Source: Prochlorococcus sp. AG-402-K14 (lineage in GTDB: Bacteria; Cyanobacteriota; Cyanobacteriia; PCC-6307; Cyanobiaceae). Taken from it: a stretch of DNA of 64,000 nucleotides. Positions within the stretch are counted from its first letter, which is position 1, and every line of letters begins with the position of its first letter. Location: NCBI GenBank assembly GCA_003216815.1, contig QCIG01000005.1:1-64000 (forward strand). The letters run 5' to 3'. Shown in pieces: positions 1-64,000 of this stretch. A program made the translations under genes and the position numbers. Below the pieces are notes generated by a model. That model ran no database searches, was not told the origin of the DNA, and saw only the letters and a list, made by a program, of their open reading frames with translations.

Positions 1-149
1 TATTAATATTTACGAAAACGTTACAGATCAATCTTTATCAAGTAGTCATCCTGAAATTAGGTTATTTACAAGTTTTTGGATTGGAAGATTGTAAGTAAAA
101 GGTTTCCTATGATCTGTTTAAATAAATTTAATGTTATGTCATCTAGCAT

Positions 150-401
150 ATGGAAAAGATAGGTTTTTCATCTAAATTTCTTTTAGGACTTATAGCTGTT
201 TCTTTTACTACAGTTTCTATTCAATTAATTCCTTTGTCTAAGCAAGCTTCTAGCTGGAATCGATGCCTAAAAAAAACATCCGCCTCATTGAGTAAGCTCA
301 AAGCTATAAGGAAAATGGATGATCAAAGTATGGAAGTTTTATCAGTGATGATATGTAATGGTGCTGTCTTTGAACCTAAGCTGAAGACGAATATCAAATA
401 A
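150..401 (+). CDS. hypothetical protein, N-terminal hydrophobic/signal-like segment
   Basis: ORF 83 aa; hydrophobic N-terminus LLGLIAVSFTTVSI. Confidence 0.5.
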   Translation: MEKIGFSSKFLLGLIAVSFTTVSIQLIPLSKQASSWNRCLKKTSASLSKLKAIRKMDDQSMEVLSVMICNGAVFEPKLKTNIK

Positions 402-1039
402 AGCAGAACCATTTTCCTTTGGCTGATTTCATCTGATGGAATGTTTATAATATAAATTTCTTCTGTTCTTAGTCTGATTTAAGGAAAATAATAATTCTCA
501 AGGAATTGTTGAAAATTATTTTTTTTGAGAAACTAGGTATTTAATAGATTTCCAAATAAGCCAGTAAATGCTAATGGATGAATATAGACACAATACAAAT
601 CAGAGGATTTTTAGAGATATTCATTTTTTGTTGTAATAAGTAATTTTATTCAGATTCATGCTTTAACAAATATTCAAAAGTAAAGCCTTATATTTTGAAC
701 GATTTGATTGTATGCACTTTTCTATTTGCTCATATCAGTCTATGAGCATGTATAGATTTTTCCTTATTTTATAAAATTATCTTGCTATTGCTGGCGATTG
801 AGCGTTTTCTAAAAGATAAATGATCTTGTGAATCATTTATTTTTCATCATGTCAAAAAGGAACTTTCCTATAAATCAATGCCCTTAACCATGAACAATTT
901 TCCACATAACCTTGAATTCCTGAGTTTAATCTAGAAGCTCCTGTTCCCATAACTTTTAGCTTTAATGTCTAGGACTAATGTAAATATTGTAAGTTTGTTA
1001 ATTATAAGTTAGTATTATAAGTACAACCATTTATTTATC

Positions 1040-1396
1040 ATGCTCACTGGTAAGGATTTATTAGCCAAGGTCAAAGACTTGGGAGATGTCTCAAAATCTG
1101 ATCTTGTTAAAGCTTGTGGATATGTTTCCACCAAGAAAGGAGGCGGAGAACGTCTTAACTATACTGCTTTTTACGAAGCACTACTAGAGGCTAAAGGTGT
1201 AAACCTAGCAGCTGAAAGTGCTGGTGGTATTGGTAAAGGTGGAAGAAAGCTTAGTTATGTGGCTACCGTTCAAGGAAATGGAAACCTATTGATAGGAAAG
1301 GCCTATACAGCGCTTTTAGATCTCAAACCTGGTGATAATTTTGAGATTAAGATGGGACGTAAGGGATTCCGCTTGGTTCCAGAAGGAGAAGGTTAA
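1040..1396 (+). CDS. cyanobacterial AbrB-like transcriptional regulator (cyAbrB)
   Basis: MLTGKDLLAKVKDLGDVSKSDLVKACGYVS... and C-terminal IGKAYTALLDLKPGDNFEIKMGRKGFRL, typical of cyAbrB. Confidence 0.9.
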   Translation: MLTGKDLLAKVKDLGDVSKSDLVKACGYVSTKKGGGERLNYTAFYEALLEAKGVNLAAESAGGIGKGGRKLSYVATVQGNGNLLIGKAYTALLDLKPGDNFEIKMGRKGFRLVPEGEG

Positions 1397-1431
1397 TCTC
1401 CAAAAAACTGATTCAAAACATTTAGATTTAG

Positions 1432-1462
1432 CCGAGAAGCATATCTGCCTCTCGGTTTTTTT
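1432..1462 (+). terminator. Rho-independent terminator of cyAbrB gene
   Basis: CCGAGAAGC-ATATCT-GCCTCTCGG hairpin followed by TTTTTTT. Confidence 0.8.
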
Positions 1463-1921
1463 ATTTGCTAAATTTTCCTAGTTTAACTTGTCTGATTTCT
1501 CATCTATATTTTATTTACCTAGACAGATCTTTCTTCTCTTTTTCTCTGCGTTTTGCGTTTTTACCTTATAGGATTCTTCCTTCTTGCTCATTCTTTTTTT
1601 TGAGTTTTACTGAAAGTTGGTTTTTTTTCAAGAAATAAAATTACATATACCTTCTTGAATTATCGTTTTTTGAAATTTATATGATTCTTATTCTTGTAAT
1701 TTTTAAGTTTGTGGTTTTTGGGTTGTTCGATTTTCCTACTAATAAAATCTAGGCTCCTTATATCTCAAGCGCCTTTCGTTTTTGAGATAAACCCTTGTCC
1801 AGCTTTCTCTTTTATGACCAAAGGCGTATTTTTTTGATCAGGTATTTACTCTTTTTTATCTTGTTTTTAATTATTTATATTCACATTCTGATATCTAATA
1901 TCGTTATCCTTATGACCTTGT

Positions 1922-2152
1922 ATGGTTCCTAGATTCTTGTTTGATCCGCTTTATGAAGAAATCGTTACTAATACTTCGGACTTAATGGTTTATATGGTTC
2001 GACATTTTTTTATTGAGCTTGTTTTACCATTGTCTATTTTTGTTGCTGTAATGCTTACTCTTTTTGTCGATTGGAGTTGGATCCCTATTTCAAGTATTGA
2101 TCGTGAGAGGGGGCAGAGTCTTGAGGAAGTTAAAAAGCATCTATTTAAATAG
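1922..2152 (+). CDS. hypothetical membrane protein
   Basis: ORF 76 aa with one hydrophobic segment (FFIELVLPLSIFVAVMLTLFV). Confidence 0.5.
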   Translation: MVPRFLFDPLYEEIVTNTSDLMVYMVRHFFIELVLPLSIFVAVMLTLFVDWSWIPISSIDRERGQSLEEVKKHLFK

Positions 2153-2227
2153 TTAACTTATAATTATTTTTTTTGTTAACCTTACTAGTTGAATAGCTTC
2201 CTTCGTAAGTATTCAAATAACTAAACA

Positions 2228-2332
2228 TCATTTTATATTTTTCTTTTTAGCTTGGATTCCGAAATATATTGATAAAGCTACCAAAAGAATAACTAGTAAT
2301 GAAGTGCTATTTCCAAGGATTTCTATAAGCAT
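2228..2332 (-). CDS. 34-aa single-TM micro-protein (candidate)
   Basis: Manual translation MLIEILGNSTSLLVILLVALSIYFGIQAKKKNIK; hydrophobic helix plus basic tail. Confidence 0.35.
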   Translation of the reverse strand: MLIEILGNSTSLLVILLVALSIYFGIQAKKKNIK

Positions 2333-2682
2333 ATTTAGCCTAGATATGGAAAATCTTATTTTACATATCTAAACTCTTCCTGGGTATTGGATCTATCACC
2401 TCATCAACTGATGTTACAAATAGGATGAGAAAAACAAACCGGTTTTAAAAAATTCCATCCATGCTTTTACTCAATGTAGTGGCAAACGCATGAATGAATT
2501 GTTAGTAATATATAAGCTGAGGATAGATTAAAATCTATGCATACTATTTTTACTTCTAGGTACCTCTAATTGGTTTTTGAATGATAAATTTCCTCTTTTC
2601 AGATTTGGAATTAATATCAAATTATTAATTTCTTAAATATTTGCCCAACTTTAAAATTATGAATTGAGTTTGTAAGGTTAAT

Positions 2683-3084
2683 TCAAAAAAATTGACTATT
2701 TTCGCTAACTGGTTGCCATATCTTCCCTTTTAAGGTGAGTGATAATCTTCTACCCCATAAAAGGAATGGGAATAAAATATGAGTCCTTTTGTTAGACTTG
2801 AAAATAATCCTGAGTACCTCTAACAGTGAGTCACTTGGCTCTTTGATCTCAGAGCAAATCCAATTAATTGCATCCGCACCATGCATGATATTTTCATTGC
2901 TGATGAGAATAGCTCCTTTGTTTAGATCATAGCCTTGGTTATAGAGTTGAGATAATAGAGGTAGATTTTTTCTTCCATCAACTATTTCGAATTCAGGAAT
3001 ACTGCTTTTTAATTCAAGTAATTGTGCAAAGTGATTGCAAAACGGACAGTCTCCATCGTATATAAATAAACTTTTATCCGGCAT
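2683..3084 (-). CDS. DCC-family thiol-disulfide oxidoreductase (DUF393)
   Basis: IYDGDCPFCNHFAQLL motif near N-terminus. Confidence 0.85.
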   Translation of the reverse strand: MPDKSLFIYDGDCPFCNHFAQLLELKSSIPEFEIVDGRKNLPLLSQLYNQGYDLNKGAILISNENIMHGADAINWICSEIKEPSDSLLEVLRIIFKSNKRTHILFPFLLWGRRLSLTLKGKIWQPVSENSQFF

Positions 3085-3370
3085 GATTATTTATTGTTAC
3101 ATACACTCTAATACATCTTGTCTTAAAACGTGTTGAATAAATCAATGAATAGATAGCATAAAAAGAAACAGTAAACATTTTTTTTTAGATATTTTTGGTC
3201 TACATCTCCATGTTGTTAAAATTGGCTATCTCTATTATTAGAGATTAGATAATAGTTAAAACCCAAAAAAAAATATATGAAGAAAATCAATATAAAATAT
3301 ATTGATTTATATTAACTTATACATTTAGTTGATAACTTATCCATATTTATTACCTGAGAAATTTTTAGTT

Positions 3371-3538
3371 TCAACCTTTGAAAACATTGCTCTTCACATT
3401 CTCTTCTTGAATCTGAGGTCGTAGCAAAGACATGGGAAGTGCTGTTACTATTGCAAATGAAAGAACAAGAATCAAATCTGTTGTAAAGTGGCTTATACCT
3501 AGCTCTGAGTGAGCAAGAGCAAAGTTTAGTAATGACAT
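3371..3538 (-). CDS. small membrane protein; start probably at internal Met (MSLLNFALAHSELGIS...)
   Basis: Track ORF 3371..3661 begins with an atypical Asn-rich leader; internal ATG gives a compact TM protein. Confidence 0.5.
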   Translation of the reverse strand: MSLLNFALAHSELGISHFTTDLILVLSFAIVTALPMSLLRPQIQEENVKSNVFKG

Positions 3539-3750
3539 TTTGTTGTTTTCAATACCTTCAAATTTTATATTATTATGTATATAAATATTTATTATGTAGT
3601 AAAAATTATTGCTAAAACACAATAATTTTTTACTAATATTTGGTAATTTATAATTAGTCATTCATATTTAACCTTTCAATTAGGTGGCGGTGCAACCTCA
3701 CTAGTCTTAAAAATACTTTAGTATTATTCAGTTTCTTTGTAACGTCACTG

Positions 3751-3999
3751 GTGGTAAGGGATATTATGCTGAAAATCGTTGCCTATGTTCGTTATTCAAA
3801 TGCGTCAATAAACTTTGATTGGCATATCTTTCTGGGTTCGTTGATCTTTTTTATACTTTGTGGGATTTTGATATTTCAAAATAAGATTTGGGAGGAGGAA
3901 GATTATTCAAGAAACAAAAAATGGCACAAATGGAAAGCTTCGGCTATTAAGGCAAACAAAGGTGATTTGTCTGGAATTTATCCAACATGCAAAAAATAA
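3751..3999 (+). CDS. hypothetical membrane protein
   Basis: ORF 82 aa with TM segment IFLGSLIFFILCGILIF. Confidence 0.5.
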   Translation: MVRDIMLKIVAYVRYSNASINFDWHIFLGSLIFFILCGILIFQNKIWEEEDYSRNKKWHKWKASAIKANKGDLSGIYPTCKK

Positions 4000-4122
4000 T
4001 AAATTAAGTTACCTGTTTTCTCTAAATATCTAGTATTAGTCTGATATTTTATTTATCGATGGTTATTGGGTTTAACATAATTCTTGCTTGTCGAAGCTAA
4101 AACAGATAAAAAGAGAAAATAG

Positions 4123-5439
4123 TTGGTTTGTCTCTTTAATTCTGATATGAATGAAATCAAATGCCCAGAATGTGGGAGTACGATCAGCATTGATGAAGAT
4201 AATTACTCAAATGTCATTAAGCAGGTAAGAGATCAAGAATTTGAGGACGAAATGAGCAAAAGGCTTGCACTTCTTGAAAAGGATAAACAGAAATCCGTAG
4301 ATCTTGCTATTCAAAATATTCGTTTACAAATGCAAGAGGCCGCATTTGTAAATGAAAAAAAAATGCAAGGACTTCAGTCTCAGTTGATTGCTGCGCAGGC
4401 AGAAAAAACTATGGCTGTGAATAAGATTAAGCATACCTTCGAAAAAGAGAGAGACTCACTTTCATATTTATTGGAGAAAACTAGAGAAAAGAATGAATAT
4501 GACAAAAAACTAGCGGTTTCTAACGCAATTACTGAATTAAAAGATGGTTATGAAAAAATTAAAAACAATTTAGATAAAGTTGAACTACAGAAGGAATTAT
4601 CTGAAAAATCGATAAAAATGAGATATGAGATTCAGTTAAAAGAACGAGATGATTTAATTGAGAGACTTCGTGACATGAAAATAAAATTGTCCACAAAAAT
4701 GGTTGGCGAGTCACTTGAGCTACATTGTGAAAATGAATTTAATCGTTTAAGGGCAACAGCCTTTCCTAATGCTTATTTTGACAAAGATAATGATTCTAGT
4801 TTTGGTAGTAAAGGTGATTATATTTTCCGTGATAGTGATAGTGAAGGAAACGAAATCGTATCAATTATGTTTGAAATGAAAAATGAATGTGATAGCACTT
4901 CTAGCAAGAAGAAAAATGAAGATTTTCTTAAAGAGTTAAACAAAGATCGCATAGAAAAAAAATGTGAATATGCCGTTTTGGTTTCTTTATTAGAATCCGA
5001 TAATGACTTATTTAATTCAGGCATTGTTGACTTTTCATATCGCTATCCAAAAATGTATGTTGTTCGTCCACAGTGTTTTTTACCAATAATTTCTTTACTA
5101 AGGAATGCTTCGCTTAAGGCACTTGAGTATAAAACAGAACTAGCAGCAATTAAAGAACAGAATATTGATATCACCAATTTTGAAGATAGCCTTGAACTAT
5201 TTAAGGATTCTTTTGGTAAAAATTATGCTTTAGCTTCAAAACGTTTTGAAACAGCAATTATGGAGATAGATAAATCTATAAATCACTTGCAAAAAACTAA
5301 AGACGCCTTGCTTGGTGCTGATAGAAATCTTAGGTTAGCCAATGACAAAGCTCAAGAGGTTTCGGTTAAAAGATTGACCAGAAATAATCCTACGATGAGA
5401 CAAAAATTTAACTCAATACGAAAAAATGAGGCGGCATAA
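4123..5439 (+). CDS. DUF2130-family protein: N-terminal zinc ribbon, long coiled coil, C-terminal PD-(D/E)xK-like domain
   Basis: [14 protein letters not shown]-term; coiled coil; [25 protein letters not shown] (D...ExK) then [21 protein letters not shown] start probably 4147. Confidence 0.8.
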
Positions 5440-5479
5440 TTCACTCATTAATCTTGAATACATATGATTTTAATTTAAT

Positions 5480-6022
5480 ATGAGTGGATGGCTTTACTTA
5501 ATAAGAAATAAAGATATTTATAAGATTGGAATAACAAAAAACTTTGAGAATAGGATGCGACAACTCAAGCCAGACAATGTTGTTGCTAAATTGTATACAA
5601 GTGATTATTTGAAATTAGAAAGAGAGTTACACAATAGGTATAAAAAGTTTCGAATACCTCAAACGGAGTATTTTCGATTAGACGACTATCATCTTAAAGA
5701 GATAAAACAAATAATATTCAAGTTTGATTATCCTATGAAAATAACCTTAGAGATTTTTATAAAATCATTATTTTCTACATTATTAATATTTTGTCTTATA
5801 TTAACATGTATAGCCTTAAATATTAATGATACAAATGTTGTGATTCTTAAGTCATTTTTATGGATGGAGAGAATATTATTTAGCTTTTCCTTTGTTTCTT
5901 TATTCATTTATTCAGGTAAATATTTAAGCTTGTTAGGTGAATTAAAATATAGAGTCTCAAGGTTAATTTTTTTTATCATATTTGCGCTCTTCTTTCGTAT
6001 AGCTTCAATTTTTTTAGAATAA
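5480..6022 (+). CDS. GIY-YIG (T5orf172/MUG113-like) nuclease domain fused to C-terminal transmembrane helices
   Basis: WLYLIRNKDIYKIGITKNFENRMRQLKPDN...ELHNRYKKFRIPQTEYFRLD, then about three hydrophobic segments. Confidence 0.75.
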   Translation: MSGWLYLIRNKDIYKIGITKNFENRMRQLKPDNVVAKLYTSDYLKLERELHNRYKKFRIPQTEYFRLDDYHLKEIKQIIFKFDYPMKITLEIFIKSLFSTLLIFCLILTCIALNINDTNVVILKSFLWMERILFSFSFVSLFIYSGKYLSLLGELKYRVSRLIFFIIFALFFRIASIFLE

Positions 6023-6079
6023 AATTTATTCAAATTTAGTGTAATGTTTAATCCATAGAATTGTTTATGAGATTTTTTG

Positions 6080-6433
6080 CTACCACATGTCTTTGCTTGA
6101 CTGCTCCTCTTGTTGTTGCTTTAGAAGACCAAGTCGTCTATCAAATTCAATTTCTTCTGGACTTTTTTGTTCTAACTTATAATTTTTATTGCATTTCTCT
6201 TTCACTTCAAGAATCTTTTTACTTAAGTCCTTAGAAAAGTGATCTTTTATTTCTTCCCACGCTTCTTTTTCTTCGGCATTTCCTACAGTTCCTTTGATTT
6301 GATCGACAATGATTTCCTTTACAAATTCCCTTAGGTCAATTTCAGTCATATTGTTAACTCTACTTGATATGTACATATCTTTAAGAGAATCTAATTCTGT
6401 TTCGCTTAGATCCTTATAAGTAAATTCTTCCAT
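6080..6433 (-). CDS. hypothetical protein
   Basis: ORF 117 aa, charged. Confidence 0.5.
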   Translation of the reverse strand: MEEFTYKDLSETELDSLKDMYISSRVNNMTEIDLREFVKEIIVDQIKGTVGNAEEKEAWEEIKDHFSKDLSKKILEVKEKCNKNYKLEQKSPEEIEFDRRLGLLKQQQEEQSSKDMW

Positions 6434-6451
6434 TTTATTTATAAATCAATA

Positions 6452-6598
6452 CTATTTATATACCCATTTCGCTTCTAACATCCTAGATCTAGGATTGAAA
6501 GCGTGCACTTTGCTTTTTGCTTCCTTATCATTATTGGCTATGACTGTCTCTTCATGGTAATTACCTAGATCGTTAATCATGGAAACTTTAAATCTCAT
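6452..6598 (-). CDS. 48-aa hypothetical protein (candidate)
   Basis: Manual translation MRFKVSMINDLGNYHEETVIANNDKEAKSKVHAFNPRSRMLEAKWVYK; protein-like composition. Confidence 0.45.
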   Translation of the reverse strand: MRFKVSMINDLGNYHEETVIANNDKEAKSKVHAFNPRSRMLEAKWVYK

Positions 6599-6687
6599 GT
6601 TTGATATATTTTTTTTTATTTTATGCCAATTAATTTTTTAAAACAATTTTTTGGTCTTAAATGTTGAAAGCTTAACCTTAGATGAAT

Positions 6688-6939
6688 TTATTTATTATTT
6701 GAATCTATCACTTTATTCCAAATAGCTTCAATCAATATTGCTGTAAAGAATAAACTTAATGAGGGAATAAATAATGGATACCAGAGCTTTTGGAATAGAT
6801 TATATAAATCAGAGTTTCCATTAACGCTTAATGTAAAACTCAGACCAAGAAATATAGCTCCTATTATTAAGATATAAAGGTTGTAAATCAATATATTATC
6901 AAAAGCTTTCTTAAATTTGCTTTCGCTTGTATTTTTCAT
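6688..6939 (-). CDS. hypothetical two-TM membrane protein
   Basis: ORF 83 aa, hydrophobic segments. Confidence 0.5.
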   Translation of the reverse strand: MKNTSESKFKKAFDNILIYNLYILIIGAIFLGLSFTLSVNGNSDLYNLFQKLWYPLFIPSLSLFFTAILIEAIWNKVIDSNNK

Positions 6940-6995
6940 ATATATTGGTTAAAGAAAGAACTTTGTATTATTAATAATGCATTGTTTAGTATAAG

Positions 6996-7124
6996 TTATG
7001 AAGAACCTCTAAATGCATAAAGATCAATTCCAATCGATTTAAGGTAGAAAGCTCCTCCAATTGCAATTATGTTGAGGCAAAATACAAAAGCCCACACTCT
7101 CCAGGATTGATTAGGTGAATCCAT
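6996..7124 (-). CDS. 42-aa single-TM micro-protein (candidate)
   Basis: Manual translation MDSPNQSWRVWAFVFCLNIIAIGGAFYLKSIGIDLYAFRGSS. Confidence 0.45.
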   Translation of the reverse strand: MDSPNQSWRVWAFVFCLNIIAIGGAFYLKSIGIDLYAFRGSS

Positions 7125-7202
7125 CTATTTAAGATTGATTGTTAATACATCTCTTTGTGAGACCTATAAATATATTTTAGCTTTAATGACATAATAAAAG
7201 TA

Positions 7203-7454
7203 TCAACTCAAAGCATCAAGATCTCTTCTGTAATGTTTTGAGCATCTCAAATTATTATCATTTGATTTCCAATCGGTGTCTTCTAGTAAGTCCGAATAAT
7301 TATTACTATTTGAAGGAAGTTTTTTTTCCAATCTCCAACCTGCCTCACTCAGAAAATCCACATAATCCTTAGAAAATATGCTTTCGTCAATTTTTGAAGG
7401 ATTGATAGTTGTCCCTAAAATTGCTTGTGACTCTTTTTTCATTTCTAGTGGCAT
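7203..7454 (-). CDS. hypothetical protein
   Basis: ORF 83 aa. Confidence 0.4.
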   Translation of the reverse strand: MPLEMKKESQAILGTTINPSKIDESIFSKDYVDFLSEAGWRLEKKLPSNSNNYSDLLEDTDWKSNDNNLRCSKHYRRDLDALS

Positions 7455-7552
7455 CTATTTAAATCGACTCAAATTGTTCTACTCACTTTTTAATTAATTT
7501 GTTAAGTGTTGCTTGTAGTGTTAACCCTCGCTGGTGATATTACAATGATTAA

Positions 7553-8593
7553 TTATGTGGTTTTTATTAAAACTTCTTTCAAGTTAACTCTAATCCTGTT
7601 TAATTGCTCTTGACTTCCAAGGAATATTAATACCATACCTGGAGAGAGAGATATATTATATTTAGGATTACCCATTAATTGACCCGAGACTTTTGTTGCC
7701 AAAAGTAGTGCTTCACCTGGTTTCGAGTAGTCAAATACATTTTCAGTTTTATTTTTGAAAATTTCAATTTTATCAATATTTTCGGTTAGCTTAAATTCTT
7801 CTATTTCGCAATCTGAGCCTGCAAGTAAATCTATAAAATCTACAGCTATAGGTCTTAATGCCGATGCAGCCATAGTTCTTCCTGCCGCAACATATGGACT
7901 CACTACCGCATCAGCTCCTGCTAGTTTTAATTTATTACCGGACTCTTCGTTTGCTGCCCTGGCGATCAATCTACAAGTATTATTTAGTGCTTTTGCACTA
8001 AGTACAACATATAAATTTGCTGCGTCATTGGGAAGCGTAACCACTAAGCTGCGACAATTTTTAACTCCTGCTAGCAATAATGTTTCGTCCATTGTGGCAT
8101 CTGCAAATAGGACGTTGAATCCCTTTTCCTCAGCTTCTGTTTTTCTTGTTGAGTCAATTTCTATTATTATTGTAGATATTTTCTCAGACTTTAATTGGTC
8201 AGCAATTTCTTTTCCTGTGCGACCATAACCACATATAATTACATGATTTTTCATTCTTCTAATTAATCTCCTTAATCTTAGCTCCTCTAATTTTATAAAA
8301 TATCCTAGTTCAGACAATTGTATAAACCTTTGAAGAGTTAATTGAACTACAAATAATCCCCCTCCGATGATTAAAAAAGTTATTATCCGACCTGCTGAAG
8401 TCAATACTTCAACTTCACCAAAACCTATTGTTGTAATAGTTATCAGTACCATCCATAAGCAATCTCCCCAATCCCAACCTTCAGTAATTCGATATCCTAA
8501 GGCACCGAAAAAAAATAATAATATGAGTAATGATATTGGCGATGCCCAAACTTTTAAATAACTTTTAAATTTATTTGTTTTTAACAAATTCAA
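7553..8593 (-). CDS. potassium channel with TrkA-N/RCK domain
   Basis: pore TITTIGFGE, then RMKNHVIICGYGRTGKEIADQL NAD-binding fold. Confidence 0.9.
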   Translation of the reverse strand: MNLLKTNKFKSYLKVWASPISLLILLFFFGALGYRITEGWDWGDCLWMVLITITTIGFGEVEVLTSAGRIITFLIIGGGLFVVQLTLQRFIQLSELGYFIKLEELRLRRLIRRMKNHVIICGYGRTGKEIADQLKSEKISTIIIEIDSTRKTEAEEKGFNVLFADATMDETLLLAGVKNCRSLVVTLPNDAANLYVVLSAKALNNTCRLIARAANEESGNKLKLAGADAVVSPYVAAGRTMAASALRPIAVDFIDLLAGSDCEIEEFKLTENIDKIEIFKNKTENVFDYSKPGEALLLATKVSGQLMGNPKYNISLSPGMVLIFLGSQEQLNRIRVNLKEVLIKTT

Positions 8594-8754
8594 TTTGATT
8601 TTTTTGCTGAATTTTTTTTTAGTATAGTGATGATTGATTTAAATATTTAGTCGTTTTTATTTTTTTAGGTATAAACCTATCCTATAGCCTAATAATGAGT
8701 ATTAGAACGTTACTTATAGTATGATTGAAATAAATGTGTTAGTGATTATCTGAT

Positions 8755-8976
8755 ATGCAAGCTCTTACATCTGAAGACAAAAAAGAATTATGTAAGGAAG
8801 CTTTCCATGATATATCAGCAATTCTTGCTGGTTTACGCGATCAGGGTTTATCTGATTTGGAAATTTTTGAGTTTGGCAAGTCACTCATAGATCATTTTGA
8901 TCCAATTAAAATGGAAAATCTAAAAAAGCAATCTGATTATCAAGATGCTTTGTTCAGAGAAGCTAATGATTTGTAA
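8755..8976 (+). CDS. hypothetical protein
   Basis: ORF 73 aa. Confidence 0.5.
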   Translation: MQALTSEDKKELCKEAFHDISAILAGLRDQGLSDLEIFEFGKSLIDHFDPIKMENLKKQSDYQDALFREANDL

Positions 8977-9099
8977 GTTTACTCTTATTATTTCCTTTTG
9001 TTTAGTATTTTTACACTGATTTCGAGCATACCTTCTCGTTGTTATCCATTAGATTATGACCTTTATACATTTTGTTATAATTTAAACTAGCTTTAATTA

Positions 9100-9300
9100 T
9101 TATTTCTCATCAACATTTTTCTGTGTTTGCGTTTGTTGAATATAGTCAATTATTGTTTTGCTCTGCTCTACTGATAATGATGATAGAGGAGATGAGGCAG
9201 GTATTTTTAGAAGAGTGCATGTTGCAATTATCTCAGGCGAATCAACGCCTAGGGCTTCTGCGAGTTCTTTTACTCTTAATCTAGCCACTTTAAAATTCAT
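9100..9300 (-). CDS. stand-alone translation initiation factor IF-2 N-terminal-like (IF2_N) domain protein
   Basis: ARLRVKELAEALGVDSPEIIATCTLLKIPASSPLSSLSVEQSKTI matches IF2_N pattern. Confidence 0.7.
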   Translation of the reverse strand: MNFKVARLRVKELAEALGVDSPEIIATCTLLKIPASSPLSSLSVEQSKTIIDYIQQTQTQKNVDEK

Positions 9301-9385
9301 TTTTATTGATGATCTTTTAAAGATCTACGTGTTTATTTATTTATTTTATTGCTAAGTATGGAATATTAGACTTGAGATGGATTAA

Positions 9386-9583
9386 ATGAGTGATGATAAG
9401 GATTTGAAGGTAACGCTTCAGAAGATAGTTTCATATGCGGTGCTTAGAATGGAATCCACATCAGATCCCAATATAAGAAGATGTATATTTCAAGAATATA
9501 GAGAATGGTTAGGAACATCTATTGATGATTGGGTTTTGGCACTGCCTAATGATTGGGGAAAGTCTGAATCGAATTATTATTAG
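9386..9583 (+). CDS. hypothetical protein, possible distant paralog of 61297 and 61720 ORFs
   Basis: ORF 65 aa with ..YREWL.. motif. Confidence 0.5.
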   Translation: MSDDKDLKVTLQKIVSYAVLRMESTSDPNIRRCIFQEYREWLGTSIDDWVLALPNDWGKSESNYY

Positions 9584-9634
9584 ATTAATTAATGATTAAG
9601 TTGATATCTATACTTCTTATCTATTTAAAGTGGA

Positions 9635-9871
9635 TTAATTAAAGTTTTTTTGGGCACACTCATAACCTGATTCTCTAATATCTTTATTTTCATCAATAAT
9701 TGCCTTGAGAGCACAATCGCAATAATTGGCTATTTCTTTTTTTGTTATCGACTTAGTTGCTGGATTACTTAAAGCACTTGATATACAGTCATCCATTTGA
9801 CTTTCTGGGTATGAGTAAGCTATTCCAGAATAAGAAAAAAATATAATAGATATAATTATGATTGCCTTCAT
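9635..9871 (-). CDS. predicted secreted four-Cys protein
   Basis: signal peptide MKAIIIISIIFFSYSGIAYS then C...CDC...C. Confidence 0.55.
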   Translation of the reverse strand: MKAIIIISIIFFSYSGIAYSYPESQMDDCISSALSNPATKSITKKEIANYCDCALKAIIDENKDIRESGYECAQKNFN

Positions 9872-10028
9872 TTTATTTAAAGCAGTTGGTTAATTATACA
9901 TTCATTTTTGTTGATTTATTTAAATGTTATTACATAGTGATTTTTTGTATTCATTTTATTAATATTTAATTTATTTGGTCTTTGATAATCTAAAGTAAAA
10001 AATATATTATTTCATTTGTTTTTCTTAA

Positions 10029-10244
10029 ATGTCATTAGATCAATTAAGAGAATTTCTAAATGAAATGCAAAATGATGACTCTCTAAGAGATGAAGTCCTT
10101 TCTTCCTCAACAGCTGATGACGTTGCTCTGATTGCCTTAAGTAGAGGTTATGAATTTTCAGGAGATGAATTGCTCCGATTTTCAGGGAAGAAAGTTGGAA
10201 GAGTTACAGTACAAAAAAATGATGTCCCAGGAGAATATAATTAA
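10029..10244 (+). CDS. Nif11 domain-containing protein
   Basis: SLDQLREFLNEMQNDDSLRDEVLSSSTADDVALIALSRGYEFSGDELLR. Confidence 0.8.
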   Translation: MSLDQLREFLNEMQNDDSLRDEVLSSSTADDVALIALSRGYEFSGDELLRFSGKKVGRVTVQKNDVPGEYN

Positions 10245-10249
10245 AAGTT

Positions 10250-10390
10250 CTATTTTCTTTTACTTAGCTCTTTAACAATCTCATCCCACTTTTTGCCGGC
10301 TTTAATATAAGTATTTCTTTTTTTTCTGTAGATTAAATAATTAAAACTGCAAATTAATAATATAATTAAAATTAAAAAAATAAATTTCAT
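10250..10390 (-). CDS. 46-aa single-TM micro-protein (candidate)
   Basis: Manual translation MKFIFLILIILLICSFNYLIYRKKRNTYIKAGKKWDEIVKELSKRK. Confidence 0.45.
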   Translation of the reverse strand: MKFIFLILIILLICSFNYLIYRKKRNTYIKAGKKWDEIVKELSKRK

Positions 10391-10498
10391 TTTCTTAGTT
10401 TTCTAATTTTGTTATATAGATATCTATATAATTATGTTAATTCTACTCTAAGTCACATTATCAGCTTTTGTATTAAGTGATGATATTCATATTAATAA

Positions 10499-10891
10499 TT
10501 GAATTTCCCCATTTCTATTCATTCTCAACTAAGATATAAGGTAATTATTATTATATGTATGGATATCACATTAATAGCTATAGCTATATTCATCCTGGTT
10601 GCATTAGTTTTTCTTACACTATTTTTGTTTAAAAGCATTAATAAAAAATCATTTGTCGCGGAAGATGGTTCTTCTTTTGATAACCAATCTGATCTAGACT
10701 TGTATCAGAAGCTGTATGACAAGACAAAGCTTTTATTTAATGCTGATTATGAGAATGGATCTGCTCAGCCAACACTAGGATTCCAAAAGTCTTTTTTAAC
10801 TAAACTAACGAAAGAAGGTTTTCCCGATTTGAGATCTCTTGTCAAATATCGTAATCAATTCAAATTATTATCAGATTTAATTAATACTTAG
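10499..10891 (+). CDS. hypothetical membrane protein
   Basis: ORF 130 aa; start may be internal Met at 10560 (MDITLIAIAIFILVALVF). Confidence 0.5.
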   Translation: MNFPISIHSQLRYKVIIIICMDITLIAIAIFILVALVFLTLFLFKSINKKSFVAEDGSSFDNQSDLDLYQKLYDKTKLLFNADYENGSAQPTLGFQKSFLTKLTKEGFPDLRSLVKYRNQFKLLSDLINT

Positions 10892-10950
10892 GTTGATTTT
10901 GATTATTTAAGGTAACGGTATACTAATATCTAATTAATTGTATAAGTCCA

Positions 10951-11133
10951 ATGAGTCAAACAGAATATACTGAAGATCAATTATCTGAAATGAGAGAAGA
11001 TGCATTTGTTAATATCAAAGAAGCCTGTAAAAGACTCCAAGAAAGAACAATGTGTGGAAACGAAGTTGTTATTAAAATGCTAAATGAAGTTTCTCAATTT
11101 TATCTTAATCAAAATGAGAAGAATAAATTATAG
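10951..11133 (+). CDS. hypothetical protein
   Basis: ORF 60 aa. Confidence 0.45.
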   Translation: MSQTEYTEDQLSEMREDAFVNIKEACKRLQERTMCGNEVVIKMLNEVSQFYLNQNEKNKL

Positions 11134-11144
11134 GGATTTAACCC

Positions 11145-11888
11145 TTATTTAGGTTTCTCAAATTTGTATGTTTTTAATATTTTTGGATTTATTAAATTGG
11201 CACTTGATTCTTTAATCAAAGTATTATCTTCAAGTGTTTCATCAACTTTGATCAAATTATTTATTATTCCTGTATACGTAATATCTCCTCCTGTTGTACT
11301 TGCTAAGATGTTTAATGGATTAAATAACTTCAATAATTGAGGTAGAACGGTTTTACCTTTGATAAATTTGCCTGCAAATGGTAATGAGAAATCAATTACT
11401 GGTGTTATTAATAAATCTATATTTCTAGGTTTTATGTTTTTATCAAGAAAGCCATGTGGCTCAATATATATTGAATCTAAGCCTGTATCAATTATGTAGC
11501 CATTCTCTATATATGGTACTGGTGCTCCTGAGGTCGCTTGAATATTTAAGTTGTTATTTTTAAAGTTTTCTCCAGGCTTGAGAGTGTTTATTTTGGTAAA
11601 ACCGATTTTGCTTGCTACTTTGCTAGCTACTTTTGAAGCTATTACTGGGATATTTTTATTTATTTTTTCTAGTGTTGGTGGATGAGCATGATCTCGTTGG
11701 CCTTGAGTTAATAATAGAAAATCCAAGTCAATTGGCACATCAAGTTCTTTAGCCAATTTCCCTTTAATAAGCCAGTCACCAGGAGGGAAAGTCAAATCGC
11801 CATTCAGCCACGGATCAACTAAAATTCTTATTTTATTCAATTCAATAAGCCAACCATTAGCTCCGTAATAAGTCGCTTTTATTGTCAT
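11145..11888 (-). CDS. MBL-fold metallo-hydrolase
   Basis: ATYYGANGWLIEL..ILVDPWLNG..LLLTQGQRDHAHPPTL. Confidence 0.85.
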   Translation of the reverse strand: MTIKATYYGANGWLIELNKIRILVDPWLNGDLTFPPGDWLIKGKLAKELDVPIDLDFLLLTQGQRDHAHPPTLEKINKNIPVIASKVASKVASKIGFTKINTLKPGENFKNNNLNIQATSGAPVPYIENGYIIDTGLDSIYIEPHGFLDKNIKPRNIDLLITPVIDFSLPFAGKFIKGKTVLPQLLKLFNPLNILASTTGGDITYTGIINNLIKVDETLEDNTLIKESSANLINPKILKTYKFEKPK

Positions 11889-11962
11889 TGTTTTTTACTT
11901 GTAATATAACTATTGTTACTTAAAATGGTGAATTATGGAATGTGTTGATTTAAGTTATTAAA

Positions 11963-12067
11963 TCAACTTATCACTAAGATGATTAATATCATAATCAATA
12001 TCAAAATTATTATGAGTGCAAAATTCTTAATATATTTTTGAAATTCATACAACCAATCATTTTCCAT
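11963..12067 (-). CDS. 34-aa hydrophobic micro-protein (candidate)
   Basis: Manual translation MENDWLYEFQKYIKNFALIIILILIMILIILVIS. Confidence 0.3.
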   Translation of the reverse strand: MENDWLYEFQKYIKNFALIIILILIMILIILVIS

Positions 12068-12152
12068 GATATCAACTTTTTATATCATTATATACATTCA
12101 ACTATTATCATAGATTATTAATATGGATATATGCGGATTTTTCGATCTCTCG

Positions 12153-12173
12153 CTAAAGAAAATATTTCTTTAG
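12153..12173. promoter_or_regulatory. perfect 9-bp inverted repeat CTAAAGAAA-ATA-TTTCTTTAG upstream of SDR gene
   Basis: read directly. Confidence 0.35.
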
Positions 12174-12196
12174 TATTGAATTAATACTTAAATATA

Positions 12197-12916
12197 ATGA
12201 CGATTCGAGATTGGGATGGGGTTGCTCTAGTTATTGGTGCTGGAGATGTTGGTAGCTGTATGTCTGATTATTTGACGACTATTTCACCAAATCTTGATGT
12301 AAAAGTCTGTGGTCGTAATTTAAATAGCCAAAATGGTATTTATTTAGATTTGGAGAATGATCATTCATATAAATCTTTTGAGCATCAAATTTCACTGATT
12401 AAAAAGCCGCTTCGCCTTGTTATAAATACCAGTGGTTTTCTTCACTCAAATCTTATAAAACCTGAAAAGAGACTTTCACATATCAATCGTTCTAACATCA
12501 TAAAAAATTTTTCTGTTAATTCAATTGCTCCAATTTTGATTGCTAAAAGTATCGAAAAATTTATTAAACCAGAACTTCCCTTCTCCTTTGCAAGTTTAAG
12601 TGCCAGAGTAGGTAGTATCGGTGACAATAAGCTTGGTGGTTGGTATTCCTATAGAGCGTCGAAAGCTGCCCAGAATCAATTTTTAAAAACACTTAGCATT
12701 GAATGGCGTCGAAAATTTCCATTATCGATCGTATCAATATTGCATCCTGGTACATGTGATACAAAATTATCAAAACCCTTTCAGGGCACAGTACCTAAGG
12801 ATAAACTTTTTACTCCTGCTCAATCCACAGAATATTTGATTAATATTATTTCGAGGCAAAAACCAGTTGATTCTGGTAAGTTTTTAGCCTGGGATAGTAC
12901 TGTTGTTCCCTGGTGA
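12197..12916 (+). CDS. SDR-family oxidoreductase
   Basis: ALVIGAGDVGSCMSDYL; active site YRASKAAQNQF. Confidence 0.85.
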   Translation: MTIRDWDGVALVIGAGDVGSCMSDYLTTISPNLDVKVCGRNLNSQNGIYLDLENDHSYKSFEHQISLIKKPLRLVINTSGFLHSNLIKPEKRLSHINRSNIIKNFSVNSIAPILIAKSIEKFIKPELPFSFASLSARVGSIGDNKLGGWYSYRASKAAQNQFLKTLSIEWRRKFPLSIVSILHPGTCDTKLSKPFQGTVPKDKLFTPAQSTEYLINIISRQKPVDSGKFLAWDSTVVPW

Positions 12917-13024
12917 TTCTTAATTTTTGCTAATTCACAGATTCAGTATTCATTCTTGTTGAAATTTATTTTTTTTCATAGGTATTTTTTAGTTGTACTA
13001 TATTAAAAGTCTGATGTTCGAACC

Positions 13025-13717
13025 TTGAAGAAGCATATTATCGCAATAGGCGGTGGTGGTTTTGGTAGAAAGAGTTCATCTTATTTAATCGAAGAATATT
13101 TACTTAAGCTTTCAGGAAAGAATTACCCAAGAATCTGTTTCCTTCCCACTGCAACCGGTGATAATGATAGTTATATTGTTCGTTTTTACTCAATCTTTAC
13201 TCAGTTAAATTGTATCCCAAGTCATGTTGAATTTTTCAAAAGAACTACCGACATCAAAAATCATATTATGAAACAAGACATAGTATTTGTTGGCGGTGGA
13301 AATACAAAGAGTATGCTTGCGATTTGGAATGATTGGGGGATGAGTGAATTACTTAATCATGCGTACAATAATGGAGTAATAATGAGCGGTGTAAGTGCAG
13401 GAGCTATTTGTTGGTTTACTAGCGGAATAACAGACTCATGGGATAATGATTTAAGAATGTTACCTTGTTTGGATTTTATTAGTGGGACATGTTGCCCTCA
13501 TTACGATGAGGAACCTTCTCGTATTCCATTTGTCAGAAAATTATTAAATGAACAAAAACTAACGAATTGTTTCTCAATTGAAGGTGGTGCCGCTATGCAC
13601 TTTATTGATGGTAAACCTTATCAAAATGTTAGTTTTCAAGATAATAAAAATACATATAATGTATATCTTTCAAACAATGCTATAGTCGAAAAACCTTTCG
13701 ACAAAATTCAACTATAA
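13025..13717 (+). CDS. peptidase E / S51 family (dipeptidase E-like)
   Basis: IIAIGGGGFG, FVGGGNTKSML, GVSAGAICWF nucleophile motif. Confidence 0.85.
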   Translation: MKKHIIAIGGGGFGRKSSSYLIEEYLLKLSGKNYPRICFLPTATGDNDSYIVRFYSIFTQLNCIPSHVEFFKRTTDIKNHIMKQDIVFVGGGNTKSMLAIWNDWGMSELLNHAYNNGVIMSGVSAGAICWFTSGITDSWDNDLRMLPCLDFISGTCCPHYDEEPSRIPFVRKLLNEQKLTNCFSIEGGAAMHFIDGKPYQNVSFQDNKNTYNVYLSNNAIVEKPFDKIQL

Positions 13718-13794
13718 TTTAATTTATAATCATTAACAATGGTTTATTTTTTATTAAACTCGATTAAGTTAAAAATAATATTCTAATTTTTTAG

Positions 13795-14010
13795 TTGCTA
13801 GAAATGTATTTTTTTTTATTATCATTTTCAGAGATGGGACTTAATATACCTCTTGTAATTATATTAATTATATTTGGAGGTTTCTTTCTGATAAGTTTTT
13901 TTATTACCAGTCCCAATATGGATACAAAAGGTTTATTAAGAGTCCTATATTCAAAACCTGTTAGGAGGGATGATGGATCAGTTGAGTATCCAGAAAGTAG
14001 GAACAAATAA
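13795..14010 (+). CDS. hypothetical membrane protein
   Basis: ORF 71 aa; the antisense ORF on the other strand is considered spurious. Confidence 0.45.
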   Translation: MLEMYFFLLSFSEMGLNIPLVIILIIFGGFFLISFFITSPNMDTKGLLRVLYSKPVRRDDGSVEYPESRNK

Positions 14011-14205
14011 ATTTTAAAACATATTAGTATTGATTATGATTTTTATAGTTTACTTTTTCTTCTATGATCAAAGGAAATTAATAGACTTTATATAGCATTT
14101 ATTATGAATTCAGTCTCTATTTTTTGTGAAATATAAAAATTGCTATAGCCTCATAGCACTATTAAAGAGTAACGTCGTATGTGAACCTTAATCATGTTAT
14201 AAAAA

Positions 14206-15423
14206 TTGGAAAAAAGTTTGCTTACTAAATTCGAGAAGGTCAATAACGAAAATAATAATAGGACTTTTCTTCCTTCTGGTCTAAATGGGAAAGCATTAGA
14301 AATTTCAATGGATGATATCCCCTCTAGAAAAGAAGTTAGAGAAGCAATACCCAAGCAATGTTTTACACGCCAGACGAAAAGGTCTCTTTTTTATCTCTCC
14401 AGGACAGTTGTTATCCAAATCTTAGTTGTCTTGCTAGGGCTCTCGATCCCTCTCACAAAAGAGATGATTCCATTATGGATTTTGTACGCATTTCTCTCTG
14501 GGACAACTTCAATGGGACTTTGGGTTTTAGCTCATGAATGTGGACATGGTGCTTTTTCAGATAATCGTAAATTAGAAACACTTGTCGGATATTGTCTTCA
14601 TTCTTTTTTACTTGTTCCATACTTTTCATGGCAAAGATCACATGCTGTTCACCATGCTTTTACTAATCACATAACCGATGGTGAGACTCATGTTCCTGTT
14701 GTTATTTGCGGAGATGGTAAGTCTGAAAAAAAGGGCGGTGAAAATGAAATGGAATCATCATTATTCTTTGGAAAAATTCTGTATGGCTTTAATCAACTAT
14801 TCCTTCACTTGATTCTGGGTTGGCCAGCTTACTTACTTCTTGGCAAAACAGGGGGACCTCGCTATGGGACTAGTAATCATTTCTGGCCAACAACCCCCTT
14901 CTCGAAAAAACTATGGCCATCCATATGGGCAAAAAAGGTATGGATATCAGACTGGGGAATCGTTTTTATGTTGCTTTTATTGACGTTTTGGTCTTTAAAT
15001 TTTGGATTAAATTCAATGATTAGTTTATATTTAGGCCCTTTAATTGTTGTTAATATTTGGCTAGTTATTTATACTTGGCTTCACCACACAGATACTGATG
15101 TTCCTCATCTTGGTGCTAGTCAATTTTCTTATATGAGAGGTGCCTTTTTGTCTATTGATAGACCCTATGGAAAAATATTAGATTTTCTTCATCATTCAAT
15201 AGGCTCTACTCACGCAATTCATCATATTGAACCGACAGTACCTCACTATCATGCAAGACTTGCTACAAGAATATTAAAAAATAAATTTCCTAAAGTTTAT
15301 CTATACAATCCTACTCCAATTCATAAATCTCTTTGGCACATAGCTACTAATTGTGTTGCAGTAAAGAAAGATTTTTCTATTGATAGGTATGTTTGGAAAC
15401 AACCTAACCATTCTCAATCTTGA
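14206..15423 (+). CDS. fatty acid desaturase, delta-12/FAD2-like
   Basis: HECGHGAFSD, HSFLLVPYFSWQRSHAVHH, HAIHHIEPTVPHYHA histidine boxes; TTG start. Confidence 0.85.
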   Translation: MEKSLLTKFEKVNNENNNRTFLPSGLNGKALEISMDDIPSRKEVREAIPKQCFTRQTKRSLFYLSRTVVIQILVVLLGLSIPLTKEMIPLWILYAFLSGTTSMGLWVLAHECGHGAFSDNRKLETLVGYCLHSFLLVPYFSWQRSHAVHHAFTNHITDGETHVPVVICGDGKSEKKGGENEMESSLFFGKILYGFNQLFLHLILGWPAYLLLGKTGGPRYGTSNHFWPTTPFSKKLWPSIWAKKVWISDWGIVFMLLLLTFWSLNFGLNSMISLYLGPLIVVNIWLVIYTWLHHTDTDVPHLGASQFSYMRGAFLSIDRPYGKILDFLHHSIGSTHAIHHIEPTVPHYHARLATRILKNKFPKVYLYNPTPIHKSLWHIATNCVAVKKDFSIDRYVWKQPNHSQS

Positions 15424-15529
15424 TTTTCAATCTAATTTTTGATTATTAATTTTAAAAGTTCTTTATGAATAATCTATTTTGTCAATTTACAATATAAAGC
15501 TTTTTTTTATACATAAATTTTAAATTAAT

Positions 15530-15712
15530 ATGTCAAAAAAGGATTATGAAAGTTTTCTATACAAAATTGATCAATTAAATCAATTGGTTGAATTAATTAA
15601 TAATTCGCCTGAGAAATACAAATTAATTACTAGTTGTAAAACACATGAAGATGTAGTCGAACTTGCAAGGCAATGGGGATATGAAATTGGAAAGAGATGG
15701 GGTGAATCCTAG
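15530..15712 (+). CDS. Nif11-like protein
   Basis: SKKDYESFLYKIDQLNQLVELINNSPEKYKLITSCKTHEDVVELARQWGYEIG, Nif11 pattern. Confidence 0.65.
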   Translation: MSKKDYESFLYKIDQLNQLVELINNSPEKYKLITSCKTHEDVVELARQWGYEIGKRWGES

Positions 15713-15735
15713 TCTTTCCATGCAAGACAGTGAAT

Positions 15736-15987
15736 TTATTGCCCTCCTCCATTACAGCTCCAAACTTTTGAGGGTATTCCTTGTGTATTTTTCCCATCGA
15801 ATCGAAATGTTTTGGTTATGCATTCATTTTGCGAGTCAGCCCATGCTGAAATCGGTTCCAATTCAGTTGAAATCTCCTTAACTGATCTTGATATGGAAAT
15901 AATTGAAATTGAAGTGAATAAGAGAGATAAAGTACTTATGCCTGCACAAATTAAGTATTTGTTATTGTCAAATAATTCCTTTAGCAT
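15736..15987 (-). CDS. single-TM hypothetical ending in SKVWSCNGGGQ
   Basis: N-terminal TM, conserved-looking C-terminal CNGGG motif; overlapping + strand ORFs look spurious. Confidence 0.6.
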   Translation of the reverse strand: MLKELFDNNKYLICAGISTLSLLFTSISIISISRSVKEISTELEPISAWADSQNECITKTFRFDGKNTQGIPSKVWSCNGGGQ

Positions 15988-16134
15988 CTCTATAAATGAT
16001 AATTTATTATAAACACTACTTATGATTTAGAGAATAATCTGATTAAGTTATCCTTTGGAAATATTAGCGAATTCCTAACATCTGTTATTCATTGAATATA
16101 ATGGTAAAATATGCGAAATTCTTTAATAAAGATT

Positions 16135-16293
16135 TTATTTCTTTTTTTCTATAAAGTCTAATATTTTTTTTAATCTGTCTGTATTTTCAAAGTTAGGATT
16201 TGCTGTAAGGAAAATCACCAAAACTATCATTAGTAGCCCAACACTAGATACACCTAATATTAATTGTTGGAATGGATCTAAGGATTCAAGCAT
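16135..16293 (-). CDS. 52-aa single-TM micro-protein (candidate)
   Basis: Manual translation MLESLDPFQQLILGVSSVGLLMIVLVIFLTANPNFENTDRLKKILDFIEKKK. Confidence 0.45.
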   Translation of the reverse strand: MLESLDPFQQLILGVSSVGLLMIVLVIFLTANPNFENTDRLKKILDFIEKKK

Positions 16294-16392
16294 TTCTATT
16301 TTGTTAAATCTTTTTTGATTTTAACAATGATAATAGAACGAATGCCTTTATAAAGAAATGGATACTTTATGTTTTAGTTCTTAGATAATTAT

Positions 16393-16560
16393 TTACTCCT
16401 CTTTATTTTCTTTCGGCCACCTTGCCTTCAGATTAAGAGGGTTCTTGAGATTTATTTCTATGGGTTTACCTTGAGCTATAGATATTAAAGCTTTAAACGC
16501 CCAACCACCAAGAATTAATATGACTGAGATTAAAAATATATAACTTATGTTAGTAAGCAT
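16393..16560 (-). CDS. 55-aa single-TM micro-protein (candidate)
   Basis: Manual translation MLTNISYIFLISVILILGGWAFKALISIAQGKPIEINLKNPLNLKARWPKENKEE. Confidence 0.5.
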   Translation of the reverse strand: MLTNISYIFLISVILILGGWAFKALISIAQGKPIEINLKNPLNLKARWPKENKEE

Positions 16561-16888
16561 AAATCCTAAAATAATTACAAACTATATTAGGATGTTATTT
16601 GATAGTTTTTCTTATTGTAAATGTAAATAATAAATTATGTACTTATATTTTATGAAATTCATCTGCTTTTTTATTTTACAAATTAATAGATTTTATATTT
16701 TCCCTTAGACTCTCTCAATTAAGAGACCATAGCCATCAAAACCATTTTCTTATAGTTATAAATACTTATTATATCAATTTTTTAAAAGCTCTGATTGTGT
16801 TTGATCTAGCATTTTATTATTATTTTTTTAAGTTTTATTGATTTTTACCCGATTTAGTATGAATATAAAAATGTTATTATTTTCATGA

Positions 16889-17095
16889 ATGATCAACAGT
16901 ACCTATTTATATTTCTTTTTTATTTTACTCGCTGTTTGCTTTCTCATTTATTTATTTATTAATTTCAGACCTGTCAATAATGAAATTAACAATAAAATCC
17001 TTTTAAAAAATTTATTAGAAGGTTTAGAAATGGAATTACCTGAAGAGTTGAAAGCTTTAGATAATTCTTCTACAGATCCTCAAAAATTATCATAG
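16889..17095 (+). CDS. hypothetical single-TM protein
   Basis: ORF 68 aa. Confidence 0.5.
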   Translation: MINSTYLYFFFILLAVCFLIYLFINFRPVNNEINNKILLKNLLEGLEMELPEELKALDNSSTDPQKLS

Positions 17096-17114
17096 TTTTC
17101 TCTGATTTAATCTA

Positions 17115-17285
17115 ATGTCCAAGTTTAACTTTGATGATACAGAAACTTCTGGTATTTGGTGGTCTACTAACGTTTCTATTCGAGACTCGTGTGTAGAGCT
17201 TAAGGAGGATACAAGTTGTGATGATAGTGATATCGTCGAACTGCTTAGAACAATTGCAAAATCAATTGAAGTGAATGGTTTATAA
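17115..17285 (+). CDS. 56-aa hypothetical protein (candidate)
   Basis: Manual translation MSKFNFDDTETSGIWWSTNVSIRDSCVELKEDTSCDDSDIVELLRTIAKSIEVNGL. Confidence 0.5.
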   Translation: MSKFNFDDTETSGIWWSTNVSIRDSCVELKEDTSCDDSDIVELLRTIAKSIEVNGL

Positions 17286-17313
17286 GTTTATATTTACCGA
17301 ATGTTTCCAATTA

Positions 17314-18357
17314 TTATTTATCCCATTGTAGTTTCCATTGAGAGGCTTTCCATTGGCTTGACCACGATTTTTGTGTCTTATTCTGTTTTTCAAGTTTTAC
17401 CTTAAGCCAGTCTTTAAGAGATGTAGGTACAATATTTAACTCATTTTGTATAGCTTTAAGTTTGTTCATATCTGCTCCATACCCTGATCTTTCAATCCAA
17501 TCTGCCATAACACCTATGTCGTATTCCAAAAACTTAATTGCTATTCTCGGTATCATCAAATAATTGGCTTTATGACCTTCTGAAGAAACTATTCTTTGTA
17601 GTGTCCTGGCCATTTCAAGCCCTGTTAGCTCCTCACCAGCAATATCAATAGATTGATTTTTATATTTATCTGGTTTTGATAAAACACCTCTTACCCATTT
17701 ACCTATATCCTCAACTGCGATTGTTTGCCACTTGAAATTCTCGCCAATTATTCCAGGGAATATTTTTTTCGAGATAGTGTAGCCAGGTATTTTATTTTCA
17801 AAATTTTCAAAGTAACTGACTGGTCTTAAGATAGTAGTTATTTTATTTAAATTTAATTTTTCTATATATTGTTCTATATCCCATTTACTCGAAAAATGTC
17901 CTGGAGCAGGATCATTTTTTAGAGGATCTTTTGCTTTGCTAATTGAGCTAAATATAAAATGTTTTAATTTTCCTTTCTCGTATTCATTTTTAACTTGATT
18001 TATCAAGTTAAAACCCTGCTCCATTTCGTAAGACCTGACAATGCTTCCTCTAAATAATTTCCAACCTTTTGTAGGAGTTGTATTACCAAAAATTGCGTCT
18101 GCGCCTTTAAAAGCTTTCTTGAGGCTTTCTGGATCCAATAAATCTCCTTGCACTATTTCAACGTTGTTTAGAGATTGAAGCTCTAGAGCTGTTGAACTTT
18201 TGATATTTCTTGTGATCGCACGTATGTGGTATTTGTTTGTTTTGCATAATTCTTTTACTACGCCCATACCTTGTCGACTTGTAGCCATGGTTACTGCTAT
18301 GACAGCATTTCTGTTTGCTTCTGATTCGACAATTCCACCTTGTTCAATCACTACCAA
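17314..18357 (-). CDS. NmrA-like / NAD(P)-binding SDR-family protein
   Basis: AVTMATSRQGMGVVKEL...VQGDLLDPESLKKAFKGADAIF. Confidence 0.8.
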   Translation of the reverse strand: MVVIEQGGIVESEANRNAVIAVTMATSRQGMGVVKELCKTNKYHIRAITRNIKSSTALELQSLNNVEIVQGDLLDPESLKKAFKGADAIFGNTTPTKGWKLFRGSIVRSYEMEQGFNLINQVKNEYEKGKLKHFIFSSISKAKDPLKNDPAPGHFSSKWDIEQYIEKLNLNKITTILRPVSYFENFENKIPGYTISKKIFPGIIGENFKWQTIAVEDIGKWVRGVLSKPDKYKNQSIDIAGEELTGLEMARTLQRIVSSEGHKANYLMIPRIAIKFLEYDIGVMADWIERSGYGADMNKLKAIQNELNIVPTSLKDWLKVKLEKQNKTQKSWSSQWKASQWKLQWDK

Positions 18358-18540
18358 ATAACCAATTTCTTAAGGAATGTAAATCATAGGTGAATTTATG
18401 TAAAGGTGTTGAGCTTTTCTTGTGAGAACTATATTTTTTTAGCTAAGAAATCTATTACTAATTTATGAGTTGGTGTTCATTTCTTCAATCTGAAGCCTTT
18501 CGTAAAGGAATGTTTTATTTGCTTCTTCAGCTTCCAAATA

Positions 18541-18777
18541 TTGGCTATGTATTTATTAGTACTAAGTTTGATCACTATGGCAAATGAAGTTCTTGCTGAA
18601 ATTGATCGAAGAAACATTATTTTTGATGTTGTCGACGGTATTCCTCCATCAGGGGATGAATCCGATGAAATTAGATCATTCCGTTCTAAAATAGAGGCTG
18701 ATAATTTGATGCTTGAATATTCAGCCGAGGAGTTAGGTTTTAATAATGTGTTGTTTGAATACCTTAGTCAGGGATAA
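18541..18777 (+). CDS. hypothetical protein; start likely ATG at 18574 (MANEVLAEIDRRN...)
   Basis: ORF 78 aa from a TTG; internal ATG gives a soluble protein. Confidence 0.5.
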   Translation: MAMYLLVLSLITMANEVLAEIDRRNIIFDVVDGIPPSGDESDEIRSFRSKIEADNLMLEYSAEELGFNNVLFEYLSQG

Positions 18778-18799
18778 ACGGTTTCTCTATTTTGAAAAA

Positions 18800-19201
18800 T
18801 TAATCTAGGCCTTGGAATAATTCTTTGTGTACTGCAAAAGTATGGTATAAGCATGTCCCGTTTTCTGGAGATAATCGTTCCCCGTCTTTATTCCATGCTA
18901 ATGAACAAACAAGTTCTCCGTCCCATTTAACTTTATGCTCATTAATTTCTTTGGACCACATCCTGACACTATTAAAGTGCTCAGGCATATATTTACCAAC
19001 CTTTCTGCAAATTTCACATAGTAATGATAAAACTGGTGGCTTCGAATCTAATTTCAGATCTTTAGTAAGTGACGGCTGAGTAAATACACCAACATATCTA
19101 ATGTGATCAATAATTTTTTGTTCTTTATTATTTAACTTAGCTTTTTTACAGGCTTCATCAAATTCAGTGACTGGTGTTATTGGACGCAAATTAGAATTCA
19201 C
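18800..19201 (-). CDS. hypothetical protein
   Basis: ORF 133 aa with good composition. Confidence 0.6.
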   Translation of the reverse strand: MNSNLRPITPVTEFDEACKKAKLNNKEQKIIDHIRYVGVFTQPSLTKDLKLDSKPPVLSLLCEICRKVGKYMPEHFNSVRMWSKEINEHKVKWDGELVCSLAWNKDGERLSPENGTCLYHTFAVHKELFQGLD

Positions 19202-19515
19202 CTCTGACTATTAAATTATCTTTTATTACCTTATATTAACAAACTTTATTCTTTTTTTTATATTATGCTCAACGGCTATTGGATATTAATTTATATTTTT
19301 TCATTTTTATCTTTGAATTTTTCGAATAAATGATTCTATTCGACTAAGACAGTTTGGTTACCTTTCATTAATTTGAGATTAAGCGAGAGCTCTTCATGAT
19401 TCTCTTTCAAAACTCAGTCATAGCTTACTTTAGCCACAGTTAAATGTTACAAATTAAAATATCAATGGTCATATTCCCTGATGACTGGTATTTATATTGG
19501 GTCTTACTAAAGAAC

Positions 19516-19665
19516 ATGCTTCCTTTAACTTTCGCTGGACTACTAAGTACACCAGCTCCTACTGCACCAATCGTAGGTATCGCATTTATGGCCTTATTTG
19601 GAATTATGGCTGTCGTAGTTGGTCCTAATTACGATGGTTTTAATGATCCAAATACATCTAAATAA
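19516..19665 (+). CDS. 49-aa membrane protein, copy 1 of tandem paralogs
   Basis: MLPLTFAGLLSTPAPTAPIVGIAFMALFGIMAVVVGPNYDGFNDPNTSK; internal ATG of track ORF 19444..19665, exactly the length of copy 2. Confidence 0.65.
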   Translation: MLPLTFAGLLSTPAPTAPIVGIAFMALFGIMAVVVGPNYDGFNDPNTSK

Positions 19666-19687
19666 TTAGATTATCTAGCTGAATTAG

Positions 19688-19725
19688 GTGGGTTGATATG
19701 TTTCGCATGTTATCCCACTTTTTTT
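19688..19725 (+). terminator. Rho-independent terminator after copy 1
   Basis: GTGGGTTGATATG-TTTC-GCATGTTATCCCAC stem (with GU pairs) followed by T7. Confidence 0.7.
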
Positions 19726-19960
19726 ATGTTTAAAAAAAAATGCATAAGTTAATGAAATGATTCCTTCATAATTCATCCTTTTGAAATCTTATGTGTACGA
19801 TTAAAAATAACTATGTATAGAATATTTTCTGGGGTTTATACAATAGTTTCTTATGTGTGTATCAAAATGTCTATTTCAATTTTTTTGATTCAAAACCAGT
19901 AACTAATTAAATAATTTATTCCATTTTTCTGCTATTTATAACTAGCTTTATTTATCTTTT

Positions 19961-20110
19961 ATGGGCAATTTGTTATTTGCTGGCCTTACTAGTACCCCAG
20001 CCCCTACGGCAGTCCTGGTTGGTGTAGCATCTATTGCATTATTTGCAATTGTTGGATTAATGGTTGGTCCTGACTACGATGGGATGAATGCACCAGAGGT
20101 GAAAAAGTAG
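19961..20110 (+). CDS. 49-aa membrane protein, copy 2 of tandem paralogs
   Basis: Manual translation MGNLLFAGLTSTPAPTAVLVGVASIALFAIVGLMVGPDYDGMNAPEVKK. Confidence 0.7.
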   Translation: MGNLLFAGLTSTPAPTAVLVGVASIALFAIVGLMVGPDYDGMNAPEVKK

Positions 20111-20130
20111 ATAGTATATAATTTTTTCAA

Positions 20131-20183
20131 ATTAAAAATAACTAAGAAAAATAATTATATTATTTTTCTTAGTTATTTTTAAT
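20131..20183. terminator. perfect 24-bp inverted repeat (5-nt loop), bidirectional terminator candidate
   Basis: ATTAAAAATAACTAAGAAAAATAA-TTATA-TTATTTTTCTTAGTTATTTTTAAT between convergent genes. Confidence 0.75.
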
Positions 20184-20780
20184 GTTATGTAAATTATTAA
20201 CTAATTTTTCATAAGAAAATTCATCTGAAGGACTTAAGGTTATTACTTTATTATTATTCAAATAGTTTTTAATATTTTGATGAAATAAATACCATGACAT
20301 ATTAAATTTTTTATTGACTTCTCTACTGTTTCGCGCTCTTTCTAATTTATCTCTTTTAATTCTTCTTTTATAACAGATATCCTTTTTCTCATCACATAAA
20401 ATGTTTATAGTCTCTTGATAATTTAAGTCAAGCCTGTGCGAGAATATTCCTTCCAATATTAGGAATTGATTTTCGCCATTATAACTTATTTGGACTTTTG
20501 ATTTAGATGATTGCTTTCTTTTGAAGTCATAGTTGTAATATGTAATCAAGCTATCTTTTTTGTATATTGAGTTGAGTGTATTATCTATTTCACTCTTTTT
20601 AATACTTATAGTTCGGTCATAAATATCATATTTAAATATTGATAATATTCGAATTAATATATTATCACTATAATATGAGTCTGTTTTGATTACTATTGTA
20701 TCTTCGAATAATTTTGATAATTTATCAGTTAAATTAGACTTCCCTGATCCAGATGGACCTGTAATTATTATTGTTTTCAT
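20169..20780 (-). CDS. uridine kinase-like P-loop kinase
   Basis: IIITGPSGSGKSNLTDKL; LILEGIF. Confidence 0.75.
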   Translation of the reverse strand: MKTIIITGPSGSGKSNLTDKLSKLFEDTIVIKTDSYYSDNILIRILSIFKYDIYDRTISIKKSEIDNTLNSIYKKDSLITYYNYDFKRKQSSKSKVQISYNGENQFLILEGIFSHRLDLNYQETINILCDEKKDICYKRRIKRDKLERARNSREVNKKFNMSWYLFHQNIKNYLNNNKVITLSPSDEFSYEKLVNNLHNIKNN

Positions 20781-21104
20781 TTTTTTAGAGCTTTTTATTT
20801 AATGAATATAAACATTTTTATGTTTTTGTTGAATTATTATAATAGACTTTAATTCAAATAAAGTTATGAAATTATTATTTAATTTTTTTGATATTCAATT
20901 TTATTTCTTTTAAATCTATTTTCAATAAACCTTAGAACTCCTATTAAAATAGGAATATGAATAAGACCACCAAGTACAACTGTGGTTTCATTGTAGGGCA
21001 TTGTTAGCAAAGCATATATATTAAATATACTTTGCAAATCATTTTTTAGCTCAATATGTATCTTTTGTTTATATAGAAAAATAGCTTATTAGTATAGGTA
21101 TAAA

Positions 21105-21332
21105 TTACAATATTTCAGAAAGTTCATTTTCAAAAAACCAATTTATTTCATCGTTATTTAGTTTGACCACTAGGCCAAATTGATTTCCATCTACCATTTT
21201 ATATCCTACTAATTCGACCTCAGGATCCTTTTTAATTATTTCCAGAATATTTAGTGGTAGCCGATCTTTGACTTCGTTTATTTCAACTCTTAATAGTTGC
21301 CCTTTTTGAAGATTTCTGGAATCTTTTATCAT
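21105..21332 (-). CDS. DUF2862 family protein
   Basis: KGQLLRVEINEVKDRLP..GYKMVDGNQFGLVVKLNNDEINWFFENEL. Confidence 0.7.
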   Translation of the reverse strand: MIKDSRNLQKGQLLRVEINEVKDRLPLNILEIIKKDPEVELVGYKMVDGNQFGLVVKLNNDEINWFFENELSEIL

Positions 21333-21372
21333 GATTAGCCGTTCTTATTATTCAATTATAATGAAGATTCAT

Positions 21373-21663
21373 TTATCCGATTATTGATAGCGATAATTGA
21401 TTTTCAATTCCACTATATTTAATGTATTCTTGGAACTCAGAAGAATTAAAGGCTTTTTGTGCAGCAGCTTTCGATTCAAATTCAACAATTACTCCTAGTT
21501 GCCCACCATCCCATTCGTTTAAATCTGAATTTTGGTTAACATCTTTAGCAATTATTGTTCCGCCAACGGATCTAAGCCATGGAACAACAGTTTTTACGTA
21601 TTCTATGAATTGTGCTGTGCTTTCGATTTTGGCCTGCTTAAGCCAATAGCCTTTTGCTCCCAT
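21373..21663 (-). CDS. DUF1330 family protein
   Basis: KGYWLKQAKIESTAQFIEYVKTVVPWLRSVGGTIIAKD. Confidence 0.8.
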   Translation of the reverse strand: MGAKGYWLKQAKIESTAQFIEYVKTVVPWLRSVGGTIIAKDVNQNSDLNEWDGGQLGVIVEFESKAAAQKAFNSSEFQEYIKYSGIENQLSLSIIG

Positions 21664-21862
21664 CTCTTTATTTTTTCTTTAGATTCTCTCACAACGTTTG
21701 CTCCTTTCTGCTAGCTGCTAAAGATTAGTTAATGTATTTAATTCATAAGTATATTTACTATTTGTATTTTTTTATCTTCTGAATTATTTCAACTGAAATT
21801 GTATTGCTGTAGATTTACATTAATAATTATTTTAGTTAGTTTATTAGATCTTTAGTAAAGTA

Positions 21863-22090
21863 CTAATTTATTGGGTTTATTGTTTCAAGTTTTGACTTTA
21901 ATTGCATTGCAAGATGTTGCCTACCAACTGCTAGTACTTTCAGTGTATCTTCGTGCATCCTTAATTGTGCATCAGCAACTTGCATCCCTTTAATGATTTC
22001 TTGCACTTCTTTAGGCAAGCTTTTAAGATCATATTTTTTATCTTCAAATGTTAGTATTGCTTCTTTTTCGCTTGATGGAGTATTTGACAT
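21863..22090 (-). CDS. DUF6447-like small protein
   Basis: ILTFEDKKYDLKSLPKEVQEIIKGMQVADAQLRMHEDTLKVLAVGR. Confidence 0.65.
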   Translation of the reverse strand: MSNTPSSEKEAILTFEDKKYDLKSLPKEVQEIIKGMQVADAQLRMHEDTLKVLAVGRQHLAMQLKSKLETINPIN

Positions 22091-22133
22091 TCATTTAATT
22101 TATATTTCATATAATATACCATTTAATACATTT

Positions 22134-23870
22134 TTAAAAGCTCTTAATAAATTGTTTATCGCAAAGCTCTTTATATCTTCCTTGCCTGTTAATTAATTCA
22201 TTATGGTTGCCTACTTCACATACTTTGCCTTTTTCTATTACCGCAATTTTGTCTGCCTTTTGTATGGTTGATAATCTGTGAGCAATTACCAAGACTGTTC
22301 GCTTATGCATTGCCTGTTTAAGACCTTTTTGAACTGATTCTTCTGCCTCTGCATCTAAAGCACTTGTAGCTTCATCTAGTAATAGAATATTTGGATCACC
22401 AAGTAAAGCTCTTGCTATTGATATTCTCTGTAATTGACCTCCAGACAGATTACTACCTCTTTCTTCTATAAATGTTTCATAGCCATCGGGTAATTGTTCA
22501 ATAAAGGCATGAGCATTTGCAATCTTTGCAGCATTTACAATGTTTTCTCTTGTTGTTGGCCTTCCAAATCTTATCGCATCTGCAATCGTCCCTGAAAAAA
22601 TAAATGTTTTTTGGGGAACTATTCCTATTAATTTTCTTATGTAGTTGGTATTTACTTTATTTAAATTGTAGTTATCAATATATATTGATCCATTACAAGG
22701 TTCAATAAATTTTAATATTAATGAGAAGATTGTACTTTTACCTGCTCCTGATGGGCCAACTAAGGCCATTATTTTTCCACAATCTATATCTAGATTTATA
22801 TTTTTTAAAACTTCATTATTGGCATTATATGAAAAGCATACATTCTTGAATGATAATTTTCCATCTATTTTTGTCGGTATTATCCCATTCTCAGAGTTCG
22901 AAACTTCTAATGGATTAGTTGTTATTTCATTTAATCTTCTTAGTGAAGCTTGACCTTGCTTTAATTCATTGTAGTTAGTAGTTATATGACTTATTGGATC
23001 AATTAACATTATTAATGCTGTGAAATAACTACCAAAATCTTCATTCGAAATTTCACCAGTTTGTATTCTATAAGTCCCAATTGTAAGGATACTCAAAATC
23101 CCTATTACTTCTATTAATCCTACTATAGGATGCTGAAGGGCGACAAGCTTTAGCATCTTATATTTAGCCATTTTATGTAAGTTAACTTGTTTATCAAAAT
23201 CATTTTGCAACCACTCTTCTACAGCAAATGCTTTAACCATCGCTAGACCTTGAATTGCCTCTGATAGCAAACCAGCTAATGAGCTGATTTTGTTTTGACT
23301 TTGTTCCGAAGCTTTTAATACTCTTCCTCCAAAATCACTTACTAATAAAGCAATTAAGGGGGCTAATATTATTGTTGCAAGTGATAAATTCCAATCAATA
23401 TATATCATGTAACCAAATACTGCTAATAATTGGAATATCGATGGAGTCGTATCTTGTATAGATTTATAAATAACTTCACCAACTCGATCAACATCTTCTG
23501 TAAGTCTGTATGCAATATCTCCAGATGAGAGTTTTTCAATAAAAAGAATATTAGTTTTTTGTAGTTTTCTGAATAGTTTTGTGCGAAGATCTTGGCTTAA
23601 TGCTAGTGCTGGTTTTGCTAGAAGACTATCTTGTAGATATTGAGCAAACTTTTGAATTATAAAAACAATTAGTGCTTGTAAAATCACAGTTAAAACTTGT
23701 TTTGTATTTCCTTGACCAATAGCCGGTATTAACTTTCCTGATAACCATGCGAGTATTGGCCAACAAATTACGTATACAAACATACTTATGCCACCTAGTG
23801 CCAATATTGGTAAATGTCCCTTTAGTCTCCCTAGCAGGTAAATAAAATTTATTTTGTTTTTTTGTTTCAT
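22134..23870 (-). CDS. ABC transporter, fused permease/ATP-binding (exporter type)
   Basis: ALVGPSGAGKST, NLSGGQLQRISIARALL, LLLDEATSALD. Confidence 0.95.
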   Translation of the reverse strand: MKQKNKINFIYLLGRLKGHLPILALGGISMFVYVICWPILAWLSGKLIPAIGQGNTKQVLTVILQALIVFIIQKFAQYLQDSLLAKPALALSQDLRTKLFRKLQKTNILFIEKLSSGDIAYRLTEDVDRVGEVIYKSIQDTTPSIFQLLAVFGYMIYIDWNLSLATIILAPLIALLVSDFGGRVLKASEQSQNKISSLAGLLSEAIQGLAMVKAFAVEEWLQNDFDKQVNLHKMAKYKMLKLVALQHPIVGLIEVIGILSILTIGTYRIQTGEISNEDFGSYFTALIMLIDPISHITTNYNELKQGQASLRRLNEITTNPLEVSNSENGIIPTKIDGKLSFKNVCFSYNANNEVLKNINLDIDCGKIMALVGPSGAGKSTIFSLILKFIEPCNGSIYIDNYNLNKVNTNYIRKLIGIVPQKTFIFSGTIADAIRFGRPTTRENIVNAAKIANAHAFIEQLPDGYETFIEERGSNLSGGQLQRISIARALLGDPNILLLDEATSALDAEAEESVQKGLKQAMHKRTVLVIAHRLSTIQKADKIAVIEKGKVCEVGNHNELINRQGRYKELCDKQFIKSF

Positions 23871-23908
23871 TCCATCAAACTATAAATGTTTAATTTAAAA
23901 GTACTTAA

Positions 23909-24127
23909 ATGAAATTAGATCAATTTCTAAAATTTATTGGAATCGTTCAGACTGGAGGTGAAGCCAAAATGATTATAAAATCAGGTAAAATATCAGTAAA
24001 TGGCATAGTGGAAAATCGAAGAGGTAGGAAATTAATTGATGGTGATCAAATTATTTTTGCAAATGAAACATACATTGTTCCAAATTCTGATCCTCTAGGC
24101 CGTAAGTTGGCAAGAAGCGAAAAATGA
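23909..24127 (+). CDS. S4-domain RNA-binding protein (YaaA/RlbA-like)
   Basis: MKLDQFLKFIGIVQTGGEAKMIIKSGKISVNGIVENRRGRKL. Confidence 0.85.
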   Translation: MKLDQFLKFIGIVQTGGEAKMIIKSGKISVNGIVENRRGRKLIDGDQIIFANETYIVPNSDPLGRKLARSEK

Positions 24128-24136
24128 GGAGCTAGC

Positions 24137-24877
24137 GTGCGTAAACCGGTCATCGCAGGTAATTGGAAGATGAACATGACATGTGCCGAAGCGATTGAGT
24201 ACATGCAGGTATTAATCCCATTATTGAAAGATATACCAAAAAAAGGTAGGGAGGTTGTTATTGCTCCTCCATTTACAGCCCTATATCCTCTCTCTAAGTT
24301 TATTAATGGAAAAAGCGATCATATTACTTTGTCTAGTCAAAATGTTCATTGGGAGGATAGTGGGGCTTATACAGCCGAGGTTTCACCCGTAATGCTCAAT
24401 GAGCTTGCTGTTAAATGTGCAATTGTTGGACATAGTGAGCCTAGAAAATATTTTAGTGAAAGTGATGAACAAATTAATAAGAGAGCCCAATCCGCTCAAG
24501 ATCATCAATTAATTCCAATTGTCTGTGTTGGAGAAACTGATCAACAAAGAGAACTAGGTGAAGCTGAAAGAGTTATTCGTAGACAAATTGATCAAGGTCT
24601 TGAAGGGATTGATGTTAAAAGGTTAATTGTCGCTTATGAGCCTATTTGGGCAATTGGTACCGGCAAAACATGTGAAGCAAACGAAGCAAATAGAATTTGC
24701 GGTCTTATTCGTAAATGGATTGGTTTCGATGACGTGATTATTCAATATGGTGGATCAGTAAAATCAAATAATATTGATGAGATTATGTCTATGTCAGATA
24801 TTGATGGTGTATTGGTTGGTGGAGCCTCTCTAGATCCTACAAATTTTGCAAGAATTGCTAACTACGAATCAATCTAA
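24137..24877 (+). CDS. tpiA: triosephosphate isomerase
   Basis: [37 protein letters not shown] start. Confidence 0.97.
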
Positions 24878-25697
24878 TTCTCAATGGCCTCAACATTGTG
24901 AATGTAAAACCAATGTAATGGCAATAATAAACGTCACTCATGATTCTTTTAGTGATGGTGGAATTTTTATAGATATCGATACTGCTATCAAACATGCATG
25001 TTCATGTATAAATGATGGTGCTCAAATTCTTGACTTAGGAGCCCAAAGCACTAGACCAGGTGCTTCAGATGTTGGATCAGAAATCGAAATCAAAAGACTA
25101 ATCCCTCTAATTAAAGAAATAAAATCAATAAACCCTGAAATTCCAATTTCTGTAGATACATTTCATCATTCAGTTGCATTTGCTGCATTAAATGCTGGTG
25201 CAAATTGGATCAACGACATAAGTGGTGGTCGTCATGATCCTGAAATGTTTAATGTTATTTCTGATTTTGGTTGCCCTTATGTTTTGACTCATAGTCGTGG
25301 AAATAGTCGGAATATGGATTCTTTGGCTAAATATGAAAATGTTGTTCTTGATGTAAAAAATGAGTTGTTAAATCAAATTGATTTGGCTTTATCTTCTAAG
25401 ATAAAACCTTATCAAATAATTATTGATCCAGGACTAGGTTTTGCAAAAAATGTAGAACAGAATTTACTTATACTAAGAAATATAGAAGAATTTATTTCAA
25501 TGCAATATCCAATTTTAGTAGGTGCCTCTAGGAAAAGATTTATAGGTTCAGTTCTTAATGAATCTGATCCTAAAAATAGAATATTTGGTATGGCTGCTAT
25601 TGCATCAAAATGTGTTTTTTCAGGTGTTGATTTTCTAAGAGTTCATGATATTAAACAAATATCTCAAGTCATAAAAATGAGTAAATCAATATTTTAA
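24846..25697 (+). CDS. folP: dihydropteroate synthase
   Basis: [35 protein letters not shown]. Confidence 0.95.
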
Positions 25698-25705
25698 TCA
25701 ATAAA

Positions 25706-28700
25706 CTAATCTTCTGTGTTAACACCTTCTATTCTATCTTCAACTTCTTGATAGAGTTCTTTTAATTGTTCTATATTTTCTTCTGATGTTTCCCAATATC
25801 CTCTGCCATTAACTTCTAGTAATGTGCCAACTATTCTTCTAAAACTATGCGGATTTAATTCCATTAGTCTTTTTCTCATCTCTGGATCATTTATAAAAGT
25901 TTCATTTGACTCTTCATATACAAAATTATCAACTTGTCCACTTGTTGCACTCCATCCTAATGTGTAATTAAGTCTATTAGAGACCTCCCTTACTCCCTCA
26001 TATCCAGATTTGAGCATTCCTTCATACCATTTTGGGTTGAGTAATTTTGTTCTAGAATCTAATCTGATAGTCTCACTTAATGATCTGACCTGAGCATTGG
26101 CTGTAGTTGTATCTGCTATGTAACTACTTGGTGCTTTACCATCATCTCTAAGATTTTTAATTAAATTCGTTGGATCAGAATCAAAATAATGACTTACATC
26201 AGTTAAAGATATTTCTGAAGAATCAAGATTTTGGAATGTAACATCAGCTGTTTTCATAACTGATTCAAATACATCTCTGTTCTGATTCATTTCGCCTGGA
26301 TTATCAGCATTGAAAGCATAGGTTTTCCTTGAAAGGTACATTTCTTGTAACTCATTTTCTTCTTCCCATGTTGAATTCTCTACCGCCAAATTTACATTCG
26401 AGCTATAACTTCCACTCGCATTTGAAAACACTCTGCTTGCAGATTCCCTAATGCTTTTCCCTTCCTTTTCTGCCTGCTCAAGGGTATGTTTTCTTACGAA
26501 ATTTTGATCAAGAGGCTCATCTGCCTCTGCAGCCATTTTTACAGCTTGATCAATTAATGCCATTTGGTTAATAAACAAATCCCTAAATACACCAGAACAA
26601 TTAACGACTACATCAATTCTTGGTCTTCCTAATTCCTCAAGTGAAAGGAGTTCTAATTTATTTACCCTTCCTACAGAGTCTGGCTTTGGTTTTACGCCTA
26701 CAAACCATAGGATTTGAGCTAATGATTCTCCATAGGTTTTTATATTGTCAGTACCCCAAAGGACGCAGGCAATAGTTTCAGGCCATGTACCTTGCTCCTC
26801 TTTTTGTCTTTCAATAAGCTTGTCAACAACTCCTTTAGCTGAAGCAACAGCAGCTACGGTTGGTATAGATTGTGGATCTAATGCATGAATATTTTTCCCA
26901 CTTGGCAATACTCCAGGGTTCCTTATCGGATCTCCACCTGGCCCAGGAATAACATAATCTCCGTCAAGAGCTTTTAAAAGGCTCTCCATTTCCTTATCTG
27001 CACATATTTGCTCTAAACAAAATCTCAAATAGTCAAACAATTTATCTAGTGCACTGGAATTTATATTTTCAAATCCTGCCTTATTAGCCGATGCTTGCCA
27101 TGGAGATGGAATTGAAAAACCAATTCCTCTCAAGAACTCAACAATTAGTGTCCAAATAGTCTTCTTCATATTTACTCTTCCATCTCTTCCAGTTAGCGAC
27201 TTAACCATCGAACCAACAGCTTCTCTTGATGTTTCTGTAATTAATTTATTAAGTTCAACATCTTCTAATTTTCCTTTGTTATTGCCTTCATAGACTTCAT
27301 CAATTGTTTTTCCTTTTGATTCAGCTAATAAACCTGGTAAAGATCTGATTCCATCATCTTCTCTTTCTATAGATGCGATACTTACTAATGTTGCGATTGC
27401 TTCTTCAGCGGTAGCTGGTTTTCCAATCGTATGTAAACCACAAGGTAATAATCTGCTTTCTATTTCCATTAATTGTTTATAAACATTTCCAACAACCAAA
27501 TCTCTTTCATCTATTTCTAATTCGGAGGCATCTGTTTCAGGTAGTTTTACATCTTCATCAAGATTACATTTCTTGGAAGTTTCAACTATTGCATTAACAA
27601 TTTGAATTCCTCTTCCACTTTCACGTAATTGTTGATATGAACCAACTAACTCTCCAAGTTCTTTTAGACCTTTATATAGTCCAGCATTTTCTGCAGGGGG
27701 AGTTAAATAACTAATTGTTGATGCGTATCCTCTTCTTTTTGCGATTGTTGCTTCAGAAGGATTATTTGCTGCGTAGTAATAAAGATTAGGAAGACCTCCA
27801 ATTAATGAGTCGGGATAACAAGTCTCACTCATACCCATTTGCTTACCAGGCATGAATTCAAGTGATCCATGGGTACCAAAATGAAGAACTGCATCTGCCT
27901 TCCACACTTTTTCTAAATAAGTGTAATAAGCAGCAAAACCATGATGAGGACTAGCACTTCTTGAATAAAGCAATCTCATAGGATCGCCTTCATATCCAAA
28001 AGTTGGTTGTACTCCTACAAATACATTCCCAAATTCTTTTCCATAAATAAGAAGATTTTGACCGTCACTATTTAAATTCCCTGGTGGTTTTCCCCAGTTC
28101 TCCTCAAGTCTCTCAGAATATGGAGTTAATTTTTCATATTCCCTTACACTCATTCTATGAGCTATTGATAGTTCAGGAGAACCTTGTAAAGCTTCAGGAT
28201 CATTTATTAATGCCTCCATAAGTTCTTTTGGATTCTTAGGTAAATCTTTTATGACATAACCTTTTTGCTTCATTTCTTCTAAAACTCTAAAAATTGAGCC
28301 AAAGACGTCTAAGTAAGCAGCTGTACCAACATTTCCTTTATCAGGTGGAAAACTAAATACAGTAATAGCTAATTTCTTCTGATCACGTTTTTTAATTCGT
28401 AGTGATGACCATCTAATAGCTCTTTCAGCTATTGCGTCCACTCTGTCTTGAAGCGTATGAGCTTTTCCAGTGGCATCATCTCGACCAGATAAAACTATTG
28501 GCTCAATAGCACCATCTAATTCAGGAATTGCAATCTGAAGTGCAACTTGTACTGGATGAAGTCCTAAATCACTACCTTCCCATTCTTGTGTCGTTTGAAA
28601 AACAAGTGGTAGAGCAACCATGTAAGGTCGATTCAATCTCTTTAAGGCCTCTACTGCTTTTGGATGATCTTGCCTTGCAGGGCCACCTACAAGTGCAAAA

Positions 28701-29719
28701 CCGGTAAGAGAGACGACGCCATCTACAATTGGTTTATCAGGGTTGATTGGATCGTAATAAAATTCATTTACTGGCTTAGAAAAATCTAATCCACCACAAA
28801 AAATAGGTATGACTGTGGCTCCCCGATATTCCAGTTCTTGAATTACTGCAACGTAGTGAGCATCATCTCCCGTAACGATATGACTTCTTTGGAGTACAAG
28901 ACCAATTACAGGACCTTCTTTAGCCTTGTTTGATAGATCTTCTCTAGAAGCATTCCAATTTAGATATTCTTTTTTATCTTCAAACATACTTGGAGCTAAT
29001 GGATGCCAAATTCCTAAATCTGGAAATACCTCTGGCTCTGCAACTTCAATTTTTTCTTCTTCTATATTGAGTTCTGGAAATACATATTTGTCTCCAAGCA
29101 TTAGTAGGAAGTTTCTAAGATTATCTGGAGTTCCACCTAACCAATATTGAAAACTAAGCATAAAACTACGAGCGTCTTGAGCCTTGTCTACCGGCAGATA
29201 TTTAAGAATTGAGGGAAGAGTATTTAAAAGCTTCAGCATTGAATCTTGAAAGCCCGCACCGCCAGATTCTTTCCTCTTTTTCATGAAATCGCCAATGATG
29301 CTTTTACTTTGACCTAACTGGGCCATAGAAAAACTTCCTAATTTATTCAATCGCATCACTTCTGGCATTGATGGGAAAACCACCGCAGCTTTAAGATTTT
29401 CCTTATGCGGTTCAACGGCTTCGACAACTTTTTGCGCTAAATCTTCAATGAAAATCAATGAAGCAACGAATAAATCAGCATTTTCTATATCTTTTTTAAA
29501 GCTTTCATAATTTGCTGTATCTCTAAGTTCTTCAATTAAATATCCATTTAGTTCAATTCCGATAGGACCATTTTTGGAATTTAATGAGTTTGCAGCCTGA
29601 GTAAGAGCATTTTGGTATTGAGGTTCAAGAACCACGTAAACAGCCTTCATTACAGCTTTATGCCTGTGATTCTCGACAGGTGAAACTCTGCGATTGGCTG
29701 AGCGAACCTGTGTAAACAT
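25706..29719 (-). CDS. chlH: magnesium chelatase subunit H
   Basis: 1337 aa, cobaltochelatase/ChlH signatures ([33 protein letters not shown]). Confidence 0.97.
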
Positions 29720-29784
29720 CTTTTCATCTATCGGAATTCGACCAAGCCTAGTGTTCAGTGGCCCTTTAGTGTGTTATTTAGTTA

Positions 29785-30678
29785 ATGCCTGTTACAAGGG
29801 ATATCAAATATGATTTTAAAAAAAAATCAATGAGCTCTACTAATCAATCAATTCCAGTTTTAGTCGCAGGAGCTTTAGGGCGAATGGGATCTGAGGTTAT
29901 TAAAGCAATTAATTCATCGAATGATTATCAACTTGTTGGCGCAATTGATAATCAGAAGGATAAAGAAGGTGAAGATATAGGGTCATTAATAGGTTTAGGT
30001 CCACTAGATATATTTCTTTCAAGTGATTTTGAAGGCTCTTTGTGTGCTGTAAGTCAGAACGTCCCTAAAGATGGATCAAATAAAGGCGCTGTATTAGTTG
30101 ATTTCACTCATCCAAAAGTTGCTTATAAACACACACGTACATCAATTGCCTACGGAGTTCATCCTGTTATTGGTACTACTGGAATAACCTCAGATCAATT
30201 AGAAGATCTTTCTAAATTTGCAGACAAGGCTTCACTTGGTTCAGCTATTATTCCAAACTTTTCAGTAGGTATGGTTTTATTGCAACAAGCAGCCGCTGCG
30301 GCTGCTCGTTTTTATGAGTTCGCTGAATTGACCGAAATGCATCACAACATGAAAGCTGATGCTCCAAGTGGAACTTGCATTAAAACAGCTGAATTGATAG
30401 AGGAACAACGTACAGTATTTAATAAACCTTTAGTAAACGAAGAAGAATCTATCGAAGGCTCTCGAGGTGGATCTCGTCCTAGTGGCTTGAGACTTCATTC
30501 GGTAAGATTACCCGGACTTGTTGCCCATCAACAAGTTATGTTTGGTTCCAATGGAGAGACTTATGAGTTAGCTCATAACACTATTGATCGTTCTGCTTAC
30601 ATGCCTGGAGTTCTATTAGTGGTTAAAAAAATCAGATCTTTCAATAAATTGGTTTATGGGCTAGAGAAAATCCTATAG
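29785..30678 (+). CDS. dapB: 4-hydroxy-tetrahydrodipicolinate reductase
   Basis: VAGALGRMGSEVIKAI; ELTEMHHNMKADAPSGT. Confidence 0.96.
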   Translation: MPVTRDIKYDFKKKSMSSTNQSIPVLVAGALGRMGSEVIKAINSSNDYQLVGAIDNQKDKEGEDIGSLIGLGPLDIFLSSDFEGSLCAVSQNVPKDGSNKGAVLVDFTHPKVAYKHTRTSIAYGVHPVIGTTGITSDQLEDLSKFADKASLGSAIIPNFSVGMVLLQQAAAAAARFYEFAELTEMHHNMKADAPSGTCIKTAELIEEQRTVFNKPLVNEEESIEGSRGGSRPSGLRLHSVRLPGLVAHQQVMFGSNGETYELAHNTIDRSAYMPGVLLVVKKIRSFNKLVYGLEKIL

Positions 30679-30691
30679 TTTTTCATACAAA

Positions 30692-31333
30692 ATGTTATTT
30701 CCGATTAAAGAAAATGAGATAAATAAATTGATACCTTCTGTAGCAACAGGAGAGCAATTTAATTCAGCTTTGGGTAATCCTCAGAAGATTTTTCAACGTA
30801 TTATGATTTCAGCTATTGGTGGAGTAATTACTTTACTCATTAGCCAAAGTCAAGTAACTAGTCAGTTTTACTCGTTATGGTTGGTATTAGGTGTAGTTTT
30901 CCTTTTATATATTTTATGGGGACCAATACTTGAAGCTAGTAGAAAGAATTCTAAGTTTAAAAGTTTCTCTTTTTCAGCATTGGTTGATGGCTATATTTCT
31001 GATGTCTATGTTGAAGATAGAGTAGAAAATCAACAGGAACAGGCAAATAAAGATGGGAGATTAGAGGTTATAGAAAAAAAGAGAACATGGGTAGTTTTGG
31101 ATATAGAAGATGAGGATGGTTTTATAGGTAATATAAGTTTCCCATTAAAAAATAAATTTAATATACTTACAAAAGGTATGAGAATAAATTGCGTTGTTTT
31201 TAGCAATAGGAGAGATTTTAGTACTATACAGGCAATAAGTGATGCATGGTGTCCAGAAATCAATTTATGGGTAGGTTTCTATCCATTTCTTCTTCGACCA
31301 GCTTTTGAGGAATTTGTTAAAAGAAGAATTTAA
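30692..31333 (+). CDS. conserved cyanobacterial membrane protein
   Basis: ORF 213 aa, TM segments. Confidence 0.65.
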   Translation: MLFPIKENEINKLIPSVATGEQFNSALGNPQKIFQRIMISAIGGVITLLISQSQVTSQFYSLWLVLGVVFLLYILWGPILEASRKNSKFKSFSFSALVDGYISDVYVEDRVENQQEQANKDGRLEVIEKKRTWVVLDIEDEDGFIGNISFPLKNKFNILTKGMRINCVVFSNRRDFSTIQAISDAWCPEINLWVGFYPFLLRPAFEEFVKRRI

Positions 31334-31371
31334 CATAATCATTTATATTATTAAATGATATAATTATATGT

Positions 31372-32484
31372 ATGAATATAGCAATTATTGGTTCCGGATT
31401 GACTGGATCATTCGCAGCAATATCATTAGCTAAAGCTGGTTGTAGAATTGATTTATATGAGAGATTATCTGATGAAGAACTTATAAATAGAGATAGATGT
31501 TATGCAATCACACATTCTTCAAGAAAATTATTGGTTAACATTGGCATTTGGCAAAGTCTTTTATCTGATCTGGTACCATTTAAATATTTAAATGTTATAG
31601 ATTGCGGATTAAATAAAAATGTTAAATTTAGAGTAAGTGATTTAAACAATTTAGACAAAAAATATTCATGTGTCGGATGGATTGTAGAACATAAAAAAAT
31701 CATGTTATCGATATTAGAATTTATCTCAAAAATTGATAACATTAATAAAATTCCAACTTCTGTTATACCTAATACTACTAATTATGATTTAATTGTTGCA
31801 GCAGATGGGGCAAATTCTGCAACAAAAAAGAAGCTTAAGACACCATCATTTAAATTTGATTATGATCAAGTTTGCATTACGGCTAAGGTTCTATTAAGGG
31901 GAGTTAAATCAACAGAAGCATTTGAAATTTTAAATAATCAAGGTCCCTTTGCTGTTTTACCTCTTGGAGGAGATTTATTTCAGATCGTTTGCAGTCAATC
32001 CGTAGAGAATGCTAATTTTAATATGAGTCGCTCTAAATCTTTATTTTTAGACTACTTATCAACAATTCTTCCATATGGAGTAGAGCCAGATTCGATAATT
32101 GATGAGCCTAAAGCATATCCAATTAAATTTGAATTAAATTATTCATTTCATTCTGGAAAATATATTTATTTAGGCGAGACCTCTCATCTATTTCATCCGG
32201 TTGGTGGACAAGGACTAAATTTATGTTGGCGAGATGTAAAATGTCTTACTAGCTTGGTTTCATCTCCACTACTTAAAAAAAACAAATTCTCCATACCAAT
32301 ATTTTATTCTATTAGTAGATTAGTTGATGTATTATCAATATCTATTCTTACAGATACTTTAGTTAGATATTCTAGATCTAATTTAAATATCTTTTTTATT
32401 CCAAGATTTCTTGTATTCTTATGTTTAAAGAAATCTAGATTTGCTAGAAAATTTATTCTAAATATAATGACGAATGGATTGTGA
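31372..32484 (+). CDS. FAD-dependent monooxygenase, UbiH/COQ6-like
   Basis: AIIGSGLTGSFAAISLAKAG; AADGANSATKK; LGETSHLFHPVGGQGLNLCWRD. Confidence 0.85.
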   Translation: MNIAIIGSGLTGSFAAISLAKAGCRIDLYERLSDEELINRDRCYAITHSSRKLLVNIGIWQSLLSDLVPFKYLNVIDCGLNKNVKFRVSDLNNLDKKYSCVGWIVEHKKIMLSILEFISKIDNINKIPTSVIPNTTNYDLIVAADGANSATKKKLKTPSFKFDYDQVCITAKVLLRGVKSTEAFEILNNQGPFAVLPLGGDLFQIVCSQSVENANFNMSRSKSLFLDYLSTILPYGVEPDSIIDEPKAYPIKFELNYSFHSGKYIYLGETSHLFHPVGGQGLNLCWRDVKCLTSLVSSPLLKKNKFSIPIFYSISRLVDVLSISILTDTLVRYSRSNLNIFFIPRFLVFLCLKKSRFARKFILNIMTNGL

Positions 32485-32499
32485 GAATTCATATTTTAA

Positions 32500-32709
32500 A
32501 TGATAAATACTAGTAAACCAATTAATCCTCCTTCTGAAGAATTATGTAATTTTATTATTGATGAATTTGGAATAAGTGAAAGCGCATTGAAATTAGGTAT
32601 TAAAAGGTCTTGTTTAGAAAATTCTCCATTACCTATTGTAATGTGGAGTTATGGTTTACTTACTCTTCGTCAACTAAATATTGTACTTTCTTGGCAAAAA
32701 GAACATTAA
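32500..32709 (+). CDS. DUF2949 family protein
   Basis: LGIKRSCLENSPLPIVMWSYGLLTLRQLNIVLSW. Confidence 0.75.
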   Translation: MINTSKPINPPSEELCNFIIDEFGISESALKLGIKRSCLENSPLPIVMWSYGLLTLRQLNIVLSWQKEH

Positions 32710-33224
32710 TATTTTAATACACTTTCAACTAATATTTTACTATCTAGATTATTTCTACCACTGAGTTTTGTTAATTCTAAAATGAATGCGTATCCAATTA
32801 AGATTCCACCTGCTTTTCTTATTAGTTTACCAGCTGCCGATGCTGTACCTCCAGTAGCTAAAACATCATCAACAACTAAAACTTTACTATTCGTTTTGAA
32901 TAAACCTTCTTGAATTTCTAATCTGTCTTCTCCATATTCAAGTTCATAATTTACGCCAATTACCTGACCGGGCAATTTCTTTGCTTTTCTGATAGTAATT
33001 AAACTAATTTCTTTTTTAAATGCCAATGCCGATGCGGTTATGAACCCTCTAGACTCAATACCAGCAATAAAGTCGGGCTTGGAAGTAGTGATAAGCTTTT
33101 CTAAAGGCAACATTATTTCCTTCCATATTTTGGGCTCTTTATATATTGGATTTAGGTCTTTAAAAACAATTCCCTTTCTAGGAAAATCATTGATTTCAGA
33201 TATGTATTTTTTAAAATTCTCCAT
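32706..33224 (-). CDS. apt: adenine phosphoribosyltransferase
   Basis: FPRKGIVFKDLNPIY; VLVVDDVLATGGTASAAGKLI. Confidence 0.96.
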   Translation of the reverse strand: MENFKKYISEINDFPRKGIVFKDLNPIYKEPKIWKEIMLPLEKLITTSKPDFIAGIESRGFITASALAFKKEISLITIRKAKKLPGQVIGVNYELEYGEDRLEIQEGLFKTNSKVLVVDDVLATGGTASAAGKLIRKAGGILIGYAFILELTKLSGRNNLDSKILVESVLKY

Positions 33225-33306
33225 TATTTACAAATTTTTGGTGTGCGATTTTATAAAACCAACAATAAAACTAGCTAATTTTGAAAGTCCTGTCATTATT
33301 TGATTT

Positions 33307-33903
33307 ATGAAAAAAAATTTATTAGTGACTACAAATAGAAAAAACGAAAATAGCGTTTCAGGTTTTAGCAATGAAACAGTTGATTATCCTTACAATAAAT
33401 GCGTTGTCGCTAGTGACGCATCCAAAAAACTAGATTTTTTATTTTTAGTTATTGAAACTCTTCAAATTAATGCCACTGATTCCCTTTTTCTCAACGCAAA
33501 AAATATTGGATTATCCAATGATTTTTCTAGTCGTGTTCAATTCTGGAAAATGAGATGTTCTAACCCTTTAAGGAAATCATATACATTTTCATCTCTATCC
33601 TCTGACCAAATTAATTCTCTTGTTGAGCTTATTTCGTTAATGGCGGAAAAACTATACCCCCTCATTAGACAATTACTTTCATCTAAAGAATCTAAAACAC
33701 TAAACAACGAACGTTGGTTTTTATTTAGTTCACGTCTTAAATCACTTATTAGTGAAAGGATGAACATGCAACGAACTTATGTTGCTACATTGTTAAGTCA
33801 AGATAATAATGAATTTTTCAGAGAGTTATTAGTTATTCTTTCGTTATCATGCGGACCAGGGGGAGCCAATCGTTTAAAAGCTTCTTTGTATCATCAAACT
33901 TAA
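33307..33903 (+). CDS. DUF3038 family protein
   Basis: LDFLFLVIETLQINATDSL...; adjacent DUF4335 gene. Confidence 0.75.
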   Translation: MKKNLLVTTNRKNENSVSGFSNETVDYPYNKCVVASDASKKLDFLFLVIETLQINATDSLFLNAKNIGLSNDFSSRVQFWKMRCSNPLRKSYTFSSLSSDQINSLVELISLMAEKLYPLIRQLLSSKESKTLNNERWFLFSSRLKSLISERMNMQRTYVATLLSQDNNEFFRELLVILSLSCGPGGANRLKASLYHQT

Positions 33904-33913
33904 ATTCATATAA

Positions 33914-34531
33914 ATGATTAATTTATCTTATAGATTTGATCAGAACTCTACTTCATTGGAACTTGCAGGAATGCCAGATGTTTCAAATTCTGATTCAGAG
34001 CAAACTATTGGTATCTTATCTTCATGGTCATTAAAAATTATAGGTTTCCCTTTATTAGAGGGAGAAAAAGAACATCTAGATAATTTGATGCATGTTATTC
34101 TTCAATATTCACGATCTTATGTTTCTGGTATACGAAAAACATTTATATCTAATAAAAATATTGTAACAATTTCACCCTTTGGAACTAATCATAAATTGTT
34201 ACTTAATAGTACAAAAAAGGGCGTTAAGCCTTTAGAAATTATATTAGATGACTCAGAATTATCTGATATTACACGTTGCTTTGATCTTTTGAGGTTTGAC
34301 TCTCGATTCAACATTAATTGGAAATTAAGTTTAGATAAACCTTATACCAAGAGAGAGATATACAATAATTTGAACAAATCAAAGAGAAATATAAGTTTCT
34401 TTTATTCTTTTATTGTATTTATTGCTAGTAGTGTATTATTATTTTTGATTCCTATTAATGATAAATACGATATAAGAGATATTGATAGCAATGCTCAAGG
34501 ACCCTTTGAAGAACTAAAAGATAAATTTTAA
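33914..34531 (+). CDS. DUF4335 family protein
   Basis: LSYRFDQNSTSLELAGMPD..., paired with DUF3038. Confidence 0.7.
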   Translation: MINLSYRFDQNSTSLELAGMPDVSNSDSEQTIGILSSWSLKIIGFPLLEGEKEHLDNLMHVILQYSRSYVSGIRKTFISNKNIVTISPFGTNHKLLLNSTKKGVKPLEIILDDSELSDITRCFDLLRFDSRFNINWKLSLDKPYTKREIYNNLNKSKRNISFFYSFIVFIASSVLLFLIPINDKYDIRDIDSNAQGPFEELKDKF

Positions 34532-34817
34532 TTCTATTTTTTGACATTAAGATAAAAATAAAAAATAACTTTATTAACCTTTAAACCAATAATTTTTATT
34601 ATTTTAAAGAACTAATTTGATTTATTAAAATAATACTTTGTTATAATTTATCTATTTTTTAATAGAATTTAGGTGAGCATATAGAAAATTAATTTTAATA
34701 TATTGTATTTATAGATTTATATAAATAGTTTTAATATATTATCGTATTTATTTTTATCTTAAATATTTCACCCACATATATATATAATTATAAAATAGAA
34801 TAAAGTATTATCTAAAA

Positions 34818-35468
34818 ATGAAACTCTCCAGTTTTGATAGAGCAAAAATCGATACTTCTGATGATGGATTATTTTATGAGAAACCAAGATATGTTAATCA
34901 TCTTAGTACATCATTTAGAAATCGCCTAACAAATCTATATTCTGAGTATCTATGCAATCATTATGTAATTCTTGATTTAATGAGTAGTTGGGTAAGTCAT
35001 CTTCCTACTAATAATAAATATAAAAAAGTTATTGGACATGGTATGAATAAATCTGAGTTAAGTGCAAATAACAGGTTGGATACTTTCTGGTTACAAAATT
35101 TTAATAAAAATCAAAATATGCCAATCGAAGATTCATCTATTGATGCTGGCTTGATCGTTGCTGGATGGCAGTATCTCCAATATCCCGAGAATATTTCTTT
35201 AGAGCTTTCAAGAATTATAAAATCAGAATCTTTATTAATTATTTCATTTACCAATCGCGCGTTCTGGACAAAATCACCGAATATATGGACGAATTCGTCT
35301 GAAGGTAAAAGAGTTGAATACGTACAAAGTGTTCTTTCAGATAATGGATGGAAAGTGGATCAGGTAATTAAAGAAAAAACTTATGATAAAAAGCTTTTTG
35401 GTTTATATTCCTCAGAGAGCGATCCCTTCTTTTCCGTGATTGCCAAAAATAATAAGTCTAATAACTGA
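34818..35468 (+). CDS. class I SAM-dependent methyltransferase-like protein
   Basis: VILDLMSSWVSHLP..KVIGHGMNKSEL..NRLDTFWLQNFN. Confidence 0.65.
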   Translation: MKLSSFDRAKIDTSDDGLFYEKPRYVNHLSTSFRNRLTNLYSEYLCNHYVILDLMSSWVSHLPTNNKYKKVIGHGMNKSELSANNRLDTFWLQNFNKNQNMPIEDSSIDAGLIVAGWQYLQYPENISLELSRIIKSESLLIISFTNRAFWTKSPNIWTNSSEGKRVEYVQSVLSDNGWKVDQVIKEKTYDKKLFGLYSSESDPFFSVIAKNNKSNN

Positions 35469-35512
35469 TTTAGTTTTTATTTATCTATTAATTTAATATA
35501 TGAGAATAATTT

Positions 35513-35830
35513 ATGATTTTCATGTCCTGTTCTTTAATAAAATTTAGTTCTGAGGATTGTGGTACTTGTCACAGGATGAGCTTCTTTGATTCAAAGGTTG
35601 CGAATGAATTAGGTATTGAATTTATTAGTGTAAAACTACAGGATACTTTAGTATACAGAAAATATAGACCTATATTGCTTCAACAATATCCGACTAAAGA
35701 AGGCATGGGATGGCCTACGTATTTATTAGTAAATCACCCTGAAGGTGATTTTGAAATTATTGGAGAATTAAAAGGCGGTATAGCTAAGGGTGATTTTAGA
35801 GATAGACTTAAAAAACTTTTGGTCGTTTGA
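35513..35830 (+). CDS. thioredoxin-family protein
   Basis: IKFSSEDCGTCHRMSFFDSKVA. Confidence 0.8.
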   Translation: MIFMSCSLIKFSSEDCGTCHRMSFFDSKVANELGIEFISVKLQDTLVYRKYRPILLQQYPTKEGMGWPTYLLVNHPEGDFEIIGELKGGIAKGDFRDRLKKLLVV

Positions 35831-35838
35831 TCCTCTAA

Positions 35839-36021
35839 CTAGTTTACTGGTTGCATTAATCCACCACTTCCTGAATCTGAATCGTCATCATCATTTCCTG
35901 GGTCTACAGTCAAGAGTGTATATATTCCCAAAGCCAGTAAGCTAATTAAACCACTAAATAGGCTCAAACCATATTGGTTATTACTGATTTCTATGACTTC
36001 ACCCAAAGTGAGAATTCTCAA
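35839..36021 (-). CDS. hypothetical single-TM protein with acidic Asp/Ser tail
   Basis: ORF 60 aa, GLISLLALGIYTLLTVDPGNDDDDSDSGSGG. Confidence 0.55.
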   Translation of the reverse strand: MRILTLGEVIEISNNQYGLSLFSGLISLLALGIYTLLTVDPGNDDDDSDSGSGGLMQPVN

Positions 36022-36111
36022 ATTTTGGAGACTATAGCAAGTTTTTACTTTTAATTCGTATTAGGCAACCAATTGATAGATTGCCATATTTTGATTAATT
36101 AAATAAATGAT

Positions 36112-39100
36112 TTATTTAATATTTATTTCTATATTCATTTGATTTAGCCAATCAGTGAGCTGGTCTAGAAGTTTATCGCTGTCTAAAAGGCCGAGGCCTC
36201 TAATGATTACGGTTGAATACCTATCACCTTTTTTATAGATAAATCTGCCATGAAGATGAGATGCTAAGGCTTTTTTGAGCAACATAAAGGCGGGCTCATC
36301 CATTAATGTTTCTAACTCTACATTCGGTTTAGACAACTTAATTCTAGAGAAACCACATTTTTTTGCGATTATTTTTAACTTCATCACTTCTATTAAAGAT
36401 TCTACTGATTTAGGTAGTGCACCATACCTATCAATTAAGTTGCTAGCAAACTGAACTAAAGCATCATTGTTTTCACATTGAGTAGCTAATCTGTATGCAT
36501 TTATTTTTTCATCTGGATCTGTTATCCAATCTCCAGGTATAAACGCAGTAACTGGAAGATCAATTTGTGTATCATCGACAGTTGGTATTTCTTGACCTTG
36601 TATTTCAGCGATAGTCTCTTGCAACAGCTCCATATACAAATCAAAACCTATTGTTTCCATTTGGCCACTTTGTTCAATACCTAAGATATTTCCCACTCCC
36701 CTTATTTCCATATCTCTCATCGCTAATTGATATCCACTTCCTAAATCAGTGAATTCCTGAATAGCCTTTAATCGTTGCCTAGAAGCATCATTTAATTTTT
36801 CATTATTGGGATAAAATAACCATGCGTGTGCTTGAACTCCACTACGGCCTACTCTACCTCTTAATTGATATAGTTGTGATAATCCGAATTTATGGGAATC
36901 TTCTATTAAAATAGTATTTACTCTTGGAATATCTAAACCACTTTCTACTATTGTTGTACAAAGTAATACGTCTGCATCTCCAGCATTAAAAGCTAACATT
37001 GCATTCTCAAGTTCACCTTCCTCCATTTGCCCATGTGCAATCAATAATTTCACTTTAGGAATCATTATTTGTATCTTTTGTGCTACTTCGTCTATGCCTT
37101 TAATTCGAGGAACAATATAGAATATTTGACCACCTCTATCGATTTCCTGAGAAATTGCGCTTCTTATTGTTTCATTATCGAGTGGAGCTAAATGTGTTTT
37201 TATAGGTCTTCGCATAGGAGGAGGTGTAGTTATTAAACTCATTTCTCGAACTCCAGAGAGGCTCATATAGAGAGTTCGTGGAATAGGAGTTGCAGATAGG
37301 GTTAAAACATCTACACTTTTCTTTAATGCCTTAATTTTTTCTTTCTGATTTACACCAAATCGTTGTTCTTCATCGATTACTAAAAGACCTAAATTTTTAT
37401 ATGATAACTTTTTATTGAGAAGCTGATGTGTTCCTATTACTGCATCAATTAAGCCTTCTTTAAGGCCATTTTCGATAGCCTTTCTTTCACTAATTGTTTT
37501 AAATCTATTTAGTAGAGATACTTTAATTGGATATGGTGCAAAACGATCGGAAATAGTTCTCCAATGTTGTTGAGATAATACCGTTGTTGGAGCTAAAAAA
37601 GCAATTTGCTTACCGGAGGTAATTGCTTTGAATATTGCTCGAATTGCAACCTCAGTCTTTCCAAAACCAACATCCCCACAAACTAATCTATCCATAGGTT
37701 TATCACTTTCCATATCGGATTTGACCTGAGATGTCGCCTTTGATTGATCAGGTGTTAACTCATATGGAAAAGAATCTTCTAACTCACTTTGCCATGGACC
37801 ATCAACAGGAAATTTATATCCTTTCTCTTTACTTCTTTCTGCATATAGCTTAATTAGATCTAAAGCAACTTTTTTTACAGATTTCTTTGCTTTTTCCTTT
37901 ATTTTATTCCAATTTGTACCACCTAATTTATTTATAGTCGGTGATTTCGAGGTTGAGTTTCTATACCTACCTAAGCTTCCTAATTGATCTGCAGCAACAC
38001 TTAGTTTTCCATCCATATATTTTATAACTAGGTAATCTCTTGATTCTCCATTTATATTTAATTTTTCAATCTTCTTAAATAGACCAATCCCATGATTTCT
38101 ATGAACGACATAATCACCAGGTTTCATTTTATTAGGATCTATTTTTTTGCTAATCGATTGTTTTCTACGTCTTACATAACCCGTCCTAAAAATATTTTGT
38201 TGTCCAAAAAATTCTTTATCAGTTATTAACGCAATTTTCCAGGCAGGAAGTGAAAAACCTTCGATCTCTCCCTCATTATTATTTTTAATTGCAACTGGCA
38301 AATTATCATTTAATACTGAGATTATTCCAGAAACATCAGTACTATTTGGAATAAACTTAGTAATACACTCATGCTCCTCCAAAAGTGATACAACACGACT
38401 TGGTTGCGCTGAAATTACCCAAACAGAATATTGATTATTTACATAATCTTTTAATGATGAACTAATCTTTCCGTATTGATTAGGAAGCCATTTATGAAAT
38501 TTACATGAAATATTAAAAACATTCTCTAATGCAATATTATCTTTAAGATCAGATATATCAATGCCTTTATAATGATTTAAATCATAATAAAGTTTATTAA
38601 TATCTTTATGAAGATTAGAATCAAGATACATTTTATTTGAATTATCATCTTTTAACATCGAAATAATGTCGAGATAATTCTCATTAACTATTTTGTACCA
38701 TGCATTTCCATGACTTATTGCTTGTGACCGCTCATCAACCACAATAAAAGTATCATTATCAAGATAATCTAATAATGATGAAGGCCTTTCAAAAGCGATA
38801 CCTAAATATTTCTTTGCTGCAGATAATGATTTTGTATTTATTAATTCTGAAAATTCATTATCGCTTAATATATTGCTTAAATCATTACCATTAATTGATA
38901 GTAATTTATCAACTATTAATGGATCAAAACCTGTTGGGGTTATACAAATATTATCAATCTTGTCTAATGATCGCTGAGATATTGGATCAAATTCCTTAAT
39001 TTTCTCTAATTGATCTCCAAAGAACTCTAATCGAATTGGAAGTTCACTACTAACAGGAAATATATCAAGAATGTCTCCTCGTCTTGTCCAAGTTCCCTCT

Positions 39101-39618
39101 TGATCAATATTGGAAGTTTTTATATATCCACATTCACATAATCTAACAGATAATAAACTTAGGTTTATCTCATCACCTACTTTTAATTTTATACATTTAG
39201 ATTTTAGAAACTCGATTGGTGGTAAATGTGGTTGTAATGACCTCTCTGTTGCAATAATTGCGATATTCTCATCATTATTCAATTCAAATATATCGCTTAG
39301 AACTTGTAATTGCCCCCATACAATCTCAGATGTTGGTTTTATCGAATCATAAGGTGATGCTTCACTCGTAGGATACAAACATGTTTTGTCCCAACCGCAA
39401 TCTTGAACAAGTGGAAACCACCTATTAGCATCTTCTAATGTAGGAACAATTACTAGTAGTTTATTGGATACTTTCTTTGCTAAAGATGTTGAAATTAATG
39501 CTTTTGCTGTACGAGAAGCTCCAGTTAATACTAATCTTTCTTTTCTATTTGTTCTTTGAATAAGTTCACTTGATAAAGGATGATCTTCTAATTTCTTTGC
39601 AATTGACTCTAGAGACAC
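36112..39618 (-). CDS. mfd: transcription-repair coupling factor
   Basis: 1168 aa; GDVGFGKTEVA, IDEEQRFGV, RRKQSISKKIDPNKMKPGDYVVHRNHGIG. Confidence 0.97.
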   Translation of the reverse strand: MSLESIAKKLEDHPLSSELIQRTNRKERLVLTGASRTAKALISTSLAKKVSNKLLVIVPTLEDANRWFPLVQDCGWDKTCLYPTSEASPYDSIKPTSEIVWGQLQVLSDIFELNNDENIAIIATERSLQPHLPPIEFLKSKCIKLKVGDEINLSLLSVRLCECGYIKTSNIDQEGTWTRRGDILDIFPVSSELPIRLEFFGDQLEKIKEFDPISQRSLDKIDNICITPTGFDPLIVDKLLSINGNDLSNILSDNEFSELINTKSLSAAKKYLGIAFERPSSLLDYLDNDTFIVVDERSQAISHGNAWYKIVNENYLDIISMLKDDNSNKMYLDSNLHKDINKLYYDLNHYKGIDISDLKDNIALENVFNISCKFHKWLPNQYGKISSSLKDYVNNQYSVWVISAQPSRVVSLLEEHECITKFIPNSTDVSGIISVLNDNLPVAIKNNNEGEIEGFSLPAWKIALITDKEFFGQQNIFRTGYVRRRKQSISKKIDPNKMKPGDYVVHRNHGIGLFKKIEKLNINGESRDYLVIKYMDGKLSVAADQLGSLGRYRNSTSKSPTINKLGGTNWNKIKEKAKKSVKKVALDLIKLYAERSKEKGYKFPVDGPWQSELEDSFPYELTPDQSKATSQVKSDMESDKPMDRLVCGDVGFGKTEVAIRAIFKAITSGKQIAFLAPTTVLSQQHWRTISDRFAPYPIKVSLLNRFKTISERKAIENGLKEGLIDAVIGTHQLLNKKLSYKNLGLLVIDEEQRFGVNQKEKIKALKKSVDVLTLSATPIPRTLYMSLSGVREMSLITTPPPMRRPIKTHLAPLDNETIRSAISQEIDRGGQIFYIVPRIKGIDEVAQKIQIMIPKVKLLIAHGQMEEGELENAMLAFNAGDADVLLCTTIVESGLDIPRVNTILIEDSHKFGLSQLYQLRGRVGRSGVQAHAWLFYPNNEKLNDASRQRLKAIQEFTDLGSGYQLAMRDMEIRGVGNILGIEQSGQMETIGFDLYMELLQETIAEIQGQEIPTVDDTQIDLPVTAFIPGDWITDPDEKINAYRLATQCENNDALVQFASNLIDRYGALPKSVESLIEVMKLKIIAKKCGFSRIKLSKPNVELETLMDEPAFMLLKKALASHLHGRFIYKKGDRYSTVIIRGLGLLDSDKLLDQLTDWLNQMNIEINIK

Positions 39619-39661
39619 TTATTTTAATAATTTTAATTTAATAATTTTAACATCAAATTTG

Positions 39662-40336
39662 TCACTTAGTAAAATTAGACTTAGACATTTGTTTATTTCG
39701 TATTGATCTAAGACTTGCAACGAATGAAATTAACTGTTTTTCATCTAATTCCTTTCTAGTTGATACATTATATTCTTTCTGCAAATACTCTCTTCCTTTC
39801 TTGTAATCCCATGATAACTCTTTTAGTATAAGCTCTGACTCGTTAATTAGATCATTTATATTTGTGCTTATAGCTGATGATATAGTGTTATTTTCTTTCA
39901 TTTTAAGTATATTCAAATAAGTTAGAAGTTCCTTGTAATTAGTTATTTTATTTCGATTATTATAACCAAAGGTAATTTCTAGAAATTCATTCTCCTTATC
40001 TCTATCCCAATTAAGTCTTTCGATTTCTGAATCTATTGCAGTTAGTTCCTGACTCCAATCATTTGGATCATTATCAAACTTCTTATCTTCAATATTGATT
40101 GTTTCAACTTTGTTGTTATTGATGTTATTAATGCTTGTATTTGATTTTGAATTAAAATCTTGATTATTAGATGTATTTAGCCTTTTATTTAATCTAAATA
40201 TCGCCTTATCTTCAGCTTCTTCAACTGTTTTACCCTCTGCAAGAGCACTTCCCAAGCTTTTATCATTCTCATAACCATTTACTTGAACAATGACTTTGTT
40301 ATCGGATATTTCGCAAAGTTTAGATTCAATTCTCAT
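39662..40336 (-). CDS. hypothetical protein
   Basis: ORF 224 aa; the Asn-rich region 40074-40180 is low complexity. Confidence 0.6.
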   Translation of the reverse strand: MRIESKLCEISDNKVIVQVNGYENDKSLGSALAEGKTVEEAEDKAIFRLNKRLNTSNNQDFNSKSNTSINNINNNKVETINIEDKKFDNDPNDWSQELTAIDSEIERLNWDRDKENEFLEITFGYNNRNKITNYKELLTYLNILKMKENNTISSAISTNINDLINESELILKELSWDYKKGREYLQKEYNVSTRKELDEKQLISFVASLRSIRNKQMSKSNFTK

Positions 40337-40421
40337 AATCTGTTTAATTAACTCTTATTTTAATTATTAGAGCTAACATATACCAATAAGCCTGTAAACA
40401 TAGTACTTTTTTTTATTTTTA

Positions 40422-41144
40422 ATGGATTCAGCATCATTAAGATCCTTAACTCCCCTACTTGATGGTATCGACAGGTGGGTTGAACTTGCACCTCTTTTAC
40501 CAGTGATTGTTTCACTGGAATTAGTATTATCTGCTGATAATGCTGTCGCACTCGCCTCCATAACAAAAAATCTAAATAATATCAATTTACAAAAAAAAGC
40601 ATTAAATATTGGAATATTTATAGCCTTATTGCTTAGAATACTAGTTATTCTAACGGCACAGTTCTTTTTGAATTTTTGGCCTGTTAAGTTACTTGGTGGA
40701 TTTTATTTAATTTCATTATCAATTTCAAAACTAATTTCCCTAAATAATGAAGAGTCAGTTATTAATGATTCAATTAATAAGAATAAAAAAAATATAACTC
40801 TTTTGAAAGTCATTCTATTATTAGCAGTCACTGATTTAGCATTTTCTATTGATAGTATTACTGCAGCAGTTGCTATAAGCGACCAATTTCTTTTAGTAGT
40901 TACTGGAGCAATTATTGGAGTAATAGCTTTAAGATTCACTTCTGGCCTATTTATAAAATGGCTAGAAATATATAATAATTTAGAAAAGGCAGGCTATATT
41001 GCAGTTGGATTAATTGGCTTGAAATTAATTATACAGTTAATTTTTTATAAAATTATCATACCTGAGTATTTATTCTTTTTAATTATGCTGTGTCTTTTTC
41101 TTTGGGGGTTTTCAATAAAAGAAAATAACACGAGTTCTATTTAA
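40422..41144 (+). CDS. TerC-family membrane protein
   Basis: [39 protein letters not shown]. Confidence 0.9.
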
Positions 41145-42148
41145 TTTCCAAATATATTGTTAATGCTTAGATTAGTTTGTACAGACAATCTATAACCATC
41201 CGTTTTGTTTTTACCCTCTAATTGACCATCTTGTATTACAACAAATTTGTCTTTGGCCTTTACTATAATTCCAATTTGATTTGTTATCATAACTATTTGA
41301 CCAGGAGTAATTTGATGTTCTTTGTTTGTTAAATTTGGGAAATCTATACTTAAGTTATCTTTATTTAATATCGAGACTTTTAAGAGTTTAATTCTTTTAC
41401 CATTGTAAATTGTATATGCATTGGGGTATAGACCTTTTATTTTTTTTATTATCTTTATAGCATTTTGTTTCCAGTCAATTAAAAAATCTTCTTTTTTTAT
41501 TTGTCTAGCATAACTTGGTTTTACCTTAAAATCTAATTGATCAATTGCCTTCAACTTATTTAATCTTTCATAATGATTTAAACCTTTTGTCTGTTTTAGT
41601 TTTTCTATTGATTTAATTAAAAGTCTAGATGAAATTTCTGATAATCTGTTAGTAAGAATATCTAGATTATCTGTTTCAAGAATATTTGTAGATTGCATTT
41701 CTATAACTGGGCCTGTATCTAACCCTTCTTCCATGGCCATTATACAAACACCTGTTTTATCATCACCATTAATAAGACTCCATTGTATTGGTGCAGCACC
41801 TCTCCAGGCAGGTAGTAATGAAGCATGACTATTCCAACAACCTAAACTAGGTTGATTTAATATTTCATTAGGAAGGATTTGACCAAACGCTACAACTATA
41901 TAAATATCAGCCTTCAAACTATGAAGTAAATTTTTTGTTTTTAGATCCTTTTTTATTGATTTGGTTGATAAAACCGGTATTCCTAAATCACTTGCCACTT
42001 TTTTTACTGGTGAAGGAGAAAGATGTTTTCCTCTTCCTCGCTTTCTATCAGGTTGGGTAACAACGGAAATAACCTCATATCCCGCATTAACAATACTAAT
42101 TAAATTATCAGCGGCATATTTTGGAGTTCCCCAAAAAACAATCTTCAC
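41141..42148 (-). CDS. fmt: methionyl-tRNA formyltransferase
   Basis: [38 protein letters not shown]. Confidence 0.96.
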
Positions 42149-43548
42149 GCTTCTCCTGTTATGGATATATTCTCGACCCAGACATGTGGACTAATTCCTT
42201 GATGAGTAACAATCTGTTGATCTTCGATTTTTACAATACTTTTCAGTACCTCTAGTATATCTCCAGCGACAGTTGCGGCTTCTATTGATGTCTTTTTTCC
42301 CTCATTAACTATCCACCCGTCGAATGGTAATGAAAATGAACCTTGACTTGCTTTAACTCCAGAGTGAATAGCGGATAACTCATCTATTAAAATGTATTCT
42401 TTACGCGTAGTTTTTACACTTAAACTTTCATCTCTATCCATTTCATCTATACATTTACTTACAACTAAGAAATCCGGAGAGACAGATACTTTGGCTCCTA
42501 ATCCTGCATGACCTGTTGGTCTAACACCAAACTTTCGTGCTGTAGCTTCCGAATGAAGTAAATTTGTCAATACTCCTGATTTAATCAAATTAATATTTTG
42601 TGTTGGAGTACCTTCTCCATCAAAACTAAAAGCTCCAATATTTTCTGGATGAAGTCCTTCGTCACTAACATTCAAGTTTTTTACTGCTATCTGGTTACCA
42701 ATTGACTCTTCATTCATCAAACTAAGTCCATCAATAATAGACCTTGCATTAAACATTGAACTAAAAGCTATTACTAATTGCAGAAAAGCATCGGGGGTAA
42801 AGCAAATTAAATATTTATTTGTTTCTATAGCTTTATAATTTAAATGACTAATAACTTTCTTTGATGTTTCTTTTATACATGAATCAATATCTAGTTCCTC
42901 TAAATTAGTATTTATTTTGACCCCTCCAGCACTCCTTGGCTTTTTATTCTTTTCCTGAGCTTTTGCATATAAATATATTGATGACTGTGAGATTTTCATA
43001 AATCTATTTGCCCCATCACTATTTATATATAATCTTTCCATGTAACTCTCTGTTAATCCATTATATGGCACTGATTCTATTGAGTTATGAGTATCAATCA
43101 ATTGTTTTTCAGCCTTTTTCAAAATTGTAAGTAATTCATCAATTCCATGATCATTTGAAAGATTTGAATTTATTTCATTTAAAGGAGACTTAGCTAATTT
43201 TGAGAACTCAGGAGTTTCTTTTTCATTACCATAAACACTTGCTTCAATAGCTCCTTTTATTGCTTTTTTAATTCCTTGAATAGTTAAATCAGAAGTGCTT
43301 GTAATTCCTACTTTATTTTTATTATTCCATACTCTTAAGGTCATTGAATTACGTTGAGATCCTTTTAACTGTTTTGCATTTCCATTTTGAACTTGTACAG
43401 AGATATCTCTACTAGATGATGCCCCCATATCCCATTTAGATATATTTAATTTATTGCTGTATTTTTCTAAAATTTCATTATATAAATCAGGATCTAATCC
43501 ACATTGTTTTTTTTCAATATCTAAGCTATTCATTTTATCTACCTCCAA
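42145..43548 (-). CDS. pmbA: TldD/PmbA family protein (PmbA/TldE)
   Basis: PmbA-type C-terminal domain next to tldD. Confidence 0.85.
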
Positions 43549-44980
43549 CAGTTATCGAATCTACTTTTATATGTGGTTGCCCTACTGTAACATTTACACT
43601 TCCACTTACTGAACCACAAAAACCTGCAGCAAGATCTAAATCATTAGCACACATAGATATTCTTGGTAAGATCTCCTTCGCTTCTCCAATTAATGTTGCA
43701 CCTTTAACTGGTTTATCTAGTTGCCCATTTTTTATTAAATAACCCTCTTCAACCGAAAAATTAAACTGACCTGTTGGGCCAACACTTCCTCCTCCCATAG
43801 ATTTACAATAAAGACCATTATCAATACTTTCAATTAAGTTTTCTGGAGAAAAGTTGCCTTGCTTAATGTATGTATTTCTCATTCTACTTGCGGCAGCGAA
43901 TGAAAAATTTTGCCTTCTTCCACTACCTGTTCTTGGATGACCAGTTCTTAATGCACCTGCTCGATCAGATAGAAAAGTTTTTAATATACCATCCTTTATT
44001 AGCAAAGTATTTTGAGGTTCCATTCCCTCATCATCCATAGATAAAGAGCCAAAGGCATAATTTGAAATGCCTTCATCTACGGCACTTAATGCTGTATGAG
44101 CAATTTTTTTATTGACTTTGTCATGAAAAGGGGAGGTTCCTCTCTCTAATTGGGTTGTTTCCAGAAGATGACCACATGCCTCATGGAAAATTACCCCCCC
44201 AAATTTATTAGCTAGAACCACAGGCATTTGGCCCGCTTCAACATATTCTGCATGGAGCATTTTTTGAGCACTATCATTTAAATCCGAAGCACTTTTTTCA
44301 ATATCCCATGTCCTTAGGTCTTCTGGATTGCCAGAGCTACCATATCTCCTTGCAGAGGTAGACCGATTTTTATCTTTAATGGCAATTACATTTAGACCTA
44401 CAGTCTGATGAAGGCGTATGTCCCTTGCAAAAACTCCATCAGTAGCTGCAACAAGGACTTCCTGCCAATTCCTTGAATAGCTCGCTCTTCTTACTTGAAG
44501 ATTTTTATTTTTTGTTGCTAACAATTTAGTGGAATCGAGCAGTTTAATTGATGATTCGCTTAGGGGTGGAGAGTCATTTAACCAATTTTCTTTTTGAATA
44601 CCAAAATCATTTAAAACTTTTAAACCTTCAAAATTGGACATTTTCTGTCTTCCTATCTCAAGTCCAAGCATCCCTAAGGCTTGCGAAAGAGCAAATAAAA
44701 GTCCAGCTTTTGATAAATCATTGGTACTTACAAAACCATCTTTTTTACCAAGAAAAACTCTAATACCAGCCCCGATACCAAATGAGGGACAGACATTTGA
44801 GATATCATCTTGCTCAGCTAAAAGTGATATATTGTCAGATTTCTCTAAAAAAATTTCTACTAGGTCAGCACCAGCGGATTTACCAAGCGCTAATAATTCT
44901 TCAATCTGGGGTCTTAATGTGTCGTCAAAAGTATGAAATAGTAGATTTTCACTTTGTTTAGTCAATAATGAATTAGTCAA
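43535..44980 (-). CDS. tldD: TldD metalloprotease subunit
   Basis: GGVIFHEACGHLLE zinc motif; GGSVGPTGQFNF. Confidence 0.93.
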   Translation of the reverse strand: MTNSLLTKQSENLLFHTFDDTLRPQIEELLALGKSAGADLVEIFLEKSDNISLLAEQDDISNVCPSFGIGAGIRVFLGKKDGFVSTNDLSKAGLLFALSQALGMLGLEIGRQKMSNFEGLKVLNDFGIQKENWLNDSPPLSESSIKLLDSTKLLATKNKNLQVRRASYSRNWQEVLVAATDGVFARDIRLHQTVGLNVIAIKDKNRSTSARRYGSSGNPEDLRTWDIEKSASDLNDSAQKMLHAEYVEAGQMPVVLANKFGGVIFHEACGHLLETTQLERGTSPFHDKVNKKIAHTALSAVDEGISNYAFGSLSMDDEGMEPQNTLLIKDGILKTFLSDRAGALRTGHPRTGSGRRQNFSFAAASRMRNTYIKQGNFSPENLIESIDNGLYCKSMGGGSVGPTGQFNFSVEEGYLIKNGQLDKPVKGATLIGEAKEILPRISMCANDLDLAAGFCGSVSGSVNVTVGQPHIKVDSITVGGR

Positions 44981-45113
44981 TTTCTTTTTTTTATTATTAT
45001 GGCATTTTGAAGGGATAACTGCGTAGTGCCATATAAAGAAAATATATTTATTGAATTAACTCAAATAATAAATTGTAAATAAATTTTTATATTTTGCATT
45101 AAATAATCGATTA

Positions 45114-45575
45114 TCAATTAGGACCTATCCATTTTTGACCATTTAATCTTTGAAGTACTCTTGAAATTAATAAGGGTAAAGTTGTCTTCTTTTCATCAAT
45201 TAGAAATGATTCTACAATGCTTGGATCAGAATTTGACTCAGCTAATAATATAGTCTTATCTGATGTTATTACTTCTTTATTGAAACAAAGCCAAAATTTC
45301 CTGTCATCTACTAATTGACAAAATACCATCCAACATTTTCCTCCTACTACAGGTCTATTCCCATGAATTAATTTAATATGATCTACGCTCGAGCCTTTCG
45401 CATGGATAGATTTTGTTAAACCAGGAATAAAATAATTAGTAATAAATTCATTAAAAGGCTTATCTTCTAATTTGGGTGGTTTTACTGGTTTGTTTGATAT
45501 AGATGATTTATCTAGATTAAGTGCTTCATTCTCAGTATTTAATTTGTTTTCTGGTGTTGAGTTTTCCATATTCAT
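45114..45575 (-). CDS. DUF2996 family protein
   Basis: KPFNEFITNYFIPGLTKSIHAKGSSVDHIKL... Confidence 0.8.
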   Translation of the reverse strand: MNMENSTPENKLNTENEALNLDKSSISNKPVKPPKLEDKPFNEFITNYFIPGLTKSIHAKGSSVDHIKLIHGNRPVVGGKCWMVFCQLVDDRKFWLCFNKEVITSDKTILLAESNSDPSIVESFLIDEKKTTLPLLISRVLQRLNGQKWIGPN

Positions 45576-45638
45576 ACCTTAGCAAATCAAATCAAAGTTT
45601 TTTAATTATTATTAAATTAAAATAATTTAAATAGATTC

Positions 45639-46199
45639 TTACCATTTCAAATAACTGTCATCATCCCAATCATTTGATATCTTTCTAACTTCCTTATTAT
45701 AGTTTAAGTTGATTTCTTGATTATTGTATAAGTCATCTGATACATCAGAGTCATAAGATTCTTCTGTTATTTCATAATTTTGATATTTATTATTTTGAAC
45801 GACTTCATTTCGATTGTTTTTACCAATTACCCTAAAACTCGCATTAATTGTAGGTAATGGCTCATTTATATCTCTTTCAATTAAAATGTTATCAGATTGA
45901 ATTTGATATCCTTCATCTGAATATTCATTTGCCTTCTGTTCTTGATACTCCTTGTTATTTTTAAGTGAATTAGTTGGCTTCTTATTATATAAATTACCAA
46001 GATTAGTCGTAATAATATAAGAAAGTATAAAGCCAGAGGCAGTAGAAATAGATAGGTATGTTCCTAGAGCTAATGATGGAGTATCCCAAATAAGAACTCT
46101 TAATTTTGTATTTTCCTTTTGATTATTAAAACATAAAATTATAATTATTAGAACTGTAGATAATATAGGTAGTGATTTAATTAGTTTACTGATTTTCAT
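45639..46199 (-). CDS. hypothetical two-TM membrane protein
   Basis: ORF 186 aa. Confidence 0.6.
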   Translation of the reverse strand: MKISKLIKSLPILSTVLIIIILCFNNQKENTKLRVLIWDTPSLALGTYLSISTASGFILSYIITTNLGNLYNKKPTNSLKNNKEYQEQKANEYSDEGYQIQSDNILIERDINEPLPTINASFRVIGKNNRNEVVQNNKYQNYEITEESYDSDVSDDLYNNQEINLNYNKEVRKISNDWDDDSYLKW

Positions 46200-46804
46200 T
46201 TATTTGGACCATCCCATCTTTTTATATTATCTAAATTCTCACCAAGAGAATCTAAAAGTCTAACAACTATAAAATCGATGATGTCTTCGATGGTTTTAGG
46301 GTTTGTATACCATGCAGGTATTGGTGGAACAATTATTGCTCCAGCAGTAGCTATACGCTTGATATTTTCTATATGAATTAAATTAAATGGTGATTCTCTT
46401 GGTGATATAACTAATGGCCTGTTTTCCTTTAGATGAACATCAGCACATCTTTCAATTAGATCTAATGAGAAACCAGATGCTATCCGACCTAAGGTCCCCA
46501 TTGAGCATGGAACAATAATCATTCCTTTTGTTTTATGACTTCCACTTGCAATATTTGCTGAATGATCATTCCACCTGAAGCAATTTAATTCACCAGATTC
46601 AATTTTAAGTTTTCTTCTCCAAAAATTAGATTGAGCTTTTGGTTCAACCGGAATATTAATTTTGCGTTCACTTTTGGCTACTTCATAGGCACCTTTGCTG
46701 AGAATTAAATCAACAGTTTTATGATTTTCTAATAATAACTGAACAACTCTCTCTCCCAATTGCATGGCAGAGGCACCTGTAATTGCAATAACTATACTTT
46801 TCAT
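46196..46804 (-). CDS. ubiX: flavin prenyltransferase UbiX
   Basis: IAITGASAMQLGERVV; VPCSMGTLGRIASG; SPRESPFNLIHIEN. Confidence 0.94.
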   Translation of the reverse strand: MKSIVIAITGASAMQLGERVVQLLLENHKTVDLILSKGAYEVAKSERKINIPVEPKAQSNFWRRKLKIESGELNCFRWNDHSANIASGSHKTKGMIIVPCSMGTLGRIASGFSLDLIERCADVHLKENRPLVISPRESPFNLIHIENIKRIATAGAIIVPPIPAWYTNPKTIEDIIDFIVVRLLDSLGENLDNIKRWDGPNK

Positions 46805-49117
46805 TTAATTTTTAATATCAGACTTAATATTAGTTTCATTGTTATTGATTGAGTCAATTGAATTATTATCTTCTGGTTTCACAAGCTCTAAGTCTATTTG
46901 ATTTTTAAGTATGTCAACTTTAAGTACTCTTACATATACTTTTTGTGCAAGTTGATAAGTTTTCTTATTTTTACGTCCAACTAGTAGGTTTTGCCTTGAT
47001 CTATATTCATACCAATCATCACCCAGTGTACTGACATGCACTAAGCCTTCTGCAGTTAGATCTGAGATTTCAGCAAAAAATCCGTAACTTTGGACTCCAG
47101 TGATGACAGCCGGTAATTCTTTGCCGATAGTTTTTTGCGCTTCTCTACATTGTGCAATAGATATAATATTATTTCTAAACAACTTGGATTTTTTTCTAAT
47201 ATCATTTAAATGCTGAATCAATTTTATATTTGAATGTAAGTCAATTGTTTCTTTTATTTTAGAGGCAAATAATTCCCACTGAATTTTTTTCCAACTATCT
47301 TTTTTACCGAGATCTATAGTTTCTTTATTTCTACTGGAGCTCTTTTTTCTACCATCATTTAAAAGTGTAGTTAATATAAATTGATTAAATATATTCCAAT
47401 AATTTAATGATGGAATACACCATGGAGATTCTAAATTATTATTTTGCATAAGAAAATTATAATCATTATTTTCTTGATAGTGATCAATTTTAAAAAGTTT
47501 TAAATTTATTCCAGGGATTATGTGCTTAACTAATTTCTGAAAAATCTTTTTTTCTTTGCTGGAATCAAATAAACTTATTAATTCAGTTAATGTTACTGAA
47601 CCATCTATATTTAATGTTATCTCCTTATCTAATGCTAAGGATGATTTTATTAATTCATTTATAGATGTTGGGTCTATTTCTTCGTGTTCCTTATATATGA
47701 AGGGTAATTTAAAACCAATTAAATGTTTAGCCAAAATTTTGTTGGATAATCTAACATAAACATCTACAATTGACTGAGGGTCAATGCAATCAAATGTTTG
47801 AGACCAACCATGAAAATCACGGCTGGGGAAAGTATTTTGCAACTCACCTAGTCGTTGTAGGTTTGGTATATCTTCATCCAACTTAATTGTAGCATTATTG
47901 TTATTATTAAGTTGTTTAGCTGAATGGATAATATTATAAATAACTTCTAGGCTGTCTTTGATTGGTTTGATTGCAATTGGAATGGATTTTGATGTGGCTT
48001 TTCTATTATTAATAGCTTTAAGATGTTTCGAGGTGATAAGACTTACAGGTTTAATTTTGCTGAGAGTAAACTTCCAGTCAGTTATTTCTCCTTGGCTATT
48101 TATATCTATCATTAAACTAATTGCATCACATACCTCATTTATTTTAAATTCAGAGGATGACTTGAGTGATTCACTTAAAAATTCAAGCCAATTATTTCCT
48201 AAACATATAATCTCACCTTTATTTTTAAGAAATTGATCTAATTTACTACCTAAATTTATTCTTTCAGAAATTGTAGGAGAGTGAACCCATATTCTATTTC
48301 CTCCTTCGTAGGGTTGAGCAAATAAAGCCGGTAATGAAGGTGAATTTTGACAATCCCAACTTTTAAATAGCAATGAAGACTGAGATGTTAAGTCCTCTCT
48401 ACCTTTTGATGCAATTTTTTTAGGAGAAACTTTTGGAACATAATTACTTGTAGATATTTGATTTTTTGAAAGCAAAATTTCTATATCTCCATCAACACCT
48501 GCATTTAATGGAAGTTCCCTAATTATTGAGCCAGATGCATTTAATTGAGCAACAGGGTATTTAGTTATTTGTATTTCATAGATATGATCACTTTTGGGGA
48601 TTTCATTAAAGCTTTTAATATCTTTTTCTATTTCAATAATTGCAGGTATCCTATCGTCCAATGGATATGCTCTTAATTTCCCAGTGGATTTATCGGATTC
48701 AATTTTGGCCAACAAAACATCATTGTATCTATTTAAAACACATTTAATTGATCCTTCGGGGGCTCGTCGCCTTAATCCCTCCTTAGTTATCAATACAATT
48801 ACCGAATCACCATGCCAAGCGTGATTAAGATTAGCCTCTCGAATATAAATATCATCACCAAGATCTTCTCTAACAACAAAACAATAACCTTTACTGCTAC
48901 AGCGAACTCTTCCTTTTATAAAATCAGTATTTGTATTAATAGAAAGTCTCTCACTTTCATCATACTTAACTAAGCCAAGTTTTGTTAGAGCATTGATTGC
49001 TATGAGTAAATTTTCTCTATCTTGCTTTTTTGTAAGTTTTAATGATTTCTCAAGCTTAACTACTTCCAATCCATCCTCAATATCTAGATTTTCAAGTATC
49101 TGTGAAACTGTTGTCAT
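46805..49117 (-). CDS. RNase II/R-family (RNB + S1) protein, predicted catalytically inactive
   Basis: N-terminal CSD-like region (IKGRVRCSSKGYCFVVRED), RNB-like core (REDLT...RIWVHSPTISERINLGSKLDQFL), S1 domain (GKELPAVITGVQSYGFFAEISDLTAEGLVHVSTL); catalytic Asp cluster not recognisable. Confidence 0.85.
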   Translation of the reverse strand: MTTVSQILENLDIEDGLEVVKLEKSLKLTKKQDRENLLIAINALTKLGLVKYDESERLSINTNTDFIKGRVRCSSKGYCFVVREDLGDDIYIREANLNHAWHGDSVIVLITKEGLRRRAPEGSIKCVLNRYNDVLLAKIESDKSTGKLRAYPLDDRIPAIIEIEKDIKSFNEIPKSDHIYEIQITKYPVAQLNASGSIIRELPLNAGVDGDIEILLSKNQISTSNYVPKVSPKKIASKGREDLTSQSSLLFKSWDCQNSPSLPALFAQPYEGGNRIWVHSPTISERINLGSKLDQFLKNKGEIICLGNNWLEFLSESLKSSSEFKINEVCDAISLMIDINSQGEITDWKFTLSKIKPVSLITSKHLKAINNRKATSKSIPIAIKPIKDSLEVIYNIIHSAKQLNNNNNATIKLDEDIPNLQRLGELQNTFPSRDFHGWSQTFDCIDPQSIVDVYVRLSNKILAKHLIGFKLPFIYKEHEEIDPTSINELIKSSLALDKEITLNIDGSVTLTELISLFDSSKEKKIFQKLVKHIIPGINLKLFKIDHYQENNDYNFLMQNNNLESPWCIPSLNYWNIFNQFILTTLLNDGRKKSSSRNKETIDLGKKDSWKKIQWELFASKIKETIDLHSNIKLIQHLNDIRKKSKLFRNNIISIAQCREAQKTIGKELPAVITGVQSYGFFAEISDLTAEGLVHVSTLGDDWYEYRSRQNLLVGRKNKKTYQLAQKVYVRVLKVDILKNQIDLELVKPEDNNSIDSINNNETNIKSDIKN

Positions 49118-49204
49118 AGTATTGGTGGCAGGTTGATTTGATTAAATTGAATAAAAGTCTTTAAGAATAAAAGACATTTATTTTAGAAAAATCATTTTTG
49201 GTTA

Positions 49205-49498
49205 CTAGTTTTCACTAGCAATATCATTTTTGCTTTTTACTAGAAGGTTAATTCCTATAATTAAGAATACTATTCCAGAAAGCAGTTTGAGTAGGAAGGC
49301 GGGGATTAAGTTCGCAATAGAGCCGCCTGCCAATGATCCCAAAAGGGTAGCTAAAATGAGAGCTATTGATGAGCCAATAAATACAGCTAATGGTTTATTA
49401 GTTGTACTACTTAAAGTTATTGTGGTTAACTGCGTTTTGTCGCCCATTTCAGCAAGAAAAACAGTGACAAAGGTTGTGAGAAAAAGAGTAAGGAGCAT
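49205..49498 (-). CDS. TMEM165/GDT1 (UPF0016) family half-protein
   Basis: FLAEMGDKTQLTTITLS (ExGDKT). Confidence 0.92.
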   Translation of the reverse strand: MLLTLFLTTFVTVFLAEMGDKTQLTTITLSSTTNKPLAVFIGSSIALILATLLGSLAGGSIANLIPAFLLKLLSGIVFLIIGINLLVKSKNDIASEN

Positions 49499-49514
49499 TT
49501 ATTTAATTTAAATT

Positions 49515-49904
49515 TTAATCATGAATAAAGTCAATAAAACCTTGTGATACTAGGTATATTCCCAAACTTAACATAATTATTCCTGAAACCACTGTAAACC
49601 TCTGCCTTGGTAAATTATTTGCTATCCATTGCCCAATTAGAACACCAAGTAGGCTTGTTGATATTAACGCTAAAGCTGCACTAATAAAGATGATTAATGG
49701 TCTACCCGACTGTGCAGAAAGCATTAAGGTCGCAAGCTGCGTCTTGTCGCCTAGTTCGGCCAGGAAGATTGTACTAAATGTTGTAATTAATATATTTAAA
49801 AAAGTATTAGAATCATTTGAGTCACTAGCTTTAAGGTTGGAATTTGAATTAGGTTGACCCATTATATCCAGGAAAAAGATGCTAACTTGAGTCTTATGTT
49901 TCAA
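49515..49904 (-). CDS. TMEM165/GDT1 (UPF0016) family half-protein
   Basis: FLAELGDKTQLATLMLSA (ExGDKT). Confidence 0.92.
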   Translation of the reverse strand: MKHKTQVSIFFLDIMGQPNSNSNLKASDSNDSNTFLNILITTFSTIFLAELGDKTQLATLMLSAQSGRPLIIFISAALALISTSLLGVLIGQWIANNLPRQRFTVVSGIIMLSLGIYLVSQGFIDFIHD

Positions 49905-50152
49905 ATCAATTATATCTTATATATAAAACCTCTAATTAATCAAGCTATAAATCTAGATCCTACGCAGAGATGTTTTTTCATAATAAGAAATACTTTGTAC
50001 TACCCCTTAATTTAAAAAACTACATTCATCAGTTATAACTATTCAACTTTTACTCATAAAATCATGTAATCTTGCCGTTTGATCAAATTTCTTTAATTAT
50101 TGCTAACCAATGACTGATAATTTAGTATCATATGCAGAGTTTTTAAATTAAC

Positions 50153-50236
50153 ATGGGAAACTTATTGCCCCTAGTAGCAGTTTTTCTTGCAGGACCAGCA
50201 ATCATTGCATTAATCTTCTATAGAAGAGGTGTTTAA
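50153..50236 (+). CDS. psb30: photosystem II reaction centre protein Psb30 (Ycf12)
   Basis: Manual translation MGNLLPLVAVFLAGPAIIALIFYRRGV (27 aa), LAGPAxIxLxF pattern. Confidence 0.75.
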   Translation: MGNLLPLVAVFLAGPAIIALIFYRRGV

Positions 50237-50240
50237 AAGT

Positions 50241-52130
50241 TTAAGCTGATTTACCAAGAGCAATTTCTGCAAAGGAGAGAATCTTTTTTGCAAAGATTTC
50301 TTTTTTATTATTTTTACCAGAAGATTGGAATGATAAATCAGAGGAGAGATGATCTCCTTTTGAATTAGTAATTAATACTTCCATGTTGTCAGTTAATTGA
50401 CATTTATAATATCTATTATGTAACTTTAGATCTACAATATCTTTATGCATTTTTATATCAATTAAATTTAACTGAAGCTTATTCATATTATTCCACCTAT
50501 TAATTTCTATATGAAATGCTATATCAACTAAATCATATTTTTTCAAATCTCTAGAATAGTTCCACATTATTGCATCTATAGATCCATTAGAATCATCTAG
50601 CTTCATTTTCATATGATTGCCTTTAAGCTTAAAAATCTCAATGACCTTGCATTTTCTTGTCCAAAAAATTGGTGCAGGATTCATTATTCCATATGGTCCA
50701 ACTAACATTAATTGATTATAGAATTCATCATTAATATCTTTAAAATGTAAGTAAGCATCTGGCTTTACAAATTTGTTCAAATCACAGTTATTCATTTCAC
50801 TTATTGCTATCTTATTTAATCTTGTCATTAGTTCAGGAATATTTTCTTCTTTTATTGTGAAACCAGCTGCAGCAGAATGACCACCATGAGCTATAAGGAT
50901 ATCATTGCATTTATCTAATGCTAAATTAACTTTCACTAAATTATTAGATCTAATAGATCCTCTAAATAACCCATCATTAGCTTCAGAAACAATTGCTGTA
51001 GGCAGGTTAAATTTATCAACAACTCTTGCAGCTACAATACCAATTATCCCAGGATGCCATTCTCTTTTTGTGAGTACAAGGAACTTTTTATTTTTGTTAT
51101 ATTCGTTTTGTGCAATTTCCATAGCTTCATGCTCAACTAAAGCCGTAATTCTTTTCCTCTCTATATTTATTGCAAAACATTGTTTCGTAAGTTCATTTAT
51201 TGAATTGAGGGATTCATTAGTTAAAAGATCAATTATAAGTTTAGGATCACCTATCCTTCCTACAGCGTTTATTAATGGGGCGATTTTATAACCAATATCA
51301 TCCGATGTGATTTGAACTTTATCAATATCTAGTTTTTTAATAATTGAAATAATTCCATTATTTTTAGTTGAATTAATTTGAGGTAGACAATCCTTCAGGA
51401 TTTTCCTGTTAGCCCCTATAAGGGGGGCCATATCAGCAACTGTTCCAATACAAAATAAGGCATTTGCTGAGGTCTGATCTATATCAAAGTTTAATTTATC
51501 ACAAATATTAATAGCTAAAATGTAGGCGAGACCAACGCCAGCTAAATACTTATATGGAGAATTAGATGGTAATCGTTCAGGATGAATTAATGCAAAAATA
51601 TCTATATTTTTGTTAGGTATCTTATGATGATCTGTAATTATTAGATCAATACCAAGTTCATTAGATTTCTGAATTGCATCAAATGCAGATATTCCATTAT
51701 CAACAGTAATAATTAGATTTATTTCTTTTAATTTTATCTCATTAATCATTTTTATATTTAAACCATAACCATCCTCTTGTCTCGATGGAATAAATGGTAT
51801 TGCTTCAGCTCCTAATTTATTTAATAATTCAACTAAAAGAACTGAACTAGTTATCCCATCTGCATCATAATCACCGCAAATTGCGATTTTCTCACTTCTT
51901 TTACAAGCTTCTATTATTCTTAATGAAGCCTTTTCCAGTTCTTTGAAATGATCTTCAGCTTTAGGGAGATCTGATGGGGCTAAGAATTCATTTAATTCAT
52001 GATTAACATCAATACCTCTTCTACATAAGACTTTCAGTAATGTGTTATTTATTTCATAATTAGAAATTTGATCATCTTTTATTGGCATTGGTAATAACCA
52101 TCTTTTGATATGATTATGTATAGTTTTCAA
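50241..52130 (-). CDS. recJ: single-stranded-DNA-specific exonuclease RecJ
   Basis: ICGDYDADGITS, IITDHHKIP, GRIGDP, HGGHSAAAGF. Confidence 0.95.
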   Translation of the reverse strand: MKTIHNHIKRWLLPMPIKDDQISNYEINNTLLKVLCRRGIDVNHELNEFLAPSDLPKAEDHFKELEKASLRIIEACKRSEKIAICGDYDADGITSSVLLVELLNKLGAEAIPFIPSRQEDGYGLNIKMINEIKLKEINLIITVDNGISAFDAIQKSNELGIDLIITDHHKIPNKNIDIFALIHPERLPSNSPYKYLAGVGLAYILAINICDKLNFDIDQTSANALFCIGTVADMAPLIGANRKILKDCLPQINSTKNNGIISIIKKLDIDKVQITSDDIGYKIAPLINAVGRIGDPKLIIDLLTNESLNSINELTKQCFAINIERKRITALVEHEAMEIAQNEYNKNKKFLVLTKREWHPGIIGIVAARVVDKFNLPTAIVSEANDGLFRGSIRSNNLVKVNLALDKCNDILIAHGGHSAAAGFTIKEENIPELMTRLNKIAISEMNNCDLNKFVKPDAYLHFKDINDEFYNQLMLVGPYGIMNPAPIFWTRKCKVIEIFKLKGNHMKMKLDDSNGSIDAIMWNYSRDLKKYDLVDIAFHIEINRWNNMNKLQLNLIDIKMHKDIVDLKLHNRYYKCQLTDNMEVLITNSKGDHLSSDLSFQSSGKNNKKEIFAKKILSFAEIALGKSA

Positions 52131-52190
52131 AAGCTTATCCTTGATTAATTAATTATTAATCAGAATTATATTAGATTTAAATTAAATTAC

Positions 52191-52937
52191 ATGCATAAGT
52201 TAAAAGCTGTATTTTGGGATGTAGATGGAACAATAGCCGACACAGAACTTTGTGGGCATAGAGTCGCATTTAATTTGGCATTTAAGGATTTTGGTATCGA
52301 TTGGTGCTGGAATGAGAACAAATATTTAGAACTTTTAAAAATATCAGGTGGACTAAATCGAATTATTCATTATCGCAATGAGATAAATAGTCAACTTAAG
52401 GATGAATTCTGTTCCAAAATTCAATCAAGAAAACGTCATCATTACAAACAATTAGTTAAAGCAGGAAAGATCAAGATTAGGAATGGAGTCCTAAGGCTTA
52501 TTGATGAACTTGCTAGCTTTAATGTAGAACAATATATTGTTACGACAAGTGGTAAGGAATCCTTAGAGCCTTTTTTAAATACTTCATTAAAATTGCATCT
52601 CAAATATTTTTCTAGAATAATCACCTATGAAGATGTAAGTAAACATAAACCTTTTCCAGACGCATACAAATTAGCAATAAATTTATCAAAAATTTCAAAT
52701 GTAAATTGTATTGCTATTGAAGACTCTAAAATAGGTGTTGAGGCTGCAAAAGCAGCTAATCTCAATTGTCTTTTAACAATTCCACCATGGTCAACTTCGG
52801 TAAATAAAATTACTAAACTTGCAAATTCCTGTGTAGATAATCTTGGAGACAGCTATAATAAATCTAATGTTATTTATGGTAAACCTTTAAATAGTAAGAA
52901 TGTTGATTTTAAATATCTAACAAAAATTATTAATTAA
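52191..52937 (+). CDS. HAD-superfamily hydrolase, CbbY-like
   Basis: AVFWDVDGTIADTE; IEDSKIGVEAAKAANL. Confidence 0.9.
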   Translation: MHKLKAVFWDVDGTIADTELCGHRVAFNLAFKDFGIDWCWNENKYLELLKISGGLNRIIHYRNEINSQLKDEFCSKIQSRKRHHYKQLVKAGKIKIRNGVLRLIDELASFNVEQYIVTTSGKESLEPFLNTSLKLHLKYFSRIITYEDVSKHKPFPDAYKLAINLSKISNVNCIAIEDSKIGVEAAKAANLNCLLTIPPWSTSVNKITKLANSCVDNLGDSYNKSNVIYGKPLNSKNVDFKYLTKIIN

Positions 52938-52941
52938 TTAA

Positions 52942-53271
52942 ATGCAAAGAACCAGATTTAGAAAATTTTTGAATTCAATGTTATTAATTATAAATCCTAT
53001 AATATCGGATTCATGGAGTAAAAGAAGCTTAATACTTCTTTCATTGCTTTCGGGATTTTATTTTACAAATAGCTTAATTTCATTTTTACTTGATAAATCT
53101 GTCAATACAATCGTTTTAGCTGCATCATTACTAATAATCATGGAGGTTACAATTAGATCAACATTATTAATAAAATTCTCTAAATTAAAAATAATTGTAA
53201 ATGCTATTAATAATTTCAGAATAGGTTCAACCTACGCACTAATTCTAGAGGCTTTTAAACTTGGTTCATAA
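52942..53271 (+). CDS. DUF565 / Ycf20-like protein
   Basis: WSKRSLILLSLLSGFYFTNSLISFLLDKSVNT. Confidence 0.75.
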   Translation: MQRTRFRKFLNSMLLIINPIISDSWSKRSLILLSLLSGFYFTNSLISFLLDKSVNTIVLAASLLIIMEVTIRSTLLIKFSKLKIIVNAINNFRIGSTYALILEAFKLGS

Positions 53272-53277
53272 ATGAGC

Positions 53278-53457
53278 TTAATCAGATTCTTCTTCAGATG
53301 TTTCATTCATAGGATAAACAAATCCCTGAGCACGGCCTGTAAGAACTGATTTACCTATAGATAAGGCCTTTTCGGCTGCAATAGCTGCTTTGCCTTTCCA
53401 AATTGCATGCCTTTGATTTCTTTTACCTTTAGAGGTCTTTTTCTTAGGTACAGCCAT
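53278..53457 (-). CDS. rpmF: 50S ribosomal protein L32
   Basis: Manual translation [59 protein letters not shown] (59 aa, below track cutoff). Confidence 0.95.
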
Positions 53458-53628
53458 TTTTTCTAGACATTTACAATTTTTTTTATTTTATAACGTCATG
53501 CTCCAATTAAACAAAACCAATTTTAAAAACTAATTTCTTGTCTCTTTTTCTTTATATACTCAAGATGGTACATATTTTTACTATAGTTTAAGTGTAAATT
53601 CTATTTTATTATTTGAATTAATTATCAA

Positions 53629-55356
53629 ATGAGTAAAAGTTATAGTCAATTATTAAAGGATATTGAAGGCGGTGAAATTATTTCTATTCTTCTAATACCA
53701 AAAAGAAGAGAGGTTGTTGTTGAATTTAATAATGGAGAGAAAAAGATTATTCCAATATTTTATAATGATCAAAAAATCCTTAGGCTGTCTGAAGAATATA
53801 ATGTACCTCTTAATGTTAGAGATCATAGTGCTGAACAGCGTTTAGCTAATGTCATCACAGGGCTAGGACTATCTTTAATATTTATTTTATCGCTTTCATT
53901 TTTAATCAGACGATCAACAAAGTTATTAAATAATATGCAGAGTTTTTCTCGTCGGTCTTCAGAGGTTAATCCAGACGATATTAGTAAAATTACATTCGAC
54001 GACGTTGCTGGCCTTAATGCAGAATCGGATGAATTGAGAGAAATTGTTACTTTTTTAAAGAGCCCTCAAGTTCTGATTGATCTTGGTGCCAATGCTCCAA
54101 AAGGTGTTTTGTTAGTTGGTCCCCCCGGTACAGGTAAGACATTATTAGCTCGTGCAATTGCAGGAGAAGCAAATGTTCCTTTCTTTTCTATTTCTGCATC
54201 AGAATTTGTTGAAATGTTTGTAGGTGTTGGTGCTAGTCGAGTTAGAGATTTATTTAAAAGTGCAAAGTCAAAATCACCATGCATTGTCTTTATTGATGAA
54301 ATTGACTCTATTGGTCGTCAAAGAGGAGCTGGGATAGGAGGTGGTAATGATGAAAGAGAACAAACATTAAATCAACTCCTAACAGAAATGGATGGATTTA
54401 CTGTTAATAGTGGTGTAATTGTTATTGCAGCGACAAACAGACCTGATGTACTGGATAAAGCTCTAACAAGACCAGGAAGATTTGATCGTCGTATTGATAT
54501 TTCATTACCGGATAGAAATGCAAGATACAAAATATTATCAGTTCATGCAAGAACCAAACCTCTCTCAGATTCGGTAACTCTTATGGAGTGGGCTAGCAAA
54601 ACACCAGGTTTTTCTGGAGCTGATTTGCAGAACCTACTTAATGAAGCAGCAATCTATGCAGCAAGAAATGATCAATCGAAAATAACTAACCAGGAAATAG
54701 ATAAGGCTCTTGAGAAAGCACGCTTTGGATTACTATCTAAGCCACTTACAGATAGTACCAAAAAAAGACAAATTGCTTATCAGATTATTGGAAAAACATT
54801 AGTAGCATTATTAATTAATTCACAGGATAAATTAGAAAAAATATCATTATTCAAGTCTCTTCGAGATATTTCTGGCATGACTTACTTCACACCTGATGAA
54901 GAAACAATAGACAGTGGTTTAATTTCCAGAAGCTATATCTATAACAAAATTGTGATTTCACTTGGAGCTAGAGCAGCAGAATCAATTGTATTTGGAGCTA
55001 ACGAGGTAACTCAAGGTTCACAAAAAGATCTTGAAGATGTGTATTTTTGGGCTAATCAAATGGTTACTAAATTTGGTTTCTCTGAACTTGGACCAATTGC
55101 ATTTCAATCTGATAGTGATTCTATTTTTCTTGGAAGGGATTTTATGAAAAGAAGAAAAGAATATTCCCAAAGTACAAGTAAGGAAATTGATAAACAAATA
55201 ATTTTAATTGTTAATAAAGGTATAAATCATGCAATAAAACTACTCTCGGATAAAGTTGAACTTATGGATACACTTGTTGATGAGTTAATGGAAAAAGAAA
55301 CACTTGATTCAGAATATATTACAAATAAACTTGGCTCTTACCTCTCATTGAATTAA
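53629..55356 (+). CDS. FtsH-family AAA+ protein lacking the zinc-protease motif (FtsHi-like)
   Basis: [40 protein letters not shown] intact; HExGH position reads [11 protein letters not shown]. Confidence 0.93.
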
Positions 55357-55375
55357 TAGTTTTTTGTTTATTACT

Positions 55376-55972
55376 TCATAATGCTGAGAAATATTCTTTG
55401 CTACCTTTAGGGTCTTCCTTCATGGTTTTATCACCAGGTGTCCAGCCAGCGGGACATACTTCATCTGGATGTGATTCTACGTATTGATATGCTTGCAAAA
55501 TCCTTAGCGTTTCATCAATATTTCTTCCTACAGGGGCTTTGTTTATTGTTGAATGCATAATTACACCTTTAGGGTTAATTATAAATAAACCCCTGTCGGC
55601 TTCTCCATCCTCATTTAGAACATTATAAGATTGGCAAATTTCACGCTTAAGATCAGATACAAGTGGGTAGTTAATATCTCCTATTCCGCCTTCATTTCTA
55701 GGTGTTTGTATCCAAGCTAAATGTGTAAATTTGCTATCAACTGATACACCTAATACTTCCGTGTTCTTGCTGCTGAAATCACTATATCTATCACTGAAAG
55801 CAGTAATTTCAGTTGGGCATACAAAAGTAAAATCTAATGGATAGAAAAACAAAACAACGTATTTGCCTCTGTATTTAGATAGAGAGATGTCTTTAAATTC
55901 TTGATCAACGACTGCAGTAGCAGAAAAGTCAGGTGCTTGCATGCCAACCCTTAGGCATTCATTTGTCGTCAT
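55376..55972 (-). CDS. 2-Cys peroxiredoxin
   Basis: [31 protein letters not shown]. Confidence 0.96.
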
Positions 55973-56095
55973 GGAAATTGATGCGTATTTTGATTGGTTT
56001 AGAGGCTAGAGAACTTCCCCTTTTCCTTTTTATAATTTATCATGTAAAGACCTTAGAAACTTTTTCTTTCTACCTAAACGACCATAATTCATAAA

Positions 56096-56509
56096 ATGAT
56101 TGAACAAATCAGTTGGGATGCAACCCTAGTTAAGAAATTTAGTTCTTCAAACCATTATAAGATGTTAAATCAATTGAGAAGCGAAGTTAAAAAGTATCCC
56201 TTAACTAGAAAGAAAAATACAATAACAAAACCAATCAAGGATAATAACATAGGAAGAAAAAATAATCAGGCAACAGCTTTTCCTAAAGAGATTTCTATAT
56301 CAAGAATAGAAAATACTAATAATGAAAAGACAGGTAGTAAATCAACTGTAAGTTTTAATAATTCGAAAAATTTCTCTATTTATAATAATATTAATAATGA
56401 GAATATAGAGGAACAAAAAGATAATAAATTATTAGAAGGAGACTGCTCAAACCTAGACGCTAAACCAACTACATTCAAAGAACGACTAACTAAAATAGAT
56501 ATGAATTAA
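56096..56509 (+). CDS. hypothetical protein, Asn/Lys-rich
   Basis: ORF 137 aa; N-terminal half looks conserved-like (QISWDATLVKKFSSSNHYKMLNQLRSEV). Confidence 0.55.
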   Translation: MIEQISWDATLVKKFSSSNHYKMLNQLRSEVKKYPLTRKKNTITKPIKDNNIGRKNNQATAFPKEISISRIENTNNEKTGSKSTVSFNNSKNFSIYNNINNENIEEQKDNKLLEGDCSNLDAKPTTFKERLTKIDMN

Positions 56510-56636
56510 ATCTTATGTTTATAACTATTTTAAAAACTCATCCATATAAAATTTTTAAACAATATTAAAGCATAAACATCAAAAATATTAAATTAATATC
56601 ACATATAATCCTTTTAATAGACCAATAGAAAAGAAA

Positions 56637-56710
56637 TGTCAGTGGAGAGACTTGAACTCTCGACCTCAGCGTTATGAATGCTGTGCTCTAACCAGCTGAG
56701 CTACACTGAC
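56637..56710 (-). tRNA. tRNA-Met (anticodon CAT)
   Basis: Cloverleaf read manually: GTCAGTG/CACTGAC acceptor, GCTC/GAGC D-arm, loop TTCATAA, GAGAG-TTCAAGT-CTCTC T-arm; 74 nt. Confidence 0.93.
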
Positions 56711-57195
56711 ACCTGGATACCTATTATTTAAAACAGATTAATGCGTTCCATTCACGTATTAGTCAATGAAATGGTCACGTCTAAATCTATTGGGAATAAG
56801 GTATTCAACTAATATAATAATTCAGGATGGTCATGTAAGGGAGAAATCCTTTGATATGAAATTGATGTATGGTTTACGAAGCAAGCCTATTCAATGACCA
56901 AGGGGCTTTTATAGCCAAAAACAGAAGAGTAACAGATTCTAAAATAGTTCTTCTGAGATTATTCCCACTATTTGAATTTAATTTCCATCATATGTAGAGG
57001 AATTACATGTGAAAACAAATTTCGTTACCTTACTAAAAACACCATTAACTCTTAACTAGGCTTTCCAATTTTGAGCTAAATCATCATGGTATGCGTTATG
57101 AACCACCCATGTTAAGCAAAGAGAAAAAAAACATTAAATATTTTTAATTCTTTTAATAGCATAGTAAATATTAAAAAGTAATAATTCAAATAAAG

Positions 57196-57366
57196 ATGAG
57201 TGGAGACTATTTGCAGGCATACCAATCATGTCTTACAGATTCAGAAAAAATAAAATCAACCAAAATTTCTAAGGTTTCATATCTATTAAAATTGAATGCT
57301 CAGCGAAATTCAATATCTGATTTAGACAAAAAACATAAGGCCTGGGCAAAAAAGGAATTCATATAA
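57196..57366 (+). CDS. 56-aa hypothetical ORF (candidate, possibly frameshifted)
   Basis: Manual translation MSGDYLQAYQSCLTDSEKIKSTKISKVSYLLKLNAQRNSISDLDKKHKAWAKKEFI. Confidence 0.35.
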   Translation: MSGDYLQAYQSCLTDSEKIKSTKISKVSYLLKLNAQRNSISDLDKKHKAWAKKEFI

Positions 57367-57503
57367 ATACAAATGCTCTAGATAACCTAAATAACATTAA
57401 AAATATTTCGTCATTAGTATATTTAACATCAAGCTATTCAGAAAAAAATTCTAATTAACTATTAATGTTGCCATTATTATAAGATATTGCTATTAATATA
57501 AAT

Positions 57504-57576
57504 GAGGGTGATCGGAACATATTGAAGCTTCCCCAACAGCAAGCTTCGTCATCCTCAACAATTTAGTTTTTTTTTT
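57504..57576 (+). ncRNA. candidate small RNA or terminator structure
   Basis: nested stems GAGGGTGA/TCATCCTC and GAAGCTT/AAGCTTC followed by T10 after a short spacer. Confidence 0.45.
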
Positions 57577-57721
57577 CAATCTACTCAATTACTCTTAATA
57601 CATTTTATCTGTTCTGAACATCTTTATTTAAAAGTAGTTATCATCATGATGATTATTTATCTTTATAAATCAAAATTAATAAAATATTTAAATCTTCTGA
57701 TACTAAACTTTTTCTTTGATT

Positions 57722-57916
57722 TTATATCAAATCACCTACAGGATTGTTCCAACCAGGCATTGATTGTTATAGATTATCTAGATTAGCCCATTGATTAAAT
57801 ATATCGTCACACGTATCTATTATTGATATTTCAAATAATAAGAATTCAAACTTAGATTTTGCAAAGATCCAGTATATTTCTACGTTACTATTAATTAGCT
57901 GTACATCTGAATTCTC
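57722..57916 (-). pseudogene. possible decayed ORF with in-frame stop and no start
   Basis: ENSDVQLINSNVEIYWIFAKSKFEFLLFEISIIDTCDDIFNQWANLDNL*QSMPGWNNPVGDLI*. Confidence 0.3.
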
Positions 57917-58193
57917 TTATCAGTAAATATAATCATTTCAGTGTTTTAATCCAACCTCTAAAGACAATAGTCTAAACCTTTATGAATTAGCAATACCATT
58001 CGCTGTTAATTGAAGCCATTCAGATAAAATAAGATTGTTGTTTGTAATAAAAAATTATTTGAGATAATCAAGAGTGTATTTATAAAAAATATTATTTATT
58101 TTTTCAAGAAATTTTTATATGTCAAGACTTTTATGCAAAAGGGGTTTATTGAAAGATATAGAGATTTGACTAGAAAAATAAGCTATTGTCAGG

Positions 58194-58334
58194 TTAGGTT
58201 TCATCGTCATCATTACCTAACCTTATTTCAACTCCAACAAAAGTTGCAAATAAAACGATAAATAAACCAATTATTGTTTTCCATACGCCAATATGACCTA
58301 CTGGCTCCGGTGATGGGATGAAATCTGGAATCAT
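58194..58334 (-). CDS. 46-aa single-TM micro-protein
   Basis: Manual translation MIPDFIPSPEPVGHIGVWKTIIGLFIVLFATFVGVEIRLGNDDDET. Confidence 0.55.
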   Translation of the reverse strand: MIPDFIPSPEPVGHIGVWKTIIGLFIVLFATFVGVEIRLGNDDDET

Positions 58335-58349
58335 TTGCTAATAATACAT

Positions 58350-58595
58350 CTATTTTTCGTCTTCCCAGTCTTCTTCTGCTTTATTTAGTATATCTTCGAC
58401 AGTATTGTCAAAAGTTTCAGCTACAGATCTAAGCATTTTTGAAATAGTTTCATCTGGACATGCAAGATCATTTTGGATACTTTCAGCACAATCTTTTATT
58501 TCCTCCCATGCATCAACCAGGACTTGAGAATCTACAGGTTTCCATTCTTCTGACATAGATAAACTCCTTGTTAGAAATAGGTTATGGAATATCAA
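58350..58595 (-). CDS. acidic hypothetical protein; start likely internal Met at 58556 (MSEEWKPVDSQ...)
   Basis: ORF 81 aa; internal Met at residue 14. Confidence 0.55.
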   Translation of the reverse strand: MIFHNLFLTRSLSMSEEWKPVDSQVLVDAWEEIKDCAESIQNDLACPDETISKMLRSVAETFDNTVEDILNKAEEDWEDEK

Positions 58596-58697
58596 GTGAA
58601 ATAGCAGATATTAGCTTTTTTCTTATATAACACTGTCATGGTTTCTTCATTTAATAGAAAGCTGTTAACAAAAATGCTAATTAAAAAAAAAGAAAAC

Positions 58698-58847
58698 TCA
58701 TTTGATGAAAATCAAGAGTTTCAAGCAAAAGCCAAGCTTCCCTTTATAAGAGCGAGCAGCTACAAAAGGTCGTAACCAAAATTTAGGCATCCCTATCGAG
58801 AGAAGATAGTCGCAAGGTGAAACAGCTTTCAGAAATTGAAAAATCAT
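58698..58847 (-). CDS. 49-aa micro-protein (candidate)
   Basis: Manual translation MIFQFLKAVSPCDYLLSIGMPKFWLRPFVAARSYKGKLGFCLKLLIFIK. Confidence 0.4.
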   Translation of the reverse strand: MIFQFLKAVSPCDYLLSIGMPKFWLRPFVAARSYKGKLGFCLKLLIFIK

Positions 58848-58938
58848 TTATTTGTGTATCAAGAAGTTTCAAACCTTGAATTTTTATTTACGTCTGTTGA
58901 AAAACACCTATAAATAAAAAAAGAGACTAGTTTTTATC

Positions 58939-58998
58939 ATGCTTTTACCAAAGCCAGTACGGCCAGTAGATTCTGAAAAAAAAGGTAAAGATGATTAA
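58939..58998 (+). CDS. 19-aa micro-ORF followed by strong terminator (candidate peptide or sRNA)
   Basis: MLLPKPVRPVDSEKKGKDD. Confidence 0.3.
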   Translation: MLLPKPVRPVDSEKKGKDD

Positions 58999-59052
58999 TT
59001 TTTATTTTTTACAATTTAATTAATTTTAAATTATAAATTCATTTATAACCAT

Positions 59053-59087
59053 AAAAATATAGATCAGATCCTGATCTATATTTTTTT
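59053..59087 (+). terminator. Rho-independent terminator
   Basis: perfect 15-bp hairpin AAAAATATAGATCAG-ATC-CTGATCTATATTTTT followed by further Ts. Confidence 0.7.
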
Positions 59088-59291
59088 AATGCTTAAATCA
59101 AATATATATATCATCTAAGTATAAAGGAATTATCTAGAATATTATTTAAATAAAGAAAGCGATTGTTTAATTAAATTTAATCTATTGACATCCATCAAAT
59201 CTTTGGCATTTTATCTCTGTTACCTACAAATGAATTTCAACATTACATGCCTTGCATGTTTCCATTATAAATACAACTTTTTTGATTTTCT

Positions 59292-59450
59292 ATGAAAACC
59301 GCATCTAAAGAACTAAAAAAACTTAGATCTATGGCAGAGAATTCATTAAATAAAACTGCTGAACTACAGCAACTATTAGCCCAAATAGAAGCTACTCTCT
59401 CAAGGGCAGAAACCCACAAATTAATTCAAAAAACAAAAAGTAATTCATAA
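59292..59450 (+). CDS. 52-aa helical/coiled-coil micro-protein
   Basis: Manual translation MKTASKELKKLRSMAENSLNKTAELQQLLAQIEATLSRAETHKLIQKTKSNS. Confidence 0.5.
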   Translation: MKTASKELKKLRSMAENSLNKTAELQQLLAQIEATLSRAETHKLIQKTKSNS

Positions 59451-59949
59451 TTATTTTATCTTATTTCATACGTGTATTTAATAATAAATCATTAGAATTT
59501 ATTATTTATCATATAAATATAAACAGACAGTAATTATAATTATTTATTTTATTCTATGCTACTGATAAACTTATTTTAACGTGAATTTATAAATATTAGC
59601 GATAATTTTGCGTGAATAAATTGACTATTTAGTACAACATGCGATAACTTTACTAATAGTATATAATTAAACAAATAAATAACACAATTTAAAAAAAAAC
59701 TAAAGTAATTTATAATAAATATATTCAATACTATGAATATTATTTTATAATATGATAACTTTTAATTTATTATTAAACTTTAAACACTAGTACAAATTAT
59801 TTTGCCGGAATGAAATTACAGAAAATAATGTCTAAATTGTTAATTATGATATATTGGAAAATTATGAATAATTAATATATCAATTAATACTATATGAGTG
59901 AAATTATACATTTAAATTTTTTTGTATAATAGATTAAGTAAATATATTG

Positions 59950-60141
59950 TCAATGTTTAATAATATAGTGAATAACAAGAGAAAGTAATATCCCTGTCCA
60001 TAGTCCTTTTAGCCATGACAGAATAAGCATTTGATAGTTGCTCAGGCGGAAGTGGTTTTGAATCGCTATAGCGGCTCGTTTATCCAGACCAACTAATGAA
60101 AAACTATTTTTTGTCTGAACCTGAAATAACTTTCTTTGCAT
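59950..60141 (-). CDS. hypothetical single-TM protein
   Basis: ORF 63 aa. Confidence 0.45.
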   Translation of the reverse strand: MQRKLFQVQTKNSFSLVGLDKRAAIAIQNHFRLSNYQMLILSWLKGLWTGILLSLVIHYIIKH

Positions 60142-60425
60142 AGATATGATAGAAAAAACATAAGTAGATCTTATCTAAAAATTCAAAATTTTAAGATTAG
60201 ATAATTAATAATACTATAGACGAATAAAAAAATATTTTATTAACATACAAAATTAAATTTATTTATATCTATAAGTACAATATTGACATTGCCACTTGTA
60301 TTTTTTGAAAATAATGCTAATTTTTGTGTGTTGTTTTTATTTTAATAAAAATGCTACCTAAAATTCTCTAAACCTAAATTGAATTTAGATCAAAATCATA
60401 GCATTTAATAAATCAAAACATAAAA

Positions 60426-60548
60426 ATGAATTGTAATTGCCCACATTGCGTAGAAATCATGAAGCAGCTTGATAGAGCAGAAAGACTGCAAGCCGAATTA
60501 TTTAAGGAAAAGACATCAAAATTACTTACTAAGCATTTATATTATTGA
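60426..60548 (+). CDS. 40-aa CxCPxC micro-protein (candidate)
   Basis: Manual translation MNCNCPHCVEIMKQLDRAERLQAELFKEKTSKLLTKHLYY. Confidence 0.45.
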   Translation: MNCNCPHCVEIMKQLDRAERLQAELFKEKTSKLLTKHLYY

Positions 60549-60757
60549 TTGTATGGAATAACAGGTATCGAAATTATTCGGTTTTTTTCTTCAATATCAG
60601 ATTTAGATTGATTAGTCTGTTCTAGATATATATTTAGAGTTTTAGTTTGATTTTTCTTTGCTTCAATATTGACAAAAAAGAAGTATATTGCAATTAGAAT
60701 TAGATAAGGGATTAAATTTTTTATATTGATTAATAATGATTTCATATTTTTGATCAC
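60542..60757 (-). CDS. hypothetical single-TM protein
   Basis: ORF 71 aa. Confidence 0.45.
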   Translation of the reverse strand: MIKNMKSLLINIKNLIPYLILIAIYFFFVNIEAKKNQTKTLNIYLEQTNQSKSDIEEKNRIISIPVIPYNQ

Positions 60758-61077
60758 ACTTTATGGAGTTATATATTACCAATTATAGTTGGTAAAAAAA
60801 AGACAAGCAAATATTTTAATTCTTTTTTATTTATTGAATGATATGTATAACCGTTTCTTGATATTATATATTATTAGAAGAAAAAACATATTAATAATGA
60901 GCAATTAAGCTAATATAGAATCAAAATTCTAGATATTAACAAATAAATTATAATAGGAAATGTGTTATCGGCGAATAAATTCATCTTTAATCTGTTAGGA
61001 CAGTTTATATTTCACATGATAAAAAACCACGTTTTACATTAAATATAGTTAGGTTTAATCTTCAGATTTATTTAAAT

Positions 61078-61284
61078 GTGTCAATCTTAGCAACGGCTTT
61101 ATTTTTTCCTGATTACGGAAGTTCTGGAGTTCCATGGGATTTATACTTACTACACTTTTATTTTTTTGTCGTCTTTATACCATTTATTATTATTTTTAAT
61201 GCGGCAAGGAACTCTGAAAAAGAAAACCCTAATAGAACTAAGGACATAAAAACACGCTTTCCAGATCTACATCCACGTGCCTAA
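61078..61284 (+). CDS. hypothetical membrane protein
   Basis: ORF 68 aa from GTG. Confidence 0.5.
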   Translation: MSILATALFFPDYGSSGVPWDLYLLHFYFFVVFIPFIIIFNAARNSEKENPNRTKDIKTRFPDLHPRA

Positions 61285-61296
61285 TGAGCTGTATAA

Positions 61297-61521
61297 TTAA
61301 TTTATTTTGTTTATGTATAAAACATCATAAAATTTTTCATCACTATCAATTGCATCAATCCACTCCTTAAATTCATTTCGAAGACAATTTTTATCTTGCC
61401 CTTCTAGCTTAGAAAGTCTTTTGAGAGTTTCATTGATGGTCACTTCTACGCATCCAAGTAATCTTGTTTTGGACATATCTTTCTGAATTGGTTTTTGGAT
61501 ATTAATAGATTTTCTAATCAT
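61297..61521 (-). CDS. small protein, divergent paralog of 61720 ORF
   Basis: VEVTINETLKRLSKLEGQDKNCLRNEFKEWI. Confidence 0.6.
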   Translation of the reverse strand: MIRKSINIQKPIQKDMSKTRLLGCVEVTINETLKRLSKLEGQDKNCLRNEFKEWIDAIDSDEKFYDVLYINKIN

Positions 61522-61719
61522 TGTTAATTGGTAAAGGCCGTAACAAATTAAGATTTAATATTTTCCATAAGTTTGCCATATAAAAAATACTGAAAATAAT
61601 TTATTGTTTTCATTAGATTTATTTATAAAAAGACTTAATTGTAAACATAAATTCTGTAATAAATGAAACTGTTATTTCAGCAATTTTGAATTATATTATA
61701 AGGAAATTTTATAGCCTTT

Positions 61720-61905
61720 ATGTCATCTCCTCAATCAGGAGCAATACAATCAGTAGAAATAATGATTAACAGCTCACTTTCTCGACTTGAAGATTTGAAC
61801 GGTAGGAATAGAGAATCTCTTTATGATGAATACAAAGAATGGTTAGAGCTAGATGAAAATAGTGTTATAAATAATGGTGTTTTATACTGTAATTATCTTG
61901 GATAA
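61720..61905 (+). CDS. small protein, paralog of 61297 ORF
   Basis: VEIMINSSLSRLEDLNGRNRESLYDEYKEWL. Confidence 0.6.
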   Translation: MSSPQSGAIQSVEIMINSSLSRLEDLNGRNRESLYDEYKEWLELDENSVINNGVLYCNYLG

Positions 61906-61925
61906 AAATTTATTAGTAAACAAAA

Positions 61926-62426
61926 CTACTTATTTAATAATTCTAATTGTAGACAAGCTGAGTAGCAAACTATCCCACAGGCAACTGACAAGTTTAAACT
62001 TCTAACCCCACCAGCTTTAGATTCGCATTCACCCCCTGGCATTGGGATTCCAGCGATTATTTCACATTTATTCATTATTCTTTCTGGCAATCCAGTATCC
62101 TCTCTTCCAAATAATAGTATGTCAGATTTTTTATAAAGAATATTTGAGATTGAATTATTACTTTTTTTAGTTAATGCTATAAATCTCGATGTATTAAACT
62201 GATTCTTATATTCCTCAAATGATTCATATAAATGTACATCTACATTTGCCCAGTAATCTAAACCTGCTCTTTTTAAATATTTATCTTCAAAGCTAAAGCC
62301 AGTTGGCTTAATAATATCTAACGACATATCAAAAGCTAAGCAAGATCTCCCAATTGTTCCAGTATTCTGTGGAATTCTTGGTTCAAATAATGCGACACGA
62401 GGTCTAGAATTATTTAATAAATTCAT
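61926..62426 (-). CDS. trmL: tRNA (cytidine/uridine(34)-2'-O)-methyltransferase TrmL (SPOUT)
   Basis: VALFEPRIPQNTGTIGRSCLAF; LLFGREDTGLPE; RSLNLSVACGIVCY. Confidence 0.93.
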   Translation of the reverse strand: MNLLNNSRPRVALFEPRIPQNTGTIGRSCLAFDMSLDIIKPTGFSFEDKYLKRAGLDYWANVDVHLYESFEEYKNQFNTSRFIALTKKSNNSISNILYKKSDILLFGREDTGLPERIMNKCEIIAGIPMPGGECESKAGGVRSLNLSVACGIVCYSACLQLELLNK

Positions 62427-62980
62427 GGTATTAGATCACCTATTTTATCTAAATCAATTGCAGTCCCATTCATGGCAAGCCAGCTTTTATTTGAATTTTG
62501 ACTTATCAATGAGGTTAGAGTGCTATGACGTTCACGAAATAAATGTCCGATGGGTGTTGAAGGAACAATTCCCCAGCCAACTTCTTCAGAAACAACAACA
62601 ATGCATATATTATCCTTTGTAATGCAATTAAGAAATTTAGTTTGAAAAATTTCCCAATCATAATCTTCTTCTATAAGGTGATGCTCTACTAGGCCACCTA
62701 CTGAGTCGATTAATATAGATTGTTTTTCACTGTTCGAATCAATAGCATTGCAGATGTCATTTGGATGTTCAATGAGAGTCCAATTATCAGGTCTTCTATT
62801 CCTGTGCAGATCTATCCTTTTTTGCCAATCTGGATCATTTGGTCTTGGTTTTGATGTCGCTATGTAAGCGACGTGATCCTGCTCCTTTATTAAAAATTCA
62901 GCTAATTGACTTTTTCCACTTCTTGTCGGTCCTGTAATTGAAATAAGTCCTTTATAATTTCTAGCAATTGGTGTGATCAT
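62423..62980 (-). CDS. cobU: adenosylcobinamide kinase / guanylyltransferase
   Basis: ISITGPTRSGKSQLAE; VVVSEEVGWGIVP. Confidence 0.92.
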   Translation of the reverse strand: MITPIARNYKGLISITGPTRSGKSQLAEFLIKEQDHVAYIATSKPRPNDPDWQKRIDLHRNRRPDNWTLIEHPNDICNAIDSNSEKQSILIDSVGGLVEHHLIEEDYDWEIFQTKFLNCITKDNICIVVVSEEVGWGIVPSTPIGHLFRERHSTLTSLISQNSNKSWLAMNGTAIDLDKIGDLIP

Positions 62981-63115
62981 ATTCTGAGCTATGGGATAAA
63001 TATATTAAATGTATTTTTAATATATTATATCGAAATGGCATCAAAATTAAATGTAGGCACTGATATGTATAATACAGAATCAATATATTCATTTTAAACT
63101 AGATTGCATAGATAA

Positions 63116-63733
63116 ATGTATAAGATTTCTAGCTTAGTTATAATATTTGGAGCTTGTTTATTAATTTTATCAATAATAAATATAGCTACTGCTAGTCAAG
63201 TTAATCCAACTTTAGTAAGAGCAGAGACAATATCTGGAATTGCTTCAATAGCATTAGTAACTATAGGCTATCTCTGGACTGAGATTAAACCAAAACAACC
63301 CACTAAAGCTCTTTTGAAGGGGAAGGAAGGTTTTGAACTTTCTAATGAATTAACTGACGAACAAAAAAATGAATTAGCATGGGGAAGTAAGCAAATACTT
63401 ACTGCTACAGCCGCTAGTACAATATTAATATATTGGGATAATAAAGTAATACTTAGAAGAGGCATGATTTCTGAGAAGATATTTATACCTGGTGAAATAT
63501 GTAAAAGGTCAATTGATCAAAAACGACTAATTTCATTAGTAAATACAGAATTATTTCCAGGAAGGGATGAGTTTGATGGCGTATTAAATAATTTGCCCGC
63601 GGTGATTGTTTATCCTCTTGAAAAAAGAGGTCTAACAATTGTGGGAGGTTGGTCAAAGAGATCATTTACTAATTCTGATGAAAAATGGATTTCTGGCTGG
63701 TCTGATAAGTTATACGTACTACTTAGTAATTAG
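63116..63733 (+). CDS. cofactor assembly of complex C subunit B (CCB2/CCB4-like)
   Basis: two N-terminal TMs, ELAWGSKQILTATAASTILIYWDNKVILRRG. Confidence 0.75.
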   Translation: MYKISSLVIIFGACLLILSIINIATASQVNPTLVRAETISGIASIALVTIGYLWTEIKPKQPTKALLKGKEGFELSNELTDEQKNELAWGSKQILTATAASTILIYWDNKVILRRGMISEKIFIPGEICKRSIDQKRLISLVNTELFPGRDEFDGVLNNLPAVIVYPLEKRGLTIVGGWSKRSFTNSDEKWISGWSDKLYVLLSN

Positions 63734-64000
63734 GAAGTTAATAGTTGTTTCTACCTGTTTTTCATTAGATGTAAACACTAAAGTATTATCTTTTTTAAAC
63801 CATTTTGCAAAGTCAGATTTAATATTTAGTTGGTATTTTTCTTCACCTTTAGAATTATATATATTTCTATTGAATTCACTATTGTCTATTTTGAGTAGGT
63901 TTGAATCAATATTATAGAATCCACTAGTTGCATTTATCGTAGTATTACCAAAATTTATATTAACTGGATTATTTATATCAATAACAGAGGTATTTAAATC
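63719..64000 (-). CDS. partial LptC-like LPS transport periplasmic protein (C-terminal part, runs off window)
   Basis: Open frame to window end: DLNTSVIDINNPVNINFGNTTINATSGFYNIDSNLLKIDNSEFNRNIYNSKGEEKYQLNIKSDFAKWFKKDNTLVFTSNEKQVETTINFLITK*. Confidence 0.6.
   Translation of the reverse strand, partial: DLNTSVIDINNPVNINFGNTTINATSGFYNIDSNLLKIDNSEFNRNIYNSKGEEKYQLNIKSDFAKWFKKDNTLVFTSNEKQVETTINFLITK

Follow-up and report, generated by a model that had tools for sequence, protein, structure and literature searches.

What can a protein do in RNA metabolism once it has the domains of an RNase II/R exoribonuclease and a catalytic centre that appears to be gone? The question is raised by the reading frame at 46805-49117 on the minus strand of the window, the whole 64,000-nucleotide stretch of Prochlorococcus sp. 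AG-402-K14 analyzed here, which begins with ATG and encodes 770 aa. The protein matches all four Pfam models of the bacterial architecture (OB_RNB/CSD1, CSD2, RNB, and S1). The minus-strand domain coordinates are 48743..48913 for CSD1/OB_RNB (aa 69-125, PF08206), 48401..48742 for CSD2 (aa 126-239), 47357..48400 for RNB (aa 240-587, PF00773, E 1.6e-29), and 46886..47128 for S1 (aa 664-744, PF00575, E 4.2e-09). A CSD-like N-terminus and an S1 domain had been recognized in a preliminary description, and the Pfam matches bear this out. The match to the CSD2 model is weak, with its best stretch at aa 86-133, and because it overlaps CSD1, CSD2 was placed by alignment and its boundaries are our own; in non-picocyanobacterial Zam, PF17876 matches at about aa 170-224. 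The single-sequence structure model of the window protein (pLDDT 31) was unusable.

Catalytic positions were read from an alignment with E. coli RNase II and R (taken from NC_000913). At the positions of D201, D207, D209, D210, and R500 of E. coli RNase II, the window protein has K252, P260, L262, P263, and L571 (KPLPL), so that none of the four acids of the Mg2+ quartet and no catalytic Arg is present; its R648 aligns with E542 of RNase II. The former acidic region lies at aa 253-264 (48326..48361, minus strand; SWDCQNSPSLPA) and the former SPIRRYxDxxxH motif at aa 566-579 (47381..47422, minus strand; WCIPSLNYWNIFNQ). The preliminary description of an RNase II/R homolog that had lost its catalytic centre, including the altered SPIRRYxDxxxH motif, agrees with this alignment, and the strings it cited, REDLTSQSSLLFKSWDCQNSPSLPALFA and WCIPSLNYWNIFNQ, are present in the reading frame. 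It erred in holding that the first Asp is kept: the Asp of SWDC is out of register with D201, and thus all four acids are gone. In sister genomes the place of this Asp is mostly taken by E and once by Q. The absence is not noise, since the same five positions read D(E/D)DDR in 67/67 cyanobacterial Rnb proteins (DEDDR in 58, DDDDR in 9), and the four acids occur together in 0/77 Zam proteins. Lacking all of the metal-binding acids as well as the catalytic Arg, the window protein should not degrade RNA, and its sequence fits the earlier label of pseudo-nuclease. Its scores also fall below the cut-offs of the NCBI models, at 171.8 bits against 597.85 for TIGR02063 (RNase R equivalog) and 137.1 bits against 368.6 for TIGR00358 (RNase superfamily). 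Zam proteins of other families exceed the superfamily cut-off even though the active site is absent, and can therefore be counted as exoribonucleases, which makes counts of RNA-decay enzymes misleading.

A relation to cyanobacterial Zam, suggested as a possibility in the preliminary description, is supported by the tree, by a pair of cysteines in CSD1, and by the order of zam and ubiX. In a FastTree phylogeny of 133 rows (RNB proteins of the window's genome, its genus, its family, and 24 other families of the class), a fast method in which the E. coli rows sit on long branches, Zam forms one clade (99) and Rnb another (100), and the window protein falls inside Zam. Its Cys73 and Cys79, within RVRCSSKGYCF, belong to columns conserved in 74/77 and 75/77 Zam proteins, respectively. 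Judged by its sequence, the gene is a picocyanobacterial zam ortholog descended from an RNase R-like exonuclease. It is homologous overall to bacterial RNase R and has its domains in the same order; among solved structures the best match is 8cdu, RNase R of B. subtilis on the 30S subunit (profile E 1.6e-106). RNase R is catalytic, whereas in the window protein all four acids and the Arg are missing. One RNB protein was excluded from the tree: a third RNB protein of 463 aa in a distant cyanobacterium (L052, G047:C1:266500-271500), neither Zam nor Rnb by pairwise score.

Thomas et al. (2022; PMC9145284) presented Zam as a unique clade of RNB proteins whose active site is degenerate. The window protein thus belongs to a known family, although the text of that paper does not name the window's lineage. 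According to the same authors, the canonical RNB site is absent from every Zam (PMC9145284). The Zam proteins of Synechocystis (sll1910) and Synechococcus PCC 7002 have in common with the window protein the CSD1-CSD2-RNB-S1 architecture, the RNase R-like affinity, the identical residue numbers of Cys73 and Cys79, and the lack of a canonical active site (PMC9145284). In PCC 7002, the CSD1 cysteines are redox-responsive and essential in vivo, and Cys mutants phenocopy the deletion; deletion of zam, reported for PCC 7002 and PCC 6803 only, altered pigments and led to acetazolamide tolerance and photosynthesis phenotypes (PMC9145284). PCC 7002 Zam, the only purified Zam so tested, was aggregation-prone and showed neither RNA binding nor nuclease activity (data not shown in that paper; PMC9145284). 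Anabaena Alr1240, classed as Zam in PMC9145284, is reported to bind RNase E and raise its activity (PMC9145284; PMC10989914), and also to degrade unstructured RNA (PMC10989914). The latter report contradicts the view that Zam is dead throughout; since some Zam proteins retain three acids, the discrepancy may be specific to certain lineages.

Decay of the active site is indeed graded across Zam, a new observation. Among 23 Zam proteins outside the window's family, three acids are kept in 4, two in 8, one in 7, and none in 4, and the catalytic Arg survives in 16/23. Within the family (n = 54) the Arg is found in none, and 40/54 have zero acids at the four positions; the SPxRRYxD motif is gone, and a conserved P-x-L-P motif stands in place of the acids, with Pro at D207 in 54/54, Leu at D209 in 53/54, and Pro at D210 in 49/54. 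That the replacement residues are conserved suggests that they took on a new role in the structure and did not simply drift. The Alr1240 report (PMC10989914) could be taken to mean that the RNB fold works with a different metal site and that residual or alternative catalysis persists, and the acids (up to three, in 4/23) and Arg (16/23) of other families' Zam are compatible with this. In the window protein, however, none of the four acids or the Arg is left, and P, L, and P replace three of the acids in 49-54 of the 54 family members, which makes such catalysis very unlikely here.

Loss of the catalytic residues is not accompanied by loss of the gene. Zam was found in 134/135 family genomes with completeness of 90% or higher and contamination of 5% or lower. 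In the genus, 15/17 genomes of this quality have it, and the other two are drafts in 30-40 contigs. Median pN/pS among 15 same-genus Zam proteins was 0.27 for the whole protein, 0.27 for RNB, 0.095 for CSD1, and 0.104 for S1, values that are rough because pS is about 0.58 and dS is near saturation. Across the family, conservation reaches at least 90% at 28/57 positions of CSD1, 42/83 of S1, and 43/348 of RNB. Strong constraint is thus concentrated in CSD1 and S1, and most of the conservation in the family alignment falls in the OB domains. In some same-genus drafts and most genomes of g36 (codes such as g1, g31, and g36 denote genus groups of the family), a stop lies inside the matched zam stretch, as would be expected of a decaying pseudogene. 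Yet the frame is open in the window and in every single-contig same-genus genome, selection is evident overall and strongest in CSD1 and S1, and the gene is near-universal in the family; pseudogene decay is exceedingly improbable. The g36 genomes (L083, L084, and others), the smallest, have Zam on a long branch and no ubiX match just downstream. No cyanophage carriage of Zam appeared in the organism tally, where weak RNase R-like matches occurred in phages of other hosts only.

RNA binding and a regulatory role, as first proposed for this protein, are plausible. The reading that we favor, with a probability of roughly 0.6, is that the window protein is a dead RNase R-like zam ortholog acting as a redox-sensitive adaptor for RNA and/or RNase E, the gene for which is present in the genome. 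An RNase R-like ancestor lost all metal-binding acids and the catalytic Arg, and with them presumably the capacity to degrade RNA, while the CSD1 and S1 surfaces and the CSD1 cysteine pair were retained. The cysteines would sense redox, as published for the PCC 7002 ortholog; the OB domains would bind RNA and/or RNase E, and in this organism Zam may thereby adjust RNA turnover in step with the redox state of photosynthesis. The lack of observed RNA binding by the aggregation-prone PCC 7002 Zam and the reported activity of Alr1240 on RNA both speak against this reading.

A related possibility is that, in the manner of yeast Ssd1, Zam has its RNA-binding surface relocated and, with no involvement of RNase E, controls the translation or decay of the particular mRNAs bound there. 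Ssd1 is in the same situation, as a dead member of the RNase II family with conserved CSDs and an RNA site on its outer surface (PMC8934651), evolution of this kind occurred repeatedly in fungi (PMC8097288), and it is CSD1 and S1 that are conserved in the window's Zam. No RNA binding was seen for PCC 7002 Zam, however, and we regard this account as unlikely, though deserving of attention. The likeness is one of working and not of origin: Ssd1 (7am1, PMC8934651) has constrained cold-shock domains but arose independently, from Dis3L2, and has a relocated RNA site and blocking insertions in CSD1 and S1. Descent of the window protein from Dis3L2 in the manner of Ssd1 was ruled out, as it groups with cyanobacterial Zam and its closest match among solved structures is a bacterial RNase R.

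Whether the genome holds an active RNB copy, a point raised in the preliminary description, is answered by its second RNB gene, which reads DEDDR. This gene, rnb, lies outside the window on the same contig, 17 kb from zam (C5:66326-67189; L148:5988-7271), between rpsR and a metG-like gene. It encodes 427 aa, with 38 residues ahead of the first catalytic Asp. Rnb is about 600-700 aa long in most of the family and 394-449 aa in 12 small-genome genera (g1, g26, g28, g33, g34, g36, g42, g45, g50, g57, g58, and g60; genomes of about 1.6-2.0 Mb), where 12-60 residues precede the first catalytic Asp, compared to about 285 elsewhere. The absence of about 240 N-terminal residues before the catalytic domain of Rnb in Prochlorococcus-like lineages, a label based on small genomes, two phycobiliprotein-family genes, and family context, is a new observation, and no mention of it was found in the literature searched. 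In the window's genome a gap of only about 23 bp separates the end of rpsR from rnb downstream, which leaves no room for the missing part. The short Rnb proteins of the 12 genera form one clade (99) with a single origin, and g31 represents a second, separate case. RNB proteins with minimal accessory domains occur elsewhere, as in Deinococcus radiodurans RNase II and Haloferax volcanii RNase R (PMC12320835).

The single origin of an Rnb with so little before its catalytic domain invites the idea that Zam serves as a trans-acting RNA-binding platform for the genome's own stripped-down RNase II. This is doubtful, given that an hhalign comparison detected no similarity between the lost Rnb N-terminus and the Zam CSDs, that Rnb became short in g31 as well, and that Zam is equally dead where Rnb is full-length. 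A fuller version, in which the Prochlorococcus RNB pair would divide its labour between an RNase II cut down almost to its catalytic domain and a Zam that recruits RNA or the degradosome in trans under redox control, its pocket rebuilt as Pro/Leu, is more doubtful still.

Directly downstream of zam is a gene for a flavin prenyltransferase of the UbiX family (46196..46804, minus strand; TIGR00421, 181.7 bits, above cut-off), and the zam-ubiX order is found at 14/14 loci of the genus, 35/39 other loci of the family, and 13/22 loci of other families. UbiX makes prenylated flavin for UbiD decarboxylases, and ubiX may be linked to plastoquinone synthesis and hence to redox. The widespread pairing of zam with ubiX, along with the shortened active RNase II, offers concrete leads on RNA turnover in very abundant phototrophs.

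Zam has a role in phycocyanin synthesis in PCC 7002, and a reduction of this synthesis is the best-known mutant phenotype. In the window's genome and seven other genus members there are two PF00502 genes, compared to 11-13 in four cyanobacteria with a full set. That Zam persists where the genome has just two phycobiliprotein-family genes is a new observation, and it makes phycocyanin synthesis unlikely as the core function of Zam.

Two further features adjoin the pair. A 186-aa ORF (45639-46199) overlaps ubiX by a few bases and has no match in Pfam; it is conserved beside ubiX in the genus, at only 36-51% identity. Directly upstream of zam are two consecutive half-size genes for GDT1 (PF01169) cation/proton antiporters (49205-49498 and 49515-49904), both of which recur beside zam in 14/14 same-genus loci.
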